Assembly: GCF_030486405.1 (NCBI RefSeq)
Contig: NZ_CP129613.1
Span: forward strand, 186,001-250,000
Length of the DNA stretch: 64,000 nucleotides
From: Mycolicibacterium sp. HK-90
Lineage (GTDB): Bacteria > Actinomycetota > Actinomycetes > Mycobacteriales > Mycobacteriaceae
Reading direction: 5' to 3'
Positions within the stretch are counted from its first letter, which is position 1. Each line of letters starts with the position of its first letter. Shown here in pieces: positions 1 to 64,000 of the stretch. The notes under the pieces were generated by a model that ran no database searches, was not told the DNA's origin, and was given only the letters and a program-made list of their open reading frames with translations. The position numbers and the translations under genes were made by a program.

Positions 1-245
1 CCGGCCAGGCGGTAGTAGATCTTGACGCCGTCGCGACGCGTCTCGACGAAGCCGGCCTGTTTGAGTACCTGCAGGTGCGACGACGCCGTCGTCAGGTTCA
101 GGGCCGCGGCCCTGGCGAGGGCATCGACACTGCGCTCACCCTGGCTGAGCAGGTCGAGCAGCTCCAGTCGGCTGGCGTGTGACAGCGCCTTTCCACAGGT
201 GGCGAACGCTTCGTACAAACGTGTCTTCGCCGGTGACCGGTCCAT
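1..245 (-). CDS. ArsR-family transcriptional repressor (3' end truncated by window edge)
   Basis: The reverse strand from the ATG at 243-245 reads 81 codons without a stop and leaves the window. The protein shows a winged-helix ArsR domain: HASRLELLDLLSQGERSV (helices 2-3), LTTASSHLQVLKQAG (recognition helix) and RRDGVKIYYRLAG (wing). This pattern is common in actinobacterial ArsR proteins that carry a C-terminal rhodanese domain; such a fusion is possible here but lies outside the window. The only cysteine visible is residue 17. The gene diverges from an MBL/rhodanese gene and the 45-bp gap holds a perfect palindrome, so it probably represses that operon and itself, perhaps in response to persulfide, oxidant or metal. 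The ligand cannot be read from this fragment. Confidence 0.85.
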   Translation of the reverse strand, partial: MDRSPAKTRLYEAFATCGKALSHASRLELLDLLSQGERSVDALARAAALNLTTASSHLQVLKQAGFVETRRDGVKIYYRLA

Positions 246-253
246 GGGGCGAT

Positions 254-275
254 TATTCCATAATTTCATGGAATA
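254..275. promoter_or_regulatory. Perfect 8-bp inverted repeat, candidate ArsR operator
   Basis: TATTCCAT and ATGGAATA are exact inverted copies separated by 6 bp. The site lies between the divergent ArsR start (245) and MBL/rhodanese start (291). It sits just upstream of a TACAGT -10 hexamer (279-284) that is 6 nt before the MBL ATG. A bound dimer would cover the -35 to spacer region of the operon promoter, and also the AT-rich AATAAT in front of the ArsR ATG on the other strand. Confidence 0.7.
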
Positions 276-278
276 CCG

Positions 279-284
279 TACAGT
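279..284 (+). promoter_or_regulatory. -10 element of the MBL/rhodanese-MFS operon (leaderless)
   Basis: TACAGT fits the mycobacterial TAnnnT -10 pattern and ends 6 nt before the ATG at 291. No Shine-Dalgarno sequence precedes that ATG, so a leaderless transcript starting at or near the A of ATG is likely. Confidence 0.5.
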
Positions 285-290
285 CGCGAT

Positions 291-1658
291 ATGGGCTTTG
301 CCGACTCTGACCTGATCCCTCTGGTAGATGACGGGCTGGGCAACAGCTCATATCTGGTAGACCTCGGTGACGGACGGGCGCTGGCCGTCGACGCCAGCCG
401 GGACTTGCGGGCCCTGAACCGCGCGGCCGATTCCCGCGGACTGTCCGTCGCCTTCGCCGCCGACACCCACCTGCACGCCGACTTCCTGTCCGGGGCGGTC
501 CAACTGCACGACGACACGGGCGCGACGATCTTGGCCTCGGCCGCGGGCGGGCGCCGGTTCGACCACACCGGTCTGCGCGACGGCGACGAGGTCGACCTGG
601 GTGGGTTACGACTGCGTGCCCTGGCGACGCCAGGGCATACCGACGAGCATCTGTCGTTCGCGCTCACCGAGGACGGTCGTGAGCTCGGGGTGTTCACCGG
701 AGGGTCGCTGATCGTCGGCTCTGCTGCCCGCACCGACTTGCTCGGCGCCGATCGCACCGTGGAACTCGCACGCGCGCAATACCGTTCATTGCACCGCCTG
801 GCGGAGCTGGACGACGATGTCGCGGTGTGGCCCACCCACGGCGCCGGATCGTTCTGTTCGGCACCCCCGGGCGCCGAGCGCATCACCACCATCGGCGCCC
901 AGAAGCACGCCAACCCGCTGCTGGTCGCACCCGATGAGGACTCGTTCGTCGCGCTGCTCCTCGGCGGACTCGGCAGTTATCCCGCGTACTTCGCCCGGCT
1001 GGGGGAGCGGAATCGCTCTGGCCCGGAGGTGATCACCGAAGAGCCGGCGCTGGCGCATCTGGACGTGGCGCAAACCATCGCCCTGATCGCCGATGGGGCC
1101 GTCGTGGTCGACGTCCGTCCTGCCGCCGCGTTCGCCCAGGGGCACATACCCGGATCGCTGTCGATCCCACTGCGTGGCCAATTCGCCACGTGGCTGGGCT
1201 GGCTGCTGGAGGACACCGTCCCGCTGGTCATCGTCGCAGACGAAGGCCAGGACCTGTCCGAAATCGTCTGGCAGGCCTACAAGATCGGCTATGAGCGATT
1301 GGCCGGACGGCTCGCCGGGGGCATGGATGCCTGGCATGCCGCGGGACGACCGGCCGACTACCTCCAGTTCGCCCCGGCCGACCGGCTACCGGACCGGCCC
1401 TATCTCGATGTCCGCCAAGCGGGCGAGTACGGCGCCGGACACGTCGCGGGCGCGGTGCACATCGAGTTGGGCGTCTTGGACAACCATGCCGATCAGGTGC
1501 CCGCCGGTGCGGTGGTCGCGTGCGGCCACGGCGAGCGGGCCATGACAGCGGCCAGCGTGCTGCAGCGCCGGGGAGTCACCGGGCTGGCCGTGCTCGACGG
1601 TGGCCCCGAGGACTACGCCAAGGCGCACGGGCGTGACCTCCGTACCGGTCGCTCATGA
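291..1658 (+). CDS. MBL-fold hydrolase fused to two rhodanese domains (persulfide dioxygenase/CstB-like)
   Basis: 455 aa. Residues 1-230 form a metallo-beta-lactamase domain: THLHADF at 59-65, PGHTDEH around His116, and a late WPTHGAG motif. Two rhodanese-like domains follow. The first (about 255-350, VVVDVRPAAAFAQGHIPGS) has an Asp-Glu loop where the active cysteine should be. The second (about 365-450) keeps a cysteine, ACGHGE at Cys411. This is the architecture of ETHE1/CstB-type sulfur-detoxification enzymes. Two departures from the usual metal site are visible: the sixth position of the HxHxDH motif is Phe65, and the usual Asp of FTGD is Gly138 (FTGGSL). It is first in a three-gene operon with two MFS transporters and faces an ArsR gene. 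I infer a role in persulfide or thiol-sulfur handling; the substrate is uncertain. Confidence 0.8.
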   Translation: MGFADSDLIPLVDDGLGNSSYLVDLGDGRALAVDASRDLRALNRAADSRGLSVAFAADTHLHADFLSGAVQLHDDTGATILASAAGGRRFDHTGLRDGDEVDLGGLRLRALATPGHTDEHLSFALTEDGRELGVFTGGSLIVGSAARTDLLGADRTVELARAQYRSLHRLAELDDDVAVWPTHGAGSFCSAPPGAERITTIGAQKHANPLLVAPDEDSFVALLLGGLGSYPAYFARLGERNRSGPEVITEEPALAHLDVAQTIALIADGAVVVDVRPAAAFAQGHIPGSLSIPLRGQFATWLGWLLEDTVPLVIVADEGQDLSEIVWQAYKIGYERLAGRLAGGMDAWHAAGRPADYLQFAPADRLPDRPYLDVRQAGEYGAGHVAGAVHIELGVLDNHADQVPAGAVVACGHGERAMTAASVLQRRGVTGLAVLDGGPEDYAKAHGRDLRTGRS

Positions 1659-2902
1659 AATCGGTGTCCGACAGGCACCGGATCGAACTCGGCCTGCGGG
1701 AAAACTGGCTGCAGTTCACCCTCTTGGTGCTCGTCAATGTCTGCGTCGGTGCCCTGGTCGGGTTGGAGCGCACCACCGTTCCGTTGATCGGATCCGAAAC
1801 CTTCGGCCTCACCAACGATTTGGCGGTGTTCTCGTTCATCATCGCGTTCGGGGTGACCAAGGCGCTGACCAACCTCGCCGCCGGGGCACTGACTGCCCGG
1901 TTCCGCCGCAAGCAGCTGCTGCTGGCCGGCTGGGCCGTCGGCGTTCCCGTGCCGTTCATGCTGGCCTGGGGTCCGTCCTGGAGCTGGATCGTCGCCGCCA
2001 ACGTCCTCCTCGGTCTCAACCAGGGCCTGGCCTGGTCCATGACGGTGAACATGAAGATCGATCTCGTCGGCCCGCAGCGGCGCGGGCTGGCCACCGGCCT
2101 GAACGAGGCGGCCGGCTACGTCGCGGTGGGCGCGACCGCCCTGCTGACCGGCTACCTCGCCACCGCGTACGGGTTGCGCCCGGCTCCCGAACTCGTCGGC
2201 GTGGTGTTCGTGGCCGCCGGGTTGGGGCTGTCCCTGGTGGTGCGTGACACGGCCGCGCACGTAGCCCTTGAGCTGGATCGCCATCCACATCCCGCACCCA
2301 CGGGCGGCGGCTTGCGAACGATCTTCGGGCGGACCAGCTGGGGTGATCGCAGCCTGCGGGGCGCCAGCCAGGCGGGTCTGGTGAACAATCTCAACGACGG
2401 GCTGACCTGGGGCGTGTTCCCGTTGCTGTTCACCGATCACGGGCTCGGGCTGGCCGCGATCGGGCTGATCAAGGGTCTCTATCCCTTGCTGTGGGGGCTC
2501 GGGCAGATTCCCACCGGGCATCTCGCCGACCGGATCGGTCGCAAGCCCCTGGTGGTCGGGGGCATGCTGGTTCAGGCCGGCGGATTCGGGTTGGCCGTGG
2601 CGCTGCTGAACTGGCCGCTGTTGGCCGGCGTGCTGTCGGCGATTGCGCTCGGTGTGGGCACCGCCATGGTCTACCCGGCGCTGATCGCAGTGGTCTCCGA
2701 CCACGCGCACCCCAGCTGGCGACCCAATGCGCTTGGTACATACCGCTTCTGGCGAGATATCGGCTACGCCGTCGGAGCCTTGGTGGCCGGTGCGATGGGC
2801 AACTGGCTCGGCCTGGAGTCCGCGGTGGTGGCGGCAGGGGTGCTGACCGCGGTCTCCGGAATCCTGGCCGCCCGCTGGATAACCGACCGGCCGGCGACAT
2901 GA
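1655..2902 (+). CDS. MFS transporter (12 TM)
   Basis: 415 aa, mostly hydrophobic, with about 12 membrane segments. The MFS loop motif GHLADRIGRKPLV lies between TM 8 and 9. The start ATG overlaps the stop of the MBL/rhodanese gene by ATGA, and its own stop overlaps the next MFS gene in the same way, so the three genes are translationally coupled. The nearest description is a drug/metabolite-type MFS exporter in the cytoplasmic membrane. The context suggests export of a sulfur compound or thiol-reactive toxicant, but that is inference. No substrate-specific motif is recognisable. Confidence 0.8.
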   Translation: MKSVSDRHRIELGLRENWLQFTLLVLVNVCVGALVGLERTTVPLIGSETFGLTNDLAVFSFIIAFGVTKALTNLAAGALTARFRRKQLLLAGWAVGVPVPFMLAWGPSWSWIVAANVLLGLNQGLAWSMTVNMKIDLVGPQRRGLATGLNEAAGYVAVGATALLTGYLATAYGLRPAPELVGVVFVAAGLGLSLVVRDTAAHVALELDRHPHPAPTGGGLRTIFGRTSWGDRSLRGASQAGLVNNLNDGLTWGVFPLLFTDHGLGLAAIGLIKGLYPLLWGLGQIPTGHLADRIGRKPLVVGGMLVQAGGFGLAVALLNWPLLAGVLSAIALGVGTAMVYPALIAVVSDHAHPSWRPNALGTYRFWRDIGYAVGALVAGAMGNWLGLESAVVAAGVLTAVSGILAARWITDRPAT

Positions 2903-4155
2903 TCACCGTCGAACCCGATGCGCTGCAGCGGCGCACAATACGGGTGCTGTTGTGCGCGCAGGTATTCAGCGGTGCCGGACTGGCCGCGGGAATCACGGTC
3001 GGAGCGCTGCTCGCCCAGGACATGCTCGGGTCGACCGGCTGGGCCGGCATTCCGAGTGCGCTGTTCACCTTGGGCTCGGCCGTTGCGGCCCTGGCGGTGG
3101 GAAAGCTGTCGCAGCGGCATGGCCGCCGGCCCGGTCTTGCGGTCGGATACGCAGCCGGTGCGTTCGGCAGTGTGGGCATCGTCGCGGCAGCGGTTGTCCA
3201 CAGTGTCCCGTTGTTGTTCGTCGCGCTTCTGATCTACGGATCGGGAACGGCGACGAACCTGCAAGCCCGCTACGCCGGTGCCGACCTCGCCCGGCCCGAT
3301 CACCGGGCGCGGGCGATCAGTACGGTCCTCGTCGCCACCACTCTCGGGGCGGTGGCCGGGCCCAATCTCGTTGGCGTGCTAGGGACTTTTGCCGAGGATG
3401 TGGGAATCCCGCGTCTTGCCGGGCCGTTTCTGCTCGCCGCGGTGGCATACGGCGCGGCAGCCGTGGTGATCGCGATCCTGCTCAGACCCGACCCGCTGGT
3501 GGTGGCGGCGCAGCTGTCGGCAGACAGCCCGAACCACGACGACCCGGACCCCACCGACCGGCGCAGGTGGCCTCCCACGCTCATCGGCGGCACCATGGTC
3601 ATGGTCATCACCCAACTGGTGATGGTCGCCGTCATGACCATGACTCCGGTGCACATGCAGGGCCATCCTCACGCCCTGTCGGCGGCGGGACTCGTCATCT
3701 CGATTCACGTCGCGTCGATGTACCTGCCGGCGCCATTGTCGGGAGCCCTCGTCGACCGGTTCGGCCCGGCAGCCGTCGGTGTCCTGGCCGCCGTGGTACT
3801 GGCCGCGTCCGGAGTGATCGCCGCCCTGGCCGCCCCGAACTCGGTTGCGGTGCTCTCGATCGCACTGGCATTGCTCGGATTCGGGTGGAGCCTTGGTCTC
3901 GTGGCGGGAACGACCACGATCACCGACAACACCCCGGTCGGAGCGCGAGCCGCGACACAAGGCGCGGTGGATCTGTTCATCGCCCTGGCAGGAGCCATCG
4001 GCGGCTTACTTTCGGGTGTGGTGGTGGCGACGGTGGGTTACGAGTGGTTGGCGCTGGGCGGTTCGCTGACGGCAGCTGTGATCGTGCCGGTACTGGTACT
4101 CACGGCTAGGGTGTCGGCGCCAGCCGGTACACCGCACCGGCGTAGTCGTCGGTGA
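2899..4155 (+). CDS. MFS transporter, second of the pair
   Basis: 418 aa from the ATG at 2899, which overlaps the preceding stop (ATGA). The reading frame is open further upstream, but that part is a shadow of the first MFS gene. The protein has about 12 hydrophobic segments and the motif KLSQRHGRRPG after TM2, which fits drug:H+ antiporters of the MFS. A hydrophilic loop near residues 200-220 (DDPDPTDRRRW) separates the two halves. Its last 50 bp overlap the 3' end of the convergent lipoprotein gene. Two adjacent MFS genes in one operon is unusual. Each is full length, so they may serve different substrates rather than form two halves of one pump. Confidence 0.78.
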   Translation: MITVEPDALQRRTIRVLLCAQVFSGAGLAAGITVGALLAQDMLGSTGWAGIPSALFTLGSAVAALAVGKLSQRHGRRPGLAVGYAAGAFGSVGIVAAAVVHSVPLLFVALLIYGSGTATNLQARYAGADLARPDHRARAISTVLVATTLGAVAGPNLVGVLGTFAEDVGIPRLAGPFLLAAVAYGAAAVVIAILLRPDPLVVAAQLSADSPNHDDPDPTDRRRWPPTLIGGTMVMVITQLVMVAVMTMTPVHMQGHPHALSAAGLVISIHVASMYLPAPLSGALVDRFGPAAVGVLAAVVLAASGVIAALAAPNSVAVLSIALALLGFGWSLGLVAGTTTITDNTPVGARAATQGAVDLFIALAGAIGGLLSGVVVATVGYEWLALGGSLTAAVIVPVLVLTARVSAPAGTPHRRSRR

Positions 4156-5368
4156 CGTACACGGCGCCGTCCGGACCGGCGATCGCGGCCACCGGGCGAC
4201 CCCACCGGGTGCCGTCGTCGGACTGGAATCCCCCGACCAGCGTCTCCTGCGGCCCCAATATGCCGCTGTTCCAACTGAAGAACGACACTTCCGGAGCTTG
4301 TGGTGACTGACGGTTCCATGAACCGTGTACCCCGACGAGCGCTCCGGGGCCGTAGGGCTCGGGCAGCTCCGCGAAACTCATGCCCAGCGGGGCAGAGTGC
4401 GCACCCAGCGTCTGCTCGACCGCGGGCAGGGCCGCACAATCCATCTCGGACCCGTCCGCGTTGGTCTCCATGTCCCGGATGAACCCGGCCGGCGGCGTGC
4501 CGTCGGGATTGCAGTACGGCCAACCCAATTCGCGTCCGGGTGTCAGCTTGGCGACCGACTCCGGCGGATGATCGTCCACATAGTCGGGCACCACCCGGCC
4601 CTGCGGGTCGGCCACGTTGTCGCGATTGTTGACCGCGGTCCACAGCGAGCCGTCCGGGGCGAAGGCCAGGCCGGTCCCGTTGCGCACCCCGGTGGCGAAC
4701 GGTTCGGCCGGTCCGCCGCCGGGCGGCACCCGCATGATCGTGGCGCGTGGAGGTGTGGCGGTGCGGTCCTCGGCCGAGATGTTGCCCGTCGATCCGATCG
4801 AAAAGTACACCGCGCCATCGGATCCCACGACGACGCTCTTGAGCGCGTGAGCATAGGCGCCGTGCAGATCGGGACTCTTGGCGTCGGGGAGATCACCGGC
4901 GATGGTGCGGCGGTTGACCGCCCGGCCGTCGACATAGTCGTAGGCGTCGACGCGATTGCTCTCGGCCACATACAGCGTCGAGCCGGCGAAGAACAGCCCG
5001 TGCGGTTGTTCCAGCCCGTCGAGCAGGGTGCGTTGATCGGGACGCACGGTCAGCACCTGCCCGGTGCTGGGCTGGGAGATCAGCAGCGCACCGTCCGGGG
5101 CGAACGCGGCCATCCTGGCCTTGGGCACCCGGGCGATCACCTCGATCGTCCACCCGGCCGGGATCTGAGCGCGGCGAGGTTCGTCGAGCGGGGCCTGGGC
5201 CAATTGGTCCGGCACCTGCACGAGGACCGACGCCAGGCCGGTGGGGGGCTGCTCAGAGCTCGACGGCGACGGAGACGGGGGAGGTGCGCTTTCGGGCTCC
5301 GTTCCGCACGCGACCAGTGCGGCCGCGGTGATCAGTGCAACCGCGCTACGCGCCGCCCAAACCCGCAT
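4106..5368 (-). CDS. PQQ-type sugar/sorbosone dehydrogenase family lipoprotein
   Basis: 420 aa with a lipoprotein signal peptide: MRVWAAR, a hydrophobic core and lipobox LVAC with Cys21, then a Pro/Ser-rich linker. The mature part has repeated beta-propeller blade motifs: FAPDGALLISQPSTGQV, VVVGSDGAVYFSIGSTGN, GLAFAPDGSLWTAVNNRD and AGPDGAVYVTDDYAGAVYRL. This is the pattern of the glucose/sorbosone dehydrogenase (GSDH) six-blade propeller. It would sit on the outer face of the membrane and may use PQQ if the host supplies it. The substrate is unknown. Its start overlaps the 3' end of the pirin gene by 23 bp, so the two form an operon, with pirin first. By position it may stand where M. tuberculosis has Rv0180c, but the protein type differs. 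Confidence 0.75.
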   Translation of the reverse strand: MRVWAARSAVALITAAALVACGTEPESAPPPSPSPSSSEQPPTGLASVLVQVPDQLAQAPLDEPRRAQIPAGWTIEVIARVPKARMAAFAPDGALLISQPSTGQVLTVRPDQRTLLDGLEQPHGLFFAGSTLYVAESNRVDAYDYVDGRAVNRRTIAGDLPDAKSPDLHGAYAHALKSVVVGSDGAVYFSIGSTGNISAEDRTATPPRATIMRVPPGGGPAEPFATGVRNGTGLAFAPDGSLWTAVNNRDNVADPQGRVVPDYVDDHPPESVAKLTPGRELGWPYCNPDGTPPAGFIRDMETNADGSEMDCAALPAVEQTLGAHSAPLGMSFAELPEPYGPGALVGVHGSWNRQSPQAPEVSFFSWNSGILGPQETLVGGFQSDDGTRWGRPVAAIAGPDGAVYVTDDYAGAVYRLAPTP

Positions 5369-6056
5369 TCATCTCCCATACCAGGATCTCGGCATCGGTG
5401 TCGGCGACGACGCGCTGTCCACCAGAGTCGGTGAGCCGCGCGGCATCACCTTCGGCCAGCGCCCCGGAGCCTTCCAGCGTGACGGTGCCGCGCGCGACGA
5501 ACAGGTGGACATAGCGGGCCTGAGGTAGCTCGATGGCGTTGCCGGGCCGTAACCGGGAGCCGTAGAGCGTGGCGTTGGCGTTGTGCAGGGTGACGGCGGC
5601 GTCGGCAGCGCCGGAGGCGATCGGCGTCAGCGTGGCCCCCAGCTCGATCTCTTGCTGCTGATAGCTGGGCGTCACCCCGGCTTCGTCGGGCAGCACCCAC
5701 ATCTGCACGAAATGCACGGGCTCGCTGTCGGATCCGTTCTTCTCGGAATGCTGCACACCGGTGCCGGCCGACATCCGCTGAGCCAGGCCCGGATAGATCA
5801 CCCCCGAGTTGCCCATCGAATCCTGGTGCGCCAACCGGCCGGACAGCACCCACGTGACGATCTCCATGTCCCGGTGCGGGTGGGTGTCAAAGCCGGCAGC
5901 CGGCGCCACGATGTCGTCGTTGTTCACCAGCAACAGGCCGTGATGGGTGTTGGCCGGGTCGTAGTAGTCGGCGAACGAGAACGAATGTCGAGACTGCAGC
6001 CAGTCCGTCGTGCTCAGACCACGGTCATCGGCGCGGCGGATGTCGACGGTGGCCAT
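5346..6056 (-). CDS. Pirin family protein
   Basis: 236 aa bicupin. The N-terminal cupin has the metal ligands of pirin: DTHPHRDME (two His) and later GVQHSEKN (His and Glu). Other family blocks seen are SFSFADYYDPANTHHG and GLAQRMSAGTG. Pirins are non-haem iron proteins; some have quercetin 2,3-dioxygenase activity and others act as regulators, so the role here is open. It corresponds by position to M. tuberculosis Rv0181c. The ATG is preceded on the minus strand by TAGGCT ending 6 nt upstream, which fits a leaderless mRNA. The lipoprotein gene downstream is overlapped and co-transcribed. Confidence 0.88.
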   Translation of the reverse strand: MATVDIRRADDRGLSTTDWLQSRHSFSFADYYDPANTHHGLLLVNNDDIVAPAAGFDTHPHRDMEIVTWVLSGRLAHQDSMGNSGVIYPGLAQRMSAGTGVQHSEKNGSDSEPVHFVQMWVLPDEAGVTPSYQQQEIELGATLTPIASGAADAAVTLHNANATLYGSRLRPGNAIELPQARYVHLFVARGTVTLEGSGALAEGDAARLTDSGGQRVVADTDAEILVWEMNAGLGGA

Positions 6057-6062
6057 GCGCCC

Positions 6063-6122
6063 AGCCTAGCGACCGGCGGCCAACCGACCGGTGGATCGAG
6101 GCGTGATCCAACGGCTTAGTCT
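6063..6122. promoter_or_regulatory. Divergent leaderless promoters of pirin (-) and SDR (+)
   Basis: On the minus strand TAGGCT (6063-6068) lies 6 nt before the pirin ATG. On the plus strand TAGTCT (6117-6122) lies 6 nt before the SDR GTG at 6129. Neither gene has a Shine-Dalgarno sequence. The 72-bp gap is therefore best read as two face-away -10 elements of leaderless genes. No clear operator palindrome is seen between them. Confidence 0.5.
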
Positions 6123-6128
6123 GTCGAC

Positions 6129-6905
6129 GTGGATATCAATGGAGCTAGCGCAATCGTCACCGGTGGCGCATCAGGTATCGGCGCGGCAACCGCCCGCCAG
6201 CTGGCAGCAAAGGGAGCCAAGGTCGTCGTCGCCGACCTGCAGGCAGACAAGGGCGAGGCCCTCGCCAAGGAGATCGGCGGCGCGTTCGTCACCGTCGACG
6301 TCACCGACACCGAGCAGATCGAGGCCGCCGTCAACAAGGCCGCCGAACTCGGCCCGCTGCGCGCCCTGGTGAACTCGGCCGGTATCGGCTGGGCCCAGCG
6401 CACCATCGGCAAGGACGGCGAATTCGCCTCCGCACACAATCTGGACGCCTACAAGAAGGTCCTGGCGATCAACCTGGTCGGCACCTTCGACTGCATCCGG
6501 CTGGCCGCCACCGCGATGAGCCGCAACGAGCTCACCGACACCGGCGAGCGTGGCGCGATCGTCAACATGACCAGCGTCGCGGCCTTCGACGGCCAGATCG
6601 GCCAGGCCGCCTACTCGTCGTCCAAGGGCGGCGTCGTCGGCCTGACCCTCCCGGTCGCGCGCGACCTGTCCGCGGTGGGCATCCGCGTCAACACCGTGGC
6701 ACCCGGCCTGATCGACACCCCGATCTACGGCGAGGGCGAGGCCTCCGAGGCATTCAAGGCCAAGCTGGGTGAGTCGGTGCTGTTCCCGCACCGCCTCGGC
6801 AAGCCCGACGAGCTGGCCTCCATGGTCGTCGAGCTGCTGACCAACTCGTACATGAACGCCGAGGTGGTCCGCGTCGACGGCGGCATCCGGATGCCACCCA
6901 AGTAA
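6129..6905 (+). CDS. SDR family oxidoreductase, type-2 3-hydroxyacyl-CoA dehydrogenase-like
   Basis: 258 aa classical short-chain dehydrogenase. The nucleotide-binding motif TGGASGIG lies at residues 11-18, an acidic residue after strand 2 (VVADLQ) indicates NAD preference, and NSAG is present. The catalytic Ser is in [17 protein letters not shown] and the YxxxK motif is YSSSK. The C-terminal half ([26 protein letters not shown], then IYGEGE) resembles 17beta-HSD10/short-chain 3-hydroxyacyl-CoA dehydrogenases. It is therefore probably a cytosolic enzyme of acyl-CoA or branched-chain/steroid side-chain oxidation. It stands alone, and a long hairpin follows 8 bp after the stop codon. It starts with GTG behind a leaderless -10. 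Confidence 0.85.
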
Positions 6906-6913
6906 CTCCCGCG

Positions 6914-6967
6914 AGCAGACGCAGAATCGCACTCTTCCTCAGGGAGGAGTGCGATTTTGCGTCTGCT
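6914..6967. terminator. 21-bp-stem hairpin after the SDR gene, overlapping the DUF1232 start
   Basis: Arms 6914-6934 and 6947-6967 are complementary over 21 bp with a single G-T (wobble) exception; the loop is 12 nt. It begins with AGCAGACGCA and lies 8 bp after the SDR stop. No long T tract follows, but long perfect stems of this kind at gene ends are a known mycobacterial terminator-like class (the TRIT motif, from memory). The right arm contains the proposed TTG start of the DUF1232 gene, and the loop holds its purine-rich ribosome site. Confidence 0.7.
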
Positions 6968-7394
6968 GGACAACGATCGTCAGGTGGTCGACACCTGGTG
7001 GGGCAGCGCACTGATCGGCCTCGGCGTTGCGTTGCTCGTGAGTTGGGTCGTGATGGTGATCGCGTTGCTCATCGTGCGCCCCCGCGGGAATCTGCTCACC
7101 GAGGCGCTCCGGTTGCTTCCCGACCTGCTGCGGCTGATCCGGCGCCTGGCCGCGGACAAGACACTGCCTCGCGGCGTGCGGGTCCGCTTGGCGCTGCTGG
7201 TGGCGTATCTGGCGCTGCCGATCGATGTGATCCCCGATTTCATCCCGGTGCTCGGCTACGCCGACGACGCCATCATCGTCACCGTGGTGCTCCGCAGCGT
7301 GGTGTGCCACGCCGGGTTGGACGCCGTTCGGGCGCACTGGCCGGGCACAGATGACGGGTTCGATGCCCTGGTGCGGCTGACGGGCCTGAAGTAG
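6957..7394 (+). CDS. DUF1232 (YkvA-like) membrane protein
   Basis: 145 aa as drawn. One N-terminal transmembrane segment (about 17-42, ALIGLGVALLVSWVVMVIAL) is followed by a basic linker and the DUF1232 core. The core includes LLVAYLALPIDVIPDFIPVLGYADDAIIV, whose P-x-D-x-IPDF-P-x-GYxDD signature is diagnostic. Function is unknown; family members are small inner-membrane proteins. The proposed start is a TTG with AGGGAGGA about 9 nt upstream, and both lie inside a strong hairpin. A later in-frame start would remove the membrane segment, so I keep the TTG. If the hairpin folds in the mRNA, translation from read-through transcripts would be restrained. Confidence 0.75.
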   Translation: MRLLDNDRQVVDTWWGSALIGLGVALLVSWVVMVIALLIVRPRGNLLTEALRLLPDLLRLIRRLAADKTLPRGVRVRLALLVAYLALPIDVIPDFIPVLGYADDAIIVTVVLRSVVCHAGLDAVRAHWPGTDDGFDALVRLTGLK

Positions 7395-7409
7395 CCCACC
7401 GGGCAAAAA

Positions 7410-7447
7410 CAAGATCCCCCTTCTCGACGCTGAAAAGGGGGATCTTG
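7410..7447 (-). terminator. Intrinsic terminator of the alcohol dehydrogenase gene
   Basis: A perfect 13-bp stem, CAAGATCCCCCTT pairing with AAGGGGGATCTTG, has a 12-nt loop. On the minus strand the stem is followed at once by TTTTTG, a proper U tract, so it is a classical Rho-independent terminator for the gene ending at 7466. It also faces the end of the DUF1232 gene and can act for both. Confidence 0.85.
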
Positions 7448-7465
7448 AGGCTGGGGGCGGAGGTG

Positions 7466-8590
7466 TTACCAGTCCGACTCGTCGAACGTGATGACGCCGC
7501 GAATGTTGTTGCCGTCCAACATGTCCTGGTAGCCCTGATTGATGTCCTCGAGCTTGTAGGTCCGGGTGATCATGTCGTCGATGTTGAGCAGCCCCGACTT
7601 GTACAGCGCCGTCAGTCGTGGCGTCTCGACGTGCGAGTTGCCGCCACCGAAGATGTTGCCCTTCAACGTCTTCTGCAACATCGTGAACAGGAACAGGTTG
7701 AGCTTGACGTCGGCATCCATCATCGAGCCCATGCCCGTCACCACGCAGGTGCCGGTCTTGGCGGTCAGGATCATCGCCTCTTCGATGTACTCACCCTTCA
7801 TCTCGCCGACGGCGATGATGACCTTGTCGCCCATCAGGCCGTGGGTGACGTCGATGATGGGCGCGATGGCCTCGGCCATCGACGGGTAGACGTGCGTGGC
7901 GCCGAACTTGATGGCCTGCTCGCGCTTCCACTCGTTCGGGTCGATCGCGATGACGTGCTTGGCGCCGGAGATCACCGCGCCCTGCAGCGCGCTCATGCCG
8001 ATACCGCCGACACCGACGACGATGACGGTCTCGCCGGGCTTGACGTCGGCGACGTTGGTGGCCGAGCCGAAGCCGGTCGGCACCGCGCAGCCCATGATGG
8101 CCGCGGTCTCGAACGGGATGTCCTTGTCGATCTTGACGACCGAATCCTTGTGCACCGTCATGTACGGCGCGAAGGTTCCGAGCAGGTTCATCGGCGACAC
8201 CTCACGGCCGCCGGCGTGGATCCAGCTTCGGCCGTCGGCGATGGCCTTCCCACCGAGCAGGACCGCGCCGCGGTCACACAACGAGCGGAAGCCCTTCAGA
8301 CACGGCGGACATTCCCCACAGGCCGGGATGAAGGCGAGGATGACGTGATCGCCCTCCTCGATGCCGGTGACGTTCTTGCCGACCTTGGTGACCACGCCGG
8401 CGCCCTCATGGCCGCCCAGCGCGGGCAGCGCCATCGGGGTGGCCCCGGTGGTGAGGTGGTAGTCGGAGTGGCACATGCCCGCGGCATGCATCCGGATCTG
8501 TACTTCGTCGGCGACGGGGTCGCCCAGGTCGATCTCATCGACCTTGAATGGCGAGTTGAGTTCCCACAGCAGGGCGCCTTTGGTCTTCAT
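7466..8590 (-). CDS. NDMA-dependent zinc alcohol dehydrogenase (mycofactocin-associated type)
   Basis: 374 aa from ATG 8588-8590. A longer frame adds 11 unlikely residues upstream; MKTKGALLWE is the normal family start. Zinc-type MDR fold: catalytic Zn ligands in GMCHSDYH and GGHEGAG, structural Zn cysteines in CGECPPCLKGFRSLC, and Rossmann motif VVGVGGIGMSALQGA. The sequence is typical of the actinobacterial NDMA-dependent alcohol dehydrogenase family, whose tightly bound NADH is re-oxidised in vivo by the mycofactocin redox system. No mycofactocin genes lie in this window. It is monocistronic, closed by a T-tailed terminator, and convergent with the DUF1232 gene. Substrates are probably primary alcohols. 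Confidence 0.88.
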   Translation of the reverse strand: MKTKGALLWELNSPFKVDEIDLGDPVADEVQIRMHAAGMCHSDYHLTTGATPMALPALGGHEGAGVVTKVGKNVTGIEEGDHVILAFIPACGECPPCLKGFRSLCDRGAVLLGGKAIADGRSWIHAGGREVSPMNLLGTFAPYMTVHKDSVVKIDKDIPFETAAIMGCAVPTGFGSATNVADVKPGETVIVVGVGGIGMSALQGAVISGAKHVIAIDPNEWKREQAIKFGATHVYPSMAEAIAPIIDVTHGLMGDKVIIAVGEMKGEYIEEAMILTAKTGTCVVTGMGSMMDADVKLNLFLFTMLQKTLKGNIFGGGNSHVETPRLTALYKSGLLNIDDMITRTYKLEDINQGYQDMLDGNNIRGVITFDESDW

Positions 8591-8763
8591 GGAACGCGAT
8601 AATAGAACAGGTTGCAGTACCACCGGGTAACTGGCCGTTTACCTGCGACTATCTGAGCTTCATTTCGTCGTCGAGCGGCCGGATGAGACAGGTGTCAGGG
8701 GTCCGGGTGGCTCGGGTGGCCGCTCGGCGATGAGAAGCCGGCACGTGGCTGGTCTATCTCGAC

Positions 8764-9255
8764 ATGACCCACATCAACGCAGCCATCGTCCCCAACCTCT
8801 GGTTCGACCGGGAGGCCGAACAGGCCGCCCAGCACTACATCGCCGCATTCGGCGGCAACGGCCGCATCCTCAACACCATCGCCTCGCACCCCGATTCGCC
8901 GTCACCGCAGGACGTGCCGGTGGTGGTCGAATTCGAGCTCTCCGGACAGCGCTTCGTCGGTATCAACGGCGGCCCGCAGTTCACCTTCAACGAAGCCGTA
9001 TCGCTGGAGGTACGCGTCACCGGCCAGCAGGAGCTGGATCGGCTCTGGGCTGCCCTGAGCGACGGCGGCGAGGAATTGCCGTGTGGCTGGCTCAAGGACA
9101 AGTACGGACTGGCCTGGCAGATCACCCCGACCGAGTACTACGACCTGCTGGCCAAGGGAGACTCCGAGGCCGACGCCCGCTTGATGTCCGCGGTGCTCGC
9201 CACGATGGGCAAGTTCGACATCGCCGCCCTGGAGGCCGCCTACAAGGGCGCCTGA
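8764..9255 (+). CDS. VOC-superfamily protein, PhnB-like
   Basis: 163 aa. It begins AAIVPNLWFDREAEQAAQHYIAAF, the PhnB/3-demethylubiquinone-methyltransferase-like signature. GINGGPQFTFNEAVSLEV and LPCGWLKDKYGLAWQITP follow, which are the conserved blocks of this VOC subfamily. Such proteins are dimers built from paired beta-alpha-beta-beta-beta modules. A few bind metals or small electrophiles, but most, including this one, have no known reaction. It is monocistronic, with a palindromic repeat 5 bp after the stop. The preceding 170 bp show no clear operator. Confidence 0.8.
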   Translation: MTHINAAIVPNLWFDREAEQAAQHYIAAFGGNGRILNTIASHPDSPSPQDVPVVVEFELSGQRFVGINGGPQFTFNEAVSLEVRVTGQQELDRLWAALSDGGEELPCGWLKDKYGLAWQITPTEYYDLLAKGDSEADARLMSAVLATMGKFDIAALEAAYKGA

Positions 9256-9260
9256 GAGAG

Positions 9261-9321
9261 GCCGAGTGGCCAGTTACTACACGGATCTTTGGTGAGCGCG
9301 TGGCATAACTGGCCACTCGGC
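9261..9321. repeat. Palindromic repeat copy 1 (GCCGAGTGGCCAGTTA element)
   Basis: GCCGAGTGGCCAGTTA (9261-9276) is an exact inverted copy of 9306-9321, with a 29-nt loop. The right half from 9294 to 9321 (28 bp) is repeated identically at 10295-10322, on the far side of the next gene. It lies directly after the VOC stop codon and can act as a terminator hairpin. Confidence 0.85.
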
Positions 9322-9406
9322 TGTATCCACAGCTCGGGATCCATCCACAGCGGCGGATCGAAACGGCCGCGCGGGCAGGGTTTGCGTCACAGGAGGCCGA
9401 GACCGT

Positions 9407-10309
9407 GTGTCTATGGCCAGGCCATTTCTCGGAACCGAGGCGCTGAACTCGGGTTCGGTGAGTCGACGGACGTTGGCGAGCCGGTATGACGCGGTGTACC
9501 GCAACGTCTACCTGGCGAAAGGCGTTGAGATGACGGCCGCGACTCGTGCGGTGGCGGCGTGGCTGTGGTCCGGACGAGAAGCGACGATGGCGGGCCTCTC
9601 GGCAGCCGCGCTGTACGGCACCAAGTGGATCGATGCGGCTGAGCCGGCCGAACTGTATCGCCGTAACGGCAAGCCGGTCGACGGTGTCCTCATCCACCGA
9701 GACCGATTGCTGGAAGACGAAGTACGCACCCGTGGTGGCATCCTCGTGACGACCCCCGCGCGTACGGCGTTCGACTTGGGCCGACGCCTGGGCCGGGATG
9801 AGGCAGTCGTGCAGCTGGACGCCCTCTCTCAGGCCACCCACCTGTCCGCGACCGACATCGTTCCTCTCCTTGAATGTCATCCGGGTGTTCGGGGGCTGGT
9901 TCAACTCCGCGCGGTGCTCGACTTGATGGATGGTGGTGCCGAATCCCCGCAGGAAACCCGCACCCGCCTACTACTCATCGACGCGGGATTGCCGAAGCCG
10001 CAGACACAGATCGTCGTGTGCGGCAGCTTCGCCGGCAGGAAGTCCGCGCGCATCGACATGGGATACGAGGAGTTCAAAGTAGGTATCGAGTACGAGGGCG
10101 TGCAGCATTGGGCGGATCCTCGCGTTCGGGCCAACGACATCGATCGCTATGCCGAACTTGCTGCGCAGGGCTGGCTCATTGTCAGAGTCGGCGCTGATCT
10201 GCTCAATCGCCGCCCCCAGGTGATCGTGGCTCGAGTGTGCGCGGCGTTGCAGGACCGCGGTGCTCAGTGGCCAGTTATCGCACGCCACTGCCCGGAGCGC
10301 GTGGCATAA
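9407..10309 (+). CDS. DUF559/AbiEi-like protein with a C-terminal Vsr-type endonuclease-like domain
   Basis: 300 aa. AGGAGG ends 10 nt before the GTG at 9407, which favours that start over the ATG two codons later. The N-terminal third (SRRTLASRYDAVYRNVYLAKG, then AVAAWLWSGREATMAGLSAAALYG) resembles the wing-like region of AbiEi-type proteins. The C-terminal part has RIDMGYEEFKVGIEYEGVQHW, the acidic core of DUF559/very-short-patch-repair-like nuclease folds. Such genes are common and multicopy in actinobacteria, and their function is not established; a defence or DNA-processing role is only a guess. No partner toxin or methylase is adjacent. The last 14 codons are encoded by the repeat that flanks the gene, so the repeat has shaped its C-terminus. 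Confidence 0.7.
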   Translation: MSMARPFLGTEALNSGSVSRRTLASRYDAVYRNVYLAKGVEMTAATRAVAAWLWSGREATMAGLSAAALYGTKWIDAAEPAELYRRNGKPVDGVLIHRDRLLEDEVRTRGGILVTTPARTAFDLGRRLGRDEAVVQLDALSQATHLSATDIVPLLECHPGVRGLVQLRAVLDLMDGGAESPQETRTRLLLIDAGLPKPQTQIVVCGSFAGRKSARIDMGYEEFKVGIEYEGVQHWADPRVRANDIDRYAELAAQGWLIVRVGADLLNRRPQVIVARVCAALQDRGAQWPVIARHCPERVA

Positions 10310-10322
10310 CTGGCCACTCGGC
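10266..10322. repeat. Palindromic repeat copy 2
   Basis: AGTGGCCAGTTAT (10266-10278) pairs exactly with 10306-10318. Bases 10295-10322 are identical to 9294-9321. The left arm and loop code for the C-terminus of the DUF559-type protein, and its stop codon lies inside the right arm. The element also sits just beyond the end of sigG (minus strand), so it can terminate both convergent genes. Confidence 0.85.
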
Positions 10323-10333
10323 GTTAGCGAGCC

Positions 10334-13226
<2,893 letters not shown>

Positions 13227-13254
13227 TGTCGGAGCTGATCTCTAGGATCGCGCC

Positions 13255-13293
13255 ATGACGTACCAGCGAGGAGCGGAGCGGATCGCGCCATGA
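13255..13293 (+). CDS. Possible 12-codon leader ORF
   Basis: ATG at 13255 opens a short frame (MTYQRGAERIAP) whose TGA overlaps the ATG of the DUF2786 gene (ATGA). The 14-bp string GGATCGCGCCATGA occurs at both its start and its end, so it may simply reflect duplication of the start-codon region. If translated, it would couple ribosomes onto the next gene. There is no independent evidence for expression. Confidence 0.2.
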   Translation: MTYQRGAERIAP

Positions 13294-14033
13294 GTGACGA
13301 CAAGATGCTGGCGCGCATCGCCGCGTTGTTGCGTCAGGCCGAGGGCACCGACAACCTGCACGAGGCCGAGGCCTTCATGGCCGCCGCCCAGCGGCTGGCC
13401 ACCGCCACCTCGATCGACCTGGCCCTGGCCCGCGCGCACTCGGCAGAGCGCACCAAGGCGCAGATGCCGGTGCAGCGCACCATCACCATCGGCCAGGCCG
13501 GAGCACGCGGCCTGCGCACCTATGTGCAGCTGTTCGTGGTCATCGGGATGGCCAACGACGTGAAATGCGATGTGGCGTCCAACTCGACGTTCGTCTATGC
13601 CTACGGGTTCGCCGAGGACATCGACGCCACCCATGCGCTGTACACCAGCCTGCTGCTGCAGATGGTCAAGGCGTCGGAGAGCTATATCGCCTCGGGTGCT
13701 CACCGGCCCACCCCGACCATCACCGCCCGGCTCAACTTCCAGCTGGCCTTCGGCGCCCGCATCGGCCAGCGGCTCACCCAGGCTCGTGAGGAAGCGCAAC
13801 GCGAGGCCGACGAGGTCTCCCGGCCGGGTACCGCTATCGCCTTGCGGGACAAGGATATCGAGCTTCGCAGTTTCTATCGGGAGGCGTCGCAGGCCCGCGG
13901 TACCTGGCGGGCGACGAGCGCGTCGGCGGGGTACTCGTCGGCGGCCCGGCGCGCAGGTGACCGGGCCGGCCGGCATGCCCGGCTCGGGGCGAACCCGGAG
14001 ATCTCCGGGGCGCGTGGTGCTCTCGAGAAGTGA
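13290..14033 (+). CDS. DUF2786 domain protein (Rv0184-type)
   Basis: 247 aa. The N-terminus MLARIAALLRQAEGTDNLHEAEAFMAAAQRLATATSIDL is the DUF2786 helical block. The middle part (about 60-190) includes a basic/acidic region RIGQRLTQAREEAQREADEV, and the tail is Ala/Gly/Arg-rich (YSSAARRAGDRAGRH). No signal peptide or membrane segment is visible, so it is cytosolic. It matches the place of Rv0184 in M. tuberculosis. The next gene starts inside its stop codon (GTGA) and encodes a small HExxH protein, so the pair probably works together. Function is unknown. Confidence 0.75.
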   Translation: MSDDKMLARIAALLRQAEGTDNLHEAEAFMAAAQRLATATSIDLALARAHSAERTKAQMPVQRTITIGQAGARGLRTYVQLFVVIGMANDVKCDVASNSTFVYAYGFAEDIDATHALYTSLLLQMVKASESYIASGAHRPTPTITARLNFQLAFGARIGQRLTQAREEAQREADEVSRPGTAIALRDKDIELRSFYREASQARGTWRATSASAGYSSAARRAGDRAGRHARLGANPEISGARGALEK

Positions 14034-14500
14034 ACGCGCGCGACAGCCAACGGGCCCGCGTCTATGCCGCCGAGCAGTTCGTGCGGACCATGTTCGACCG
14101 TGCGGCCCAACATAGTTCGCGTGCGATCGACTTCTTCGGCACGTCGCTCACCCTGCCGCCAGAGGCGAAATTCGGATCCGTCGAGTCCGTGCAGCGCTAT
14201 GTCGACGACGTGGTCGCCCGGGTCGGTGCTGCGCCGGTGGCGGTCCGGCCGCGCCGGGGTGTCACCGCTGCGCACTATGAGCTGATCGACGGCCAGGCCG
14301 TCATCGCCGTGCCCGAACGCCACACCTGGGCCCTGCGAGAGTTGGTGGTGCTGCACGAGCTCGCCCACCACGTGAGTTGTGCGGATCCGCCCCACGGGTC
14401 GGATTTCGTCGCCGCCTTCTGCGAGCTGTGCGCGACGGTGATGGGTCCGGAGGTCGGGCTGGTGCTCCGGATGGTGTACGCCAAAGAAGGTGTCGTTTAG
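14030..14500 (+). CDS. Small HExxH putative metallohydrolase (TIGR04338/Rv0185-type)
   Basis: 156 aa. The zinc-binding helix is LRELVVLHELAHHVSC: HELAH gives two His ligands and the general base Glu. The nearby DPPHGSDFVAAFCELC supplies another His. No signal peptide is seen, so the protein is cytosolic. The length and single HExxH helix fit a small, uncharacterised actinobacterial metallohydrolase family. GTG start overlaps the DUF2786 stop by 4 bp, which indicates coupled expression. A protease or peptidase role is plausible but unproven. Confidence 0.78.
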   Translation: MNARDSQRARVYAAEQFVRTMFDRAAQHSSRAIDFFGTSLTLPPEAKFGSVESVQRYVDDVVARVGAAPVAVRPRRGVTAAHYELIDGQAVIAVPERHTWALRELVVLHELAHHVSCADPPHGSDFVAAFCELCATVMGPEVGLVLRMVYAKEGVV

Positions 14501-14510
14501 CCTGGCGCAC

Positions 14511-15167
14511 ATGACCGAACCCCGCGACGTCGACCTGATGTTCAACGAGGTGCTGCGCACCGAGGACGAGGCGTTGATTGCGGCGCGGGAGTCCGCGCAG
14601 GCCGAAGGCATGCCGGCCATCGAGGTGTCGGCCCAACACGGGAAGCTGCTGTCGCTGCTGGCCACCATCTCCGGAGCGCGACGGGTACTGGAGATCGGCA
14701 CCCTCGCCGGGTACAGCACCATCAACCTGGCCCGCGGAGTCGGCCCGGACGGCAGCGTCGTCACCCTGGAATACGAGCCACGTCATGCCGAGGTGGCCCG
14801 GGCAAATCTGGAGCGCGCCGGGGTCGCTGACCGCGTCGATGTGATCGTCAGTGCCGCACTGGACACGCTGCCGCGGCTGGCCGAGCGCGGTGACGTGTTC
14901 GACCTCGTCTTCATCGACGCCGACAAGGAGAACAACATCGGCTATGTCGAGTGGGCGGTCAAACTGGGCCGGCCGGGCTCGATCATCGTGGTGGACAACG
15001 TGACCCGGTTCGGCCGGGTGCTGGCCCCTGCGGCCGACGATCACCAGGCGCAGGCGGTACGCGACATGCTGGAGATGATGGGCAGCCATCCGCGATTGGA
15101 TACCGCAGCCATTCAGACCGTGGGTACCAAGGGCTGGGACGGATTCGCTGTCGCGCTCGTGAAGTAA
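14511..15167 (+). CDS. SAM-dependent O-methyltransferase (Rv0187-type)
   Basis: 218 aa from the ATG at 14511. TAGCCT ends 7 nt before it, which supports a leaderless start and argues against the longer frame from 14490. The fold is that of the catechol/caffeoyl-CoA O-methyltransferase family: VLEIGTLAGYSTINLARGV (SAM motif I), TLEYEPRHAEVARANLERAG (motif II), and DLVFIDADKENNIGYVEWA with metal-binding Asp residues plus VDNVTRFGRVL. Mg2+-dependent methylation of a catechol-like or hydroxylated substrate is expected. The position matches Rv0187 in M. tuberculosis. A hairpin 4 bp after the stop is interrupted by an IS110 element. Confidence 0.85.
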   Translation: MTEPRDVDLMFNEVLRTEDEALIAARESAQAEGMPAIEVSAQHGKLLSLLATISGARRVLEIGTLAGYSTINLARGVGPDGSVVTLEYEPRHAEVARANLERAGVADRVDVIVSAALDTLPRLAERGDVFDLVFIDADKENNIGYVEWAVKLGRPGSIIVVDNVTRFGRVLAPAADDHQAQAVRDMLEMMGSHPRLDTAAIQTVGTKGWDGFAVALVK

Positions 15168-15171
15168 TGCA

Positions 15172-15221
15172 CCGCGAGCGACCGCGTCTGTACGCAAATC
15201 ACGGCGTGTTGGCGTACAGAC
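15172..15221. terminator. Left part of a terminator-like hairpin split by the IS110 element
   Basis: Arm CCGCGAGCGACCGCGTCTGTACGC (two blocks, 15172-15195) has its partner in two pieces. GCGTACAGAC is at 15212-15221, left of the IS, and GGTCGCTCGCGG is at 16531-16542, right of it. Together they rebuild a 12 + 10 bp stem with a small internal loop. The original element lay between the O-methyltransferase (+) and mmpL (-) genes and probably ended both transcripts; it is now interrupted by about 1.3 kb. Confidence 0.75.
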
Positions 15222-15237
15222 ACTCAGTGTCACAGTG

Positions 15238-15416
15238 GACGTGCCGCTGTTGCGGTGGTTGGGTTTCTTTCCACCTGGTGTCTGGCTCCTACAGACACTG
15301 CCACCTTCGGGTTGGCAATCGTGCGTTATGCCGACGCCAGGTGGGAAGGACCGACCGGCGTGACTTGATAGGAGCGTGGCACCGCCCCCACTGAGATGTG
15401 TCCTGCCGGTCGGCCC
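15238..15416 (+). ncRNA. Candidate IS110 bridge RNA (target and donor loops readable)
   Basis: Three consecutive folds are visible. First, a 5' hairpin CCGC-tgtt-GCGG (15244-15255). Second, a 16-bp stem (15267-15282 with 15333-15348; two G-U pairs) capped by an internal loop and a UUCG hairpin (15299-15317). Third, a 9-bp stem (15351-15359 with 15405-15413) enclosing a second internal loop. In loop one TACAGACACT (15290-15299) equals the left junction 15215-15224. In loop two TAGGAGC (15369-15375) equals the right terminus 16521-16527. CACTGAG (15389-15395) is the reverse complement of the left terminus CTCAGTG (15223-15229). This is the order and logic of bridge RNAs (target loop, then donor loop). 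The span of about 175 nt is close to that of IS621, as I recall it. Confidence 0.8.
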
Positions 15417-15456
15417 GACCTTCACCTCATCCACCAGATGAAAGAAGGCACCGTCC

Positions 15457-16518
15457 ATGGTCGTCGTTGGAACCGATGTACACAAGCGCACCCATACCTT
15501 CGTCGCCGTCGACGAAGTCGGTCGCAAACTGGGCGAGAAGGTAGTCAAGGCCACCACCGAGGGACACCTCAAAGCATTGGCCTGGGCTCGCGAGCAGTTC
15601 GGGGAGGAAGTGCTGTGGGGTATCGAGGACTGCCGCAACCTCTCGGCGCGCCTCGAGCGTGATCTGCTCACCGCCGGGCAGTCGGTGGTGCGGGTGGCCC
15701 CGAAACTGATGTCTCAAGCTCGCGCTTCGGCGCGGACTCGCGGGAAGTCCGATCCGATCGATGCGTTAGCTGTCGCTCAGGCAGTGTTGCGCCATCCAGA
15801 TCTGCCAATAGCCACCCACGATGAGGTCTCCCGTGAGCTCAAACTATTGGTTGATCGTCGTGAAGACCTTGTTGCGCAACAGACTTCAACGATCAACCGG
15901 CTCCGTCAACGAATCCACGAACTCGACCCCGCCGCCGAACCCAAACCCGCATCGCTGCACCGCGCCAAGCCCTGCGCAGTGCTTCAAGACTGGCTCGGCA
16001 CCCAGCACGGCGTGTTGGCTGAGCTGGCTCGCGATGAGCTCGCCGACATCATGGGCATGACCGAGGCGATCGACGCCCTGGCCGCTCGTATCGGCGAGCG
16101 GGTGCAGAAGGTGGCCCCAACATTGTTGGCGTTGCCCGGTTGCGGTGAGCTGACTGCAGCCAAGCTCGTCGCCGAGGCCGCCGGCATCAGCCGTTTCCGC
16201 AGCGAAGCTGCCTTCGCCCGCCACAACGGCACCGCACCGATCCCAGTCTGGTCGGGTAACACCGCCGGGCGCGTCCGATTGAACCGCTCCGGCAACCGCC
16301 AACTCAACGCCGCGCTACACCGGATTGCCATCACCCAGCTCCGCATCCCTGACAGCGCCGGCCAGCGGTACTACCGCAGCCGCCTCGCCAACAAGGCAAC
16401 CAAAGACGCTCTACGCTGCCTCAAACGCCATCTCTCCCGCACCGTCTACCGCAGCCTCCACGCCGACAAACACCTCAGCCACACCCACGAAAAACCCCTT
16501 GAAGCCATCGCCGCTTGA
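15457..16518 (+). CDS. IS110-family transposase/recombinase
   Basis: 353 aa, complete. The N-terminal RuvC-like DEDD_Tnp_IS110 domain has acidic residues Asp7 (VGTDVHK), Glu57 (WGIEDC), Asp99 and Asp102 (KSDPIDALA). A coiled linker (about 130-160) is followed by the C-terminal transposase_20 domain: LALPGCGELTAAKLVAEAAGISRF, then the catalytic serine Ser266 in VWSGNTAGR and a basic tail. The enzyme joins DNA under guidance of the element's own RNA and makes no target duplication. All catalytic residues are present, so it is probably active. AAAGAAGG lies about 8 nt before the ATG. The gene sits 3' of the candidate bridge RNA, as in the IS110 subgroup. Confidence 0.92.
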   Translation: MVVVGTDVHKRTHTFVAVDEVGRKLGEKVVKATTEGHLKALAWAREQFGEEVLWGIEDCRNLSARLERDLLTAGQSVVRVAPKLMSQARASARTRGKSDPIDALAVAQAVLRHPDLPIATHDEVSRELKLLVDRREDLVAQQTSTINRLRQRIHELDPAAEPKPASLHRAKPCAVLQDWLGTQHGVLAELARDELADIMGMTEAIDALAARIGERVQKVAPTLLALPGCGELTAAKLVAEAAGISRFRSEAAFARHNGTAPIPVWSGNTAGRVRLNRSGNRQLNAALHRIAITQLRIPDSAGQRYYRSRLANKATKDALRCLKRHLSRTVYRSLHADKHLSHTHEKPLEAIAA

Positions 16519-16545
16519 CATAGGAGCAATGGTCGCTCGCGGAGA

Positions 16546-19446
16546 CTAAGCGAGGGTGTCCTGCGGCTCGCGCTGGATCGGCTGGGGCCAGGGCTCGGGC
16601 TTGGGCCGCTGGCGCACCATCTGCGGCCACCAGAACCACTTGCCGAGCAGCGCCGCAATGGACGGCGTCATGAACGCGCGGATAACCAGGGTGTCGAACA
16701 GCAGACCCAGGCCGATCGTGGTACCCACCTGGCCGATCACCGCCAGCTCGCTGACCGCCATCGACATCATGGTGAACGCGAACACCAGACCGGCGGCCGT
16801 CACCACCGAGCCACTGCCGCCCATGGCGCGGATGATGCCCGTGTTGAGCCCGGCGTGGATCTCCTCTTTGAGCCGGGAGACCAGTAGCAGGTTGTAGTCC
16901 GCGCCCACGGCCAACAGGATGATCACCGACATGGCCAGCACCATCCAGTGCAGTTCGAGCCCGATCAGGTGCTGCCAGATCAGCACGGACAGACCGAACG
17001 CGCTGCCCAGCGAGATGACCACGGTGCCGACGATGACGGCGGCGGCCACCACGCTGCGGGTGATGAGCAGCATGATGATGAAAATCAGGCAGAGCGAGGC
17101 GATTCCGGCGATCAGCAGGTCGTAGTTGGCGCCTTCCTGCATGTCCTTGAAGGTGGCCGCGGTACCGCCGAGGTAGATCTTGGAGCCCTCCAGCGGGGTG
17201 CCCTTGATGGCTTCCTTGGCCGCCAGCTTGATGGCATCGATGTGTTTGATGCCCTCGGGGCTCATCGGGTCGCCCTCGTGGCTGATGATGAAGCGCACCG
17301 CGTGCCCGTCGGGGGACAGGAACATCTTCATGCCGCGTTTGAAGTCTTCGTTCTCGAAGGTTTCCGGCGGCAGATAGAACGAGTCGTCGTTCTTGGCGGC
17401 GTCGAAGGCCTGACCCATGGCGGTGGAGTTGTCCTGCATCGCCGCCATCTGGTCCTGCAAACCACCCTGGGTGGCCTGCATGGTCAGCATCATGGTCTTC
17501 ATCGTCTTCATGGTCACGATCATCGGCTGCATGTTGGCGATCATCACCGGGATCAGCGCGTTCATCTTGTCCATGTCGGGCACGATCTGTTCGAAATCGG
17601 CTGTCATGGTGTCGATTCCGTCAAGCGTGTCGAACACCGAGCGCAACGACCAGCACATCGGGATGTTGTAGCAGTGCGGTTCCCAGTACAGGTAGTTGCG
17701 GATCGGCCGGAAGAAATCGTCGAAATCCGAGATGTTGTCCCGCAATTCCTTGATGTCGTCGAGCATTCCGTGCATCTTGCCGACCATGCTGTTCATGACT
17801 TCGCGCATCTGCTCCATCAGCGCGATCATCTTGTCCATCGTGTCGATGGTGACCTGCATTTCGTCGGCCTGCTTGAGCATGTCGGCCATGCGGTCCTGCA
17901 TGTACTTCTGATTCATGGTCTGCGTCGTGCCCTGCATGCTGATGTTGAACGGGATCGAGGTGTGCTCGATCGGCGTTCCCTGCGGGCGCGTGATGGCCTG
18001 GACCCGAGAAATGCCGGGCACCTGGAAGATTCGCTTGGCGATCCGCTCGATGACCAGGAAGTCGGCCGAGTTGCGCAGATCGTGGTCGCTCTCCACCAGC
18101 AGCAGCTCGGGATTCATCCGGGCCGGGGAGAAGTGCCGGTCGGCCGCGGCGTACCCGCTGTTGGCCGGAAGGTCGGCAGGCATGTAGTCGCGGTCGTTGT
18201 AGTTGGTCCGGTAGCCCGGCAGGGTCAGCAGACCGACGAGGGAGACCGCGATGGTGGCGATCAGGATCGGCCCGGGCCAGCGCACCACGGCCGCACCGAC
18301 CTTGCGCCAGCCTCGGGTGCGCGAGGCTCGCTTGGGCTCCATGACCTTGCCGAACTTGGTGGCCACGGTGATGATCGCCGGACCGATGGTCAATGCTGCG
18401 ACCACCACGGTCACCATGCCGATGGCCAGCGGGATACCGAGCGACTGGAAGTAGGGCAGCCGGGTGAAGTGCAGGCACAACGTGGCGCCGGCGATGGTCA
18501 GGCCCGAGCCCAGCACCACGTGCGCGGTGCCGTGGAACATCGTGTAATAGGCCTGTTCCCGGTCTTCGCCGACACTTCGGGCCTCTTGATATCGGCCGAT
18601 CAGGAAGATGGCGTAGTCGGTGGCCGCCGCGATGGCCAGGGTCACCAGCAGGTTGGTGGCGAATGTCGACAGCCCGATGATCTCGTAGTAGCCGAGGAAG
18701 GCGATCACACCCCGGGCTGCGGTCAGTGACATCACCACCATGACCAGGGTGAGGATGACGGTGATGATGGAGCGATAGACCATCAGCAGCATGATGATGA
18801 TGACCGTGAAGGTCAGCGCCTCGATCATCCGCATGCTGCGGTTACCGGCGATCTCCTGATCGGCCGACAGCGCGGCCGGGCCGGTCACATACGCCTTGAC
18901 CCCATTGGGTGCCGCCACGGATTTGACGATGTCCCCGACGGCCTCTACGGATTCGTTGGCCAGGGCCTCACCCTGGTTACCGGCGGTGTAAACCTGCACG
19001 TAAGAGGACTTGCCGTCGGAGCTCTGGGCGCCGGAGGCGGTCAGCGGGTCGCCCCAGAAGTCCTGGACGTGCTCGACGTGCTCTTTGTCGGCCTCGAGCT
19101 TGGCGACAATCTCGTCGTAGTACTTGTGAGCGTCGTCGCCGAGGGTGTCCTCCGCCTCGAGCACGACCATCACCGAGCTGTTGGACTTGAACTCCTGGAA
19201 CACCTCGCCGACGCGCTTCATGGCGATCATCGACGGGGCGTCGTCCGGCGTCATGGACACCGAGCGCATCTCCCCGACCTTTTCCAGCTGGGGAACGATG
19301 GTGTTGAAGACGCCGATGACCGCGATCCAGCCGATGATGATCGGGATGGCCAGGCGCCGGATCCACTTGGCGATGCCACCGTGGTTCGTGTGCTTCGGCG
19401 CGGAGGCGACCGGGATCGAGTCGGTCGGGGTGTCGTAATTGCTCAT
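16546..19446 (-). CDS. MmpL family RND transporter (MmpL4/MmpL5-like)
   Basis: 966 aa with two RND halves. Each half has a soluble porter region and a TM bundle, with proton-relay Asp-Tyr pairs in [17 protein letters not shown] (first half) and [16 protein letters not shown] (second half). A long Met-rich coiled-coil insertion in the second extracytoplasmic domain (about residues 510-690, repeats such as [19 protein letters not shown]) is typical of MmpL4/MmpL5-type siderophore or lipid exporters. The start overlaps the stop of an mmpS gene by 4 bp (ATGA), the usual mmpS-mmpL order. A divergent TetR gene upstream is the likely regulator. Cargo cannot be read from sequence: mycobactin-type siderophores, glycopeptidolipids or drugs are all possible. 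Confidence 0.88.
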
Positions 19447-19871
19447 GCAGATTTCACCAGGCAGAAGGTCTGGGCGTTCACGCCGTTGGAGGTTCTCTCG
19501 TCCTTGAGTTCGTCATCGACGGTGATCCGGCAGCTGATCGTGCTGCCGTTGCCCTGGGCCACGATGTTGGGGAACACCGAGGGGGCGGTGGACTCCAGCC
19601 GCAGCGTCCAGGGCAGCGGCACCCCGTCGATGCGCTGGGGTTGGGCGTCGAGATCGAGGTAGTTCACGTCGGCGTAGGCACCGGGTTCGCCGTAGATCTC
19701 ATAGACCACGACCTTGGGGTCGAACGGCTTGGTGTCGTCGACCTTGGCGCTGGAGATGCCCGAACCGTCGCCGGCGCCGAAGAAGGTGCGCACCCGCATC
19801 ACCGTGAATGCGCCGACCAGCACCACCGCGGCGATGATCAACGGAATCCAGAACCGTCTCAACAGCTTCAT
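19443..19871 (-). CDS. MmpS family membrane protein
   Basis: 142 aa. One N-terminal transmembrane helix ([21 protein letters not shown]) is followed by the MmpS beta-sandwich: [28 protein letters not shown], then [38 protein letters not shown] and a C-terminal Cys ([10 protein letters not shown]) that can pair with the one in TISCRI. MmpS proteins are accessory subunits of the cognate MmpL, acting on the periplasmic side in export. Its stop overlaps the mmpL start. Upstream lies a methyltransferase remnant that separates it from its promoter region. Confidence 0.9.
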
Positions 19872-19872
19872 G

Positions 19873-20451
19873 TTCGCTGGTCGGCCTTTCGCAGGTCAGG
19901 TACGCGGTGACGTACCGGCTGGCGGTGAAGCTCCACCGCCACTTCGTGATCATGTCGGCGTCGGCGGATTGCCGCCAACAGTTATCTGTGTCGGCATCGT
20001 CGTCGGAGTCGTCCCGGAAGGGACTGACGGAGATCTCCGAGATCAGCCTGCTGCCCGGCGCGCTGAGCGCGGTGATGTCGGCGACGAGACGACGCTGTTC
20101 TTCCAATGGGATGAAGGGTAGTACGCCTTCGACGCTCCACAGGGTGGCCCGGTCGGCGTCGAATCCCGCCCGGGTCAGCGCGCCCGGCCAGTCGTCGGCG
20201 ATGTCGGCCGGTACCCCGCGGACAGCGGCAGTGGGGATGGTGCCGGCGAGGGCGGCGGTCTTGACGTCGAGAATCGCGGGATTGTCGACGACATAGACAG
20301 TGGTGCCGGCCGGCCAGGGCAGCTGGTAGGGCCGCGGATCCAGGTCGGAGGCGAGGAATACCACCTGGTCGACGCCGGATTGCACGGCCGCCAGCAGGTA
20401 GGTGTCGAGGAGTTGCGCCGGGTCCGCCACGCATGAGCTCGGCATCGGCAC
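19873..20451 (-). pseudogene. Remnant of a class I SAM methyltransferase (LCM/TIGR00027 type)
   Basis: The frame from the ATG at 20451 encodes LLDTYLLAAVQSGVDQVVFLASDLDPRPYQLPWP, VYVVDNPAILDVKTAALAG, and LWSVEGVLPFIPLEEQRRLVADITALSAPGSRLISEISV. These are conserved blocks of mycobacterial leucine-carboxymethyltransferase-like SAM methyltransferases. The family's N-terminal 80 or so residues are missing, and after GSRLISEI the similarity fades. The frame then runs on without a natural end into the mmpS gene in another frame. Intact members are about 300 aa. I read this as a 5'- and 3'-eroded gene caught between the TetR regulator and mmpS. It may still be transcribed as the mmpS leader. Confidence 0.65.
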
Positions 20452-20481
20452 TCCTCCCCGCAGACGTCCTTGCCGGATGTA

Positions 20482-20521
20482 AAGTGAAACTTATACAGTC
20501 GGCTAACTTCAATCAAGTTAG
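20482..20521. promoter_or_regulatory. AT-rich intergenic palindromes, candidate TetR operator
   Basis: CTAACTT-CAATC-AAGTTAG (20503-20521) is a perfect 7-bp inverted repeat with a 5-bp spacer. A second small palindrome, AAGT-GAA-ACTT (20482-20492), lies 10 bp away. The segment is much richer in A/T than its surroundings and lies between the TetR gene and the mmpS/mmpL strand. It is the expected place for an operator and the divergent promoters. Confidence 0.55.
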
Positions 20522-20582
20522 TTCATTTAATTTACGGTGTGATCTAGCACCCTTGGGTACGCTCAGCGCGACGAAGGGACCG

Positions 20583-21167
20583 GTGTTGGCGAAGGCGGTG
20601 GCGCCGCGCGGCTTTGCGCGCGAGCGGGTGCTGGAGGCGGCGTTGAGCCTGTTCGCCGAACACGGTGTGAACGGCACGTCGCTGCAGATGATCGCCGACC
20701 GCCTCGGGGTCAGCAAGGCCGCCGTCTACTACCAGTTCCATTCCAAGGACGAGATCACCCTGGCGGTCATCCAACCCGTCTTCGACGACATGATGCGGCT
20801 GGTCCGGATCGCCGAGTCGATGTCGACGCCGGATGCGCGGCGCGAGGCCGCGATCAGCGGCATGGTCGACCTCGCCGTGCGGCACCGGCGGGTCACCGCC
20901 GTGTTCCACGGAGATCCGGTGATCGACGGCCTCGTGCAGAGTCGCGCCGAACTCCAGGACACGATCGAACGGCTCACCGCGATCCTGCTCGGCCCCGATC
21001 CGGCCGTCGCCGACCGGATCGTCATCTCGATGCTGGCCTCCGGTGTGTACGGCAGCGCCACGGACCCCGAACTCAGTGACGTCAGCGACGAGGATCTGCA
21101 CCGCGTGTTGCTGGACTGCACCCAGCGACTGCTGCGGGCGCCGGTCACGCCGGCTGTCCCGAGCTAG
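20583..21167 (+). CDS. TetR/AcrR-family regulator (next to mmpS-mmpL)
   Basis: 194 aa from the GTG at 20583, with GAAGGGA just upstream. The frame is open further back, but the added residues are not TetR-like and cross the operator region. HTH: RERVLEAALSLFAEHGVNGTSLQMIADRLGVSKAAVYYQFHSKDEI, a standard TetR N-terminal domain; the remaining 130 residues are the ligand-binding helices. It diverges from the methyltransferase remnant and mmpS-mmpL, so it probably represses the exporter and itself through the palindrome at 20503-20521. Its stop codon lies in the palindrome CTAG shared with the convergent aldehyde dehydrogenase gene. Confidence 0.82.
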   Translation: MLAKAVAPRGFARERVLEAALSLFAEHGVNGTSLQMIADRLGVSKAAVYYQFHSKDEITLAVIQPVFDDMMRLVRIAESMSTPDARREAAISGMVDLAVRHRRVTAVFHGDPVIDGLVQSRAELQDTIERLTAILLGPDPAVADRIVISMLASGVYGSATDPELSDVSDEDLHRVLLDCTQRLLRAPVTPAVPS

Positions 21168-22855
21168 CCGCGCAGCGCGGACGCGAAGATCGCGGGCAAC
21201 TTGCCCCAGCCCGGCCCACCGGCGAAATCGACCAGCAGCCGGCCCGTCGTCGCCGCGGTGCGGTTGTTGACGAACCACGGCGGTTTCGGCGACAAGGACC
21301 ACTCGCCCCGGAACACCGAGCGCGGCGCGGGCCGGAACGGGCCGCGCACCACCGTGCGTTCTGGACGGTCGAGCAGGAAAGCGTTGTGCACCACGCCGGT
21401 TCCGCTCTGGATGTCGTTGCGCCTGTGCCCGGGGAACGCACCCCAGGTGGCCGTCGCGGTCAGGTAGCCGACTCCCGTCCAGGCATTGATCGCGATGGTC
21501 CCGTATCGCAGCTGCTCGACGAGGCGGTCGAACTTGTCACCGAGGCCCGCGATGGAATCCGGATGGGCGATGATGTTCACCCCGAGGGTGCCGACGAACT
21601 CGTCGTTGGCGATACGCACGGCCTCTTCGGCGAATTGGTCATCCGGGACGTCGAGCTCGATCACGCCGAGCACCGGGCCGAAGTATTCGGTGCGTAACAA
21701 CGCTTCGCGGTCGGCCGGATCGACCACCAGGACCCGGGCACCCCTCGAGCCCAGGTGTTGCGCGTCCGGATACGACTTGTCCGCATCGGCCACCCTGACG
21801 TCGGAGCCGGGGTAGTACGCGGCCCGCGCCGGCGCGTCGTTGACGGCCTTGCGGATCGCGGCGATGAACTCCTCGCGCTGCGCCCACCGCTTGGGGAGCA
21901 CCACCACCTGTGCGGCCACGCAGTTGTAGCCGTTGTTGTGCAATCGTTGCGTGGCAACGTGGTTGGCCTGGAACTCGATGTCGGCTTTGCTCCAGGTGCC
22001 GGGCAGCACGATCGTCGGCGACACGCCGCCGAGTTCCGCGGTCATCTCCTTGTCCAGGAGCGGCTCGTCGGCGGCCTTGCGCCGGGCACCGTCCTCGCCG
22101 GTGCCGAACACGATGGCGTCATACGTCAGCGCGCTGCCGGTCATGTGCACGTGGTCAACGAGCTTGTGCCGCACCAGATACGCGCCGGCCTCGGCGCCAC
22201 CGGTCAGGATCCGCACGGCCCCGATCGCGATGAACGGGGCCAGTACCTTGGTCAGCACGGGCAGCAGCGGATCGGTGATCGGGTTGAGTTTGAGCGCCAC
22301 CACCCGGTTGTTGGCGTACAGCTCGTAGATGGTGTCCAGCGGCGCGATCGAGAAGATGTTGCCTGCGCCCAGTACCGCGCCGACGCCGTTGGTGCGGGAC
22401 GGGTCGCGTTGGGCCAGGCCGGCCGATCGGATGGCCTCGGCCTTCTCGATCCCGGGCTGCAGCCACACCTCGGCGCTGAACCCCGAAAGCAGTAGCTGAT
22501 CGAAAGTGTTGAGCGGCAACGCCTTTACGGTGGTCCGGCCGCCGGGGGCATAACCGAACTCGGCGCCGTCGAGTGGGCTTCGGTCCGCTTCGAGCTTCGC
22601 CAGGCTCTCCGAGAGGGCACCGAGCCCCGCGGCCAGTGAGTACGGGCCCGACATCCACTCCTCACCGACCAGCGGCGACGACGGGTCGAGTTGCTTGATG
22701 CCGACGGCGGCGTCCACCCACTCGCCGGCGTGGCGCACGGTGAGCGCCCGCACTTCGTCGAGCAGTCCCCGTCTGGCCGCCAATGTCAGTGAAGCCCAGG
22801 TCTTTTCGCCCTCGACGAGTTGCTCGAGGGCCTCGTCGATCTGCGTCTCCGTCAT
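21164..22855 (-). CDS. Aldehyde dehydrogenase family protein
   Basis: 563 aa from the ATG at 22853-22855. The open frame extends 13 codons further, into the MpaB gene. ALDH-superfamily features: VGAVLGAGNIFSIAPLDTIYELYANNRVVALKLNP (cofactor site), HVHMTGS, glutamate in TAELGGVSPTIVLP and the active-site cysteine in NNGYNCVAAQVVVLP. It is longer than the usual 480-500 aa because of an N-terminal helical extension and a C-terminal tail of about 50 residues. It starts 1 bp after the MpaB stop, so the two form an operon; oxidation of an aldehyde made by an oxygenase is a reasonable guess. Substrate unknown. Confidence 0.82.
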   Translation of the reverse strand: MTETQIDEALEQLVEGEKTWASLTLAARRGLLDEVRALTVRHAGEWVDAAVGIKQLDPSSPLVGEEWMSGPYSLAAGLGALSESLAKLEADRSPLDGAEFGYAPGGRTTVKALPLNTFDQLLLSGFSAEVWLQPGIEKAEAIRSAGLAQRDPSRTNGVGAVLGAGNIFSIAPLDTIYELYANNRVVALKLNPITDPLLPVLTKVLAPFIAIGAVRILTGGAEAGAYLVRHKLVDHVHMTGSALTYDAIVFGTGEDGARRKAADEPLLDKEMTAELGGVSPTIVLPGTWSKADIEFQANHVATQRLHNNGYNCVAAQVVVLPKRWAQREEFIAAIRKAVNDAPARAAYYPGSDVRVADADKSYPDAQHLGSRGARVLVVDPADREALLRTEYFGPVLGVIELDVPDDQFAEEAVRIANDEFVGTLGVNIIAHPDSIAGLGDKFDRLVEQLRYGTIAINAWTGVGYLTATATWGAFPGHRRNDIQSGTGVVHNAFLLDRPERTVVRGPFRPAPRSVFRGEWSLSPKPPWFVNNRTAATTGRLLVDFAGGPGWGKLPAIFASALRG

Positions 22856-22856
22856 C

Positions 22857-23942
22857 TCAGCTCGCACTCTTGTCGAATTGCACCAATGCGTCATGGTGGT
22901 TGTGGGTGTACGGGGTGGGGCCGACGCCCTCCTCCCGTTTGGCCATGATCGCAGCGTACTGCTGGAAAGGTGTGCTCCGGCCCCATTTGGCCCTGGCTTC
23001 GGCCGGGGTGTAGGTGACGGTGTTCCTGGCCGGAATGCCCAGCAGGGTAGGGCCGACGATCGGCGTGGTGTGCGGGGTGGTGAGGTCCAGGGCGGCCAAT
23101 TCGAGGCGCGGATTGGCGGCGATGACCTTGAGGAACGGCCGGACCACCGCCCGGGCCGCGATATCGGCGAACCGGCGCTGCGGGATGCCGCCCAACAACC
23201 GCATCCACTGGGGCATGGTGGCGATGATCGCGGCCCGCATCGGAATGTTGAACGCCTTGCGCATCCAGCGCGGCATCCGCTCCGGCAGGATGTGATAGCC
23301 CAGGTCGACGAGGTAATCCATCATCTTCTGCGCCACTTCGGAGCCAACGAGGTCGGCGCGGTTGCTCTCGAAGTACTCGCGGATGCCCTCGCGGGTACGG
23401 GGCACGTCGTCGGGGTTGATGGTCTGGAACTCCGCGGCCCGCGCGCACTCCTCCCAGTACTGGTTCTCCTCGGCGGTCGACAGCTTGCCGGGGCCGTACA
23501 TCTCGTAGCTGTAGAGGATCGAGTGCCACGCGGTCAGGTGGATCCACAGCTGCGAGTGCGGGTCGTTCGCGTCGAACGGGCGCTTGGTGATCGGCTCGGT
23601 ACCTATCGCCTTGGAGTGGATCTTGACCAGGATCTCGGAGGCATCGAGTACGGACCGGGCATCGCCGAAGGCCACCAGTGCGAAGTACTGCATGGTCCGG
23701 TCGTAGCGCAGCCGGGTGCGGGCGTAGACCTGCCCGGTGGCGTCCACCGCGGCGGCCAGGAACGGGTCGAGGTGCTCGATCGTCACCGCACGCGAGAAGC
23801 CGATCAGCAGCGAGGTGGGGTAGCTCCACACCTTCCACGTGACCGAGTCGGGGCCGAAGAAGCCGTAGTCCTCCGCGGGTGCCAGAGGTTCCGCGACGGC
23901 CGGCAGGCCTGCTGCTTTGCGAAGTGTGGATACCGCGTTCAT
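22857..23942 (-). CDS. Oxygenase MpaB family protein (DUF2236)
   Basis: 361 aa. GGAGGG lies 8 nt before the ATG at 23940-23942, which fixes the start; an open frame further upstream covers the TetR promoter and is spurious. DUF2236 features are visible: FGPDSVTWKVWSYPTSLLIGFSRAVTIEHLDP near the N-terminus, then WIHLTAWHSILYSYEMYGPGKLS and a C-terminal membrane-proximal helix. Members include latex-clearing protein, MpaB and mycobacterial haem-dependent oxygenases. The conserved His and Arg for haem binding are probably those in the first two blocks, but I cannot assign them firmly. First gene of an operon with an aldehyde dehydrogenase, facing a TetR gene across two operator-like palindromes. 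Confidence 0.82.
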   Translation of the reverse strand: MNAVSTLRKAAGLPAVAEPLAPAEDYGFFGPDSVTWKVWSYPTSLLIGFSRAVTIEHLDPFLAAAVDATGQVYARTRLRYDRTMQYFALVAFGDARSVLDASEILVKIHSKAIGTEPITKRPFDANDPHSQLWIHLTAWHSILYSYEMYGPGKLSTAEENQYWEECARAAEFQTINPDDVPRTREGIREYFESNRADLVGSEVAQKMMDYLVDLGYHILPERMPRWMRKAFNIPMRAAIIATMPQWMRLLGGIPQRRFADIAARAVVRPFLKVIAANPRLELAALDLTTPHTTPIVGPTLLGIPARNTVTYTPAEARAKWGRSTPFQQYAAIMAKREEGVGPTPYTHNHHDALVQFDKSAS

Positions 23943-23966
23943 CTGCGAATTCCCTCCAAAATCTAG

Positions 23967-24010
23967 TGGTACAGTACGTACCAGTAAGCTGAATGGTACG
24001 ACATGTACCA
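23967..24010. promoter_or_regulatory. Two tandem 17-bp palindromes, TetR operators
   Basis: TGGTAC-AGTAC-GTACCA (23967-23983) and TGGTAC-GACAT-GTACCA (23994-24010) share identical 6-bp half-sites with 5-bp spacers, and their centres are 27 bp apart. They lie between the MpaB start (23942, minus) and the TetR start (24033, plus). The second site covers the -35 region of the TetR promoter. The 27-bp spacing would let two dimers bind on nearby helical faces. Confidence 0.85.
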
Positions 24011-24020
24011 GTAGATTGGC

Positions 24021-24026
24021 TAGGGT
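24021..24026 (+). promoter_or_regulatory. -10 element of the MpaB-divergent TetR gene (leaderless)
   Basis: TAGGGT fits TAnnnT and ends 6 nt before the GTG at 24033. The operator at 23994-24010 lies just upstream, which fits autorepression. Confidence 0.5.
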
Positions 24027-24032
24027 GAGTTC

Positions 24033-24740
24033 GTGACGACCACTGCGGGCAGATGGGCCGGCCAGCGGGAACGCCGGCGGGAGGAATTCGTCGATGCCGC
24101 GCTCTCGGCCATCGCCGAGCACGGCCCGCAGGCCTCGACCGAGCAGATCGCCGCGCATGTCGGAGTGACCCGCACCAAGCTCTACCGGCACTTCGCCGGC
24201 GCGGCCGACCTACAGCGCGCGATCGCGCAACGCGCCGCCGAGATGCTCAATGCCGAGCTCGCCCCGCTGTGGACACCGCACGGTTCGATGGCCCAGATCA
24301 TCGAGGCCAGCGTCGGCGCCCACGTCCGCTTCCTCGTCGAACACCGCAACCTGTACCGCTATCTGGCGCGGTGCTCCCTGGGTGAGGACGGATCCGCCCC
24401 CGACGCCATTGCCGACATCCGGCTGACCATCGGAACCCAACTCGGTGCCCTGTTCACGGTGTACCTCAACGCTTTTGGCATTTCCACCGACCCGCAGCCG
24501 CTGGCCTTCGCCATCGTCGGCCTGGTCGAGTCGACGACCGGTCGGTGGCTCGACCAACCGGGCTCGACCGGACAGGACCGGCTGGTGGCCGACCTGGTCC
24601 GGTGGATCTGGCTGCTGGTCGACGACACCTTGCGGGCCGGTGGGGTGTACCTGGACGGCGCCGAACCGCTGCCGACGCCCGACGCCATCGCCGCCCAGGC
24701 CGAGATCTACCGAAACCCGGACCGCATCAGCGCCATCTGA
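24033..24740 (+). CDS. TetR/AcrR-family regulator (MpaB-aldehyde dehydrogenase operon)
   Basis: 235 aa. HTH domain: RREEFVDAALSAIAEHGPQASTEQIAAHVGVTRTKLYRHFAGAADLQRAI. The C-terminal effector domain is helical (AHVRFLVEHRNLYRYLARCSL, LAFAIVGLVESTTGRWLDQ). It diverges from the MpaB-ALDH operon with two perfect palindromes between, so it is most probably the repressor of that operon and of itself. The GTG start follows a TAGGGT -10 element directly. The inducer is probably a hydrophobic substrate of the oxygenase, but this is inference. Confidence 0.87.
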   Translation: MTTTAGRWAGQRERRREEFVDAALSAIAEHGPQASTEQIAAHVGVTRTKLYRHFAGAADLQRAIAQRAAEMLNAELAPLWTPHGSMAQIIEASVGAHVRFLVEHRNLYRYLARCSLGEDGSAPDAIADIRLTIGTQLGALFTVYLNAFGISTDPQPLAFAIVGLVESTTGRWLDQPGSTGQDRLVADLVRWIWLLVDDTLRAGGVYLDGAEPLPTPDAIAAQAEIYRNPDRISAI

Positions 24741-24827
24741 TCCCTTGCACCGCCAGCGTGCGTGCTTGTTGGCCGCCACGCCGTGAATCGCCGACACTGT
24801 TCGCACGTTCGCGACGGGCGCGGGCAT

Positions 24828-25573
24828 CTAGGGCGTGAGGTCTGCGACGGCCTGTGCCGCGGACGTGACTTCGTCGAGCCGCAGCGCGGTCTCCCCGGCA
24901 TACAGTGCGGCTCGATCCGCCCAGTGCGCCGGCATGTCGGCGGTGAGCGTGATCGGCGTGAGAAACGGCAGTGCCGGGTGCTGCAGGCGCAGCAACGCAC
25001 CATCGCCGCGGTCGGGGATCCGCGACAGCGGCGCACCGAACCTGTTGATCGCCGCAGGCAGCCGGCGTGCGCTGCCGTCCGGGCGGCACCAGCGATTCGT
25101 CACGGCATTGGGCAGGACCCGGTGCCGCTCCGGCCACGACAGGCCGAACACCGTCGTCTCGATCGTGGAGTCCGCGTCGATGATTCGCTGCCGATAGGCC
25201 TGGTGTGCGCCGGATTCGTGCGTGAGCAGGAACCGCGTGCCGGCCACCACGCCGGCCGCACCGGCGGCCAGCGCCGCGCGGGTGTCGGCCGCCGTGGCGA
25301 TCCCACCCGCCGCGAAGACCGGGCGGGAACTGGCCAGCGCCAACGCCTTTGGCAAGAAGTCGGCCTGGGCCACGGTGCCGACCAGATGTCCGCCCGCCTC
25401 GCGGCCCTGCGCGATCAATCCGGCGGCACGAGACCCAAGGTGCCCATCCCGCCGGCCGTCGACACCGCCGCAGCCAGCGGAGCGCCCGCGATGCCGCCGC
25501 CCATGCCCGCCTGGACCACCGGCACGTCGAGTTTCAACCGATCGGCGATGTCCATTCCGCGATTCTGCGTCAT
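24828..25573 (-). pseudogene. Nitronate monooxygenase (2-nitropropane dioxygenase-like), internally deleted and frameshifted
   Basis: The first frame, from an ATG at 25571-25573 (or 25553-25555), gives RLKLDVPVVQAGMGGGIAGA and STAGGMGTLGLVPPD, the N-terminus of a nitronate monooxygenase, and stops at 25415-25417. A second frame covering the same point continues with AGLIAQGREAGGHLVGTVAQ, PVFAAGGIATAADTRAALAAGAAGVVAGTRFLLTHES and the normal C-terminus to 24828. Between GLVPP and AGLIAQG about 100 residues of the family (FMN-binding barrel centre) are missing, and the join shifts frame. Intact members are 320-350 aa. The gene is therefore dead. Short GCCGG repeats at the join suggest slippage or recombination. 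Confidence 0.82.
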
Positions 25574-25603
25574 CCGGGCGCGCGGCGGCGGCAGCGGCAG
25601 GGT

Positions 25604-27046
25604 CTACCACCGGCAGGCGTCGGCGCCCCAGCCGGAGTCGACGGCCCGGAACGCCAGCAGATGACGCTGCCACCACGGCATCGGCGCGGCGAGCACGGGA
25701 TCCGCGGTGGCGTCGTCGACCACCCGGGGTGGACCGTCACGCAGGTAGGCGATCCGGACGCCGTCGATACCCGCGCCCTGCCAGAGCAGCACGCTGCGGC
25801 GCAGCTCCAGCCAGGGAATCCGAACCGGGGGATCCTCGGACATCCAGCGGGCCTGGCGGCGCAGGGACGTCATGTCGGCCGACGGTGCCGGGAACTCGAG
25901 CCCCACCACGGTCACGGTGTCACGCTGGTAGCCGACCGGTTGCATGGCGTTGACGCCCGGCAGCAGGTGATTGGTGGCGCCCTCCTCGGTGTGCAGATTG
26001 CTGAACATCGAGTAGTTGGCGACCGTCTTGAGGCCGAGGTAGGGCGTCAACCCGTTGGCGAGGGCCAGTAGTGGGACGACCAGCAGCACGACGGGCCGCA
26101 GGTGCCACCCCGGTGTCTCGACGCCGGCGAGCCGGGCGGCGCGGTAACCGCGCAACACCACGTACATCAGCGGGACGACGGCGATGAGCCAGGTGAGCAC
26201 GAGCAGGGTGTGCCAGGGCAGGCCGATCGGGCTGGCCGGTGAGTCCGCCGAACTCGACCCCACACTCAGCAGCACGTGCGCCGCGAAACCGGTCAGCGCC
26301 AATCGTCGCAGGGCGGTGGCTCGCGGGCCCAGGGTGGCGAACACCTCGGTCGGAACCAGCAGCAGGTACACCGCGAACACGACGGTGGCGAAGTCGTAGA
26401 ACGAGGCCAGCCCCAGGATCGAGTGAAAGACCACGCCGAGAAGCACGCCCCAGTAGCGCAGCCGGGGCACCGCCAGCAAGCCAAGGATGGCGGCCTCGGC
26501 CACCACTGTCGCGACGGCCACCACCTGTCCCGCGGTGGGGCTCAACACCCCATCGCCGAGGCCGTTGAGCCAGATCAACTGACCGAACAGCTCGCTGCCG
26601 CACGACGTCGCCGGGGTGAAGTAAGCGGTGTTCAGCTTGTCGAAGACGGTGAACAGGTAGACCACCAGCAACACGAGACCGACGGGGCTGCGCGCGGCCC
26701 CCAGCCACCGCTCGGCAAAGCTCGACGGGTCCTTGACCGCTGCCGCCCACAGCGCCGCGACGCCGAACGCCAGGGCGACCAGCAGGCTCAACACGAGATG
26801 GTTGGACGCGGCGGGCAGGTTCAGCACGGCCACGGTGGCGCCGGCCGCCACCACGAGTCCGGCGGCGGCCACCGAGCCGGGAAATATCAGCGCCGGCAGG
26901 CCGGCGAGGAGTACCGGCACCGCCGCGAGGGGTTGGCTGTCGGAGTAGTGGAACACCAACCCCATGGCGAACAGCGTGGTGAACCAGCCGAGTTGTTGTC
27001 GCGCTCCGGTGGTTTCATCCGGTCGGACGTTGCTGCGCCACCGCAT
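25604..27046 (-). CDS. HTTM-domain (vitamin-K-dependent carboxylase-like) membrane protein
   Basis: 480 aa from an ATG at 27044-27046; the frame stays open upstream, but those residues lie in the SPW promoter region. About 10 hydrophobic segments are visible. The blocks WLGAARSPVGLVLLVVYLFTVFDKLNTAYF and VFHSILGLASFYDFATVVFAVYLLLVP resemble the HTTM (horizontally transferred transmembrane) domain. The C-terminal 150 residues are soluble (HTEEGATNHLLPGVNAMQPVGYQRDTV). HTTM proteins relate to gamma-glutamyl carboxylase, but bacterial members have mostly unknown reactions. It diverges from the SPW gene. Weak SD and start choice leave the N-terminus uncertain by some residues. Confidence 0.65.
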   Translation of the reverse strand: MRWRSNVRPDETTGARQQLGWFTTLFAMGLVFHYSDSQPLAAVPVLLAGLPALIFPGSVAAAGLVVAAGATVAVLNLPAASNHLVLSLLVALAFGVAALWAAAVKDPSSFAERWLGAARSPVGLVLLVVYLFTVFDKLNTAYFTPATSCGSELFGQLIWLNGLGDGVLSPTAGQVVAVATVVAEAAILGLLAVPRLRYWGVLLGVVFHSILGLASFYDFATVVFAVYLLLVPTEVFATLGPRATALRRLALTGFAAHVLLSVGSSSADSPASPIGLPWHTLLVLTWLIAVVPLMYVVLRGYRAARLAGVETPGWHLRPVVLLVVPLLALANGLTPYLGLKTVANYSMFSNLHTEEGATNHLLPGVNAMQPVGYQRDTVTVVGLEFPAPSADMTSLRRQARWMSEDPPVRIPWLELRRSVLLWQGAGIDGVRIAYLRDGPPRVVDDATADPVLAAPMPWWQRHLLAFRAVDSGWGADACRW

Positions 27047-27182
27047 CGAAAACACCCTACTTGGCCGGTTTCCGGCGCAGGCGACGACCGCCGCCACGCT
27101 GCCGATCTCGGCGTAATCTGGGAAGCGATGGATGGGTGCGGCAGGACCCAAACGCCTTGCCGTGTAACGGAAAGGACAAGAA

Positions 27183-27623
27183 ATGAGTACAGTCCATTCA
27201 TCAATCGACCAGCACCCGGACATCCTGGCCCTGCGGGCAGGCTATGACCGTGTCGCGGAGTCGATGGCCGCGCAGCTCACGTTCGGCCTGACGTTGCTGA
27301 CCGCGATGTACGTCGCACTGTCGCCGTGGATCGTCGGCTACGACGCCTTTGGCCGGCTGACCGTCAACGACCTGATCGTCGGCGGTGCGATCGCGTTCCT
27401 GTCGATGTGTTTCAGCTTCGCGCTGGACCGCGCGCACGGCATGACCTGGACACTGCCGATCTTCGGTGTGTGGCTGATCATTTCGCCGTGGGTGTTCGTC
27501 AGCGGACCGACCGCCGGGATGATCTGGTCGCATGTGATCAGCGGTGGCCTCGTGATGCTGCTGGGCTTCAATGCGATGTATTTCGGGATGCGGGTGCGCA
27601 ATTCTGAACCGCGGCACGCGTAG
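27183..27623 (+). CDS. SPW-repeat small membrane protein
   Basis: 146 aa with four hydrophobic segments in two repeats, each with the SPW motif: ALSPWIVGYDAFGRLTVNDLIVGG and IISPWVFVSGPTAGMIWSHVISGG. The N-terminal 25 residues are soluble. GAAAGGACAAGAA provides a ribosome site ahead of the ATG. SPW-repeat proteins are small integral membrane proteins of unknown function in actinobacteria. By position, just before the ilvD block, it may be the counterpart of M. tuberculosis Rv0188. It appears monocistronic. Confidence 0.82.
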   Translation: MSTVHSSIDQHPDILALRAGYDRVAESMAAQLTFGLTLLTAMYVALSPWIVGYDAFGRLTVNDLIVGGAIAFLSMCFSFALDRAHGMTWTLPIFGVWLIISPWVFVSGPTAGMIWSHVISGGLVMLLGFNAMYFGMRVRNSEPRHA

Positions 27624-27645
27624 CCCGTAGGCGCGGTGCGCTGGA

Positions 27646-27664
27646 CCAGCCGACCCCCGGCTGG
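27646..27664. terminator. Short hairpin after the SPW gene
   Basis: CCAGCCG pairs with CGGCTGG across ACCCC, 23 bp after the stop codon. There is no T tract. It is a weak terminator candidate in the 176-bp gap before the LuxR-type gene, where I see nothing else. Confidence 0.35.
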
Positions 27665-27799
27665 CGGGATCGTCTGTGTCCGGACCCTCGTCGTATCTGA
27701 AGATGCGTCAATTTCGGCCTCGAGGTGGGGTTTTAAGCCATAGTCTGGGCAATCGCACGACTCGGATGACAAGGTCGACAACGAGTACGGGCGGGTGAC

Positions 27800-30409
27800 A
27801 TGAAGCTGGCGGGGCGCGAAGAAGAACTGGCGGTGATCCGTCGCGCCCTCGGCGGGCCCGGTGCCCATCACGGAGTCGTCATCGTCGGACGCGCCGGCGT
27901 CGGCAAGACCCGGCTGGCCCGGGAGGCGCTCAGCCATGCGGCGGCCTCCGGGCACCGGACCAATTGGTTCGTCGGAACTGAATCAGCGCGGGCGATTCCG
28001 CTCGGGGCGTTCACCGGATCGCTCAGCCAGAGCATGTGCGATCCGCTGCCCGATGTGCGGCGCGTCATCGATTCCTTCGTCGCCCAACAACGCCGGGGCA
28101 AGGTCGTGATCGGCGTCGACGACGCCCACCTGCTCGACGCGCTGTCCGCGCACGTCGTGCACCAACTGGCACAGACGCAAGGAGTCCGCCTCGTCGTCAC
28201 GGCCCGGGCCGGCGGCCCCGAGCCCGACGCGGTCACCGCGCTCTGGAAGGACAGCCTGCTCGACCGGATCGATCTCGAACCGCTGTCCGCCGCGGCGGCG
28301 ACGGAGCTGATCGAGTCTGTCGTCGGCGGACCGGTGGACAGCCGCAGCGCGCGCCGGTTCTACAAACTCACCGGCGGCAACGCGCTGTACCTGCTGCAGC
28401 TGGTGAAGGACCAGATCGGTGCCGGCCGGATGCACAAGTCCGCCGGGGTCTGGATGTGGGATGGCGATGTGGCGGTCTCGCAGAGCATCACCGACATGGT
28501 CGGCCGCCGGTTGGGCGAATTGGACTCGGGTATGGCGCTGGTGCTCGACACCCTCTCGCAGTGCGAGCCGCTGAGCATCGATGTCCTGAGTGACCTCGTG
28601 GACCGCACCGACCTGGAGGCGGCCGAGCAGATGCACCTGGTCGCGGTCGAACGTACCGGACGTGACCTCATGGCCACGCTCGCTCATCCGCTGTACGGCG
28701 AATTACGCAGGGCCACAGCCGGAGAGATGCACCTGTCCAAGATCCGCGGCCGGATCGCGCGGCGGCTGGCCCGCGAACCCGACGGGGACATGCGCGCAAC
28801 CGTACGGCGCGCCCTGCTGGCCCTGCACTCCGACCTGCCTCCCGATCCGGAGCTGTTCCTGACGGCCGCCCGGTGCGCCGCGGTCCTCCTCGATCCGGAT
28901 GCCGCGGACCGATTCGCCGCTGCCGCAGCCGAATGCGGCGCACCCGAGGCCGCGCCGATGCGGGCGATGACGCTGATCCTGTTGAGCCGAGGTGACGAGG
29001 CAGAGGCGGTGTTGCGTGAGATCAGCGCCCCGGGCCGGCCTGACAGTCACCACTGGGCGACGGTACGGGCCGCCAACCTGGCCTGGATGCTCAGCCGTCC
29101 ACTGGATGCCGGTGCCATCTTGGAAACGCTGGCCGGCACAACCGAATCCGATGAGCAACGGATGGAACGCCTCGCCATGCAGGCGTGTGTCGATGCCGTG
29201 CTCGGCAACTGCGCACGCGCCGAGGAGAACGCCAGGACTGCCCTGGATTCCGGTGGGCTCACCGACTTCCACGCGATGATGGCGTCGATCGCGCTGACGA
29301 TGGCGCTGGGTGCGCTCGGGCATGTCGACGACATCGACGAGGTGGCCGAGCAGGCGCTCGCACGCGCGATCACGTCGTTCGAATCCTCGCCCATGCGTTT
29401 CTGGTTCGGCGCCGTTCACGGCCGTGCCTGCCGGCTCACCGGCCGCATCGACGAATGTCTGGCGATGGCAGCGCGATTGGACGAGTCGGCGCGTGACGTG
29501 CCCGGTCTCGTGTATGCCAATCTCGCCCACCTGCTGGGCCATGCCGAACTGATCGGTGCCGACCTCGCCGCGGCCGTCAAACATCTTCATGAGGCCTACG
29601 CCGGCGCCGAAAGCCACGAGATAACCACGGGTTTACGGGTCGCGAGTTGTTTCTCGCTGGCAGAGGCGCATGCCAAACTCGGCCAGGCCGCCGCGGCGGA
29701 GGAGGCGTTGGCCCGGGCGAGTGAGTGGGTGCCGGCGGACTACGTGTTCATGCACACCGCGATGGCGCTGGCCACCGGCTGGACGCTGGCCGCCGGTGGC
29801 GCGCTGACCGACGCCATTGCCGTCGTGCGGGACGCCGGGAACGAGGCGGCGCGACGCGAGCAGCCCACACATGAACTGGCCTGCCTGCAGGCGGCCGCGC
29901 AGTGGGGTGACACGACCGGCGCGGCCCGCGCCCGGGAGCTCGCCGACACGTTGAAACTGCCGCTGGCCCAGGTCGTTGCCCGCCACATCGAGGCGCTTGT
30001 CGCCGACGACGGTGATGCATTGCTGGCCGCGGCGCAGGATTACCGGGCCATCGGTGACCGGGCGACGGCCACCGACGCCACCGCGCAGGCCGCTGTTGCG
30101 TTCGGCCGGCACGAGCAGGGCAAACGCAGTGCGTACGCCGCCGCCCTTGCCCAGGAGGGGGCCGCCGAATGTGGCGGGCTGTGCACCCCGGCACTGCGGA
30201 ACCCGGCCGGTCAACCGCTGACCGGCAGGCAGCGGGAGATCGTCGAACTCGTGGTCGCCGGGTTGACCAACAAGCAGATCGCCGAGCGTCTGGTGATGTC
30301 GGTGCGCAGCGTCGAGGGTCATGTGTACCGGGCCTGCCAACGGGTGGGCGCCAGTTCACGCGAAGAGCTGGCCGCGATCATTCGGCGTGGCCCGAAGGGG
30401 ATGCGATGA
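27800..30409 (+). CDS. LuxR-family regulator with N-terminal AAA ATPase (LAL type)
   Basis: 869 aa. N-terminal ATPase: Walker A GRAGVGKT (30-37), Walker B KVVIGVDDAHLLD (about 98-110), then an AAA lid (LEPLSAAAATELIESVVGG and FYKLTGGNALYLLQL). A long helical TPR-like middle (about 330-770) is rich in Ala/Leu with paired helices. C-terminal LuxR/GerE HTH: LTGRQREIVELVVAGLTNKQIAERLVMSVRSVEGHVYRACQRVG (about 806-850). LAL regulators sense a metabolite through the TPR part and activate transcription with ATP. The target is not evident; the neighbours are SPW, ankyrin and HTTM genes. It appears to be transcribed alone. Confidence 0.88.
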   Translation: MKLAGREEELAVIRRALGGPGAHHGVVIVGRAGVGKTRLAREALSHAAASGHRTNWFVGTESARAIPLGAFTGSLSQSMCDPLPDVRRVIDSFVAQQRRGKVVIGVDDAHLLDALSAHVVHQLAQTQGVRLVVTARAGGPEPDAVTALWKDSLLDRIDLEPLSAAAATELIESVVGGPVDSRSARRFYKLTGGNALYLLQLVKDQIGAGRMHKSAGVWMWDGDVAVSQSITDMVGRRLGELDSGMALVLDTLSQCEPLSIDVLSDLVDRTDLEAAEQMHLVAVERTGRDLMATLAHPLYGELRRATAGEMHLSKIRGRIARRLAREPDGDMRATVRRALLALHSDLPPDPELFLTAARCAAVLLDPDAADRFAAAAAECGAPEAAPMRAMTLILLSRGDEAEAVLREISAPGRPDSHHWATVRAANLAWMLSRPLDAGAILETLAGTTESDEQRMERLAMQACVDAVLGNCARAEENARTALDSGGLTDFHAMMASIALTMALGALGHVDDIDEVAEQALARAITSFESSPMRFWFGAVHGRACRLTGRIDECLAMAARLDESARDVPGLVYANLAHLLGHAELIGADLAAAVKHLHEAYAGAESHEITTGLRVASCFSLAEAHAKLGQAAAAEEALARASEWVPADYVFMHTAMALATGWTLAAGGALTDAIAVVRDAGNEAARREQPTHELACLQAAAQWGDTTGAARARELADTLKLPLAQVVARHIEALVADDGDALLAAAQDYRAIGDRATATDATAQAAVAFGRHEQGKRSAYAAALAQEGAAECGGLCTPALRNPAGQPLTGRQREIVELVVAGLTNKQIAERLVMSVRSVEGHVYRACQRVGASSREELAAIIRRGPKGMR

Positions 30410-30498
30410 CGGCACGAGTGGGTGCGGTGGCGGTCGCCGGGCTGCCCGGTTGACGGGCTCGGAACTTACTGGTTGCTGTGTACGCTGACGCCGTTCGA

Positions 30499-31650
30499 TC
30501 ACCGAGGCCGGGTGCACCGGTGCAAAATGTCCGCCGCCTCGGTCTGGTAGGCATGCTCGGCCCAGGCCAGCGGGGTCGAGCCGAACCGCCGGTCGGTGAG
30601 TGTCGGATCGGCTCCGGCGTCGAGCAGCCGCCGAATCAGGTCGAGGTCGCCGGCCCAGGCCGCCTGGTGCAGGGCCGTCGCGCCTTCCTCGTCGAGGGCG
30701 TTCGGGTCGCTCGGGAATTCGGCGGTGGCCGCCTCCACCCCAGACACATCGATCCCGTGCCGGGCGAGCAGGTGCAGTCGATCGGTGAACCCGTGTTCGG
30801 CAGCCCAGTCGACCTGGCGCCGCCACATCTGTTCGCGGGTCTCCATCGCCTCACCCAGACGCAGCTCCCACGGGCTCGGCCCGGCGTCGGCCAGTCCGTG
30901 GGCGAACAGCAGCTCCAGATGCGAATCGTCGGGCCGGAACATCCGGTTGTACAGCGTCTGCTGGTCGACGGGATGGGCGCCCCGGCTGAGCAGGAGCGTG
31001 GCCAGTTCGGGTGCGAACGGGTGCCGGGGCTGACGCCGGGGTCCCTGCTCACCCTCGCCGAACACGCCGGTCAACACCGTGAACGGCGTCGACAGTCCGC
31101 ACCACAGATACCCGGCGTTCGGATCCGCCCCGGCGTCGAGCAACATCGTCGCAGCGTCGAGCACGTCGTCAACGTTGCGCCCCAACGGGACTCGTGAATA
31201 GCACAGGTACATCAGCGGTGTCCAGCCGAACGGGCCGCCGGTGCCGTTCGGCGGTACCGCGCGGTCCCGGAGATGGCGCGCCAGCGCTTGCGGGTCCGCC
31301 GCCGAGGCGGCCGCCCAGACGCTGTCATCGACCAGGTTCGGCCGGCTGTTCAGCAGGTCCGCGGCGGCCTGCCTGCGGGGTGGCGCGTCGGTTTCGTTGT
31401 AGCGCAAGGACGCCCACGAACAGAATCGGTCCGCGCTGTCCAATGAGTTCTCGTCGAGGGCGCCGGGGTCGATACTGAGCTCGGCCGCGTCGCGCAGGTA
31501 GTGCACGAGCCTGGGCCAGCTGCTGAACCCGTAGTCGCGGGCGACGGCCAACTGGGCTTCGTGCAGCTGGGTGCGATTCGCGCGCTGCCTTCTGCGGGCT
31601 TCTTTGCGCAGTCGCTCGATCGAGGGGTTGCTCGGCAGACAGCTGGCCAT
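30499..31650 (-). CDS. Ankyrin-repeat protein
   Basis: 383 aa. An N-terminal helical segment (IERLRKEARRRQRANRTQLHEAQLAVARDYGFSSWPRLVHYL) is common in bacterial ankyrin proteins. Ankyrin-like repeats follow: FGWTPLMYLCYSR, AATMLLDAGADPNAGY, ATLLLSRGAHPVD and, best conserved, EGATALHQAAWAGDLDLIRRLLDAGADPTLTDRRFGSTPLAWAEH. No signal peptide is present, so it is cytosolic. It is presumably a protein-binding scaffold; its partner is unknown. It lies between the LuxR-type gene and ilvD and is separated from ilvD by two hairpins. Confidence 0.82.
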   Translation of the reverse strand: MASCLPSNPSIERLRKEARRRQRANRTQLHEAQLAVARDYGFSSWPRLVHYLRDAAELSIDPGALDENSLDSADRFCSWASLRYNETDAPPRRQAAADLLNSRPNLVDDSVWAAASAADPQALARHLRDRAVPPNGTGGPFGWTPLMYLCYSRVPLGRNVDDVLDAATMLLDAGADPNAGYLWCGLSTPFTVLTGVFGEGEQGPRRQPRHPFAPELATLLLSRGAHPVDQQTLYNRMFRPDDSHLELLFAHGLADAGPSPWELRLGEAMETREQMWRRQVDWAAEHGFTDRLHLLARHGIDVSGVEAATAEFPSDPNALDEEGATALHQAAWAGDLDLIRRLLDAGADPTLTDRRFGSTPLAWAEHAYQTEAADILHRCTRPR

Positions 31651-31748
31651 GACGGCCTCCTCTCATACGCCCGCGTCCGCGAATCGGGTCGAGAAGAGGT
31701 CGGTCACATGTCAACTGATCGGCAGGGAGGCTGAGCCTCTTCGAGCGG

Positions 31749-31778
31749 ACGTCGGGCGGTCCTGCGCGCCCGACGTCA
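31749..31778. terminator. Hairpin downstream of ilvD, second of two
   Basis: GACGTCGGGCG (31749-31759) pairs with CGCCCGACGTC (31768-31778) around an 8-nt loop, an 11-bp perfect stem. It lies beyond the larger hairpin at 31793-31851 relative to ilvD and 98 bp before the ankyrin start on the same strand. Confidence 0.6.
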
Positions 31779-31792
31779 CTCTACCGCGCCGC

Positions 31793-31851
31793 GAGAGTGC
31801 GTGGAATGTCGACGTTTTGCGGTGTATTGGCCGACAGACACGCACGCTCGT
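31793..31851. terminator. CGCGAG-headed long hairpin downstream of ilvD
   Basis: CGAGAGTGCGTG (31793-31804) pairs with CACGCACGCTCG (31840-31851) with one mismatch, and TGTCG (31808-31812) pairs with CGACA (31833-31837). It starts 12 bp after the ilvD stop on the minus strand. It resembles the hairpins at 6914 and 15172 in being headed by GCGAG and placed at a gene end. Confidence 0.6.
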
Positions 31852-31863
31852 GGTGCAGAGAAA

Positions 31864-33564
31864 CTACGTGCAGACGGCGCCGACGGCGGCGGACTGGACC
31901 AGCTTGGTGTACTTGGCCAGCACGCCGGTCTTGTACCGCGGGGGCAGCGGCTCGAAACCTGCCTTGCGGGCCTCGAATTCGGCCTCGTCGACCAGAACGT
32001 CGAGCGTGCCGTTCGCCACGTCGAGGCGGATCCGGTCACCGTCGCGCACGAATGCGATGGGCCCGCCGTCGACGGCCTCCGGGGCGATGTGCCCGACGCA
32101 CAGGCCCGTCGTCCCGCCGGAGAACCGGCCGTCGGTCATCAGCAGCACGTCCTTGCCCAGGCCGGCACCCTTGATCGCACCGGTGATGGCCAGCATCTCG
32201 CGCATGCCGGGGCCGCCCTTCGGGCCCTCGTAGCGGATGACGACGACGTCGCCGTGCGTGATGGTGCCGTCCTCCAGCGCATCCAGGGCGGCCCGCTCAC
32301 GCTCGAAAACCCTTGCGGTGCCCTCGAACACGTCGGACTCGAAACCTGCGGACTTCACCACGGCGCCCTCGGGAGCCAGGGATCCGTGCAGGATCGTGAT
32401 GCCGCCGGTGGGGTGGATCGGGTTGTTCATCGCCCGCAGCACCTTGCCGTCCGGGTCCGGAGGGGCGATGTGCGCGAGGTTCTCGGCCATGGACTTGCCG
32501 GTGACCGTCAGGCAATCGCCGTGCAGCAGACCGGCATCCAACAGGGCACGCATGACCACCGGAACGCCGCCGATCTCGTCCACGTCCTTCATGACGTGGC
32601 GGCCGAAGGGCTTCACGTCGGCCAGGTGCGGCACCTTGTTGCCGATCCGGGTGAAATCGGCCAGCGTCAGCTCGACCTCGGCCTCACGGGCGATCGCCAG
32701 CAGGTGCAGCACCGCGTTGGTGGACCCGCCGAACGCCATCACCACGGCGATGGCGTTCTCGAAGGCCTTCTTGGTGAGGATGTCGCGTGCGGTGATGCCG
32801 CGACGCAGCATCTCGACGACGGCCTCTCCCGACTTGCGGGCGTACTCGCCGCGCCGCTTGTCCACGGCCACCGGAGATGCGCTGCCCGGCAACGACATCC
32901 CGAGTGCCTCGGCGGCAGAGGCCATCGTGTTGGCGGTGTACATGCCGCCACAGGCGCCCTCACCCGGACAGATCGCCCGCTCGATGATGTCGACGTCCTC
33001 GCGCGACATCAGCCCGCGCACGCACGCGCCGACCGCCTCGAAGGCGTCGATGATCGTGACTTCCTTCTCGGTGCCGTCGGTGAGCTTGGCGACGCCCGGC
33101 ATGATCGAGCCGTTGTAGAAGAAGACGCTGGCCAGATCGAGGCGGGCCGCCGCCATCAGCATGCCGGGGATCGACTTGTCGCAGCCGGCCAGCAGCACGG
33201 TCCCGTCCAGGCGTTCGGCCTGCACCACGGTCTCGACGCTGTCGGCGATCACCTCACGGGAGACCAGTGAGAAGTGCATGCCCTCGTGGCCCATCGAGAT
33301 GCCGTCGGACACCGAGATGGTGCCGAACTCCAGCGGGTAACCGCCGGCCTCGTGCACACCGGCCTTGACGTCCTGGGCCAGGCGCTGCAAAGACATGTTG
33401 CACGGCGTGATCTCGTTCCACGACGACCCGACGCCGATCTGCGGTTTGACCCAGTCCTCGTCGCCCATCCCTACCGCGCGGAGCATTCCGCGGGCAGCGG
33501 CCTTCTCCAGGCCGTCGGTGACGTCACGGCTGCGGGGCTTGATATCGGGCTGGTCGACAGACAT
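31864..33564 (-). CDS. ilvD: Dihydroxy-acid dehydratase
   Basis: 566 aa, full length. It catalyses dehydration of 2,3-dihydroxy-isovalerate and -methylvalerate to the 2-keto acids in valine, leucine and isoleucine synthesis. Signatures: [57 protein letters not shown] (iron-sulfur cysteines and substrate loop), and near the C-terminus [20 protein letters not shown]. The Cys of TPCNM, GCDKS and GACGG are the cluster ligands. It corresponds to M. tuberculosis Rv0189c. It is monocistronic here, with two hairpins downstream; 45 bp beyond its start lies the end of a small membrane ORF on the same strand. Confidence 0.96.
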
Positions 33565-33609
33565 GCAGGTAAGTATGCCTCTCGGTTAGTTAGCCGCCCA
33601 AATTCTTTC

Positions 33610-33810
33610 TCATACCTGGAGGGGGTATGAAGCGGTGGTGTGGCGGGCCCGCGGCGCAGAGCAGCCGGTCCACTCGGTGGACTTGAAGGTGAGGTCGAGC
33701 CCGCTGAGGAACCCGACGATGGTGCACACGATCGACAGGACCGGCCAGACCCACAACCAGCGGCGGGTGAAGAACACCATGACGACGCTCCCGGCCAAAA
33801 CGACATGCAT
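33610..33810 (-). CDS. Small putative membrane protein divergent from ricR
   Basis: 66 aa. MHVVLAGSVVMVFFTRRW begins one hydrophobic segment and VWPVLSIVCTIVGFLSGL forms a second, joined by a short RRW turn. The tail has one Cys (EWTGC), several Arg and two His. Coding is plausible because the hydrophobic pattern is coherent and the gene would start exactly at the RicR-type operator, whose first bases overlap its ATG. No ribosome site is visible; a leaderless or near-leaderless start is possible. Alternatively only the ATG at MVFF is used. If real, it would be a copper-regulated small membrane protein. It resembles no protein I can name. Confidence 0.5.
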   Translation of the reverse strand: MHVVLAGSVVMVFFTRRWLWVWPVLSIVCTIVGFLSGLDLTFKSTEWTGCSAPRARHTTASYPLQV

Positions 33811-33824
33811 ACCCCGGTGGGGTA
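33810..33824. promoter_or_regulatory. RicR-type copper operator
   Basis: TACCC-CGGTG-GGGTA is an exact match to the RicR palindrome TACCC-N5-GGGTA known upstream of the M. tuberculosis RicR regulon. It lies 17 bp before the ricR ATG, immediately upstream of the TATACT -10 (33829-33834), and abuts the ATG of the small divergent ORF. Binding would block both directions; copper releases the repressor. Confidence 0.85.
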
Positions 33825-33828
33825 CTCG

Positions 33829-33834
33829 TATACT
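33829..33834 (+). promoter_or_regulatory. -10 element of ricR (leaderless)
   Basis: TATACT is a strong -10 hexamer ending 6 nt before the ATG at 33841. With no Shine-Dalgarno sequence, the message is probably leaderless. Confidence 0.6.
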
Positions 33835-33840
33835 GGGGTC

Positions 33841-34146
33841 ATGGACGCGGTAGAGAACTCGGGAGCCCATGGCTACTCGGCGCAGAAGGAAAACTACGCC
33901 AAGCGGCTGCGCCGGATCGAAGGCCAGGTCCGGGGCATCGCCAAGATGATCGATGAGGACAAATACTGCATCGACGTCCTTACCCAGATCAGCGCCGTCA
34001 ACAGCGCGCTGCAATCGGTCGCCCTCGGCCTGCTCGACGAGCACCTGGGACATTGCGTGACGCAGGCGGTCTCCGAGGGCGGCGACCAGGCCGACGCCAA
34101 ACTGGCCGAGGCGTCGGCGGCCATCGCCCGCCTGGTCCGATCCTGA
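33841..34146 (+). CDS. ricR: Copper-sensing transcriptional repressor, CsoR family (RicR, Rv0190-type)
   Basis: 101 aa from the ATG at 33841. DUF156/CsoR fold: YAKRLRRIEGQVRGIAKMIDEDKYCIDVLTQISAVNSALQSVALGLLDEHLGHCV. The Cu(I) ligands of the family are present: Cys in KYCIDV, then His and Cys in the LLDEHLGHCV helix (C-H-C set). Apo-protein binds TACCC-N5-GGGTA sites and is released by Cu(I); an exact site lies in its own promoter, so it is autoregulated. Synteny (ilvD before, MFS after) matches M. tuberculosis Rv0190. The stop abuts the stop of the convergent thiamine-binding gene with no gap. Confidence 0.92.
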   Translation: MDAVENSGAHGYSAQKENYAKRLRRIEGQVRGIAKMIDEDKYCIDVLTQISAVNSALQSVALGLLDEHLGHCVTQAVSEGGDQADAKLAEASAAIARLVRS

Positions 34147-34446
34147 CTATTCGCCCAGTGCCTGCTCGATGCGTTCTACTTTCGCCGTGAGCTGGCCGGT
34201 GTAACCGGGCCGGATATCGGCTTTGAGTACCAGGCTGACGCGGGGTGACACCGCGGCCACCGCGTCAACGGCCTGTTTCACCACGGCCATCACCTCGTCC
34301 CACTCACCTTCGATGTTGGTGAACATGGCATTGGTCTCGTTGGGCAGGCCGGAGGCTCGCACCACCCGCACGGCCTCGGCCACCGCGGCACTGACACTTC
34401 CGGTTTCGTCCCCGCCCGTCGGGCTGATGCTGAACGCGACAATCAC
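34147..34446 (-). CDS. MTH1187/YkoF-type thiamine-binding family protein (DUF77)
   Basis: 99 aa from a GTG at 34444-34446; a longer open frame adds residues rich in Arg/Ala with no family similarity. Sequence: [63 protein letters not shown], the ferredoxin-like fold of the MTH1187 family, which includes thiamine/HMP-binding proteins. It is a soluble, cytosolic small tetrameric protein. No transporter is encoded next to it, so its partner is elsewhere. It converges on ricR with zero spacing. Confidence 0.8.
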
Positions 34447-34596
34447 GGAATCGATTGTGCGCGCTCGGAGCGCTGTGGCGGACCACGCGTCGAGATCCCG
34501 CCATGGCGTCACGAACGCGGCCGCACGATGCCGCCGCGCCCCACGCCGCGTCGGCAACCCGCCTGAGTCCTGCGGGCACTACCGTGGCATTCCAGC

Positions 34597-35838
34597 ATGA
34601 CCTCCAGCGTCACCGGCGAATCGCTCCCCGCCCGCACCAGCCCGTGGACACCGCGGGTTGCCACCCAACTCGCCGTGCTTGCGGCGGCGGCGTTCGTCTA
34701 CGTCACCGCAGAGATGCTCCCGGTCGGTGCGCTGCCGGCGATCGCCACCGACCTTCACGTCAGCGAGGGCCTGGTGGCGACGCTGATGGCTGGCTATGCC
34801 CTGGTTGCCGCGCTCACCACGGTCGCGCTGGTGCGGCTGACCGCGCGCTGGCCCCGCCGCCGGACACTGGTCGCGACCCTGGTGTGCCTGATGGTCTCCC
34901 AGGTGATCTCGGCGCTCGCGCCGAACTTTGCGGTGCTGGCCGGCGGCCGCGTCCTGTGTGCATTGGCGCACGGCCTGATGTGGTCGGTGATCGCCCCGAT
35001 CGGTGCCCGGCTGGTCCCGCCCAGCCATGCCGGGCGCGCGACCGCGGCGGTTTACGTCGGCACCGGACTGGCCCTGGTGGTGGGTAATCCGCTCACCGCG
35101 GCGCTCAGCGAGCTGTGGGGCTGGCGGCCGGCCGCGGCCGTGATCGCCACGGCGGCCGCGGTGATCGCCCTGGCCGCGTGGACGATGCTGCCGCCGCTGC
35201 CGCCCTCCACCGCGCAGACCGCGGGGACGGTGCGCGACCATCGGCGGAACCGCCGGCTGCTCGCCCTGTCGGTGCTGACGCTGATCGGGGTCACCGGGCA
35301 TTTCATCGCCTACACGTTCATCGTCGTGATCATCCGCGATGTCGTCGGCATCCACGGCCCGCACCTAGCCTGGCTGCTGGCCGGCTTCGGGATCGCCGGA
35401 ATGGCCGGGATGGCCGCGATGGCCCGGCCGCTGGACCTGTGGCCGAAGGCGTCGGTACTCGGTTGCCTCGCCGCCCTGGCGGTGGCCCTGCTGACCCTGT
35501 CGGTGCTGGCGGTCGAAGCATGGGTGGGCGTGGCGGCCGTGGTGGCCGGTGCGGTGGCGGTGGTGCTGTGGGGCGCGGCGTCCACGGCGTTGCCGCCGAT
35601 GCTGCAGGCCTCGGCGATGCGCACCTCCCCGGACGATCCCGACGGCGCCTCCGGCCGGTACGTCGCGGCGTTCCAGGTCGGCATCATGAGCGGCGCCCTG
35701 GCCGGCGGCGGGATCTACGACCACGGCGGTGCCGCGGCCACCGTCGGCGTGGCTGCCGCACTCGTCGTCGTCGCCATGATCGGTGTTGCGGTGACCCGCG
35801 GCGTTTTCACCGTTCCCTGCACCGCGGGCGACAAGTAA
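34597..35838 (+). CDS. MFS drug-efflux transporter (Rv0191-type)
   Basis: 413 aa with 12 membrane segments. DHA1 features: EMLPVGALPAIATDLHVSEGLVATLMAGYALVAALTTVALVRLTARWPRRRTL (TM1-3 with an arginine-rich loop) and GAALSELWGW-like antiporter motif C (VGTGLALVVGNPLTAALSELWGWR). M. tuberculosis Rv0191, at the same place after ricR, is reported to export chloramphenicol-type drugs. It is monocistronic: a 142-bp gap precedes the L,D-transpeptidase. Its start is ATG with a possible TACCGT -10 eleven nt upstream. Confidence 0.85.
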   Translation: MTSSVTGESLPARTSPWTPRVATQLAVLAAAAFVYVTAEMLPVGALPAIATDLHVSEGLVATLMAGYALVAALTTVALVRLTARWPRRRTLVATLVCLMVSQVISALAPNFAVLAGGRVLCALAHGLMWSVIAPIGARLVPPSHAGRATAAVYVGTGLALVVGNPLTAALSELWGWRPAAAVIATAAAVIALAAWTMLPPLPPSTAQTAGTVRDHRRNRRLLALSVLTLIGVTGHFIAYTFIVVIIRDVVGIHGPHLAWLLAGFGIAGMAGMAAMARPLDLWPKASVLGCLAALAVALLTLSVLAVEAWVGVAAVVAGAVAVVLWGAASTALPPMLQASAMRTSPDDPDGASGRYVAAFQVGIMSGALAGGGIYDHGGAAATVGVAAALVVVAMIGVAVTRGVFTVPCTAGDK

Positions 35839-35980
35839 CACAGCAACGGCTCGAACCGATCAACACTGCAGTTCAGCGCCGTGGAATCGGCGGGTGTCGG
35901 GGAATGTTGGCTTCTCGAGGCAGTAGCTGGTGGTAGCGCTGTGCGACACTGGAGCGAGTTGTGCTGTCTGGAGGTTACTT

Positions 35981-36979
35981 ATGCCGAAATCGGCAAAACG
36001 TCGACTGATCACCGCCTTCATGGCTGCGGGACTCGTGGGTGGACTGGTGCTCAGCCCGTCCGCGTACGCAGACCCGGAGGTGCCGCCGGCACCCGTCGAC
36101 CCCGCTGTACCGGCGCCGCCGCCGGACCCGTTCGCCGCGCCGCCCGCTGATCCGCTGGCACCGCCTGCCGCCGCGCCGGCGCCGATCATCAACTACGGCT
36201 CCCCGACCGTTCCGTTCACCGAGGGCACCGCGCCCGGGCAGAACGCCACGCCGTTCACCGGGGAACCGCCGTTCCTGCCGCCGTCGTTCAACCCGGTCAA
36301 CGGGTCGATGGTGGGCGTCGCCAAGCCCATCTACATCAACTTCCAGCGGCCGATCGCCGACCGGCAGATGGCCCAGGACGCCATCCGGATCACCTCGAAC
36401 CCGCCGGTCGCCGGCCGGTTCTACTGGGTCACCGACACGCAGCTGCGCTGGCGGCCGCAGGACTTCTGGCCGTCCAACACCGTGGTGAACATCGACGCGG
36501 CCGGCACCAAGTCGAGCTTCCGGGTGGGCGACTACCTGGTGGCCACGATCGATGACAAGACCAAGAAGATGGAAGTCATGCGTAACGGGAAGCTGGAGAA
36601 GACCTTCCCGGTGTCGATGGGCAAATCCGACGGCAAGCATGAGACCCGGAACGGTACCTACTACGTGCTGGAGAAGTTCCCGGACATCGTGATGGACTCG
36701 TCGACGTACGGGGTGCCGGTCGATTCCGCGGAGGGCTACAAGCTCAAGGTGCAGGACGCGGTCCGCATCGACAACAGTGGCATCTTCGTGCACAGTGCCC
36801 CGTGGTCGGTCGGCGATCAGGGCAAGCGCAATGTCAGCCACGGCTGCATCAACCTGAGCCCCGAGAACGCCCAGTGGTTCTACGACCAGTTCGGCAGTGG
36901 TGACCCAGTGGTGATCAAGAATACCGCGGGCAAGCTCTACGATCTGCCCGACGGTGCGTCCGACTGGCAGATGTTCTAA
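35981..36979 (+). CDS. L,D-transpeptidase (Rv0192/LdtMt4-type)
   Basis: 332 aa from the ATG at 35981, with GGAGG 6 nt upstream; an open frame runs further back without family similarity. Signal peptide: MPKSAKRR plus [17 protein letters not shown] Pro/Ala-rich linker (about 33-75) is followed by an immunoglobulin-like domain ([20 protein letters not shown] to FRVGDYL, about 105-190). The YkuD catalytic domain ends [32 protein letters not shown], with the catalytic Cys in SHGCINLS and His in FVHS. It forms 3-3 crosslinks in peptidoglycan outside the membrane. M. smegmatis calls its ortholog ldtE, as far as I recall. A strong bidirectional terminator follows. Confidence 0.92.
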
Positions 36980-36990
36980 AGCCAACGCCT

Positions 36991-37028
36991 ACAACAAAAC
37001 CCCCGCAGAAATGCGGGGGTTTTGTTGT
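36991..37028. terminator. Bidirectional intrinsic terminator between ldt and zmp1
   Basis: A 17-bp perfect stem (36991-37007 with 37012-37028) has a GAAA tetraloop. The base of the stem is rich in A on the left and T on the right (TTTTGTTGT), so both strands gain a U-rich tail. It lies 11 bp after the transpeptidase stop and 8 bp from the zmp1 stop. Confidence 0.92.
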
Positions 37029-37036
37029 ATCTGTAG

Positions 37037-39022
37037 CTAGTTCCAGATCCGGACGCGCTGCGCGGGCTCCAGGTACAGCTCGTCGGTGTCGGCCACCTCG
37101 AACGCCTCGTAGAACGAGTCGATGTTGCGGATGACGCCATTGCAGCGGAACTCCGGTGGCGAGTGCGGGTCCACCGCCAGCCGCCGGATCGCCTCGGCGT
37201 CACGGGACTTGGTGCGCCACACCTGCGCCCAGCCGAAGTAGACGCGCTGCACGCCGGTCAGACCGTCGATCACCGGCGCCTCCTTGCCCTTCAGCGACAG
37301 CTGGTAGGCCAACAGGGCGATGGACAGGCCACCGAGATCGCCGATGTTCTCTCCGACCGTGAACGCGCCGTTCACGTGGTGGGCGACATCCAGCCCGCGG
37401 GGGCTGAACTTCTCGTACTGATCGATCAAAGCCTTGGTGCGAACCCCGAATTCGGCGCGGTCGGCATCGGTCCACCAGTCCACCAGATTGCCGTCGCCGT
37501 CGTACTTTGCGCCCTGATCGTCGAAGCCGTGGCCGATCTCGTGGCCGATCACCGCGCCGATACCACCGTAGTTGGCCGCGTCGTCGGCCTCGGCGTCGAA
37601 GAACGGCGGCTGCAGAATCGCGGCGGGAAAGACGATTTCGTTCATCCCCGGGTTGTAGTAGGCGTTGACGGTCTGCGGCGTCATGAACCATTCGTCGCGG
37701 TCCACCGGGCCGCCCAGCTTGGCCAGCTCGCGGTCGGAGTTCACCACGTGGCCGCGGCGGTAGTTGCCGTACAGGTCATCGCGGTCGACCACCAGGGCCG
37801 AGTAGTCCCGCCAGCGCACCGGATAACCGATCTTGGGAGTGAACTTGTCCAGCTTCACCAGGGCCTTCGCCCGGGTCTCCGGCGTCATCCAGTCCAGCTC
37901 ATTGATGCTGACCCGGTACGCCTCGCGCAGATTGGCCACCAGCTCGTCCATCCGGGCCTTGGCCTCCGGCGGGAAGTGCCGCTGCACGTACAGCTTGCCC
38001 AGGGCATCGCCCATCAGGCCCTCCACCAGAGACACCCCGCGCTTCCAGCGGTCGCGGTTTTGTTCGGTGCCGCTCAGGGTGCGGCCGTAGAAGTCGAAGT
38101 TCTCGGCCACCAGCTCGTCGGTCAGCAGCCCGGCGCGCGAATGGATGACGCGCCAGCGGGCCCAGGCCTTCCAGTCCTCCAGGTCCTCGCCCGACCACAG
38201 CGCGGCGAACGCCGTCACGTAATCGGGCTGACGCAGCACCAGCTCGGCGGCCTGCTCGGGGCTGCTCCCGAGTGCGCCCAGCCAGCCGGTCCAGTCGAAG
38301 CCGGGGGCGTCGGTGGCCAGATCGGCGAAGCGGCGCAGGTTGTAGGTCAGGTCGGCGTCGCGGCGCTTGACCACGTCCCAGTGCGCGGCAGCCAGTTTGG
38401 ATTCCAGCGCCACGATCCGCGCCGCGATGTCGGCGGGGTCCCCGGCGGTGTCTCCGTAGACGAGAGCGAACATCCGGGCGATGTGGGCGGGATAGGCGGC
38501 CAGGATCTCGGCGTGCTGCTCGTCGCGGTAGTACGACTCATCGGGCAGACCGATGCCGCCCTGGCTCATGTGCAGCAGGTAGCGGGTCGAGTCCTTGGAA
38601 TCGGTGTCCACGTAGACACCGGCCCCGCCGGACACCCCGGTGCGCTCCAACCCACCGAGCACCGCGGCCAGCGCCGCGCTGTCGGCGGCGTCGTCGATCA
38701 GGGCCAGCTCCTCGAGCAGCGGCGTCAGACCGCGGGCGGCGATGGTCTGCTCGTCCATGAAGCTGGCGTACAGGTCACCGATGCGCTGTTCGTCGGTGCC
38801 TGCAGCGGCGCCGGCGGAAGCAGCTCCGGTGATGATGTCGCGGATCTGCTCCTCGGCGCGGTCGTGCAGCAGCCGGAAGGCGCCGTCGGTGGCGCGGTCG
38901 GCCGGAATCTCGTAGTCGGTCAACCAGCGGCCGTTGACGTGGCCGAACAGATCGTCTTGCGGGCGGGCTTGCGGGTCGACATGGCTCAGGTCGATACCCG
39001 ACTTGATGGCTTCTACCGTCAC
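37037..39022 (-). CDS. zmp1: M13-family zinc metallopeptidase Zmp1
   Basis: 661 aa (M. tuberculosis Zmp1 has 663). Neprilysin-like: HEIGHGFDDQGAKYDGDG holds the zinc ligands and catalytic Glu (HEIGH near 493-497), and ENIGDLGGLSIALLAYQLSL provides the third ligand Glu. NAYYNPGMNEIVFPAAILQPPFF is the substrate-binding NAY-type motif, and the C-terminal VWN-like end is RVRIWN. No signal peptide is seen, as in Zmp1. In M. tuberculosis the enzyme dampens inflammasome activation; in an environmental species it may have a general peptide-processing role. GTG start. It shares a bidirectional terminator with ldt. Confidence 0.95.
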   Translation of the reverse strand: MTVEAIKSGIDLSHVDPQARPQDDLFGHVNGRWLTDYEIPADRATDGAFRLLHDRAEEQIRDIITGAASAGAAAGTDEQRIGDLYASFMDEQTIAARGLTPLLEELALIDDAADSAALAAVLGGLERTGVSGGAGVYVDTDSKDSTRYLLHMSQGGIGLPDESYYRDEQHAEILAAYPAHIARMFALVYGDTAGDPADIAARIVALESKLAAAHWDVVKRRDADLTYNLRRFADLATDAPGFDWTGWLGALGSSPEQAAELVLRQPDYVTAFAALWSGEDLEDWKAWARWRVIHSRAGLLTDELVAENFDFYGRTLSGTEQNRDRWKRGVSLVEGLMGDALGKLYVQRHFPPEAKARMDELVANLREAYRVSINELDWMTPETRAKALVKLDKFTPKIGYPVRWRDYSALVVDRDDLYGNYRRGHVVNSDRELAKLGGPVDRDEWFMTPQTVNAYYNPGMNEIVFPAAILQPPFFDAEADDAANYGGIGAVIGHEIGHGFDDQGAKYDGDGNLVDWWTDADRAEFGVRTKALIDQYEKFSPRGLDVAHHVNGAFTVGENIGDLGGLSIALLAYQLSLKGKEAPVIDGLTGVQRVYFGWAQVWRTKSRDAEAIRRLAVDPHSPPEFRCNGVIRNIDSFYEAFEVADTDELYLEPAQRVRIWN

Positions 39023-39074
39023 CCCGACATTCTTCCAGAAGGCCGCGGGTGCGCTGGTCGGGTTGCGCGGCCGG

Positions 39075-39080
39075 TACCCT
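39075..39080 (+). promoter_or_regulatory. -10 element of omamA (leaderless)
   Basis: TACCCT fits TAnnnT, ends 7 nt before the ATG at 39088, and no Shine-Dalgarno sequence is present. Confidence 0.45.
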
Positions 39081-39087
39081 CACGGCC

Positions 39088-39696
39088 ATGCCCGAGGCGC
39101 CCAGCAAGGACAGCAAGGACAGCACGGCCGATCACTCCAATGGTGTCATCACCGGCTTCGGCTTCGCGTCGGCGGTCGCCGGCCTGATCGCCGTCGTCGC
39201 CGTGGTCCTGGGGGTGATGGTGTGGTCCGGGCACCGCAGCGAGGCGGGGGAGCGCGAGTATCAGACCCGGGTGTTGCGCACGGCGGTCGACTGGACCAAC
39301 GTCCTGATCAACATCAACAAGGACACCGTCGACGCGGGCATGCAGAAGCTGCGCGAAGGTACCGTCGGGCAGCTCAACGCCGACTTCGACGCCGCCGTGG
39401 CGCCCTACCGCGACCTGGTGCAGCGGCTGCAGACCCGCACCACCGGACAGATCGACTCGGTGGCCATCGAATCGCTCTACCACCCGCCACCAGGGCCGGA
39501 TGGCCGGCCGGCGCCCGCGCCCAAGACCGATCTGGCCGGGATGGTCGACCGCACCGACACCGTGCTGGTGGTGGCGACCTCGGTCAGCGAGAACGCCGGC
39601 AGTGACAAGCCTCAGACCGTCCGCTGGACGCTGCGGCTGGACGTCTCCGATGTCGACGGCACCCTGATGGTCTCGCGGCTGGAGCCGATCCGATGA
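39088..39696 (+). CDS. omamA: Orphaned Mce-associated membrane protein OmamA (Rv0199-type)
   Basis: 202 aa from the ATG at 39088. A short Ser/Lys-rich cytoplasmic N-terminus and one TM helix (FASAVAGLIAVVAVVLGVMVW) are followed by an Mce-associated extracytoplasmic domain: REYQTRVLRTAVDWTNVLININKDTVDAGMQKLREGTVGQLNADFD and RWTLRLDVSDVDGTLMVSRLEPI. OmamA stabilises Mce lipid-import complexes (Mce1/Mce4) in M. tuberculosis. The stop overlaps the omamB start (ATGA), giving a two-gene operon. Synteny with zmp1 supports the assignment. Confidence 0.88.
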   Translation: MPEAPSKDSKDSTADHSNGVITGFGFASAVAGLIAVVAVVLGVMVWSGHRSEAGEREYQTRVLRTAVDWTNVLININKDTVDAGMQKLREGTVGQLNADFDAAVAPYRDLVQRLQTRTTGQIDSVAIESLYHPPPGPDGRPAPAPKTDLAGMVDRTDTVLVVATSVSENAGSDKPQTVRWTLRLDVSDVDGTLMVSRLEPIR

Positions 39697-40382
39697 GGAA
39701 CCGGTTACGCGTCCTGGCTTTCGACATCGCCGCTCCGCTGGCCGCGATCGCGGGGTTGGTGTACATCGGCCTGGCCCTGGCCTGGCCGCTGTGGTGGGTG
39801 TCGCTGTGCTCGGTCCTCTGCCTGCTGATCGTGCAGGGCGTCATCGTCAACGTCGTGCTGGCCCGCCGGGACGGCGTCACGGTGGGCACCGACGACGACG
39901 CCCCGGGGCTGCGGTTCGCCGTGGCCGGGGTGGCCGCGGCCGCGTTGGTGGCCGCGGTGACGGTCGGGTACCTGCGCTGGACGGTGCCGGACCGCACCTT
40001 CAACAACGACCGTGACGAGGTGGTGCGCATCGCCAGCAGCGTCTCGGAGGCCACCGCCACCTTCAGCCCACAGAGCCCGACCGCCTCGATCGACCGGGCG
40101 ACCGCCATGATGTCGCCGCGGCAGGCCGAGCAGTTCAAGAATGAATTCGCCAATGTGGCAAAGGAATTGACGAGCAAGAACGTATCGGCGACCGCGGCCA
40201 CGATCTCGGCCGGGGTGGAGGCGTTGGGGCCGCAGGTGGCCAGTGTCGCCGTGGTGCTGCGCGGGACCCAGAGCGCGCCGGGCAAACCCACCGACAACGC
40301 GGTGATGGCGTTGCGGGTGGCGTTGAGCAAGACCGACGGCCGCTGGCTCGTCGACAACGTGACCCCGTTGCACTCGCGTTAG
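39693..40382 (+). CDS. omamB: Orphaned Mce-associated membrane protein OmamB (Rv0200-type)
   Basis: 229 aa. Two or three TM segments are visible (VLAFDIAAPLAAIAGLVYIGLALAWPLWWVSLCSVLCLLIVQGVIV and FAVAGVAAAALVAAVTVGYL). A periplasmic domain similar to OmamA follows: EVVRIASSVSEATATFSPQSPTASIDRATAMMSPRQAEQFKNEFANVAKELT. It overlaps omamA by 4 bp. It probably works with OmamA on Mce transporters. The stop overlaps that of the convergent phosphotransferase-like gene. Confidence 0.85.
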   Translation: MRNRLRVLAFDIAAPLAAIAGLVYIGLALAWPLWWVSLCSVLCLLIVQGVIVNVVLARRDGVTVGTDDDAPGLRFAVAGVAAAALVAAVTVGYLRWTVPDRTFNNDRDEVVRIASSVSEATATFSPQSPTASIDRATAMMSPRQAEQFKNEFANVAKELTSKNVSATAATISAGVEALGPQVASVAVVLRGTQSAPGKPTDNAVMALRVALSKTDGRWLVDNVTPLHSR

Positions 40383-41182
40383 CGGTAGCCGGCGAGCCCG
40401 TCGGCGAGTTCGCCCTCGTCGCCGTCCAGCTGCCCGTCGAGGGCCTGTTGTAGCGCGAAGGTGTCGCGGATCGCGACCACGCGGTCCGACAGTTCACGGT
40501 CGGAACCGGCCAACCGGTCCAGCAGCGGCCGGCCGTAGCTGGCCGTCAGTGCCGCTATGTCCTCGGCCGGATCACCCAGCATGGCCGAATCCCAATCGAT
40601 CACCCCAGACAACCGGGGCCCCTGAGCATCGTTGCGCCACAACAGATTGTCGCCGCCGAGATCACCGTGCACCACGGTGGCGGTGCTGTGTGGCAACGCG
40701 CACGCCGCAGCGAGCTCGTGGTCGGCGCGATCGCGGCCGGCGGGGGACATCAGCGGATATAGGCCGGCCCGCACCGCAGAGGCGAAACGCGACCATCGGT
40801 CGGGAGCCGCCGCAGGTAATGCCGCGCGAACCGACGGCTGGGCGGCCGCCAGTCGCGTCAACAACTCATGACATTGCGCCGCGACGATGTCGATAGTCCG
40901 CGGCGTGGTGAGATCGGACCTCTGCAGCGGGTTCCCGGGGATGCGGGTCAACACCAGATAGGTTGGCTCCCCCGAGTAGATCGCCAGCGGCTCGGGGACG
41001 GCCACACTCAGGTCCATGGTCGCGACGACACGTAGTAGCTCGGCCCGCTGCGCCAGTCGTGCGGCGGCTGCCGGTGTGCGGGGGAAGCAGGCCACGCGAT
41101 CGGCGCCGAGCGCGACCCGATGAAACTGGCCCTCGCGGACTTCCTCAACAGCGAAGTCAAGGTGAATATCGCCCTGACTCAA
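40379..41182 (-). CDS. Aminoglycoside-phosphotransferase-fold (APH family) kinase-like protein
   Basis: 267 aa. Catalytic loop VVHGDLGGDNLLW (HGDxxxxN) and metal-binding SGVIDWDSAMLGDPAEDIA are intact; the N-lobe (REGQFHRVALGADRVACFPRT) is short. The fold covers antibiotic kinases, homoserine/choline kinases and many unknown small-molecule kinases. A chromosomal, conserved-context location makes a housekeeping or unknown substrate more likely than acquired resistance. Its start is 8 bp beyond the end of the Rv0201c-type gene on the same strand, so it is the last gene of the mmpL11 operon. Confidence 0.8.
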   Translation of the reverse strand: MSQGDIHLDFAVEEVREGQFHRVALGADRVACFPRTPAAAARLAQRAELLRVVATMDLSVAVPEPLAIYSGEPTYLVLTRIPGNPLQRSDLTTPRTIDIVAAQCHELLTRLAAAQPSVRAALPAAAPDRWSRFASAVRAGLYPLMSPAGRDRADHELAAACALPHSTATVVHGDLGGDNLLWRNDAQGPRLSGVIDWDSAMLGDPAEDIAALTASYGRPLLDRLAGSDRELSDRVVAIRDTFALQQALDGQLDGDEGELADGLAGYR

Positions 41183-41190
41183 CGACCGAA

Positions 41191-42039
41191 CTATTTCCCC
41201 GACCGCTGCGCGGCGAGTTTGGCGAACCGGTCCGAGAGCCGTTGCATGCGCAGCAGCAGCGAGGCCGGCGGACTGACCGTGCCCTCCAGGTAGTCGGCGA
41301 ACGACTCGTTGGATATGCCGATGCGCGAGGCGAATTCGGGGGCCTGGAGCTCGGAGCGACGCAGCATGGCCTGGATCTGGCGCGCCACCTCGGCACGCTC
41401 GGTGGCCTCGAGGTGCTCGCGGGTGCGCACCAGGACCTCGGACAGCGCCTTCGACACGCCGTACGGGCGCGCGGTCTGCAGCACCTCTTCGACCTGCCGG
41501 GCGGTCCGGCCGTAGGGGTCACGCTTGATGGCCGCGACGATGCGCTGCCAGACCGCCATGTCGTCGGTCTCCAAGGCCGCGCGAATCGCCGCGGTCGGCC
41601 AGTACTCGACCGGCCGGTCGTCGAATGCGGGTTGACGCTGCTGCGGTGCGGCCGGCGCCTGACGCGCTGGTCGCGGCTGCTGCGAGCGCTGTACCGGTGT
41701 GCGTGGTGTCTGCGTTCCCTGCCCCTGTGTGCTCTTTGCCTGGATGCCCTGTCCGTTCGCGCCCCGGGTTGGAGTGCGTTGCTTCTCTGTCCGTTGTACC
41801 TGGGCGGGCTGATTCTGGGGGCGTTGTGGCGAAGTGCGTGGTGTGGAAGTTCGAGGGGTCGAACCGCGCTGGGGGGTGGTGCGCGGCGTTGCCGCGCGGG
41901 GGGTCGAGGTGCGTTGAGCGGCAGCGCGTTGGGCCTGGGGTCCCGCGGGACGCCGAGACGACGATTGACCCGGCTGAACCTCTTCGCGCCGCGCAGTCCG
42001 CGCATCGCGGGTTTCCCGGACGTCGGGGGCCAACGTCAC
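41191..42039 (-). CDS. Rv0201c-type HTH protein with a low-complexity N-terminal half
   Basis: 282 aa from a GTG at 42037-42039 that overlaps the mmpL11 stop (GTGA), with GGAGGAGG just upstream. Residues 1-135 are dominated by Thr/Pro/Arg/Gln repeats (TSTPRAATPRTTPQRGSTPR) and are probably disordered. The rest is ordered: VEYWPTAAIRAALETDDMAVWQRIVAAIKRDPYGRTARQVEEVL. It ends with an XRE-like helix-turn-helix (LQAPEFASRIGISNESFADYLEGTVSPPASLLLRMQRL). M. tuberculosis Rv0201c, as I recall, is much shorter, so the N-terminal half looks like an expansion. Coupling to mmpL11 is tight. DNA binding is likely, target unknown. Confidence 0.75.
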   Translation of the reverse strand: MTLAPDVRETRDARTARREEVQPGQSSSRRPAGPQAQRAAAQRTSTPRAATPRTTPQRGSTPRTSTPRTSPQRPQNQPAQVQRTEKQRTPTRGANGQGIQAKSTQGQGTQTPRTPVQRSQQPRPARQAPAAPQQRQPAFDDRPVEYWPTAAIRAALETDDMAVWQRIVAAIKRDPYGRTARQVEEVLQTARPYGVSKALSEVLVRTREHLEATERAEVARQIQAMLRRSELQAPEFASRIGISNESFADYLEGTVSPPASLLLRMQRLSDRFAKLAAQRSGK

Positions 42040-44894
42040 TTCGCCTCCTCCAGCATTGCAACCGCGACCGACAGGCAGCGCTGCCTGACCTTCTCCCATT
42101 CGGCAGCCGCATCCGGGTCCGACATCACGAAGTCGTGCTCATCGGACGGCTGCGGGTCGGCCAGCCGGCGGACCAGCTGTGTGGCGACCCATCTGCTCTT
42201 CGGGTTCTGCCCACAGTAATACCGGTCCATGCCCGACAACACCAGAGCTGCAGTCTCGGTTTCTACCGAATCGACGAGATCAGCAAACTCCTCGTAGTCC
42301 TTTGTGCTGTTGCGGCACATGATCAGATAACTTTTCAGCCGCAGCGTTTCGGCGCCGGTCGGGATCTGCAGCCGATCACCGGTCGGCAGTTGCACATTGG
42401 TGGTCTCCACCGGGCCGAGGCGTTCCATCGGTGACCGTTCTCCGTCGGCTTCGGTCTCGAGGGCATCGACCGCGACCGAGAGCCGGCCGCGCCACATGGT
42501 CACGGGATGCACGCCCGGGCAGCGTTTCGGGCCGCCGGGCCGCCGCGCAGCGAGGCGGGAGGACGGTTTGCTGCAGCCGCTGAACGCGAGCGGGTCGGTG
42601 ACGATGATCGTTTGCGGGGCAAGGTGTTTCATCCGGGCCGCGGTTCGAACCATCATGCGCAGGTCAGATCCGCTCGGCCCCAGCGCCGAGATGTCGTCGG
42701 GAATGATCACCAGATCGGTGACCTCGACCTTGGGCAGCGGTTTCTCGAAGTCCACCTCGGGCAGCAGTCGATCCAGCCAGTGCGGCAGCCACCAGTTCCA
42801 CTCGTCGAACATCGCCATCAGTGCCGGCACCAGGATCAGCCGGACCACGGTCGCGTCGACCGCGATGGCCACGGCACAGGCCACGCCGAGTTGGGCCACC
42901 AGCGGCATGCCGGCAAAAGCGAAGCCGATGAACACCGCGATCATGATCAGCGCCGCGCTGGTGATGGTGCGGGCGCTGGTGCTGACCCCGTAGGCCACCG
43001 CGTCGCGGGTGTTGTTGGTCTGCAGGAACCGTTCCCGGATCCGGGTGAGCAGAAAGATCTCGTAGTCCATCGACAGACCGAAGGTCATCGCCAGGACCAA
43101 CGGCGGGATGGTGCTGTCGAGCGAACTGATCTTCTCGAAGCCCAGCCCCTCGAACCAGCCCCACTGGAAGACGACCACGAGGCTGCCGTAGGCCGCCGCG
43201 ACCGACAGCACGGTCATCAGCACGCCCTTGAGCGCCAGGAACACCGACCGGATCGACACCAGCAGCATCACGAACGCGATGAGCGCGACGAACAGGAACA
43301 CCAGCGGCTGGGTGCTGGACACCCGGTCGTCGAAATCCTTGATCAGCGCGGTCGGGCCACCGACATCGATGCGCGCGTCCGGTCCGGCCACGGGCGGCAG
43401 TTTGTCGCGCATCCAGTCGATGGCCTCACGCGCGGCCAGGTCCTCGGGGTCGACCTTGAGCACCGCCGACAGCAGCGCGCTGTCGTTGTTGTCGGAGAAC
43501 ACCGGCGGCTGCACGTTCAGCACGTGGGGGGCACGCGTCATCTCCTGGCGCACCGCATCGATGGTGGCGGTGTTCTTGGCTCCGTCGGCGTTGCCGTCCG
43601 GGAAGGTGACCAGGATCCGCACCGGGCCCAGCGCCCCTGGCCCCAACGCGTCGGCCGCGGCGTTGACGCCGCCGCGGATCTCGTGGGTGGGCTCGAACTG
43701 GCGCTGCATGCTGTTGCCCAGCACCATGCCGAACGCCGGCGCCGCCAGCGCCAGCAACAGGACCGTCGCGCCCACCGCGGAGGCCCACGGCCGGCGCATC
43801 ACCGCACCAGTCCAGCGGGTCCAGAAGCGTGACTGGCTCGCCTCGGCGCGCCGGGACCAGTGCAGGTACGACGAGCGCTTGGCCGCGGCCTTACCGAATG
43901 TGGCCAGCACCGCGGGGGTCAGCGTGGTGGAGGTCAGCACCGCGACCGCGACGGCCAGGATCGCGCCGGTGGCCATCGACACCAGCACCGGGGTGTTGAT
44001 GAGGTAGATGCCGGTGACCGAGGCGATCACCGTGAGGCCGGACAGCGCCACCGCCAGGCCCGAGGTGGCCATCGCGGAGTCGACGGCGTCGGCCGGGTCG
44101 CGGCCCGCGCGGAGTTCCTCGCGGAACCGCATCAGGATGAACAGTGAATAGTCGATGGCCAGGGCGATACCGAACATCGACACCGTCGACGTGACGAACA
44201 CGCTCATCGTCGTGTACATCGACAGCAGGTAGACCAGACCCATGGTCACCACGACCGTGCAGATGCCGAGCATCAGCGGCAGCGCCGCGGCCGCCAGCGA
44301 GCCGAACACGGCCAGCAGCACGACCAACACGATCGGCAGGTTCCACTTCTCGGCCTGGGCGATGTCGTGTTTGGTCGCCTGGGTGGCCGCCGCGCCGAGC
44401 GCGCCCTGCCCGATGACGTAGAACTTGACCTTGCCGCTCTCGCTCTCGCCGGGCTCCTCGCCGTGCACCCCGACCTTCTGGCGCAACTGCTTGGCGACGT
44501 CGACCGCGCCGGTGTTGTTGAAGTCCAGCTGCAGCGTGATGACATACGGGCGGTCCGGCTGTGGGGCCGGCTGCTGCGGATTCGGGACGATCTTGACGCT
44601 GGGCACCTCGCCCGCGACTTTCTCCAGCCACACCACCGCGGCGTTCATGTCCTCGAACGAGGCATCCGCCCGCGGGGCCGCGATCAGGGCAAGCGGGGAC
44701 GCGCCCTGGTCCGGGAAATGTTCCTCGAGTTGCCGCTGGACGTGGAGCGACTGTGAACCTTCGACTTCGAACCCGCCGCCGGTCAGATTGGACGACTGGT
44801 TGATCGCGAGGTAGATCGAGGGCACCAGAAGCAACAACCACGTCGCGAAAACCGCCCAGCGGAATCTGCGCAGATAGCTGCTCAAGCGCATCAT
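42036..44894 (-). CDS. mmpL11: MmpL11 lipid transporter
   Basis: 952 aa. RND-type: N-terminal cytoplasmic LSSYLRRFRW, TM1, and porter domain beginning NLTGGGFEVEGSQSLHVQRQL. Proton-relay Asp-Tyr pairs are in ALAIDYSLFILMRFREE and GLSMDYEIFLLTRIRERF. A C-terminal cytoplasmic domain of about 200 residues ends near the GTG of the next gene. MmpL11 exports monomeromycolyl-diacylglycerol and mycolate wax esters for biofilm and envelope. Together with MmpL3 it has been linked to haem uptake, and two hemophore-like genes are divergently placed upstream. Translationally coupled to the HTH gene downstream. Confidence 0.93.
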   Translation of the reverse strand: MMRLSSYLRRFRWAVFATWLLLLVPSIYLAINQSSNLTGGGFEVEGSQSLHVQRQLEEHFPDQGASPLALIAAPRADASFEDMNAAVVWLEKVAGEVPSVKIVPNPQQPAPQPDRPYVITLQLDFNNTGAVDVAKQLRQKVGVHGEEPGESESGKVKFYVIGQGALGAAATQATKHDIAQAEKWNLPIVLVVLLAVFGSLAAAALPLMLGICTVVVTMGLVYLLSMYTTMSVFVTSTVSMFGIALAIDYSLFILMRFREELRAGRDPADAVDSAMATSGLAVALSGLTVIASVTGIYLINTPVLVSMATGAILAVAVAVLTSTTLTPAVLATFGKAAAKRSSYLHWSRRAEASQSRFWTRWTGAVMRRPWASAVGATVLLLALAAPAFGMVLGNSMQRQFEPTHEIRGGVNAAADALGPGALGPVRILVTFPDGNADGAKNTATIDAVRQEMTRAPHVLNVQPPVFSDNNDSALLSAVLKVDPEDLAAREAIDWMRDKLPPVAGPDARIDVGGPTALIKDFDDRVSSTQPLVFLFVALIAFVMLLVSIRSVFLALKGVLMTVLSVAAAYGSLVVVFQWGWFEGLGFEKISSLDSTIPPLVLAMTFGLSMDYEIFLLTRIRERFLQTNNTRDAVAYGVSTSARTITSAALIMIAVFIGFAFAGMPLVAQLGVACAVAIAVDATVVRLILVPALMAMFDEWNWWLPHWLDRLLPEVDFEKPLPKVEVTDLVIIPDDISALGPSGSDLRMMVRTAARMKHLAPQTIIVTDPLAFSGCSKPSSRLAARRPGGPKRCPGVHPVTMWRGRLSVAVDALETEADGERSPMERLGPVETTNVQLPTGDRLQIPTGAETLRLKSYLIMCRNSTKDYEEFADLVDSVETETAALVLSGMDRYYCGQNPKSRWVATQLVRRLADPQPSDEHDFVMSDPDAAAEWEKVRQRCLSVAVAMLEEAK

Positions 44895-45161
44895 GAACTG
44901 CTGGATTCGAGGTCCCCGCTTTCTCGCCCCGAATTGGCTGGGCGTGTCCTGGCTTGTGTCAGCGAGAGCGTACCTCTACTGGGGTAATGTGGCCCGCTCC
45001 CTGCGGGATCTGGGATCGCACCGAGACCTGCGCACCCGATGTTCATCGGCGAGATCCGTAGCGTTGGCGATGCGCCGCTAACACAACCGGGCGGCCCGAC
45101 GACATACAGACGAATGACCCCGGCTGACTGTGCGCCGGGGCCTGCGTTGAAGGAGTACTCC

Positions 45162-45716
45162 ATGCAACCGACCAACGGTGGATTGCGCCGCGGTCTGGCC
45201 GTCGCGCTCGCGGTGACCGGAGCGGGCGGCGCGATGGTGGCCGCGCTCATGGTCCCGTCGGCCACGGCCGCGACCGATCCGTGCGCGGCCAGTGAGGTTG
45301 CCCGCACCGCGGGCAGCGTGGCCACCAACATCGGCAACTACCTGGACAGCCACCCGCAGACCAACCAGGCGCTGACCACCATCAGCCAGCAGCAGGGCGG
45401 ACCGCAGTCGCTGGCCGCCCTCAAGACCTACTTCGACGCCAACCCCCAGGCCGCCAAGGACATGCAGCAGCTGCAGCAGCCGCTGGCGAACCTCGGTACC
45501 CGGTGCAAATTGCCGATCACCCTGCCGCAGGTGATGGGGCTGATGCAGGGCACGCAGCAGGGCGGGGCGGCCACCGGCAGTTTGCCGGGGAGCCTGCCGT
45601 CGGCGCAGAACGTCGCGGTGCCCGGCGCCACGGTGCCCGCGCAGCGCTCACCGGCGTCGCCGGTGTCCGCGGGCTCCGGTCCGCTTCCGGGTCCGGCCAC
45701 CGCCTCGACCCGCTAG
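45162..45716 (+). CDS. Secreted hemophore-related protein (Rv0203 family), Pro/Ala-rich tail
   Basis: 184 aa from the ATG at 45162, with AAGGAG upstream. Signal peptide: RRGLAVALAVTGAGGAMVAALMVPSATA, cleavage near ATAATD. The core (about 40-125) is helical with two Cys: DPCAASEVARTAGSVATNIGNYLDSHPQTNQALTTI and LANLGTRCKLP. This is the Rv0203/Rv1174c hemophore-like pattern. A Ser/Pro/Gly-rich 55-residue tail distinguishes it from the next gene. It diverges from mmpL11, as Rv0203 does. Predicted extracellular haem binding by the family; the residues for haem cannot be assigned here. Confidence 0.82.
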   Translation: MQPTNGGLRRGLAVALAVTGAGGAMVAALMVPSATAATDPCAASEVARTAGSVATNIGNYLDSHPQTNQALTTISQQQGGPQSLAALKTYFDANPQAAKDMQQLQQPLANLGTRCKLPITLPQVMGLMQGTQQGGAATGSLPGSLPSAQNVAVPGATVPAQRSPASPVSAGSGPLPGPATASTR

Positions 45717-45886
45717 TCAGGCGCGTCTCGCGCCGTCGGGGCTGACACCGCTGAACTGCGGCTTCGTGTTCCGGCGCGACGAGGTTGGGCACAAGGCAAG
45801 AAACTCGTGACGGATTCTGCTTAGCTTTTCTGAGCCGTTAGCCGTCTGGGGTAGCGGCCTTCCCCATCCGATGAAGGAGCTTGACC

Positions 45887-46270
45887 ATGTTGCTCTCGGC
45901 CCGAAATGCGCGGCGCGTGGTAGCTGGCGTGGCCGGTGCCGGCGCGGTAGCCGGTGCGATGCTGTTCGGCGCCATCCCGTCGGCCCTGGCCGACGACCCG
46001 GCGGCCAATCCCCCCAACTGCACCGCGGCCGATCTGGCCGGCGTGGCATCCGGGGTGTCGGCGTCGACCTCGGCGTACCTGTTCACCCATCCCGACGCGA
46101 ACAACTTCTTCACCAGCCTGGAAGGCCTGCCGCGCGAAGAGGTCCGCACCAAGGTGCACGACTACTTGGAGGCGAACCCCCAGACGAAGGCCGAACTGAC
46201 CGGTATCCGTCAGCCGTTGGTCGACCTGAAGAACCGCTGCGGGAACGCTCCGGCTCCTTCGATCCCCTAA
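45887..46270 (+). CDS. Secreted hemophore-related protein (Rv0203 family), short form
   Basis: 127 aa from the ATG at 45887, with AAGGAG 7 nt upstream. Signal peptide [25 protein letters not shown] is followed by mature [45 protein letters not shown] and [12 protein letters not shown], with two Cys probably forming one disulfide. It is similar in pattern to the gene before it and closer in length to Rv0203. A tandem duplication of the hemophore gene is likely. Four bp after its stop the response regulator frame begins, so the regulator may be co-transcribed. Confidence 0.85.
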
Positions 46271-46274
46271 CCGC

Positions 46275-47015
46275 GTGCGGGTGGAAGCTACCCCCGCCAG
46301 CGGCGAAGGATCCGTCACGCCCGACAGCGTGAATCGCACGGTGCTGATGGTCGACGACGACCCGGATGTGCGTACCTCGGTTGCCCGCGGACTGCGGCAT
46401 TCGGGGTTCGACGTCCGGGTCGCGGCGTCCGGCAAGGAGGCGCTGCGCCTGCTGTCGAGCGAGTCGCACGACGCGCTCGTCCTCGACGTCCAGATGCCCG
46501 AACTCGACGGGGTTGCGGTCGTCACCGCTCTGCGGGCATTGGGCAACGAGATCCCGATCTGCGTGCTCTCGGCGCGCGACACGGTCAACGACCGCATCGC
46601 GGGGCTGGAAGCCGGCGCGGACGACTACCTGACCAAACCGTTCGACCTCGGGGAACTGGTGGCCCGGCTCAACGCGCTGCTGCGCCGGGCCAGCCATGCC
46701 GAGCGGCCGTCGGACACGATGACCGTCGGAGCCTTGACCATCGACACCGCCCGCCGGTTGGTCTTCGTCGGCGGCGACCGCGTCGACCTGACCAAGCGGG
46801 AGTTCGATCTGCTGGCCGTCCTGGCCGAGAACGCCGGGGTGGTGTTGTCCCGGCAGCGGCTCCTCGAGCTGGTCTGGGGATACGACTTCGACGTGGACAC
46901 CAACGTCGCCGACGTGTTCATCTCCTATCTGCGGCGCAAGCTCGAGCGTCCCGACGTGCCCCGCGTCATCCATACCGTCCGCGGAATCGGATACGTGTTG
47001 CGGGAAGAGTCGTGA
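46275..47015 (+). CDS. OmpR-family response regulator (PrrA-like)
   Basis: 246 aa as drawn, with a GTG start 4 bp after the hemophore stop. Receiver: [13 protein letters not shown], phosphoacceptor Asp71 in [12 protein letters not shown], Thr/Ser in VLSARDT and Lys in [13 protein letters not shown]-binding winged helix: [53 protein letters not shown]. Asp71 is about 18 residues later than usual, so the GTG at 46329 may be the true start. The sequence resembles PrrA of PrrAB. M. smegmatis is known to carry extra PrrAB copies, and this locus fits one. The histidine kinase follows 14 bp later. Confidence 0.88.
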
Positions 47016-47029
47016 GGGACCAGCGGTAG

Positions 47030-48379
47030 GTGCGGATCTTCGCTCGCATCCGGTCCGCGTCGCTCCGCACCAGGGTCGCGGTGGCCTCAGCCCTGGCCGC
47101 GGCCGCCGTGGTCGCCGTGTTCACCATCTTGACCTCGGTGGTGCTCGCCAACAACGACTCCGCACAGTTGGACCGCAGGCTCGACGCGATCGTCGACGCC
47201 AGCCTCAATCCCGCACAGCTGCAGGATCCGCACCGCGGGGTCCTGACCACCGGCCGGTCGCGGTCGACTGGACAGGTGGTGTTCCAGCGCGGCTTGCAAC
47301 TGCCCGCGCTGCCGCCGGGCACCGAGACCGTCGAGGTCAACGGGGTCGACTACCGGGTGCGCACCATCCACATGGACCAGCAGGGCGGGGTGTTGATGTC
47401 CATCGGTATCCGTGCCGACAGTATCTTGTTGAGCCCCAACCGAATACCGGTGTACGCCGGCTTCGGTGTGGTGACCGTGCTGGTGGCCGGGGGACTGGGC
47501 TGGCTGCTGGCCGGCCCGGCCATCCGGCCGTTGCGAAAGCTCACCGAACACACATCCAAAATGGACAGCGGCACCGAGACGCTGCCGAAGGTGCGCGGTG
47601 TGCGGGAGGCCGAAGACCTGTCCGAGGCGATGGCGGGCATGCTGACCCGGTTGGCCGCGGCACAGCGTGCCACCACCAATTCCCTTCAGGCGGCGCAGGA
47701 TTTCGCCGCGAACGCCGCGCACGAACTGCGCACGCCACTCACCGCGATGCGGGCCGACCTGGACACCCTGCGGATCCACAACCTGCCCGAATCCGAACGT
47801 GCCGAAGTGGTCGCCGACCTGTCCCGCGCCCAGCGCCGGGTGGAGGCGATCATCACGTCACTGGGTCAGCTCGCCTCCGGTCAGCTGGCTCAGGCCGAGG
47901 ACCGTGAACTGATCGACATCACCGACCTGCTCGACCGGGTGGCCAGGGAGAACACCCGCGGCGGCGGGCAGGTCCGGATCGACGTGCAGGTCGCCGACGA
48001 TGTCGGCCTCGTGCTGGGCTGGCCCGGCGGGCTGCGCATCGCGGTCGACAACCTGGTCCGCAACGCGATCGTCCACGGCGAGGCCACCCGGATCGTGCTC
48101 ACCGCCCATCGCGCCGGCCAGACGTTCGTCATCACCGTCGACGACAACGGGCGCGGTCTACCGGTTGAGGAGCACGAGACCGTGCTGGGCCGGTTCCGCC
48201 GGGGCAGCAGCGCGGTGGCGGGCGGCTCGGGCCTGGGTCTGGCACTGGTGGCGCAGCAGGCCCAGTTACATGGTGGTGAGATCAAGCTGTCCGACGGCCC
48301 GCTCGGTGGCTTGCGGGCCACCCTGACGGTGTCGACGACGGTGTCGGACCCGAACGAAGGTCCGACTCAAGCGGATTGA
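47030..48379 (+). CDS. Sensor histidine kinase (PrrB-like)
   Basis: 449 aa. TM1 is VAVASALAAAAVVAVFTILTSVVLA, and a periplasmic loop of about 100 residues precedes TM2 (PVYAGFGVVTVLVAGGLGWLLAG) and HAMP (PAIRPLRKLTEHTSKM). HisKA: FAANAAHELRTPLTAMRADLDTL with the phospho-His. HATPase: N-box NLVRNAIVHG, G1 VDDNGRGL, G2 GSGLGLAL. Partner of the preceding response regulator. Downstream genes are convergent; it overlaps the end of the DUF3054 gene by 13 bp. Its location beside mmpL11 and hemophores suggests control of envelope or haem functions, which is inference. Confidence 0.9.
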   Translation: MRIFARIRSASLRTRVAVASALAAAAVVAVFTILTSVVLANNDSAQLDRRLDAIVDASLNPAQLQDPHRGVLTTGRSRSTGQVVFQRGLQLPALPPGTETVEVNGVDYRVRTIHMDQQGGVLMSIGIRADSILLSPNRIPVYAGFGVVTVLVAGGLGWLLAGPAIRPLRKLTEHTSKMDSGTETLPKVRGVREAEDLSEAMAGMLTRLAAAQRATTNSLQAAQDFAANAAHELRTPLTAMRADLDTLRIHNLPESERAEVVADLSRAQRRVEAIITSLGQLASGQLAQAEDRELIDITDLLDRVARENTRGGGQVRIDVQVADDVGLVLGWPGGLRIAVDNLVRNAIVHGEATRIVLTAHRAGQTFVITVDDNGRGLPVEEHETVLGRFRRGSSAVAGGSGLGLALVAQQAQLHGGEIKLSDGPLGGLRATLTVSTTVSDPNEGPTQAD

Positions 48380-48732
48380 CGTCGCCGCACGGCTGCCAGG
48401 ACCGCGCGCCAGCCCAGCAGCAGCACCGCGGTCGTCAGCGAGGCGACGACGATGAAGCTGACGGCCACCCCGGCCGAGGTCAGTTTGCGCAGCACCATGC
48501 CGACCACCACCGTGCAGATCCACACCACGATCCCGGTGGGTGCCAGCGATGTCGGACGCTGCCAGCCACGCGAGACCAGCCAGCCGACCACGGTCCCGGT
48601 GAGAAACGGCCACGCGGTCTCGGCGATCCCGGCGACCGTCAGGCCCTCGGCATGGCTGCGCCGGCCGATGGTGCAGAACACCACGACGCAGATCAGGTCG
48701 GTCGCCAGGGCGGTCAGGCTAGCTCGTCGCAT
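48367..48732 (-). CDS. DUF3054 membrane protein
   Basis: 121 aa, four TM helices (LTALATDLICVVVFCTIG, TAWPFLTGTVVGWLV, GIVVWICTVVVGMVL, FIVVASLTTAVLLLGWRAV). The block GRRSHAEGLTVAGIAETAWPFLTG is the DUF3054 signature. Function unknown. It overlaps the end of the M23 lipoprotein gene upstream by 14 bp, so the two are co-transcribed. Confidence 0.82.
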   Translation of the reverse strand: MRRASLTALATDLICVVVFCTIGRRSHAEGLTVAGIAETAWPFLTGTVVGWLVSRGWQRPTSLAPTGIVVWICTVVVGMVLRKLTSAGVAVSFIVVASLTTAVLLLGWRAVLAAVRRRQSA

Positions 48733-49918
48733 AGGCCATCACATCCAGTACCAGTGGGCTGACATCCGCCTGGTCGCGGACGGCGAAGCCCGGTTGCCGT
48801 GCGGCCGGTTTCCCGTCGAAGAGCGCATCGGACGCGTTCAGCGAGGTGAGCCGGGAATCCAGCCGGAACGATTTGAAGGTAAATGGTAAGCCATTGGACG
48901 CCAACGGATCCGGGCCGTCCATCACATGGAAGTGCAGGTGCGGGGCATCGGAGTTGCCCGAATTGCCCAGGCCGCCGATGACCTGCCCGGCGCTGAGCTG
49001 ATCGCCGGGTTTGACCTTGAGGCTGTTCGGCTGCAGGTGCGCGTAGAAGGCGAAGTTGCCGTCACCGATGTCCTGCACGATGTGGTTGCCACCGTACTGC
49101 TGCAGAGTCAGGCCGGCCGGCGTGGCGCCGGGAACCTGCTCGTCGAGTCCGTCGAGCACCGCCACCACCGGTCCGTCCGCGACGGCGCGGATCTCGGCAC
49201 CGAAGTATGGATAGCTCGCGACCTTGGACCGGTCCCCGGCGTACAACCGGCCATCGGCCCCGAGTTGCACGTAGTCGATGGCGAATCGCTCTGCTGCCCA
49301 GACTTTTCCGTTGATCGGATTCAGCGCCATGCGGTGCGGTGTCATATCGCAGCAGCCGTTGGCGTTCACCCAGTTGTCCCCGGTCAGCGGTGGGGCGATG
49401 GACACCGGCTTGCGGGTCTGCACCGAGACGGGGGCCACCGATTCCGTGAGCGTCGGCGGGACCAGTGGCGGCATCGGTTTGGCCACGGTGATCCCGAGTT
49501 CATGGGTGAGCGCCGAGGGCACTTGCGACGGATCGTCGGCGACCACGTCCAGCCAGACGTAGGCGCTCTGCCCCGGTCCGAGCACATTGGTCGGGACGGC
49601 CGAATTGCCCACCGCCCTGGTCCAGTACTTGAGGCTGTCGCCCGTCAGGGTCAGCAGCTTGCGGTCGCCGGTCGCGGCGCTGAGGGTGTTCAGGGTGACG
49701 TTGGCCGGTGAGGTGTTGGTCAGCATCAACTCATAGGCCAGGTGGGTGCGACCGTCGGTGGCGGCCACCGGAACTGGTTCTGCCAGAACAGATCCCACCA
49801 CCGGGGTGACCGCGGCCGGCGGAGTGCTGGTCGTGGTCGGTTCCGGTTCCGGCGCCTGTGCCGACGAACATCCGGCCACGGTGAGGGCGAGCACGGCGAT
49901 CGGATACCGGATCCGCAT
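48719..49918 (-). CDS. M23-family peptidase-like lipoprotein
   Basis: 399 aa. Lipoprotein signal MRIRYPIAVLALTVAGC with Cys17, then a Thr/Pro linker. A beta-rich middle (about 45-175, THLAYELMLTNTSPANVTLNTLSA) is followed by a C-terminal lysostaphin-type M23 domain: GCCDMTPHRMALNP and FAIDYVQLG, then FYAHLQPNSLKVKPGDQLSAGQVIGGLGNSGNSDAPHLHFHVMDG. The HLHFH motif and the preceding H/D pair give the zinc site, so it may cleave peptidoglycan crosslinks or stem peptides. It is anchored on the outside of the membrane. First gene of a unit with DUF3054; the LPG-synthase-like gene lies upstream. Confidence 0.82.
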   Translation of the reverse strand: MRIRYPIAVLALTVAGCSSAQAPEPEPTTTSTPPAAVTPVVGSVLAEPVPVAATDGRTHLAYELMLTNTSPANVTLNTLSAATGDRKLLTLTGDSLKYWTRAVGNSAVPTNVLGPGQSAYVWLDVVADDPSQVPSALTHELGITVAKPMPPLVPPTLTESVAPVSVQTRKPVSIAPPLTGDNWVNANGCCDMTPHRMALNPINGKVWAAERFAIDYVQLGADGRLYAGDRSKVASYPYFGAEIRAVADGPVVAVLDGLDEQVPGATPAGLTLQQYGGNHIVQDIGDGNFAFYAHLQPNSLKVKPGDQLSAGQVIGGLGNSGNSDAPHLHFHVMDGPDPLASNGLPFTFKSFRLDSRLTSLNASDALFDGKPAARQPGFAVRDQADVSPLVLDVMAYATS

Positions 49919-49926
49919 GACGACTC

Positions 49927-51084
49927 CTAGCGCTCGGGTTCGGGGTTCGAGGTGGTGCCTTCTGGTTGCGCTGCCGGCCCGCCGGCGTCTGCTTGAATTG
50001 CCGGCCCGCCGGCGTCTGGCTGGATTGCCGGCCCGCCGGCGTCGGGATCCAGGTCCTTCTCAGTCCGGAACATGAAGAAGAACACCACCCAGCCGATCGT
50101 CGAGATGAAGATCCAGCTGACCAGCCGGTAGATGAGCATCGCCGAAATGGCCGAGGCCAGTGTCATCCCCGAGGACACCAGGCCCGGCACCAGCACGGCC
50201 TCGACCACCAGCAGACCACCGGGCATCAACGGGATCGACCCCACGGCGCGGGCCGCGGCATAGGCCACGGTGACGCCGGCCAGTGACGGGTGCCCGCCGG
50301 CGGCATAACAGGCGAACGCCAGGCAGGCCACGTCGGCGACCCAGTTGAACATCGACCAGCTGAACGCCACCGCGAGGTCACGCCGGCCCAGGCTGACCGA
50401 CTCCAGCTGCTGCAGGATCTCACGCCATTTGGTCAGCCCGGCATCTGAGGGCTTGCCGCGCAACGAATTCACCCACGAGAGCACCTTGGCCCCGATGCCG
50501 TCGATCAGTTCCGGCTTGGTGGCCACGGCCTGCGCCAGCAGGATGATCGCCAGGAAGGCGCCCAGCGAGAAGATCAGCGACAGGGGGTTCTTGCTGGCCC
50601 CGAGCATGAGGGCGCCGCCGAGCCCGAGCAGTGCCAGGCCCACGATCTGCAGCACGCCCGACATCACCAGCTGCCAGGACGCCACCAGAGGTGAGGCGCC
50701 CCAGATGCGTTGTTGGCGGTAGACGAACGTCGCCGAGAGCACCGGGCCGCCGGGCATCGTCGTCGACAGCGCGTTGCCGGCGTAGAACGCCGCCTCCGAA
50801 CGCCACTGCTTGACGGGCACCCCCGCCGAGCGCAGCAGGGTTCGCTGGATCTGGGCGAAGCTGTGCATCGAGGCCATCGCGGCACCCACCGCCGCGAGCA
50901 CCCACCAGGCGTTCGCCGTCAGCAGGCTGCGCCACGCCTTGGCCAGCTGATCCCAGACCAGGGCCACCTCGACCGCGAGCACCGCGACCGCGAGTGCGAT
51001 GACCACCCACCGCACCCACCAGTACCTGCCGCGCGTGGTGCCGGCCCGGTCCCGGGCCGTGTCGGCCGGCGCGTCCTGTGACAC
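49927..51084 (-). CDS. UPF0104/lysylphosphatidylglycerol-synthase-TM-like membrane protein (Rv0204c-type)
   Basis: 385 aa with about 8 TM helices. TM1 WVVIALAVAVLAVEVALVW and the core ANAWWVLAAVGAAMASMHSFAQIQRTLLRSAGV, then GNALSTTMPGGPVLSATFVYRQQ and AARAVGSIPLMPGGLLVVEAVLVPGLVSSG, match the LPG_synthase_TM family (flippase-like part of MprF). The catalytic lysyl-transferase domain is absent. The C-terminus carries three imperfect 9-residue repeats (GGPAIQPDA, GGPAIQADA, GGPAAQPEG). By synteny it is Rv0204c. A lipid-flipping role is possible but unproven. Confidence 0.82.
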   Translation of the reverse strand: MSQDAPADTARDRAGTTRGRYWWVRWVVIALAVAVLAVEVALVWDQLAKAWRSLLTANAWWVLAAVGAAMASMHSFAQIQRTLLRSAGVPVKQWRSEAAFYAGNALSTTMPGGPVLSATFVYRQQRIWGASPLVASWQLVMSGVLQIVGLALLGLGGALMLGASKNPLSLIFSLGAFLAIILLAQAVATKPELIDGIGAKVLSWVNSLRGKPSDAGLTKWREILQQLESVSLGRRDLAVAFSWSMFNWVADVACLAFACYAAGGHPSLAGVTVAYAAARAVGSIPLMPGGLLVVEAVLVPGLVSSGMTLASAISAMLIYRLVSWIFISTIGWVVFFFMFRTEKDLDPDAGGPAIQPDAGGPAIQADAGGPAAQPEGTTSNPEPER

Positions 51085-51145
51085 GCCCTACAGGGTAACC
51101 GCGCAGGTCGTGACGACATCGCCGGTTTCGGCGGCGCGCCGCGGT

Positions 51146-51151
51146 TAGGCT
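51146..51151 (+). promoter_or_regulatory. -10 element of the AI-2E-type gene (leaderless)
   Basis: TAGGCT fits TAnnnT and ends 6 nt before the ATG at 51158; no Shine-Dalgarno sequence is seen. Confidence 0.45.
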
Positions 51152-51157
51152 ACCGAC

Positions 51158-52318
51158 ATGTCACCGGATCTCGTTGCTGATGAGGCTGTTACGCCGTTCG
51201 TCCGCAAGGTCGCTGCCTGGTCATGGCGCCTCCTGGTCATTTTCGCGGCTGTCTTGGCATTGCTATGGGTGATCAAACACCTTGAAGTGATCGTGGTGCC
51301 GGTGGCGTTGGCCACCATGGTGGCGGCGTTGCTGCTGCCCGCCGTCGACGTCATGGACCGCCGCGGCGCCCCGCGCGGTGCCGCGGTGGCGCTGGTGTTG
51401 CTTGCCAGCTTCGCGGTGGTTGGCGGCATCCTGAGCTTCGTCATCTCCCAATTCATCGAGGGCGCACCACAACTCGTGGAACAGGTGACCCGAAGCATCG
51501 ACGGGCTGCGCAACTGGCTGATCAACGGTCCGCTGCAATTGAGCAAGGAGCAGATCGACCAGGCCGGCAACACCGCGATCGAGGCGCTGCAGCGTAACCA
51601 GGAGAAGCTCACCACCGGGGCGTTGTCCACCGCGGGCACCCTCACCGAACTGCTCACCGGCGCGCTGTTGGTGCTGTTCACCCTGATCTTCCTGCTGCAG
51701 GGTGGGCGCAACATCTTCGCGTTCGTCACCAAGGTGTTTCCGACCAATGTGCGGGACCGGGTCCGTGACGCCGGGCGGGCCGGCTTCCACTCGCTGGGCG
51801 GTTACATGCGGGCGACGTTCCTGGTGGCGCTGGTCGATGCGGTGGGCATCGGTACCGGCCTGGCGATCATGGGTATCCCGCTGGCGCTGCCGCTGGCGTC
51901 GCTGGTGTTCATGGGTGCCTTCATCCCGCTGGTCGGTGCCGTCGTCGCCGGATTCCTGGCGGTGGTGGTGGCGCTGCTGGCCAAGGGGTTCGTCTACGCC
52001 CTGATCACCCTCGGGCTGATCATCGCCGTGCAGCAGCTGGAAGGCCATGTGCTGCAACCGCTGGTGATGGGCCGCGCGGTGTCGATCCACCCGCTGGCGG
52101 TGGTGCTGGCCATCGCGGGCGGCGGCGTGTTGGCCGGCATCGTCGGCGCCCTACTCGCGGTGCCCACGGTGGCGTTCATCAACAGCTCGGCGCGGGTCCT
52201 GCTGGCGGAGAACCCGGACGCCGAGGAGGCCAGACTCGAGGAGTCGGACGGCACCCTGATCGATGCGGCTCCCGACGACGTACCGGCGGAGGAGCCGCCT
52301 TCACCCGGGAAACGCTGA
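51158..52318 (+). CDS. AI-2E family transporter-like membrane protein (Rv0205-type)
   Basis: 386 aa with about 7-8 TM helices. A central amphipathic region ([31 protein letters not shown]) and the conserved half [38 protein letters not shown], then [44 protein letters not shown], are diagnostic. The family includes TqsA/PerM; the cargo in mycobacteria is unknown. Conserved between the LPG-synthase-like gene and mmpL3 as in M. tuberculosis. Acidic C-terminal tail. It converges on mmpL3 with 22 bp between stops. Confidence 0.85.
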
Positions 52319-52340
52319 CCCCGGGGATCGGAACCAGAAC

Positions 52341-55322
52341 CTAGAGCCGGCCCTCGCGGCGCAGCAGGTCCTGCGCGCTCATCCCACCGCCGCGACGCGG
52401 AGGTTCGTTGTCGCGGGGGTTGAACTTCTGGGTCGACGGGTCCTGATCGCGTTGCCGCGGTGCCGGATTCGGGCCTGCGCCCGGGCCGGGCCGCTGTGCG
52501 CCGAACGCCGTGGTCGGTGCGCTCTCGTCACCGGCCGGGGGACGCTGCTGCGGTTGCGGCATCGCCCGGGTGGCGTCGGCCGACGGCCGCGGGGGAGGAG
52601 CCGGGGTCCCGTTCGCGGGGCCGCCCTTGGCCGGCCCGCCGCGCAGCGCCCCGAGCCACGATTCGATCTCGCGGTCTTCACGTTTCGGCGGAGCCGGCGG
52701 ACCGCCCGCGGGACGACCGGGCTGTGCCGTGCGTTCCGTGTTGGCGTTCCCGGTCGCGGTGTTGACCGTGTTGACCGCCGTGTTCACCGCGTTGCGAACG
52801 GCGTTGCGGGCCATGGCGAAACGCGTGGTGGCCGGCTCTTGATTGGGCTGCGGCGGGAGCTGCTTCTGCGGCGGGGTGATCCGCGCCGTACCTGCCGCCG
52901 ATGGCGCGTTGACCCGCGGCATCTGCGGCCGCATGGGCTCGGCTGCCGGATGGGTCGGATCGTGTGGCCGCGGTGCGGGCAGGGCGCCGACACCGGCCAG
53001 GGCGCGTGGGTCCTCGCCGGACTCCGGCCCCACCGGACGCTTGCGCTCGTCGGGCAGTTCGGTTTCACCGAGGCCCATCTTTTGCTGGACCACCTTCATC
53101 CAGTGCGGAGCCCACCAGCAATCGTCGCCGAGGAGCTTCATGATGGCCGGCACCAGGAACATCCGGATGACCGTGGCGTCCAGCAGCAGGGCGATCAGCA
53201 GACCGAAGGCCAGGTACTTCATCATCACCAGATCGGAGAAGGCGAACGCACCGACCACCACGGCCAGCACCAGGGCCGCGCCGGTGATCAGTCGGCCGGT
53301 GGTCGCGGTGCCGATCCGGATGGCCTCCGCGGTGGACATGCCGCGTTCGCGGGCCTCCACCATGCGGGAAACCAGGAACACCTCGTAGTCGGTGGACAGA
53401 CCCCAGATCACCGCGATGATCAAGCCGATCATCGGCGCCATCAGTGGTTGCGGGGTGTAGTTGAGCAGCCCGGAACCGTGACCATCCTCGACGAACATCC
53501 AGGTCAGAATGCCCATCGTGGACCCGAGTGTCAGCGCGCTCATGAGTGCGGCCTTGATGGGTAGCACGATCGATCCGAATGCCAGGAACATCAGCACGGT
53601 CGTGGTGAGAACCAGGATCACCACCAGCAGCGGCAAGTTGTCGAACAGGCTCTGAATACTGTCCTGCGCCAAGGCTGGTGTGCCACCCACGTAGACGTGG
53701 GTGCCATGGGGAGCGGGTATCGCCCGGAGTTCGTTGATCTTCGCGGGTGCGTCGCTGCTGTTGACCAGACCGTTCTGGATGCTGCGCACCGACGGATCCT
53801 TGGACCCGCTCTCCTGCGCGTTGCGTTCCTGCCACATCTTCGACGGGTCGTCGGTGCCGGTGAACCCAGACACCGCCGAGGCCTTGGACCGTAGCTCGGC
53901 GAGCTGCTGGTCGGTGATCGGCTCGCCGTCGTCACTGCGGATCACCATGGTGAGCGGTTCGGTCCGGAAGCCGGAGAAGAGTTTGTCGAACTCCTCCTGG
54001 GCCATGCGCACGGAGTTGTCCGGCGGCAGGTACTTCTCGCTCATGCCGCCGAGCGCGAGCTGGCCCAGCGGGATGACTAGGAGGGTCATCACGACCAGGA
54101 TCGGCGTGGCGAAGGCTATCGGCCGCTTCATCACGACGTTGACCAGCTTGCCCCAGAAGCCCTGCTCGACTTCTTCGCGGGTTTTCGTCTTCTGCGTCTT
54201 CTCGGCGAACCAGTCGATGATCTTCCGGGAGAACGGCCAGTTGGCCAGGAACGGCACCTTCAGCAGCGTCGTCACGCCAAGGGCGTCGACCCTGGGTCCC
54301 AGGATGCCCAGCACGGCCGGCAGCACGGTGATGGACAGGAACGCCGCCAGCAGTACCGAGGCGATGATGGCGTAGGTGATCGATTTCAGGAAGCCCAGCG
54401 GGATCAGGAGCAATGGCAGCGAGGACGCCACGATGATCACCGAGGAGAACGCGACGGTCCGACCCGACGTCATCACCGATCTTCGTACCGCGGCCTCGGT
54501 GTCATAGCCTTCGGCGAGTTCTTCTCGGAACCGGCTCACGATGAACAGGCCGTAGTCGATGGCGATGCCGAAGCCCATCATCGTCACCACCGGCTGGGCG
54601 AAGAAGTGCACCGGCCCGAACTCGGCGGTGAGCCTCAGGATGCCCAGGGCGCCGGCGATCGTCAGGCCACCGATGATTGCGGGCAGCGCCGCGGCTACCG
54701 CACCGCCGAACACGAAGAACAGCACGACCGCCACCAACGGGACGATCGCGAGTTCGGCGCGTTTCTGGTCGGTGCCGATGGTGCCGGTGAGCTCGCTGGC
54801 CAGCGGGTTCAGGCCGGCGAGCTTGATGTCGCCGTCGTTGACCTTCCGCAGGTCGGGCTCGATGACCTGGTAGTTCTTCAGAATCGTGTCGTCGTCGTCG
54901 CCCTTGAGCGGCACGCTGATGAAGGTGTGCTCCAGGTCCTGCGTCTTCATCTGGTTGACGAGTTCATCGGTGGTGTTGGGGGCTTTCAGCCAACCCACCC
55001 AACCGACGATCTGATCGGGATGATCCGCGACGACCTGGTCGAGTTCCTCGGTGACCTTCTTCTGCCACTCTTTGTCGGTGACCTTCTTGCCATCCGGCGG
55101 CGTCAGGATGGCGACGACGTGGCTGGTCCGGTCACGGCCGTAGACCTCGTCGCCCAGCAACGACGCCTGGACCGATTGGCTGCCCTCGTCATAGAAACCA
55201 CTCTGTGTGACGTGCTTTCCGAGACTGGCGCCGTAGAGGCCGCCCCCTAGGCACAGCGCCACCAGGACACCGATGACGATGTACCTGAACTGGTACACCG
55301 TTCGACCCCACCAGGCGAACAC
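52341..55322 (-). CDS. mmpL3: MmpL3 trehalose monomycolate transporter
   Basis: 993 aa. Essential exporter/flippase of trehalose monomycolate for the mycomembrane. The N-terminus MFAWWGRTVYQFRYIVIGVLVALCLGGGLYGASLGKHV, porter domains and 12 TM helices are complete. The proton-relay pair Asp256-Tyr257 (GIAIDYGLFIVSRFREE) is exactly at the M. smegmatis MmpL3 position, and the second pair is in GLSTDYEVFLVSRMVEARE. A long cytoplasmic tail (about 740-993) is Pro/Gln/Arg-rich and low-complexity (RPAGGPPAPPKREDREIES), with QDLLRREGRL at the end. It is followed on the same strand by the NYN, trmB block upstream, with a 63-bp gap. No nonstandard catalytic residue is seen. Confidence 0.97.
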   Translation of the reverse strand: MFAWWGRTVYQFRYIVIGVLVALCLGGGLYGASLGKHVTQSGFYDEGSQSVQASLLGDEVYGRDRTSHVVAILTPPDGKKVTDKEWQKKVTEELDQVVADHPDQIVGWVGWLKAPNTTDELVNQMKTQDLEHTFISVPLKGDDDDTILKNYQVIEPDLRKVNDGDIKLAGLNPLASELTGTIGTDQKRAELAIVPLVAVVLFFVFGGAVAAALPAIIGGLTIAGALGILRLTAEFGPVHFFAQPVVTMMGFGIAIDYGLFIVSRFREELAEGYDTEAAVRRSVMTSGRTVAFSSVIIVASSLPLLLIPLGFLKSITYAIIASVLLAAFLSITVLPAVLGILGPRVDALGVTTLLKVPFLANWPFSRKIIDWFAEKTQKTKTREEVEQGFWGKLVNVVMKRPIAFATPILVVMTLLVIPLGQLALGGMSEKYLPPDNSVRMAQEEFDKLFSGFRTEPLTMVIRSDDGEPITDQQLAELRSKASAVSGFTGTDDPSKMWQERNAQESGSKDPSVRSIQNGLVNSSDAPAKINELRAIPAPHGTHVYVGGTPALAQDSIQSLFDNLPLLVVILVLTTTVLMFLAFGSIVLPIKAALMSALTLGSTMGILTWMFVEDGHGSGLLNYTPQPLMAPMIGLIIAVIWGLSTDYEVFLVSRMVEARERGMSTAEAIRIGTATTGRLITGAALVLAVVVGAFAFSDLVMMKYLAFGLLIALLLDATVIRMFLVPAIMKLLGDDCWWAPHWMKVVQQKMGLGETELPDERKRPVGPESGEDPRALAGVGALPAPRPHDPTHPAAEPMRPQMPRVNAPSAAGTARITPPQKQLPPQPNQEPATTRFAMARNAVRNAVNTAVNTVNTATGNANTERTAQPGRPAGGPPAPPKREDREIESWLGALRGGPAKGGPANGTPAPPPRPSADATRAMPQPQQRPPAGDESAPTTAFGAQRPGPGAGPNPAPRQRDQDPSTQKFNPRDNEPPRRGGGMSAQDLLRREGRL

Positions 55323-55385
55323 TTAGGCTCCTAACGCTTCAAAACTTGTGGTGACCCGCTGTTGCATAATCGCGGTCTTCAGTTG

Positions 55386-56090
55386 TTACGTACGCGCGGT
55401 CAGTAGCGATGACAGCGGCCGGAACGGCTGCAGCCATGCGCCCTGCTCGGGCAGCGAGTCCAGGCCGATCCGTGGCAACGGTTCCCGGAACACACCGGGA
55501 ATGTCCTCCAGATCGACAAACTCCAAGGTATCCGACGCTAACGCCCAGCTCGCATGTTCGCGAAATCCGAGCACCTGCACGGGAGTGCCCTCGCGGGCTA
55601 TTTCTTCCAGTGGTTGCCGGAAGGCCTGACCGTCGGCCGACGCCACCAGCACCGCCGCCAGCCCTTCGTTGCGACGCAGCGCGATGTGCTCGAGCATGTC
55701 GCTGTCCACATCGCTGTCGTCGTCGATCTTCGGCTTGGCGAAGACGGCGAATCCCACGTTACGCAACGCTTCCACCCATGGGCGCACCACATCGGCGCTA
55801 CCAGGGGCGATGTTGGTGAACACGGTGGCTTCGGGCTCCAGCGAGACGTCGGTTCCGTGCGTGCCGGCAGCCACCAGATCCGAGGTGTAGCCGAGCAGCC
55901 AGCGCCCCAGCGCGTCGAAGCGAGGACGGTGCGCGGCCGTCGGTCGGCCCCCGAGGATCGCGCCCAGACCCATGTCGAGATTGGGGGCGTCCCACACCAG
56001 CAGCACCCGGCGTGCGGTGGCGGCGGCCGAATCCTCGGACGGCGCGTCGACCTGCGCGGTCTCGTCCTGCATGTCTTCGGTCACACTCAT
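55386..56090 (-). CDS. NYN-domain protein (Rv0207c-type)
   Basis: 234 aa from the ATG at 56088-56090, which overlaps the trmB stop (ATGA). The frame extends five codons further, but those lie inside trmB. The NYN/PIN-like nuclease fold is visible: RRVLLVWDAPNLDMGLGAIL (first Asp), FAVFAKPKIDDDSDVDSDMLEHI (acidic cluster), GLAAVLVASADGQAFRQPLEEIAREGTPVQVLGF. Such domains are Mg2+-dependent RNases in other bacteria. Coupling to the tRNA methyltransferase TrmB suggests a role in RNA metabolism. Conserved next to mmpL3 in mycobacteria. Confidence 0.85.
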   Translation of the reverse strand: MSVTEDMQDETAQVDAPSEDSAAATARRVLLVWDAPNLDMGLGAILGGRPTAAHRPRFDALGRWLLGYTSDLVAAGTHGTDVSLEPEATVFTNIAPGSADVVRPWVEALRNVGFAVFAKPKIDDDSDVDSDMLEHIALRRNEGLAAVLVASADGQAFRQPLEEIAREGTPVQVLGFREHASWALASDTLEFVDLEDIPGVFREPLPRIGLDSLPEQGAWLQPFRPLSSLLTART

Positions 56091-56884
56091 GGCCGTTTCT
56101 CCCACACCAGCTCGGTGACGTCGGGTCCGGCCAGGGCCTTGCGCTCGTACTTGGTGACAGGTCGCTCGACCGAGATGGGCAGTCTCCCGCGAGCGGGCCC
56201 CGCCTCCGTGACGTCGACGCGGCGCAACAGCGGCTCGGCGTCACCCACCTCGGCGATGTGTTCGGCATACCCGGAGTGATCGGTGGCGGCATGCAGAATC
56301 CCGCCCGGCCGAAGGCGGTCGGCGATCAGCGCGATGGTCGCCGGTTGCAGCAGGCGACGCTTGTGGTGGCGGGCCTTGGGCCACGGGTCCGGGAAGAACA
56401 CCCGCACGCCGGTCAAAGTCTCATGGCCGAACATGTGCTCCAGCACGTCGACGCCGTCGCCGCGGACCATCCGGATGTTGGTGACGGGGGAGTCGGTCTC
56501 GGCCGTGCGGTCGATGGCGCTCAGCAGTTGGGCCAGGCCTTTGCGGTAGACCTCCACCGCGATTACGTCGAAGTCCGGTTCGGCCTGGGCCATCGCCAGG
56601 GTGGAGGTGCCGGTGCCCGAGCCGATCTCCAGGATCAGCGGTGCCGAGCGGCCGAACCAGGCCGCGGTGTCGAGGTCGACGACGGGTCGCGAGTCCTCGT
56701 CACGGGCCTGCATGCCCAGCTCGGGCCACAACCGGTCCCAGGTTTGTTGCTGGGCCGGGGACAGCGTCGACCGCCGGGTTCGGAAGCTGGTCACCCGGGG
56801 AAAACGGTGTGGCTGGGTGGCCGGCCCGCCGTCGGCTTCATCTGCCGACGCCGGCCCACCGACGTCGGACCTGGACGGGTGCAT
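56087..56884 (-). CDS. trmB: tRNA (guanine-N7)-methyltransferase
   Basis: 265 aa from the ATG at 56882-56884. A TTG 24 codons upstream is also in frame, but MHPSRSDVGG aligns with the start of the M. tuberculosis protein. SAM-binding: LILEIGSGTGTSTLAMAQAEPDFDVIAVEVYRKGLAQLL. Family signature VRVFFPDPWPKARHHKRRLLQPATIALIADRL, then HAATDHSGYAEHI and PVTKYERKAL. It makes m7G46 in tRNA variable loops. The first 30 residues are GGPA-rich low complexity. The NYN gene is coupled downstream. Confidence 0.93.
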   Translation of the reverse strand: MHPSRSDVGGPASADEADGGPATQPHRFPRVTSFRTRRSTLSPAQQQTWDRLWPELGMQARDEDSRPVVDLDTAAWFGRSAPLILEIGSGTGTSTLAMAQAEPDFDVIAVEVYRKGLAQLLSAIDRTAETDSPVTNIRMVRGDGVDVLEHMFGHETLTGVRVFFPDPWPKARHHKRRLLQPATIALIADRLRPGGILHAATDHSGYAEHIAEVGDAEPLLRRVDVTEAGPARGRLPISVERPVTKYERKALAGPDVTELVWEKRP

Positions 56885-56998
56885 CCGTCCATGGTCTCTT
56901 ATCTCCGGCGTTGTGCCCTCATCGTGGTAGAGATTGATACCCAACAGTTGCCTCAAGCTGCTGGTGGTTAAACATCCGTTCGTGCAACCACCCGGGTC

Positions 56999-58030
56999 GT
57001 GTCACGATTTCCCGGGAGGCACGCAGGTGCGCCCGTCACCTTGCAGGGAAGGTGCCAGATTTTCGCAGACCAGCTCACACGCTTTGCCGACCGTGACGGT
57101 GATGGGCGGTTGGCCGAGATCAGCGTGCACGTGTCGGCTCCGCTCCGGGTCGAGGTGCGCGGGCGACGCGGGGTGGGCGTCACCACGGTGGCCTCGGCGC
57201 TGGCCCGGGCGGGTCTGGAGATCGCCGAGCGCGGCGACGTCGTGGTGGTGGTGATCGCCGAGGTGCTCAAACCGGAGGACAGGGCCGTGCTCGCGGACCT
57301 GGCCCGGCGGAGCCGGCCCACCGTGGTCGTGCTGAACAAGGCCGATCTGGCCGGCTCCGGGCCCGGTGGCCCGGTGGCCACCGCGCACCGCAGGGCCGGT
57401 CGGCTGCGGGCATTGGCCGGGGTGCCGGTGGTACCGATGGTCGCGCTGCTGGCTGCCACGTGCCTGCCGGGGCAGCTGATGACCGCGCTCTCGCTGTTGG
57501 CCGACGAGCCCGCCGACCTGACCTCCGCGGATGCGTTCGTGGCCGGCCCGCATCAGGTGCCGCGCGCGGTGCGGGCCGAGCTGTTGGAGCGGTTGGACCG
57601 GTTCGGTATCGCGCACGCCACGCTGGCGTTGAGCCGCGGTGCCGGCGTCGAGGCGTTACCGCCGCTGTTGCGCCGGCTCAGCGAGGTGCCACAGGTTCTG
57701 GCGGCCATCGACGCCGTGGCGGCCCCGGTGCGATACCGGCGGGTGCGGTGGGCGTTGGCTGAGCTCCGGTCGGTCGGCGGCCCGGCCGTTGAGCGTTTCC
57801 TGATCGCCGATGACACCGTGGTCGCCGTGATGGCGGCGGCCGTCGACGTGGTGCAGGCCGAGGGGCTGACCGTCGACACCGGTTCTGATCGCCGTGCCCA
57901 TCTCTGCCGGGCTCGGCACTGGCGGCGGTACCGCGACGGTCCGGTGAACGCCCTGCACCAGAGGTGCGGTGACGACATCGTGCGCGGGTCGTTGAGACTG
58001 TTGGGCATGGCAGTGGGCAGCGGGCGATGA
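56999..58030 (+). CDS. P-loop-like GTPase-fold protein of the Rv0209 type
   Basis: 343 aa from a GTG at 56999; a later start is possible. A Walker-like loop RGRRGVGVTTVASALARAG lies at about 53-71, with Val where the Walker A lysine should be. The Walker B-like strand is GDVVVVVIAEVLKPEDRAVLADLA and the G4 base-specificity motif is VVLNKADLAG. A helical C-terminal half follows (HATLALSRGAGVEALPPLLRRLSEVPQVLAAIDAVAAP). No TM segment. It overlaps the next gene by ATGA; the pair is conserved before pckA in mycobacteria and has no assigned function. The fold suggests a dynamin- or septin-like system with at least one degenerate nucleotide site. Confidence 0.72.
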   Translation: MSRFPGRHAGAPVTLQGRCQIFADQLTRFADRDGDGRLAEISVHVSAPLRVEVRGRRGVGVTTVASALARAGLEIAERGDVVVVVIAEVLKPEDRAVLADLARRSRPTVVVLNKADLAGSGPGGPVATAHRRAGRLRALAGVPVVPMVALLAATCLPGQLMTALSLLADEPADLTSADAFVAGPHQVPRAVRAELLERLDRFGIAHATLALSRGAGVEALPPLLRRLSEVPQVLAAIDAVAAPVRYRRVRWALAELRSVGGPAVERFLIADDTVVAVMAAAVDVVQAEGLTVDTGSDRRAHLCRARHWRRYRDGPVNALHQRCGDDIVRGSLRLLGMAVGSGR

Positions 58031-59544
58031 CCGACGTGGAGACGCCCCCGGATGCAGCGGTGTCGTCACGCACGCGTGACGACCACATCGCCGCCGCCGA
58101 CGCCGTGGTGGCCGCGATCGATCCCGGGCTGAACTCGCCGGGTGTGGCGACCCGCGACGTGGTGCTGGTGGCCGGTCCGTGGCTGGCCGGGTCGACCAGC
58201 GTGATGGCCGCACTGCGGGACCGGATGCCGCAGACGGTGTTCGTCGAATCCACCGAACTGGTGGCCGGGGAGGCACCGGCCGCCGTGGTGTTCGTGGTTT
58301 CCGCAGCCGCGCCGATGACCGAATCTGATTGCGCCCTGGTCGATTTGGCATCCCGGTACACCGATCTGGTGGTGGGTGTGGTGTCCAAGATCGATGCCCA
58401 CCGGGACTGGCGCGACGTACGCGACGCCGACTCGGCGATCCTGACCGAACGCGACGCGCGCTATGCGCGCATGCCGTGGGTCGGGGTCGCGGCCGCTCCC
58501 GATCTCGGTGAACCGCAGCTCGACGAGCTCGTCGACCTGCTCTCGGCGCAGTTGGCCGATCCTGACATCGCGCGCCGGAACAGGTTGCGCGCCTGGGAAA
58601 CTCGTCTGGAAGCAGTGATCGGCCGGTACGAGGCCGACGGGTCGGGTGCCGACCGGCAGGCGCGGGTGGACGTGTTGCGGGAGCGCCGGGTCGAGCTGGC
58701 CCGGGCCCGCAGGCTGACCCGGACCGAGCGAAGCATCGCGTTGCGGAGCCAGCTGCAGCAGGCCCGCGTGCAACTCGGGTACTTCGCCCGGAACCGGTGC
58801 AATTCGGTGCGCACCGAACTGCAGGAGGACGTCGCCGGCATCAACCGTCGCCGGATCCCGGCGTTCGAGGAGTATGTCCGCCGCCGCGCCGAGGAGGTCG
58901 TCCACGACGTGGACGAAGGCGTCACCCAGCACCTGTCGGGTGTCGCGACCGAGCTGGAGTTGACGGCGCCGCCGCCGATGGCGTCGGCGGGCGCGGGATT
59001 GCCGGCTCAACCTGCGGTGGTACCCGTCCTCCCGTCGCCGCCGTTGAAATCCCGCACCCCCGAGACCCGGCTGATGCTGGTGCTGGGCGGCGGGTTCGGC
59101 CTCGGGGTGGCGGTCGCGGTCAGCCGGTTGTTGGCCGGTGCGGCGCCGAAGCTGGCGGTGGCGGGGCTGGTGGTCGGTGCGGTGGTGGGTCTGTTGTTGG
59201 CGGTCTGGGTGGTCGGCACCCGGGGCCTGCTGCACGACCGGGCGGTGCTCGACCGCTGGGTCGGCGAGATCACCACGACCCTGCGTTCGGCGGTCGAGGA
59301 ACTCGTCGCGACTCGGGTGCTGGCTGCGGAATCCGCACTGACGGCCGAATCGGCGGCCCGCGAGGAGACCGAGAGCGCCGCTGCGGCCGAGAAGACGGCC
59401 GCGATCGACGCCGAACTGCGCGAACATGCCATCGCCACAGCTCGGGCGGCGGCCCAGAGGGATCGGCGGATACCGCCGTTACGGCGAGCTCTGGGCGCGG
59501 TTCGGGCCGATTTGTACGGCAACAGCGGTGCTACTGGTGAGTAA
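58027..59544 (+). CDS. Dynamin-like membrane-associated protein of the Rv0210 type
   Basis: 505 aa. N-terminal GTPase-like domain (about 45-185): VVLVAGPWLAGSTSVMAALRDRM has Ser in place of the Walker lysine; AAVVFVVSAAAPMTESDCALVDLA and VVSKIDAHRDWRDV resemble the B strand and G4. A coiled-coil/helical stalk follows (about 195-300, RQARVDVLRERRVELARARRLTRTERSIALRSQLQQARVQLGYF), then two TM helices (LMLVLGGGFGLGVAVAVSRLL and LAVAGLVVGAVVGLLLAVWVVG), and a C-terminal helical tail rich in Ala/Glu. This order is that of bacterial dynamin-like proteins. Translationally coupled to the Rv0209-type gene. Presumed membrane remodelling or scaffolding. Confidence 0.7.
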   Translation: MTDVETPPDAAVSSRTRDDHIAAADAVVAAIDPGLNSPGVATRDVVLVAGPWLAGSTSVMAALRDRMPQTVFVESTELVAGEAPAAVVFVVSAAAPMTESDCALVDLASRYTDLVVGVVSKIDAHRDWRDVRDADSAILTERDARYARMPWVGVAAAPDLGEPQLDELVDLLSAQLADPDIARRNRLRAWETRLEAVIGRYEADGSGADRQARVDVLRERRVELARARRLTRTERSIALRSQLQQARVQLGYFARNRCNSVRTELQEDVAGINRRRIPAFEEYVRRRAEEVVHDVDEGVTQHLSGVATELELTAPPPMASAGAGLPAQPAVVPVLPSPPLKSRTPETRLMLVLGGGFGLGVAVAVSRLLAGAAPKLAVAGLVVGAVVGLLLAVWVVGTRGLLHDRAVLDRWVGEITTTLRSAVEELVATRVLAAESALTAESAAREETESAAAAEKTAAIDAELREHAIATARAAAQRDRRIPPLRRALGAVRADLYGNSGATGE

Positions 59545-59700
59545 CCGGCTGATAACGTTGATCTGAATCGTTCCTGTGAGTCATCGGACATACCACTGGT
59601 TCACTGTGGGTATGTCACCCGCGTTAACCTCGTACCCAAGGGGTAGCCGCGACCGCGTCGTAACGCGGCTGGGTTACACAAACCTACGCAGGAGAATTTG
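59545..59700 (+). promoter_or_regulatory. pckG upstream region with two inverted repeats
   Basis: GACATACC (59587-59594) is inverted at 59609-59616 (14-bp spacer), and CCGCGT (59653-59658) is inverted at 59663-59668 across CGTA. The second may form a small leader hairpin 33 nt before the ATG; the first could bind a dimeric regulator of gluconeogenesis. CAGGAGAATTTG provides the ribosome site. Nothing else is apparent in the 156 bp. Confidence 0.4.
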
Positions 59701-61527
59701 ATGACCTCAGCGACCATTCCCGGTCTGGACACCGCACCGACGAAACATCAGGGACTGCTGGCCTGGGTTCAGGAGGTCGCAGAGCTGACTCAGCCCGACC
59801 GGGTGGTCTTCGCCGACGGGTCCGCCGAGGAGTACGACCGTCTTGCCGCCCATCTGGTCGAGCAGGGCACCTTCCAGAAGCTCAACGACGAGAAGCAGCC
59901 GAACTCGTACCTGGCGCTCTCGGATCCCTCCGACGTCGCCCGCGTCGAGTCGCGCACCTTCATCTGCTCCGGGCGTGAGCTCGACGCCGGGCCCACCAAC
60001 AACTGGATGGACCCCGCCAAGATGCGCGGGATCATGACCGACCTGTACCGCGGTTCGATGCGCGGCCGCACCATGTGGGTCGTTCCGTTCTGCATGGGTC
60101 CGCTGGACGCCGAGGACCCGAAGCTGGGTGTGGAGATCACCGACTCGGAGTACGTGGTGGTGTCGATGCGCACCATGACCCGGATGGGTGCGAAGGCACT
60201 CGAGAAGATCGGCGACGACGGTTTCTTCGTCAAGGCGCTGCACTCGATCGGCGCACCGCTCGAGCCGGGTCAGAAGGATGTGCCGTGGCCGTGCAACGAC
60301 ACCAAGTACATCACCCACTTCCCCGAGACCCGCGAGATCTGGAGCTTCGGTTCCGGCTACGGCGGCAACGCGCTGCTGGGCAAGAAGTGCTACTCGCTGC
60401 GCATCGCCTCGGCGATGGCCCACGACGAGGGCTGGCTCGCCGAGCACATGCTGATCGTCAAGCTGATCTCGCCGGAGAACAAGTCGTACTTCATCGCCGC
60501 GGCGTTCCCGTCGGCCTGCGGTAAGACCAACCTCGCGATGCTGCAGCCGACCATCCCCGGCTGGCGTGCCGAGACCGTCGGTGACGACATCGCCTGGATG
60601 CGGTTCGGCAAGGACGGCCGGCTGTACGCCGTCAACCCGGAGTTCGGTTTCTTCGGCGTGGCGCCCGGCACCAACTGGGACTCCAACCCGAACGCGATGA
60701 AGACCATCGCCGCCGGCAACACCGTCTTCACCAACGTCGCCAAGACCGACGACAACGACGTGTGGTGGGAAGGCCTGGAGGGCGACCCCGACCACCTGAT
60801 CGACTGGAAGGGCCAGGACTGGTACCGCGAGTCGGAAGACAAGGCGGCACACCCGAACTCGCGCTACTGCACCCCGATCGCCCAGTGCCCGACGCTGGCC
60901 CCGGAATGGGACGACCCGCAGGGTGTGCCGATCTCGGCGATCCTGTTCGGCGGCCGCCGCAAGACCACGGTCCCGCTGGTGACCCAGGCCCGCGACTGGC
61001 AGCACGGTGTGTTCATCGGTGCCACCCTGGGCTCCGAGCAGACCGCAGCCGCCGAGGGCAAGGTCGGCACCGTCCGCCGCGACCCGATGGCCATGCTGCC
61101 GTTCCTCGGCTACAACGTCGGCGACTACTTCCAGCACTGGATCAACATCGGCAAGAACGCCGACGAGTCCAAGCTGCCGGCGGTGTTCTTCGTCAACTGG
61201 TTCCGCCGCGGCGAGGACGGCCGCTTCCTGTGGCCGGGCTTCGGTGAGAACAGCCGCGTGCTGAAGTGGGCCATCGAGCGCATCGAGCACAAGGCCGACG
61301 GCAAGAGCACCCCGATCGGCATCGTTCCCACCGCCGACGACCTCGACCTGTCCGGGCTCGACGTCGACCCCGCCGACGTGAACGAGGCCCTGGCCGTCAA
61401 CGCCGACGAGTGGCGGGCCGAGCTCCCGCTGATCGAGGAGTGGTTCGAGTTCGTCGGGGAGAAGCTGCCCACCGGCATCAAGGACGAGTTCGACGCCCTC
61501 AAGCACCGCCTGGCCGAAGAGTCCTGA
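59701..61527 (+). CDS. pckG: Phosphoenolpyruvate carboxykinase (GTP)
   Basis: 608 aa from the ATG at 59701 with GGAG 8 nt upstream. It converts oxaloacetate and GTP to phosphoenolpyruvate, the entry to gluconeogenesis; called pckA in M. tuberculosis (Rv0211). Motifs: [17 protein letters not shown] (kinase-1a P-loop with the reactive Cys), [27 protein letters not shown] (metal site and guanine-specific region), and [28 protein letters not shown]-terminal [26 protein letters not shown] is complete. Strong codon bias (few rare codons) suggests high expression. A 15-bp hairpin ends the unit. Confidence 0.97.
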
Positions 61528-61579
61528 GGCCCCGCGAGCGTGCTGTCTGCCGGTAGGCACGCCGCCACGCATCAGCATT

Positions 61580-61612
61580 ACGCGCACCCTCGTGAATCAC
61601 GAGGGTGCGCGT
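61580..61612. terminator. Hairpin terminator after pckG
   Basis: ACGCGCACCCTCGTG (61580-61594) pairs perfectly with CACGAGGGTGCGCGT (61598-61612) across AAT: 15 bp, 3-nt loop. It is followed by TTGCGT. Just before it lies CCGCGAGCGTGC, the head of the CGCGAG-type elements seen elsewhere here, without its matching arm. Confidence 0.8.
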
Positions 61613-61639
61613 TTGCGTAGGGGCATGGTGAATCCGGGC

Positions 61640-61670
61640 TTGCACTCAACCTCGCTTGAGCCGCAACGCT
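61640..61670 (+). promoter_or_regulatory. MerR-type promoter with SoxR-box-like palindrome
   Basis: -35 TTGCAC (61640-61645) and -10 AACGCT (61665-61670) are separated by 19 bp, the elongated spacing of MerR-activated promoters. The palindrome CTCAA-CCTCGC-TTGAG (61645-61660) lies in the spacer and has the same half-sites and 6-bp gap as the SoxR box (CTCAA-N6-TTGAG). The ATG follows 7 nt after the -10, so the mRNA is likely leaderless. Confidence 0.75.
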
Positions 61671-61677
61671 GCGTGCT

Positions 61678-62565
61678 ATGGAAATCAGCATCGCTCTACC
61701 CACCTTCACTGAGCCCGGCGTCGACATCCCGGACATCCCCTCGGTAGCTCGCCATGCCGAAGCACTCGGGTTCGACGCGGCGTGGGCGGGTGATCATTTG
61801 AGCACCGGCGCACCGTTCCTGGAGAGTGTCGTCGCGCTCAGCGCCGCCGCGGCCGTGACAGGCCGGCTTCAGCTCGGCTTTGGCGTGCTGTTGCTCGGAT
61901 TGCGTTCGCAGGCCTGGGCGGCCAAGCGGATCGGCTCACTGCAGGCGTTGTCGGGTGGCCGGGTGCTGCTCGGTGTCGGTGTGGGCGGCGCCCCCGCTGC
62001 CGAGTGGGCTGCAGCAGGCGCATCGAGACGAGGGCGTGGCCACCGCACCGACCTGATGCTGCAGGCGTTGCCAGATCTGTTGTCCGGAAAAGGAACCGCG
62101 CTGCGTACCGAACTCGGTGAGCCGACGATCACGTTGGAGCCGGCGGTGCCGACGCCTCCGGTGTGGATCGGCGGTGCGTCAGACGCCGCGCTGCATCGGA
62201 CGGTCCGGCACGGAACAGGATGGCTCGCATCGCTTCTGAGCCCCGACCAGATCGCACAGCGACGGGTGCGTTTGGCCGAAATGGCCGACAACAGCGGCAC
62301 CGCTGTACCCCGGATCGGCACCACGTTGTTCACGGCACTCGGTGGCGCCGACCGGGAACAGGCCGTGCGCTGGCTGGAGAGCCTGATCGTTCCGCGGGAG
62401 ACGGCCGAGCAGATGACGATCAGCTCGGAGGGCGAACTCGAGGACAAGCTGGACCACTACGTCGACGCCGGAGTGTCCCACGTGGTCTTCAATGCCGGGA
62501 CGCAGAACCCGTTGGCGCAGTACGACGTGATTGCGGGGATCGCTGCAGCGCAGCGGGCACGGTGA
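61678..62565 (+). CDS. LLM-class flavin-dependent oxidoreductase (F420- or FMN-type)
   Basis: 295 aa. Luciferase-like TIM barrel: ARHAEALGFDAAWAGDHLSTGAPFLESVVALSAAAAVTGRLQLGFGVLLLGLRSQAWAAKRIGSLQALSGGRVLLGVGVGG, then PPVWIGGASDAALHRTVRHGTGWLASLLSPD. Most mycobacterial members use F420H2. The size (295 aa) and the presence of a MerR-controlled promoter suggest a stress-inducible reductase acting on a quinone or electrophile, but no substrate is identifiable. The last 77 bp overlap the end of the convergent MerR gene. Confidence 0.82.
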   Translation: MEISIALPTFTEPGVDIPDIPSVARHAEALGFDAAWAGDHLSTGAPFLESVVALSAAAAVTGRLQLGFGVLLLGLRSQAWAAKRIGSLQALSGGRVLLGVGVGGAPAAEWAAAGASRRGRGHRTDLMLQALPDLLSGKGTALRTELGEPTITLEPAVPTPPVWIGGASDAALHRTVRHGTGWLASLLSPDQIAQRRVRLAEMADNSGTAVPRIGTTLFTALGGADREQAVRWLESLIVPRETAEQMTISSEGELEDKLDHYVDAGVSHVVFNAGTQNPLAQYDVIAGIAAAQRAR

Positions 62566-62932
62566 CACCGCGGCGAAACAGCGGGCATTGCACCAACTCG
62601 GGGCCGTGCCCGCAATCGCGCAGTCGGCCCAGGTAATCGCGTGCCCGGCTGAGCTCGTCGATTCGGCTGTCGATATCACTGATTCGACGGGTTACCGTGC
62701 GCTGCCAATCATCCTGGCCCTGCAGTAGTTCGGAGATGTCCTCGACCGACAGGCGTCCTTCGTGCCGCCACATGTCGACCAGCGCGATGCGGTACACCTG
62801 CTCGCTGTCGTAGATCCGGCTTCCGGCCCGGCGGGCCGACGTCACGAGACCGCAGCGCTCCCAGTAATGCAGAGTGGAGACCGGCAGCCGGAAATGGTCG
62901 GCCACTTCGCGAATCGTCACGTAGTCGGTCAT
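62489..62932 (-). CDS. MerR-family regulator
   Basis: 147 aa. HTH: MTDYVTIREVADHFRLPVSTLHYWERCGLVTSARRAGSRIYDSEQVYRIALVDMW, a standard MerR N-terminus. A dimer coiled coil follows (VTRRISDIDSRIDELSRARDYLGRLRD) with Cys residues in DCGHGPELVQCPLFRRG. It lacks the four-Cys cluster of SoxR (CxxCxC...C), so a metal or thiol sensor or a small-molecule sensor is more likely. It converges on the flavin reductase gene, whose promoter has a MerR-type palindrome, and is its best candidate regulator. It also has a promoter region of its own shared with nothing visible. Confidence 0.83.
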   Translation of the reverse strand: MTDYVTIREVADHFRLPVSTLHYWERCGLVTSARRAGSRIYDSEQVYRIALVDMWRHEGRLSVEDISELLQGQDDWQRTVTRRISDIDSRIDELSRARDYLGRLRDCGHGPELVQCPLFRRGVTVPAALQRSPQSRRTAPTGSASRH

Positions 62933-62985
62933 CGCTCAATTGGACCGCAACTTCACCTGCCGATGGGGTGTCCCTCCGCACGGCT

Positions 62986-64000
62986 TCACGCGCGGGCCGG
63001 CCACCACATGCGCTCGCCCAGCAGGCTCATCGCGGCGGGCACCAGGTAGGTCCGTACCACGGTGATGTCGAGCAGCAGGCCGATGCCGATGGTGGACCCG
63101 ATCTGCACCAGGTTCAGCACCGTCCCGCTGGTCAGCGCGAACATGGTGATCGCGAAAACCACTCCCGCGGTGGTGATCACACTGCCGGTACTGCCGAACC
63201 CGCGGATGATGCCGCTGATCACCCCGCTGTGGGATTCTTCGCGGATGCGGGCGGCGAACAGCATGCTGTAATCGGCGCCGACGGCGACCAGCGCCATGAA
63301 CGACACCGGGAACACCGACCAGTCCAGGCTGATGCCGATCAGGTGTTGCCAGATCAGCGTGGACAGCCCCGCCGCGGCCCCGAACGACAGCACGACCGCG
63401 GCGATCATCAGGACCGGCGCGACCAGACTGCGCAGCATCACGATCAGCACGAGCAGCACGGCCGCCACCGCCACCACACCGAAAAGCGCGAAATCACGCC
63501 AGGTCTGGTCGATGTGACGCTGGGACAGCGAAGCCAGGCCGGTCGATTCGATCTGGGCGTGCTCCAGCACGGTGCCGGTCGCGGCGTTGTTGGCCGCGGC
63601 GATCACGTCGGGCACCGCGCCCATCGCCTCGCCGCCGTACGGATTGACCGACCAGACCACCATCATCCGGGCGCTCCGCCCGTCCGGCGAGATCAGTAGC
63701 TGCTCTCCCGCGGTGAAGCGCCGGTCGGTGCGGCCCTCCTCGGGGAGGTAGAAGCCGCGCCCGGCGCCGGTGCTGGTATCGGCGGACAGCCGGTGCAGGA
63801 AGTCCGAGGCGCGATCGAGCCCCGCGCTGAGCTCGGTGGTCAGCGTGACCATGGTGTCGGTACCCGTCTTCACCTGTCCCAGGCCGGCGGTGAGACGGCT
63901 CAGACCGGTTGTCAGTTCATTGATTCCGGACAGCAGCCGGTTCAGTTCCTGACGGGTCTGGTCGGGGGTGCGGGCACCGAGCGGATCGAGCATGGCCCGC
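62986..64000 (-). CDS. MmpL-type RND transporter, C-terminal part (5' end outside window)
   Basis: At least 338 codons read without a stop to the window edge, so the gene continues to the right. Visible: part of the second porter domain with coiled-coil-like repeats (LNRLLSGINELTTGLSRLTAGLGQVKTGTDTMVTLTTELSAGLDRASDFL), then six TM helices. The Asp-Tyr pair is in ALVAVGADYSMLFAARIREESHSG, followed by GSTGSVITTAGVVFAITMFAL and a short C-terminus ending MSLLGERMWWPARA. This resembles the MmpL family without the long cytoplasmic tail of MmpL3. Cargo unknown. Confidence 0.88.
   Translation of the reverse strand, partial: RAMLDPLGARTPDQTRQELNRLLSGINELTTGLSRLTAGLGQVKTGTDTMVTLTTELSAGLDRASDFLHRLSADTSTGAGRGFYLPEEGRTDRRFTAGEQLLISPDGRSARMMVVWSVNPYGGEAMGAVPDVIAAANNAATGTVLEHAQIESTGLASLSQRHIDQTWRDFALFGVVAVAAVLLVLIVMLRSLVAPVLMIAAVVLSFGAAAGLSTLIWQHLIGISLDWSVFPVSFMALVAVGADYSMLFAARIREESHSGVISGIIRGFGSTGSVITTAGVVFAITMFALTSGTVLNLVQIGSTIGIGLLLDITVVRTYLVPAAMSLLGERMWWPARA

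Follow-up and report, generated by a model that had tools for sequence, protein, structure and literature searches.

The left non-coding end of an IS110-group element in the genome of Mycolicibacterium sp. HK-90 very probably encodes a bridge RNA that guides insertion into a REP-like palindrome, with loop 1 reading the target and loop 2 reading the ends of the element, to judge from its sequence and that of its relatives. The element lies in a stretch of 64,000 nucleotides that was analysed as a whole (hereafter the window), in a host genome of 6.49 Mb on a single contig. We regard it as a predicted bridge-RNA element aimed at REP-like palindromes: the design is that of IS621, the lineage is another, and so is the rule by which its junctions are made. 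A preliminary description of this DNA had read the left end as a bridge RNA carrying target guides and then donor guides, and that reading is now supported by covariation among the left ends of homologues and by empty sites. It is the relatives, and not the short matches alone, that lift the structure and its guides above chance. Together they make up a natural series of reprogrammed bridge RNAs in one genus, with 79 insertions, 44 types of left guide and three classes of target. Beside a single E. coli element, evolution can then serve as a source for the rules that relate guide to target (register, tolerance, handshake and whether a core is needed).

The element and the palindrome it splits

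The boundaries of the element were set by a second, identical copy in the same genome and by empty sites in sister genomes.

15172..15223, + strand: left part of a split host palindrome (from the repeat at the second copy, 21 intact palindromes and a sister-genome empty site)
15215-15223, + strand: left target TACAGACAC, the last 9 nt of the left palindrome part, on the same evidence
15224..16530, + strand: IS110-group element, 1307 bp (two identical copies; junctions from empty sites)
15457..16518, + strand: IS110 recombinase, 353 aa (PF01548 and PF02371; kin of the ISCro4 and IS621 recombinases)
16531..16542, + strand: right part of the split host palindrome, GGTCGCTCGCGG (second copy, intact palindromes and empty sites)

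The second copy, at about 3.81 Mb, is identical to window positions 15212-16542, and its outer flanks differ; the identity extends 12 bp past the element on each side because each copy entered a repeated palindrome at the same position. Set against the empty repeat, the insertion reads TACAGACAC, then 15224-16530, then GGTCGCTC, with clean junctions and zero bases duplicated or lost, and the right target is formed by the first 5 nt of the right flank (16531..16542). The non-coding left end measures 233 bp and the right end after the stop codon 12 bp. To the left lies an ORF (14490-15167, + strand) that we take, from reading its translation, to be methyltransferase-like; the one to the right (16546-19446, - strand) is, by the same kind of reading, presumably MmpL-like.

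The target is a 56-bp palindrome of which the host genome holds 21 intact copies (GAGCGACC...GGTCGCTC; reversed-pattern controls gave 2 and 3), and with a target repeated in this manner the element can be said, like IS621, to insert into REP-like hairpins. Fifteen of the 21, by our count, carry TACAGACACGGTCGCTC. The REP-like family, with units of about 56 bp, comprises these GGTCG-type copies and four GCACG-type right arms in the host genome, where sites with the shorter left part CAGACAC and ending in CGCTCG number 26, four of them GCACG. One GCACG-type copy lies inside the window itself, at 31835-31850 (region about 31790-31855).

The window locus was compared beside the left-hand gene in 29 other genomes, which with its own make up the best 30 of 350 matching genomes. 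Five hold an empty GGTCG-type palindrome (L145, L146, L147, L149 and L156, the last with one base different), 11 a GCACG-type palindrome and one (L153) another element of the same family, while none of these states was found in 12 of the 29. The empty sites fix the junctions at TACAGACAC and GGTCGCTC, with a left-guide match of 9/9. The L153 element has a left guide of the L064 type (AGACACGCAC) and sits in a GCACG-type palindrome just after the methyltransferase-like gene; the same intergenic locus has thus been hit independently by that element and by the element of the window.

These junctions also bear on the core. In IS621 target and donor have a core dinucleotide in common, and the preliminary description had proposed CA as the best fit here. 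Because the insertion shows no duplication against the empty repeat, CA is excluded as a shared core: the empty target has AC, which stays on the left, and the element has AT, which stays on the right, so that no dinucleotide common to both is found. A CA core would need a right flank beginning ATGGTCG, and the empty repeats read CGGTCG. Searches for empty sites on the assumption of a common CA returned 7 hits at 3 mismatches, and those with another spacing 3 hits at 3 mismatches, in both cases no more than the reversed-pattern controls. If a core of two bases is to be kept at all, as understood for IS621 (PMC11208158), it would be one in which target AC stays left and element AT right. Target duplication is held not to be characteristic of the family in the accessible text of the seekRNA paper (PMC11187229).

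The recombinase carries both expected domains, the RuvC-like DEDD domain (PF01548, 2.1e-27) and Transposase_20 (PF02371, 2.7e-19). Among solved chains its closest match is the ISCro4 recombinase (PDB 9t56, E 8.1e-10), and the IS621 recombinase is a distant relative (E 5.6e-9). Ser266 aligns, as counted on the alignment, with the serine of the IS621 chain taken as S241, given an assumed numbering offset of 2 residues. The layout is that of the IS110 group, with a long non-coding left end holding the predicted RNA, a short right end and no duplication beyond a core. In the IS1111 group the RNA lies in the right end, and subterminal inverted repeats of 7-17 bp are present; in the present element the RNA is predicted for the left end, with no more than 12 bp on the right after the stop codon.

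The predicted RNA and its guides

The structure and guides of the predicted RNA are as follows.

15243..15424, + strand: predicted bridge RNA, ends approximate (fold z -5.49; named structure kept across 26 relatives)
15243..15256, + strand: 5' hairpin (from the fold; 59.2% of aligned cells pair, so that support across relatives is weak)
15272..15343, + strand: target-binding domain, stem 15272-15286 with 15330-15343
15290..15298, + strand: left target guide UACAGACAC (9/9 with the left flank; covariation)
15320..15324, + strand: right target guide CGUGC, complement of GCACG (register fixed by relatives)
15325..15328, + strand: GUUA, handshake-like, facing the element right end in relatives (counts across relatives)
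15345..15423, + strand: donor-binding domain, stems 15345-15349 with 15419-15423 and 15351-15359 with 15405-15413
15368..15374, + strand: left donor guide AUAGGAG, identical to 16520-16526 and nearly invariant in the family
15389..15394, + strand: right donor guide CACUGA, then GAU; complement of TCAGTG at 15224-15229, nearly invariant

The RNA from 15243 to 15424 folds at -96.6 kcal/mol (z -5.49), and none of 200 shuffled sequences was as stable. Its fold bears out the 5' hairpin and the two following stem-loop domains of the preliminary description; in the minimum-energy structure an extra helix closes both domains, and part of loop 1 is paired. An RNAalifold consensus folded the donor domain differently and was set aside, and an IS621-like structure of 39 pairs was named and counted instead on 26 non-redundant left ends. 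Of its cells 90.4% are paired (89.7% when shuffled; reached in 3 of 500 shuffles), six pairs are changed on both sides (2.9; 2 of 500), and the covariation score of 0.123 (0.111; 3 of 500) lies above all slid controls. A structure with two internal-loop domains is therefore conserved, with a modest excess over the shuffles, as most stem positions hardly vary. The best case is the stem of the target domain, with 14 pairs, 99.2% of cells paired and three pairs changed on both sides; the worst-supported helix is the 5' hairpin (59.2%), in part from slippage of the alignment there. Rfam returned no match at its gathering thresholds.

The sequence matches on which the preliminary description had relied hold up, with one correction. 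Loop 1 does carry the left junction between chromosome and element, TACAGACACT at 15290-15299 being identical to 15215-15224, and in loop 2 (A)TAGGAGC at 15368-15375 equals the right terminus at 16520-16527, just as CACTGAG at 15389-15395 reads as the reverse complement of the left-terminal CTCAGTG (15223-15229). The donor guides thus match both ends of the element, and their near-invariance leaves no covariation to be read from them. The right target guide had been expected near GCGTTATG and noted not to fit the right flank; the mismatch stands, and the place does not, the guide being CGTGC at 15320-15324, a few bases further 5'. A register pairing AUCGU with ACGGT (one wobble) was dropped, since the relatives fix the register 3' of AUCGU. 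In that register CGUGC agrees with the actual right flank, GGTCG, at 3/5 in both copies. The host genome holds 19 sites of the form TACAGACACGNNCG, which join the full left-guide site to a CG-spaced right half, and these read GGTCG in 17 cases and GGCCG in two; none of the 19 reads GCACG, the full match to the right guide. The element either derives from a host whose repeats carry GCACG, or has a right guide that is read loosely; its two insertions suggest that matching in full on the left and at 3/5 on the right was enough.

A promoter would be assembled only when the two ends of the element are joined in an excised circle.

16515..16520, + strand: TTGACA over the recombinase stop codon, candidate -35 in the circle (76/76 elements with both ends)
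15231..15236, + strand: CACAGT, candidate -10, formed only in the circle, 17 bp from TTGACA (conserved anatomy)

Once the ends are joined, 72 of 76 family elements read TTGACA-N17-CANNNT and the other four have GANNNT in place of CANNNT; a [CT]ANNNT motif was found at none of the other spacings from 12 to 23 among the 76. As these elements are close relatives, the anatomy speaks for conservation rather than for function. IS621 has a natural promoter in its RE-LE context (PMC11208160).

In the mechanism that we propose, the recombinase would bind the bridge RNA encoded in the left end of its own element. In loop 1, UACAGACAC would pair with the left half of the target, as sequence match and covariation suggest, and CGUGC with the right half, in a register taken from covariation and with an imperfect match here; in loop 2, to go by sequence match, AUAGGAG would pair with the right end of the element and CACUGA with the left. 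Excision would join the ends in a circle, in which the TTGACA-N17-CANNNT promoter, going by its anatomy, would drive the bridge RNA from a predicted start at about 15243, the beginning of the 5' hairpin. Reintegration would then take place in a REP-like palindrome between TACAGACAC and GGTCGCTC with no net duplication, as the two copies and the empty sites show, and after strand exchange a handshake would form between the right end of the element and the bases lying 3' of the right guide, as the counts given below suggest.

Guides and targets across relatives

A protein scan of genome contigs gave three relatives only, and whole genomes were therefore searched with the DNA of the element. Covered were 396 genomes of the genus, selected out of a larger set; 187 of the 396 matched, many of them partially; at most a few places were scored per genome, so that copy numbers are lower bounds. 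Of 82 left ends read, 79 were counted, L123 being dropped because its guide was not parsed and L011 and L012 as duplicates of L062 and L072. Further left ends were left unread in L035 and L036 (unrecognised), L033 (too short) and L137-L142 (no recombinase in the fragment). The left-guide comparison omits L062 (no usable left flank) and L069 (left flank mis-parsed), and the right-guide comparison omits L063, L066, L103 and L034 (no right flank). Right end and target divide the family into three clades. Clade A, to which the element of the window belongs, has the right end CAAT (AAAT in L065) and lies mostly in REP-like palindromes; clade B, found before start codons, has AAAC (TAAC in L088); clade C has CTAT or CTAC and lies in another palindrome, TTTTGCGTC followed across the junction by TGCTCGC, and variants of it.

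Compared across homologous left ends, as had been suggested, both target guides follow their targets among relatives that have different ones, the right guide at the level of the family. The left guide agrees with the left flank at 151 of 162 nt over 18 insertions in clade A (permuted mean 109.9; 0 of 20,000 permutations), at 348 of 441 nt over 49 insertions in clade B (253.4; 0 of 20,000), where the best of three offsets was taken for true and permuted pairs alike, and at 87 of 90 nt over 10 insertions in clade C (69.2; 2 of 20,000). For the 5-nt right guide the agreement is 75 of 85 over 17 insertions in clade A (permuted 49.6; 157 of 20,000), which has five guide types only and hence few distinct shuffles, and 209 of 240 over 48 insertions in clade B (171.7; 27 of 20,000); clade C has a single type, so that the comparison covers the other two. 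The insertions are related by descent, and all these permutation counts are not strict probabilities. Twelve of the 17 clade A right guides match at 5/5, the targets GGCCG, GCGCG, GCACG and GCTCG having a guide apiece; the other five match at 3/5, namely both copies in the window's genome, L072, L092 and L093. The clearest single case of a guide following its target is the L064 type, where insertion took place 4 nt away in a palindrome of the same kind and the guide has moved likewise. Clade C consists of L118 and L128-L136, with left guides matching at 8-9/9; its members L118, L132, L134 and L135 have a longer left end.

The four bases 3' of the right guide behave otherwise. Taken as complement, they agree with the right end of the element at 49 of 68 positions in clade A, 190 of 192 in clade B and 32 of 40 in clade C, and with the end of the left flank at 29 of 64, 52 of 192 and 16 of 40, the denominators here being taken from the number of rows; the differences rest on three clades and so on few independent events. 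That these bases match the element and not the target would fit handshake pairing after exchange. The matching stretch is 3-4 nt long and takes in the position that a core would occupy; the element of the window agrees at two of the four (TAAC vs CAAT).

How far the targets are palindromes was measured by a strict arm test (complement of the first 9 right-flank bases, at least 8/9 within 75 nt to the left), which picked out 7 of 16 insertions in clade A and 2 of 10 in clade C. Many of the arms tested are imperfect or shorter, and L072 and L093 have no palindrome at their insertion site, so that REP-like targets are well shown for the element of the window and not for every relative.

Could the structured left end be a mere leader or attenuator of the recombinase gene, its guide-like matches due to chance? 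It does lie directly 5' of that gene, and the donor-guide matches span only 6-7 nt, but the bases of loop 1 vary with the flanking host DNA in three clades, which a leader leaves unexplained, and we give this reading hardly any credence. Also very unlikely is an origin of the second copy in homologous recombination between repeats, in place of guided insertion. Although the same short repeat flanks both copies, the identity reaches just 12 bp past the element at either end, very little for a homologous exchange, and pairs of clade B copies within one genome lie before different genes.

More weight, though still well below an even chance, belongs to a bridge RNA whose target loop is decayed or borrowed, with a right guide made for the GCACG repeats of another host, non-functional here and leaving the element stuck; new insertions at TACAGACACGGTCG sites would then be unexpected. 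The 3/5 right guide in both copies and the lack of any TACAGACACGCACG site in the host genome speak for it. Against it, the presence of identical copies at two sites points to recent movement under the same guide, the frame of the recombinase is intact, and three other clade A insertions (L072, L092 and L093) likewise match at 3/5. We therefore retain a guiding bridge RNA as the preferred explanation of the left end.

Known systems and insertion before start codons

The nearest model is IS621, an IS110-group element of E. coli, which likewise has its guide RNA in the left non-coding end, the order of 5' hairpin, target loop and donor loop, a left guide of the same sense and a right guide that is complementary, REP-type targets and a promoter over the joined ends (PMC11208160; PMC11208158). 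Its left target guide holds about 9 target bases including the core, its right guide complements the other side (PMC11208160; PMC11208158), and 2-nt handshake guides pair with non-cognate DNA after exchange (PMC11208158). Unlike IS621 as described there, the element of the window lacks a common CT core, AC of the target and AT of the element each keeping to its own side, and the right-guide agreement of its family covers 5 nt, plus 3-4 handshake-like nt. Its recombinase is distant from that of IS621, moreover, and its targets are mycobacterial palindromes. The seekRNA elements ISEc21 (IS110 type) and ISEc11 (IS1111 type) resemble it in that an RNA from the non-coding region matches both target strands, insertion proceeds without target duplication and changes of guide among relatives redirect them naturally; their recombinases and targets differ (PMC11187229). 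No mention of Mycobacter was found in the accessible text of that paper.

Clade B comprises L069, L073-L088, L094-L117, L119-L122 and L124-L127. In all 48 insertions with a right flank an ATG or GTG stands 2 nt after the junction, and in 45 the frame from the first such codon runs for at least 80 codons. TANNNT lies 4-5 nt to the left of the junction in 41 of the 48, further off in four, and was not found to the left of the junction in three (one of them mis-parsed). When the site is empty, those 4-5 nt put the box 6-7 nt from the start codon. At 73% of the primary start sites of M. tuberculosis a TANNNT motif is centred 7-12 bp upstream (PMC3898074), and given this spacing the clade B targets look, by anatomy, like leaderless promoters. 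The clade B right end, TAGGAGAAAC, puts AGGAG 6 nt before the start codon, and the whole looks like guided insertion that separates a leaderless-type promoter from its gene.

We lean, if only slightly, towards a wider reading in which the guides aim at the punctuation of host genes: at REP-like hairpins in clades A and C, and at leaderless promoters in clade B, where the left guide would read the -10 box and the right guide the start codon, insertion would rewire the gene through the ribosome-binding site in TAGGAGAAAC, and a handshake of 3-4 nt would replace the core. The captured host promoter may then transcribe the bridge RNA and the recombinase. If this is true, a clade B insertion would rewire the gene and not destroy it, which suggests how an element can land in the promoters of working genes without silencing them. 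Clade B may be a new variant of the bridge-RNA design; no description of leaderless-promoter targeting by such elements was found in the open-licence literature, as covered by titles and the beginnings of abstracts. The nearest known case is the motif of IS900 from Mycobacterium avium subsp. paratuberculosis, CATGNNNNNNTCTCCTT (PMC8141618), which contains CATG, as do the right targets of clade B. IS900, like the element of the window, is a mycobacterial member of the IS110 family without target repeats, and the accessible text describes no guide RNA for it (PMC8141618). In contrast to clade B, its motif pairs CATG with an apparent complement of a ribosome-binding site, by our own reading, and not with a -10 box.

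One clade B locus was followed in empty and occupied form, with L116, L114 and L108 as examples. The gene there we take to be dcd, from reading its start. Thirty-three dcd loci were examined, three taken as insertions and the others being the best 30 of 142 matching genomes. Twenty-seven are empty, all reading TANNNT-N6-GTG, and six, in five genomes, carry an element 2 nt before the GTG; the insertion in L116, set against the empty L173, added no duplication. The same base before dcd holds a clade B element in L183, L191 (the genome of L108), L198, L114 and L116.
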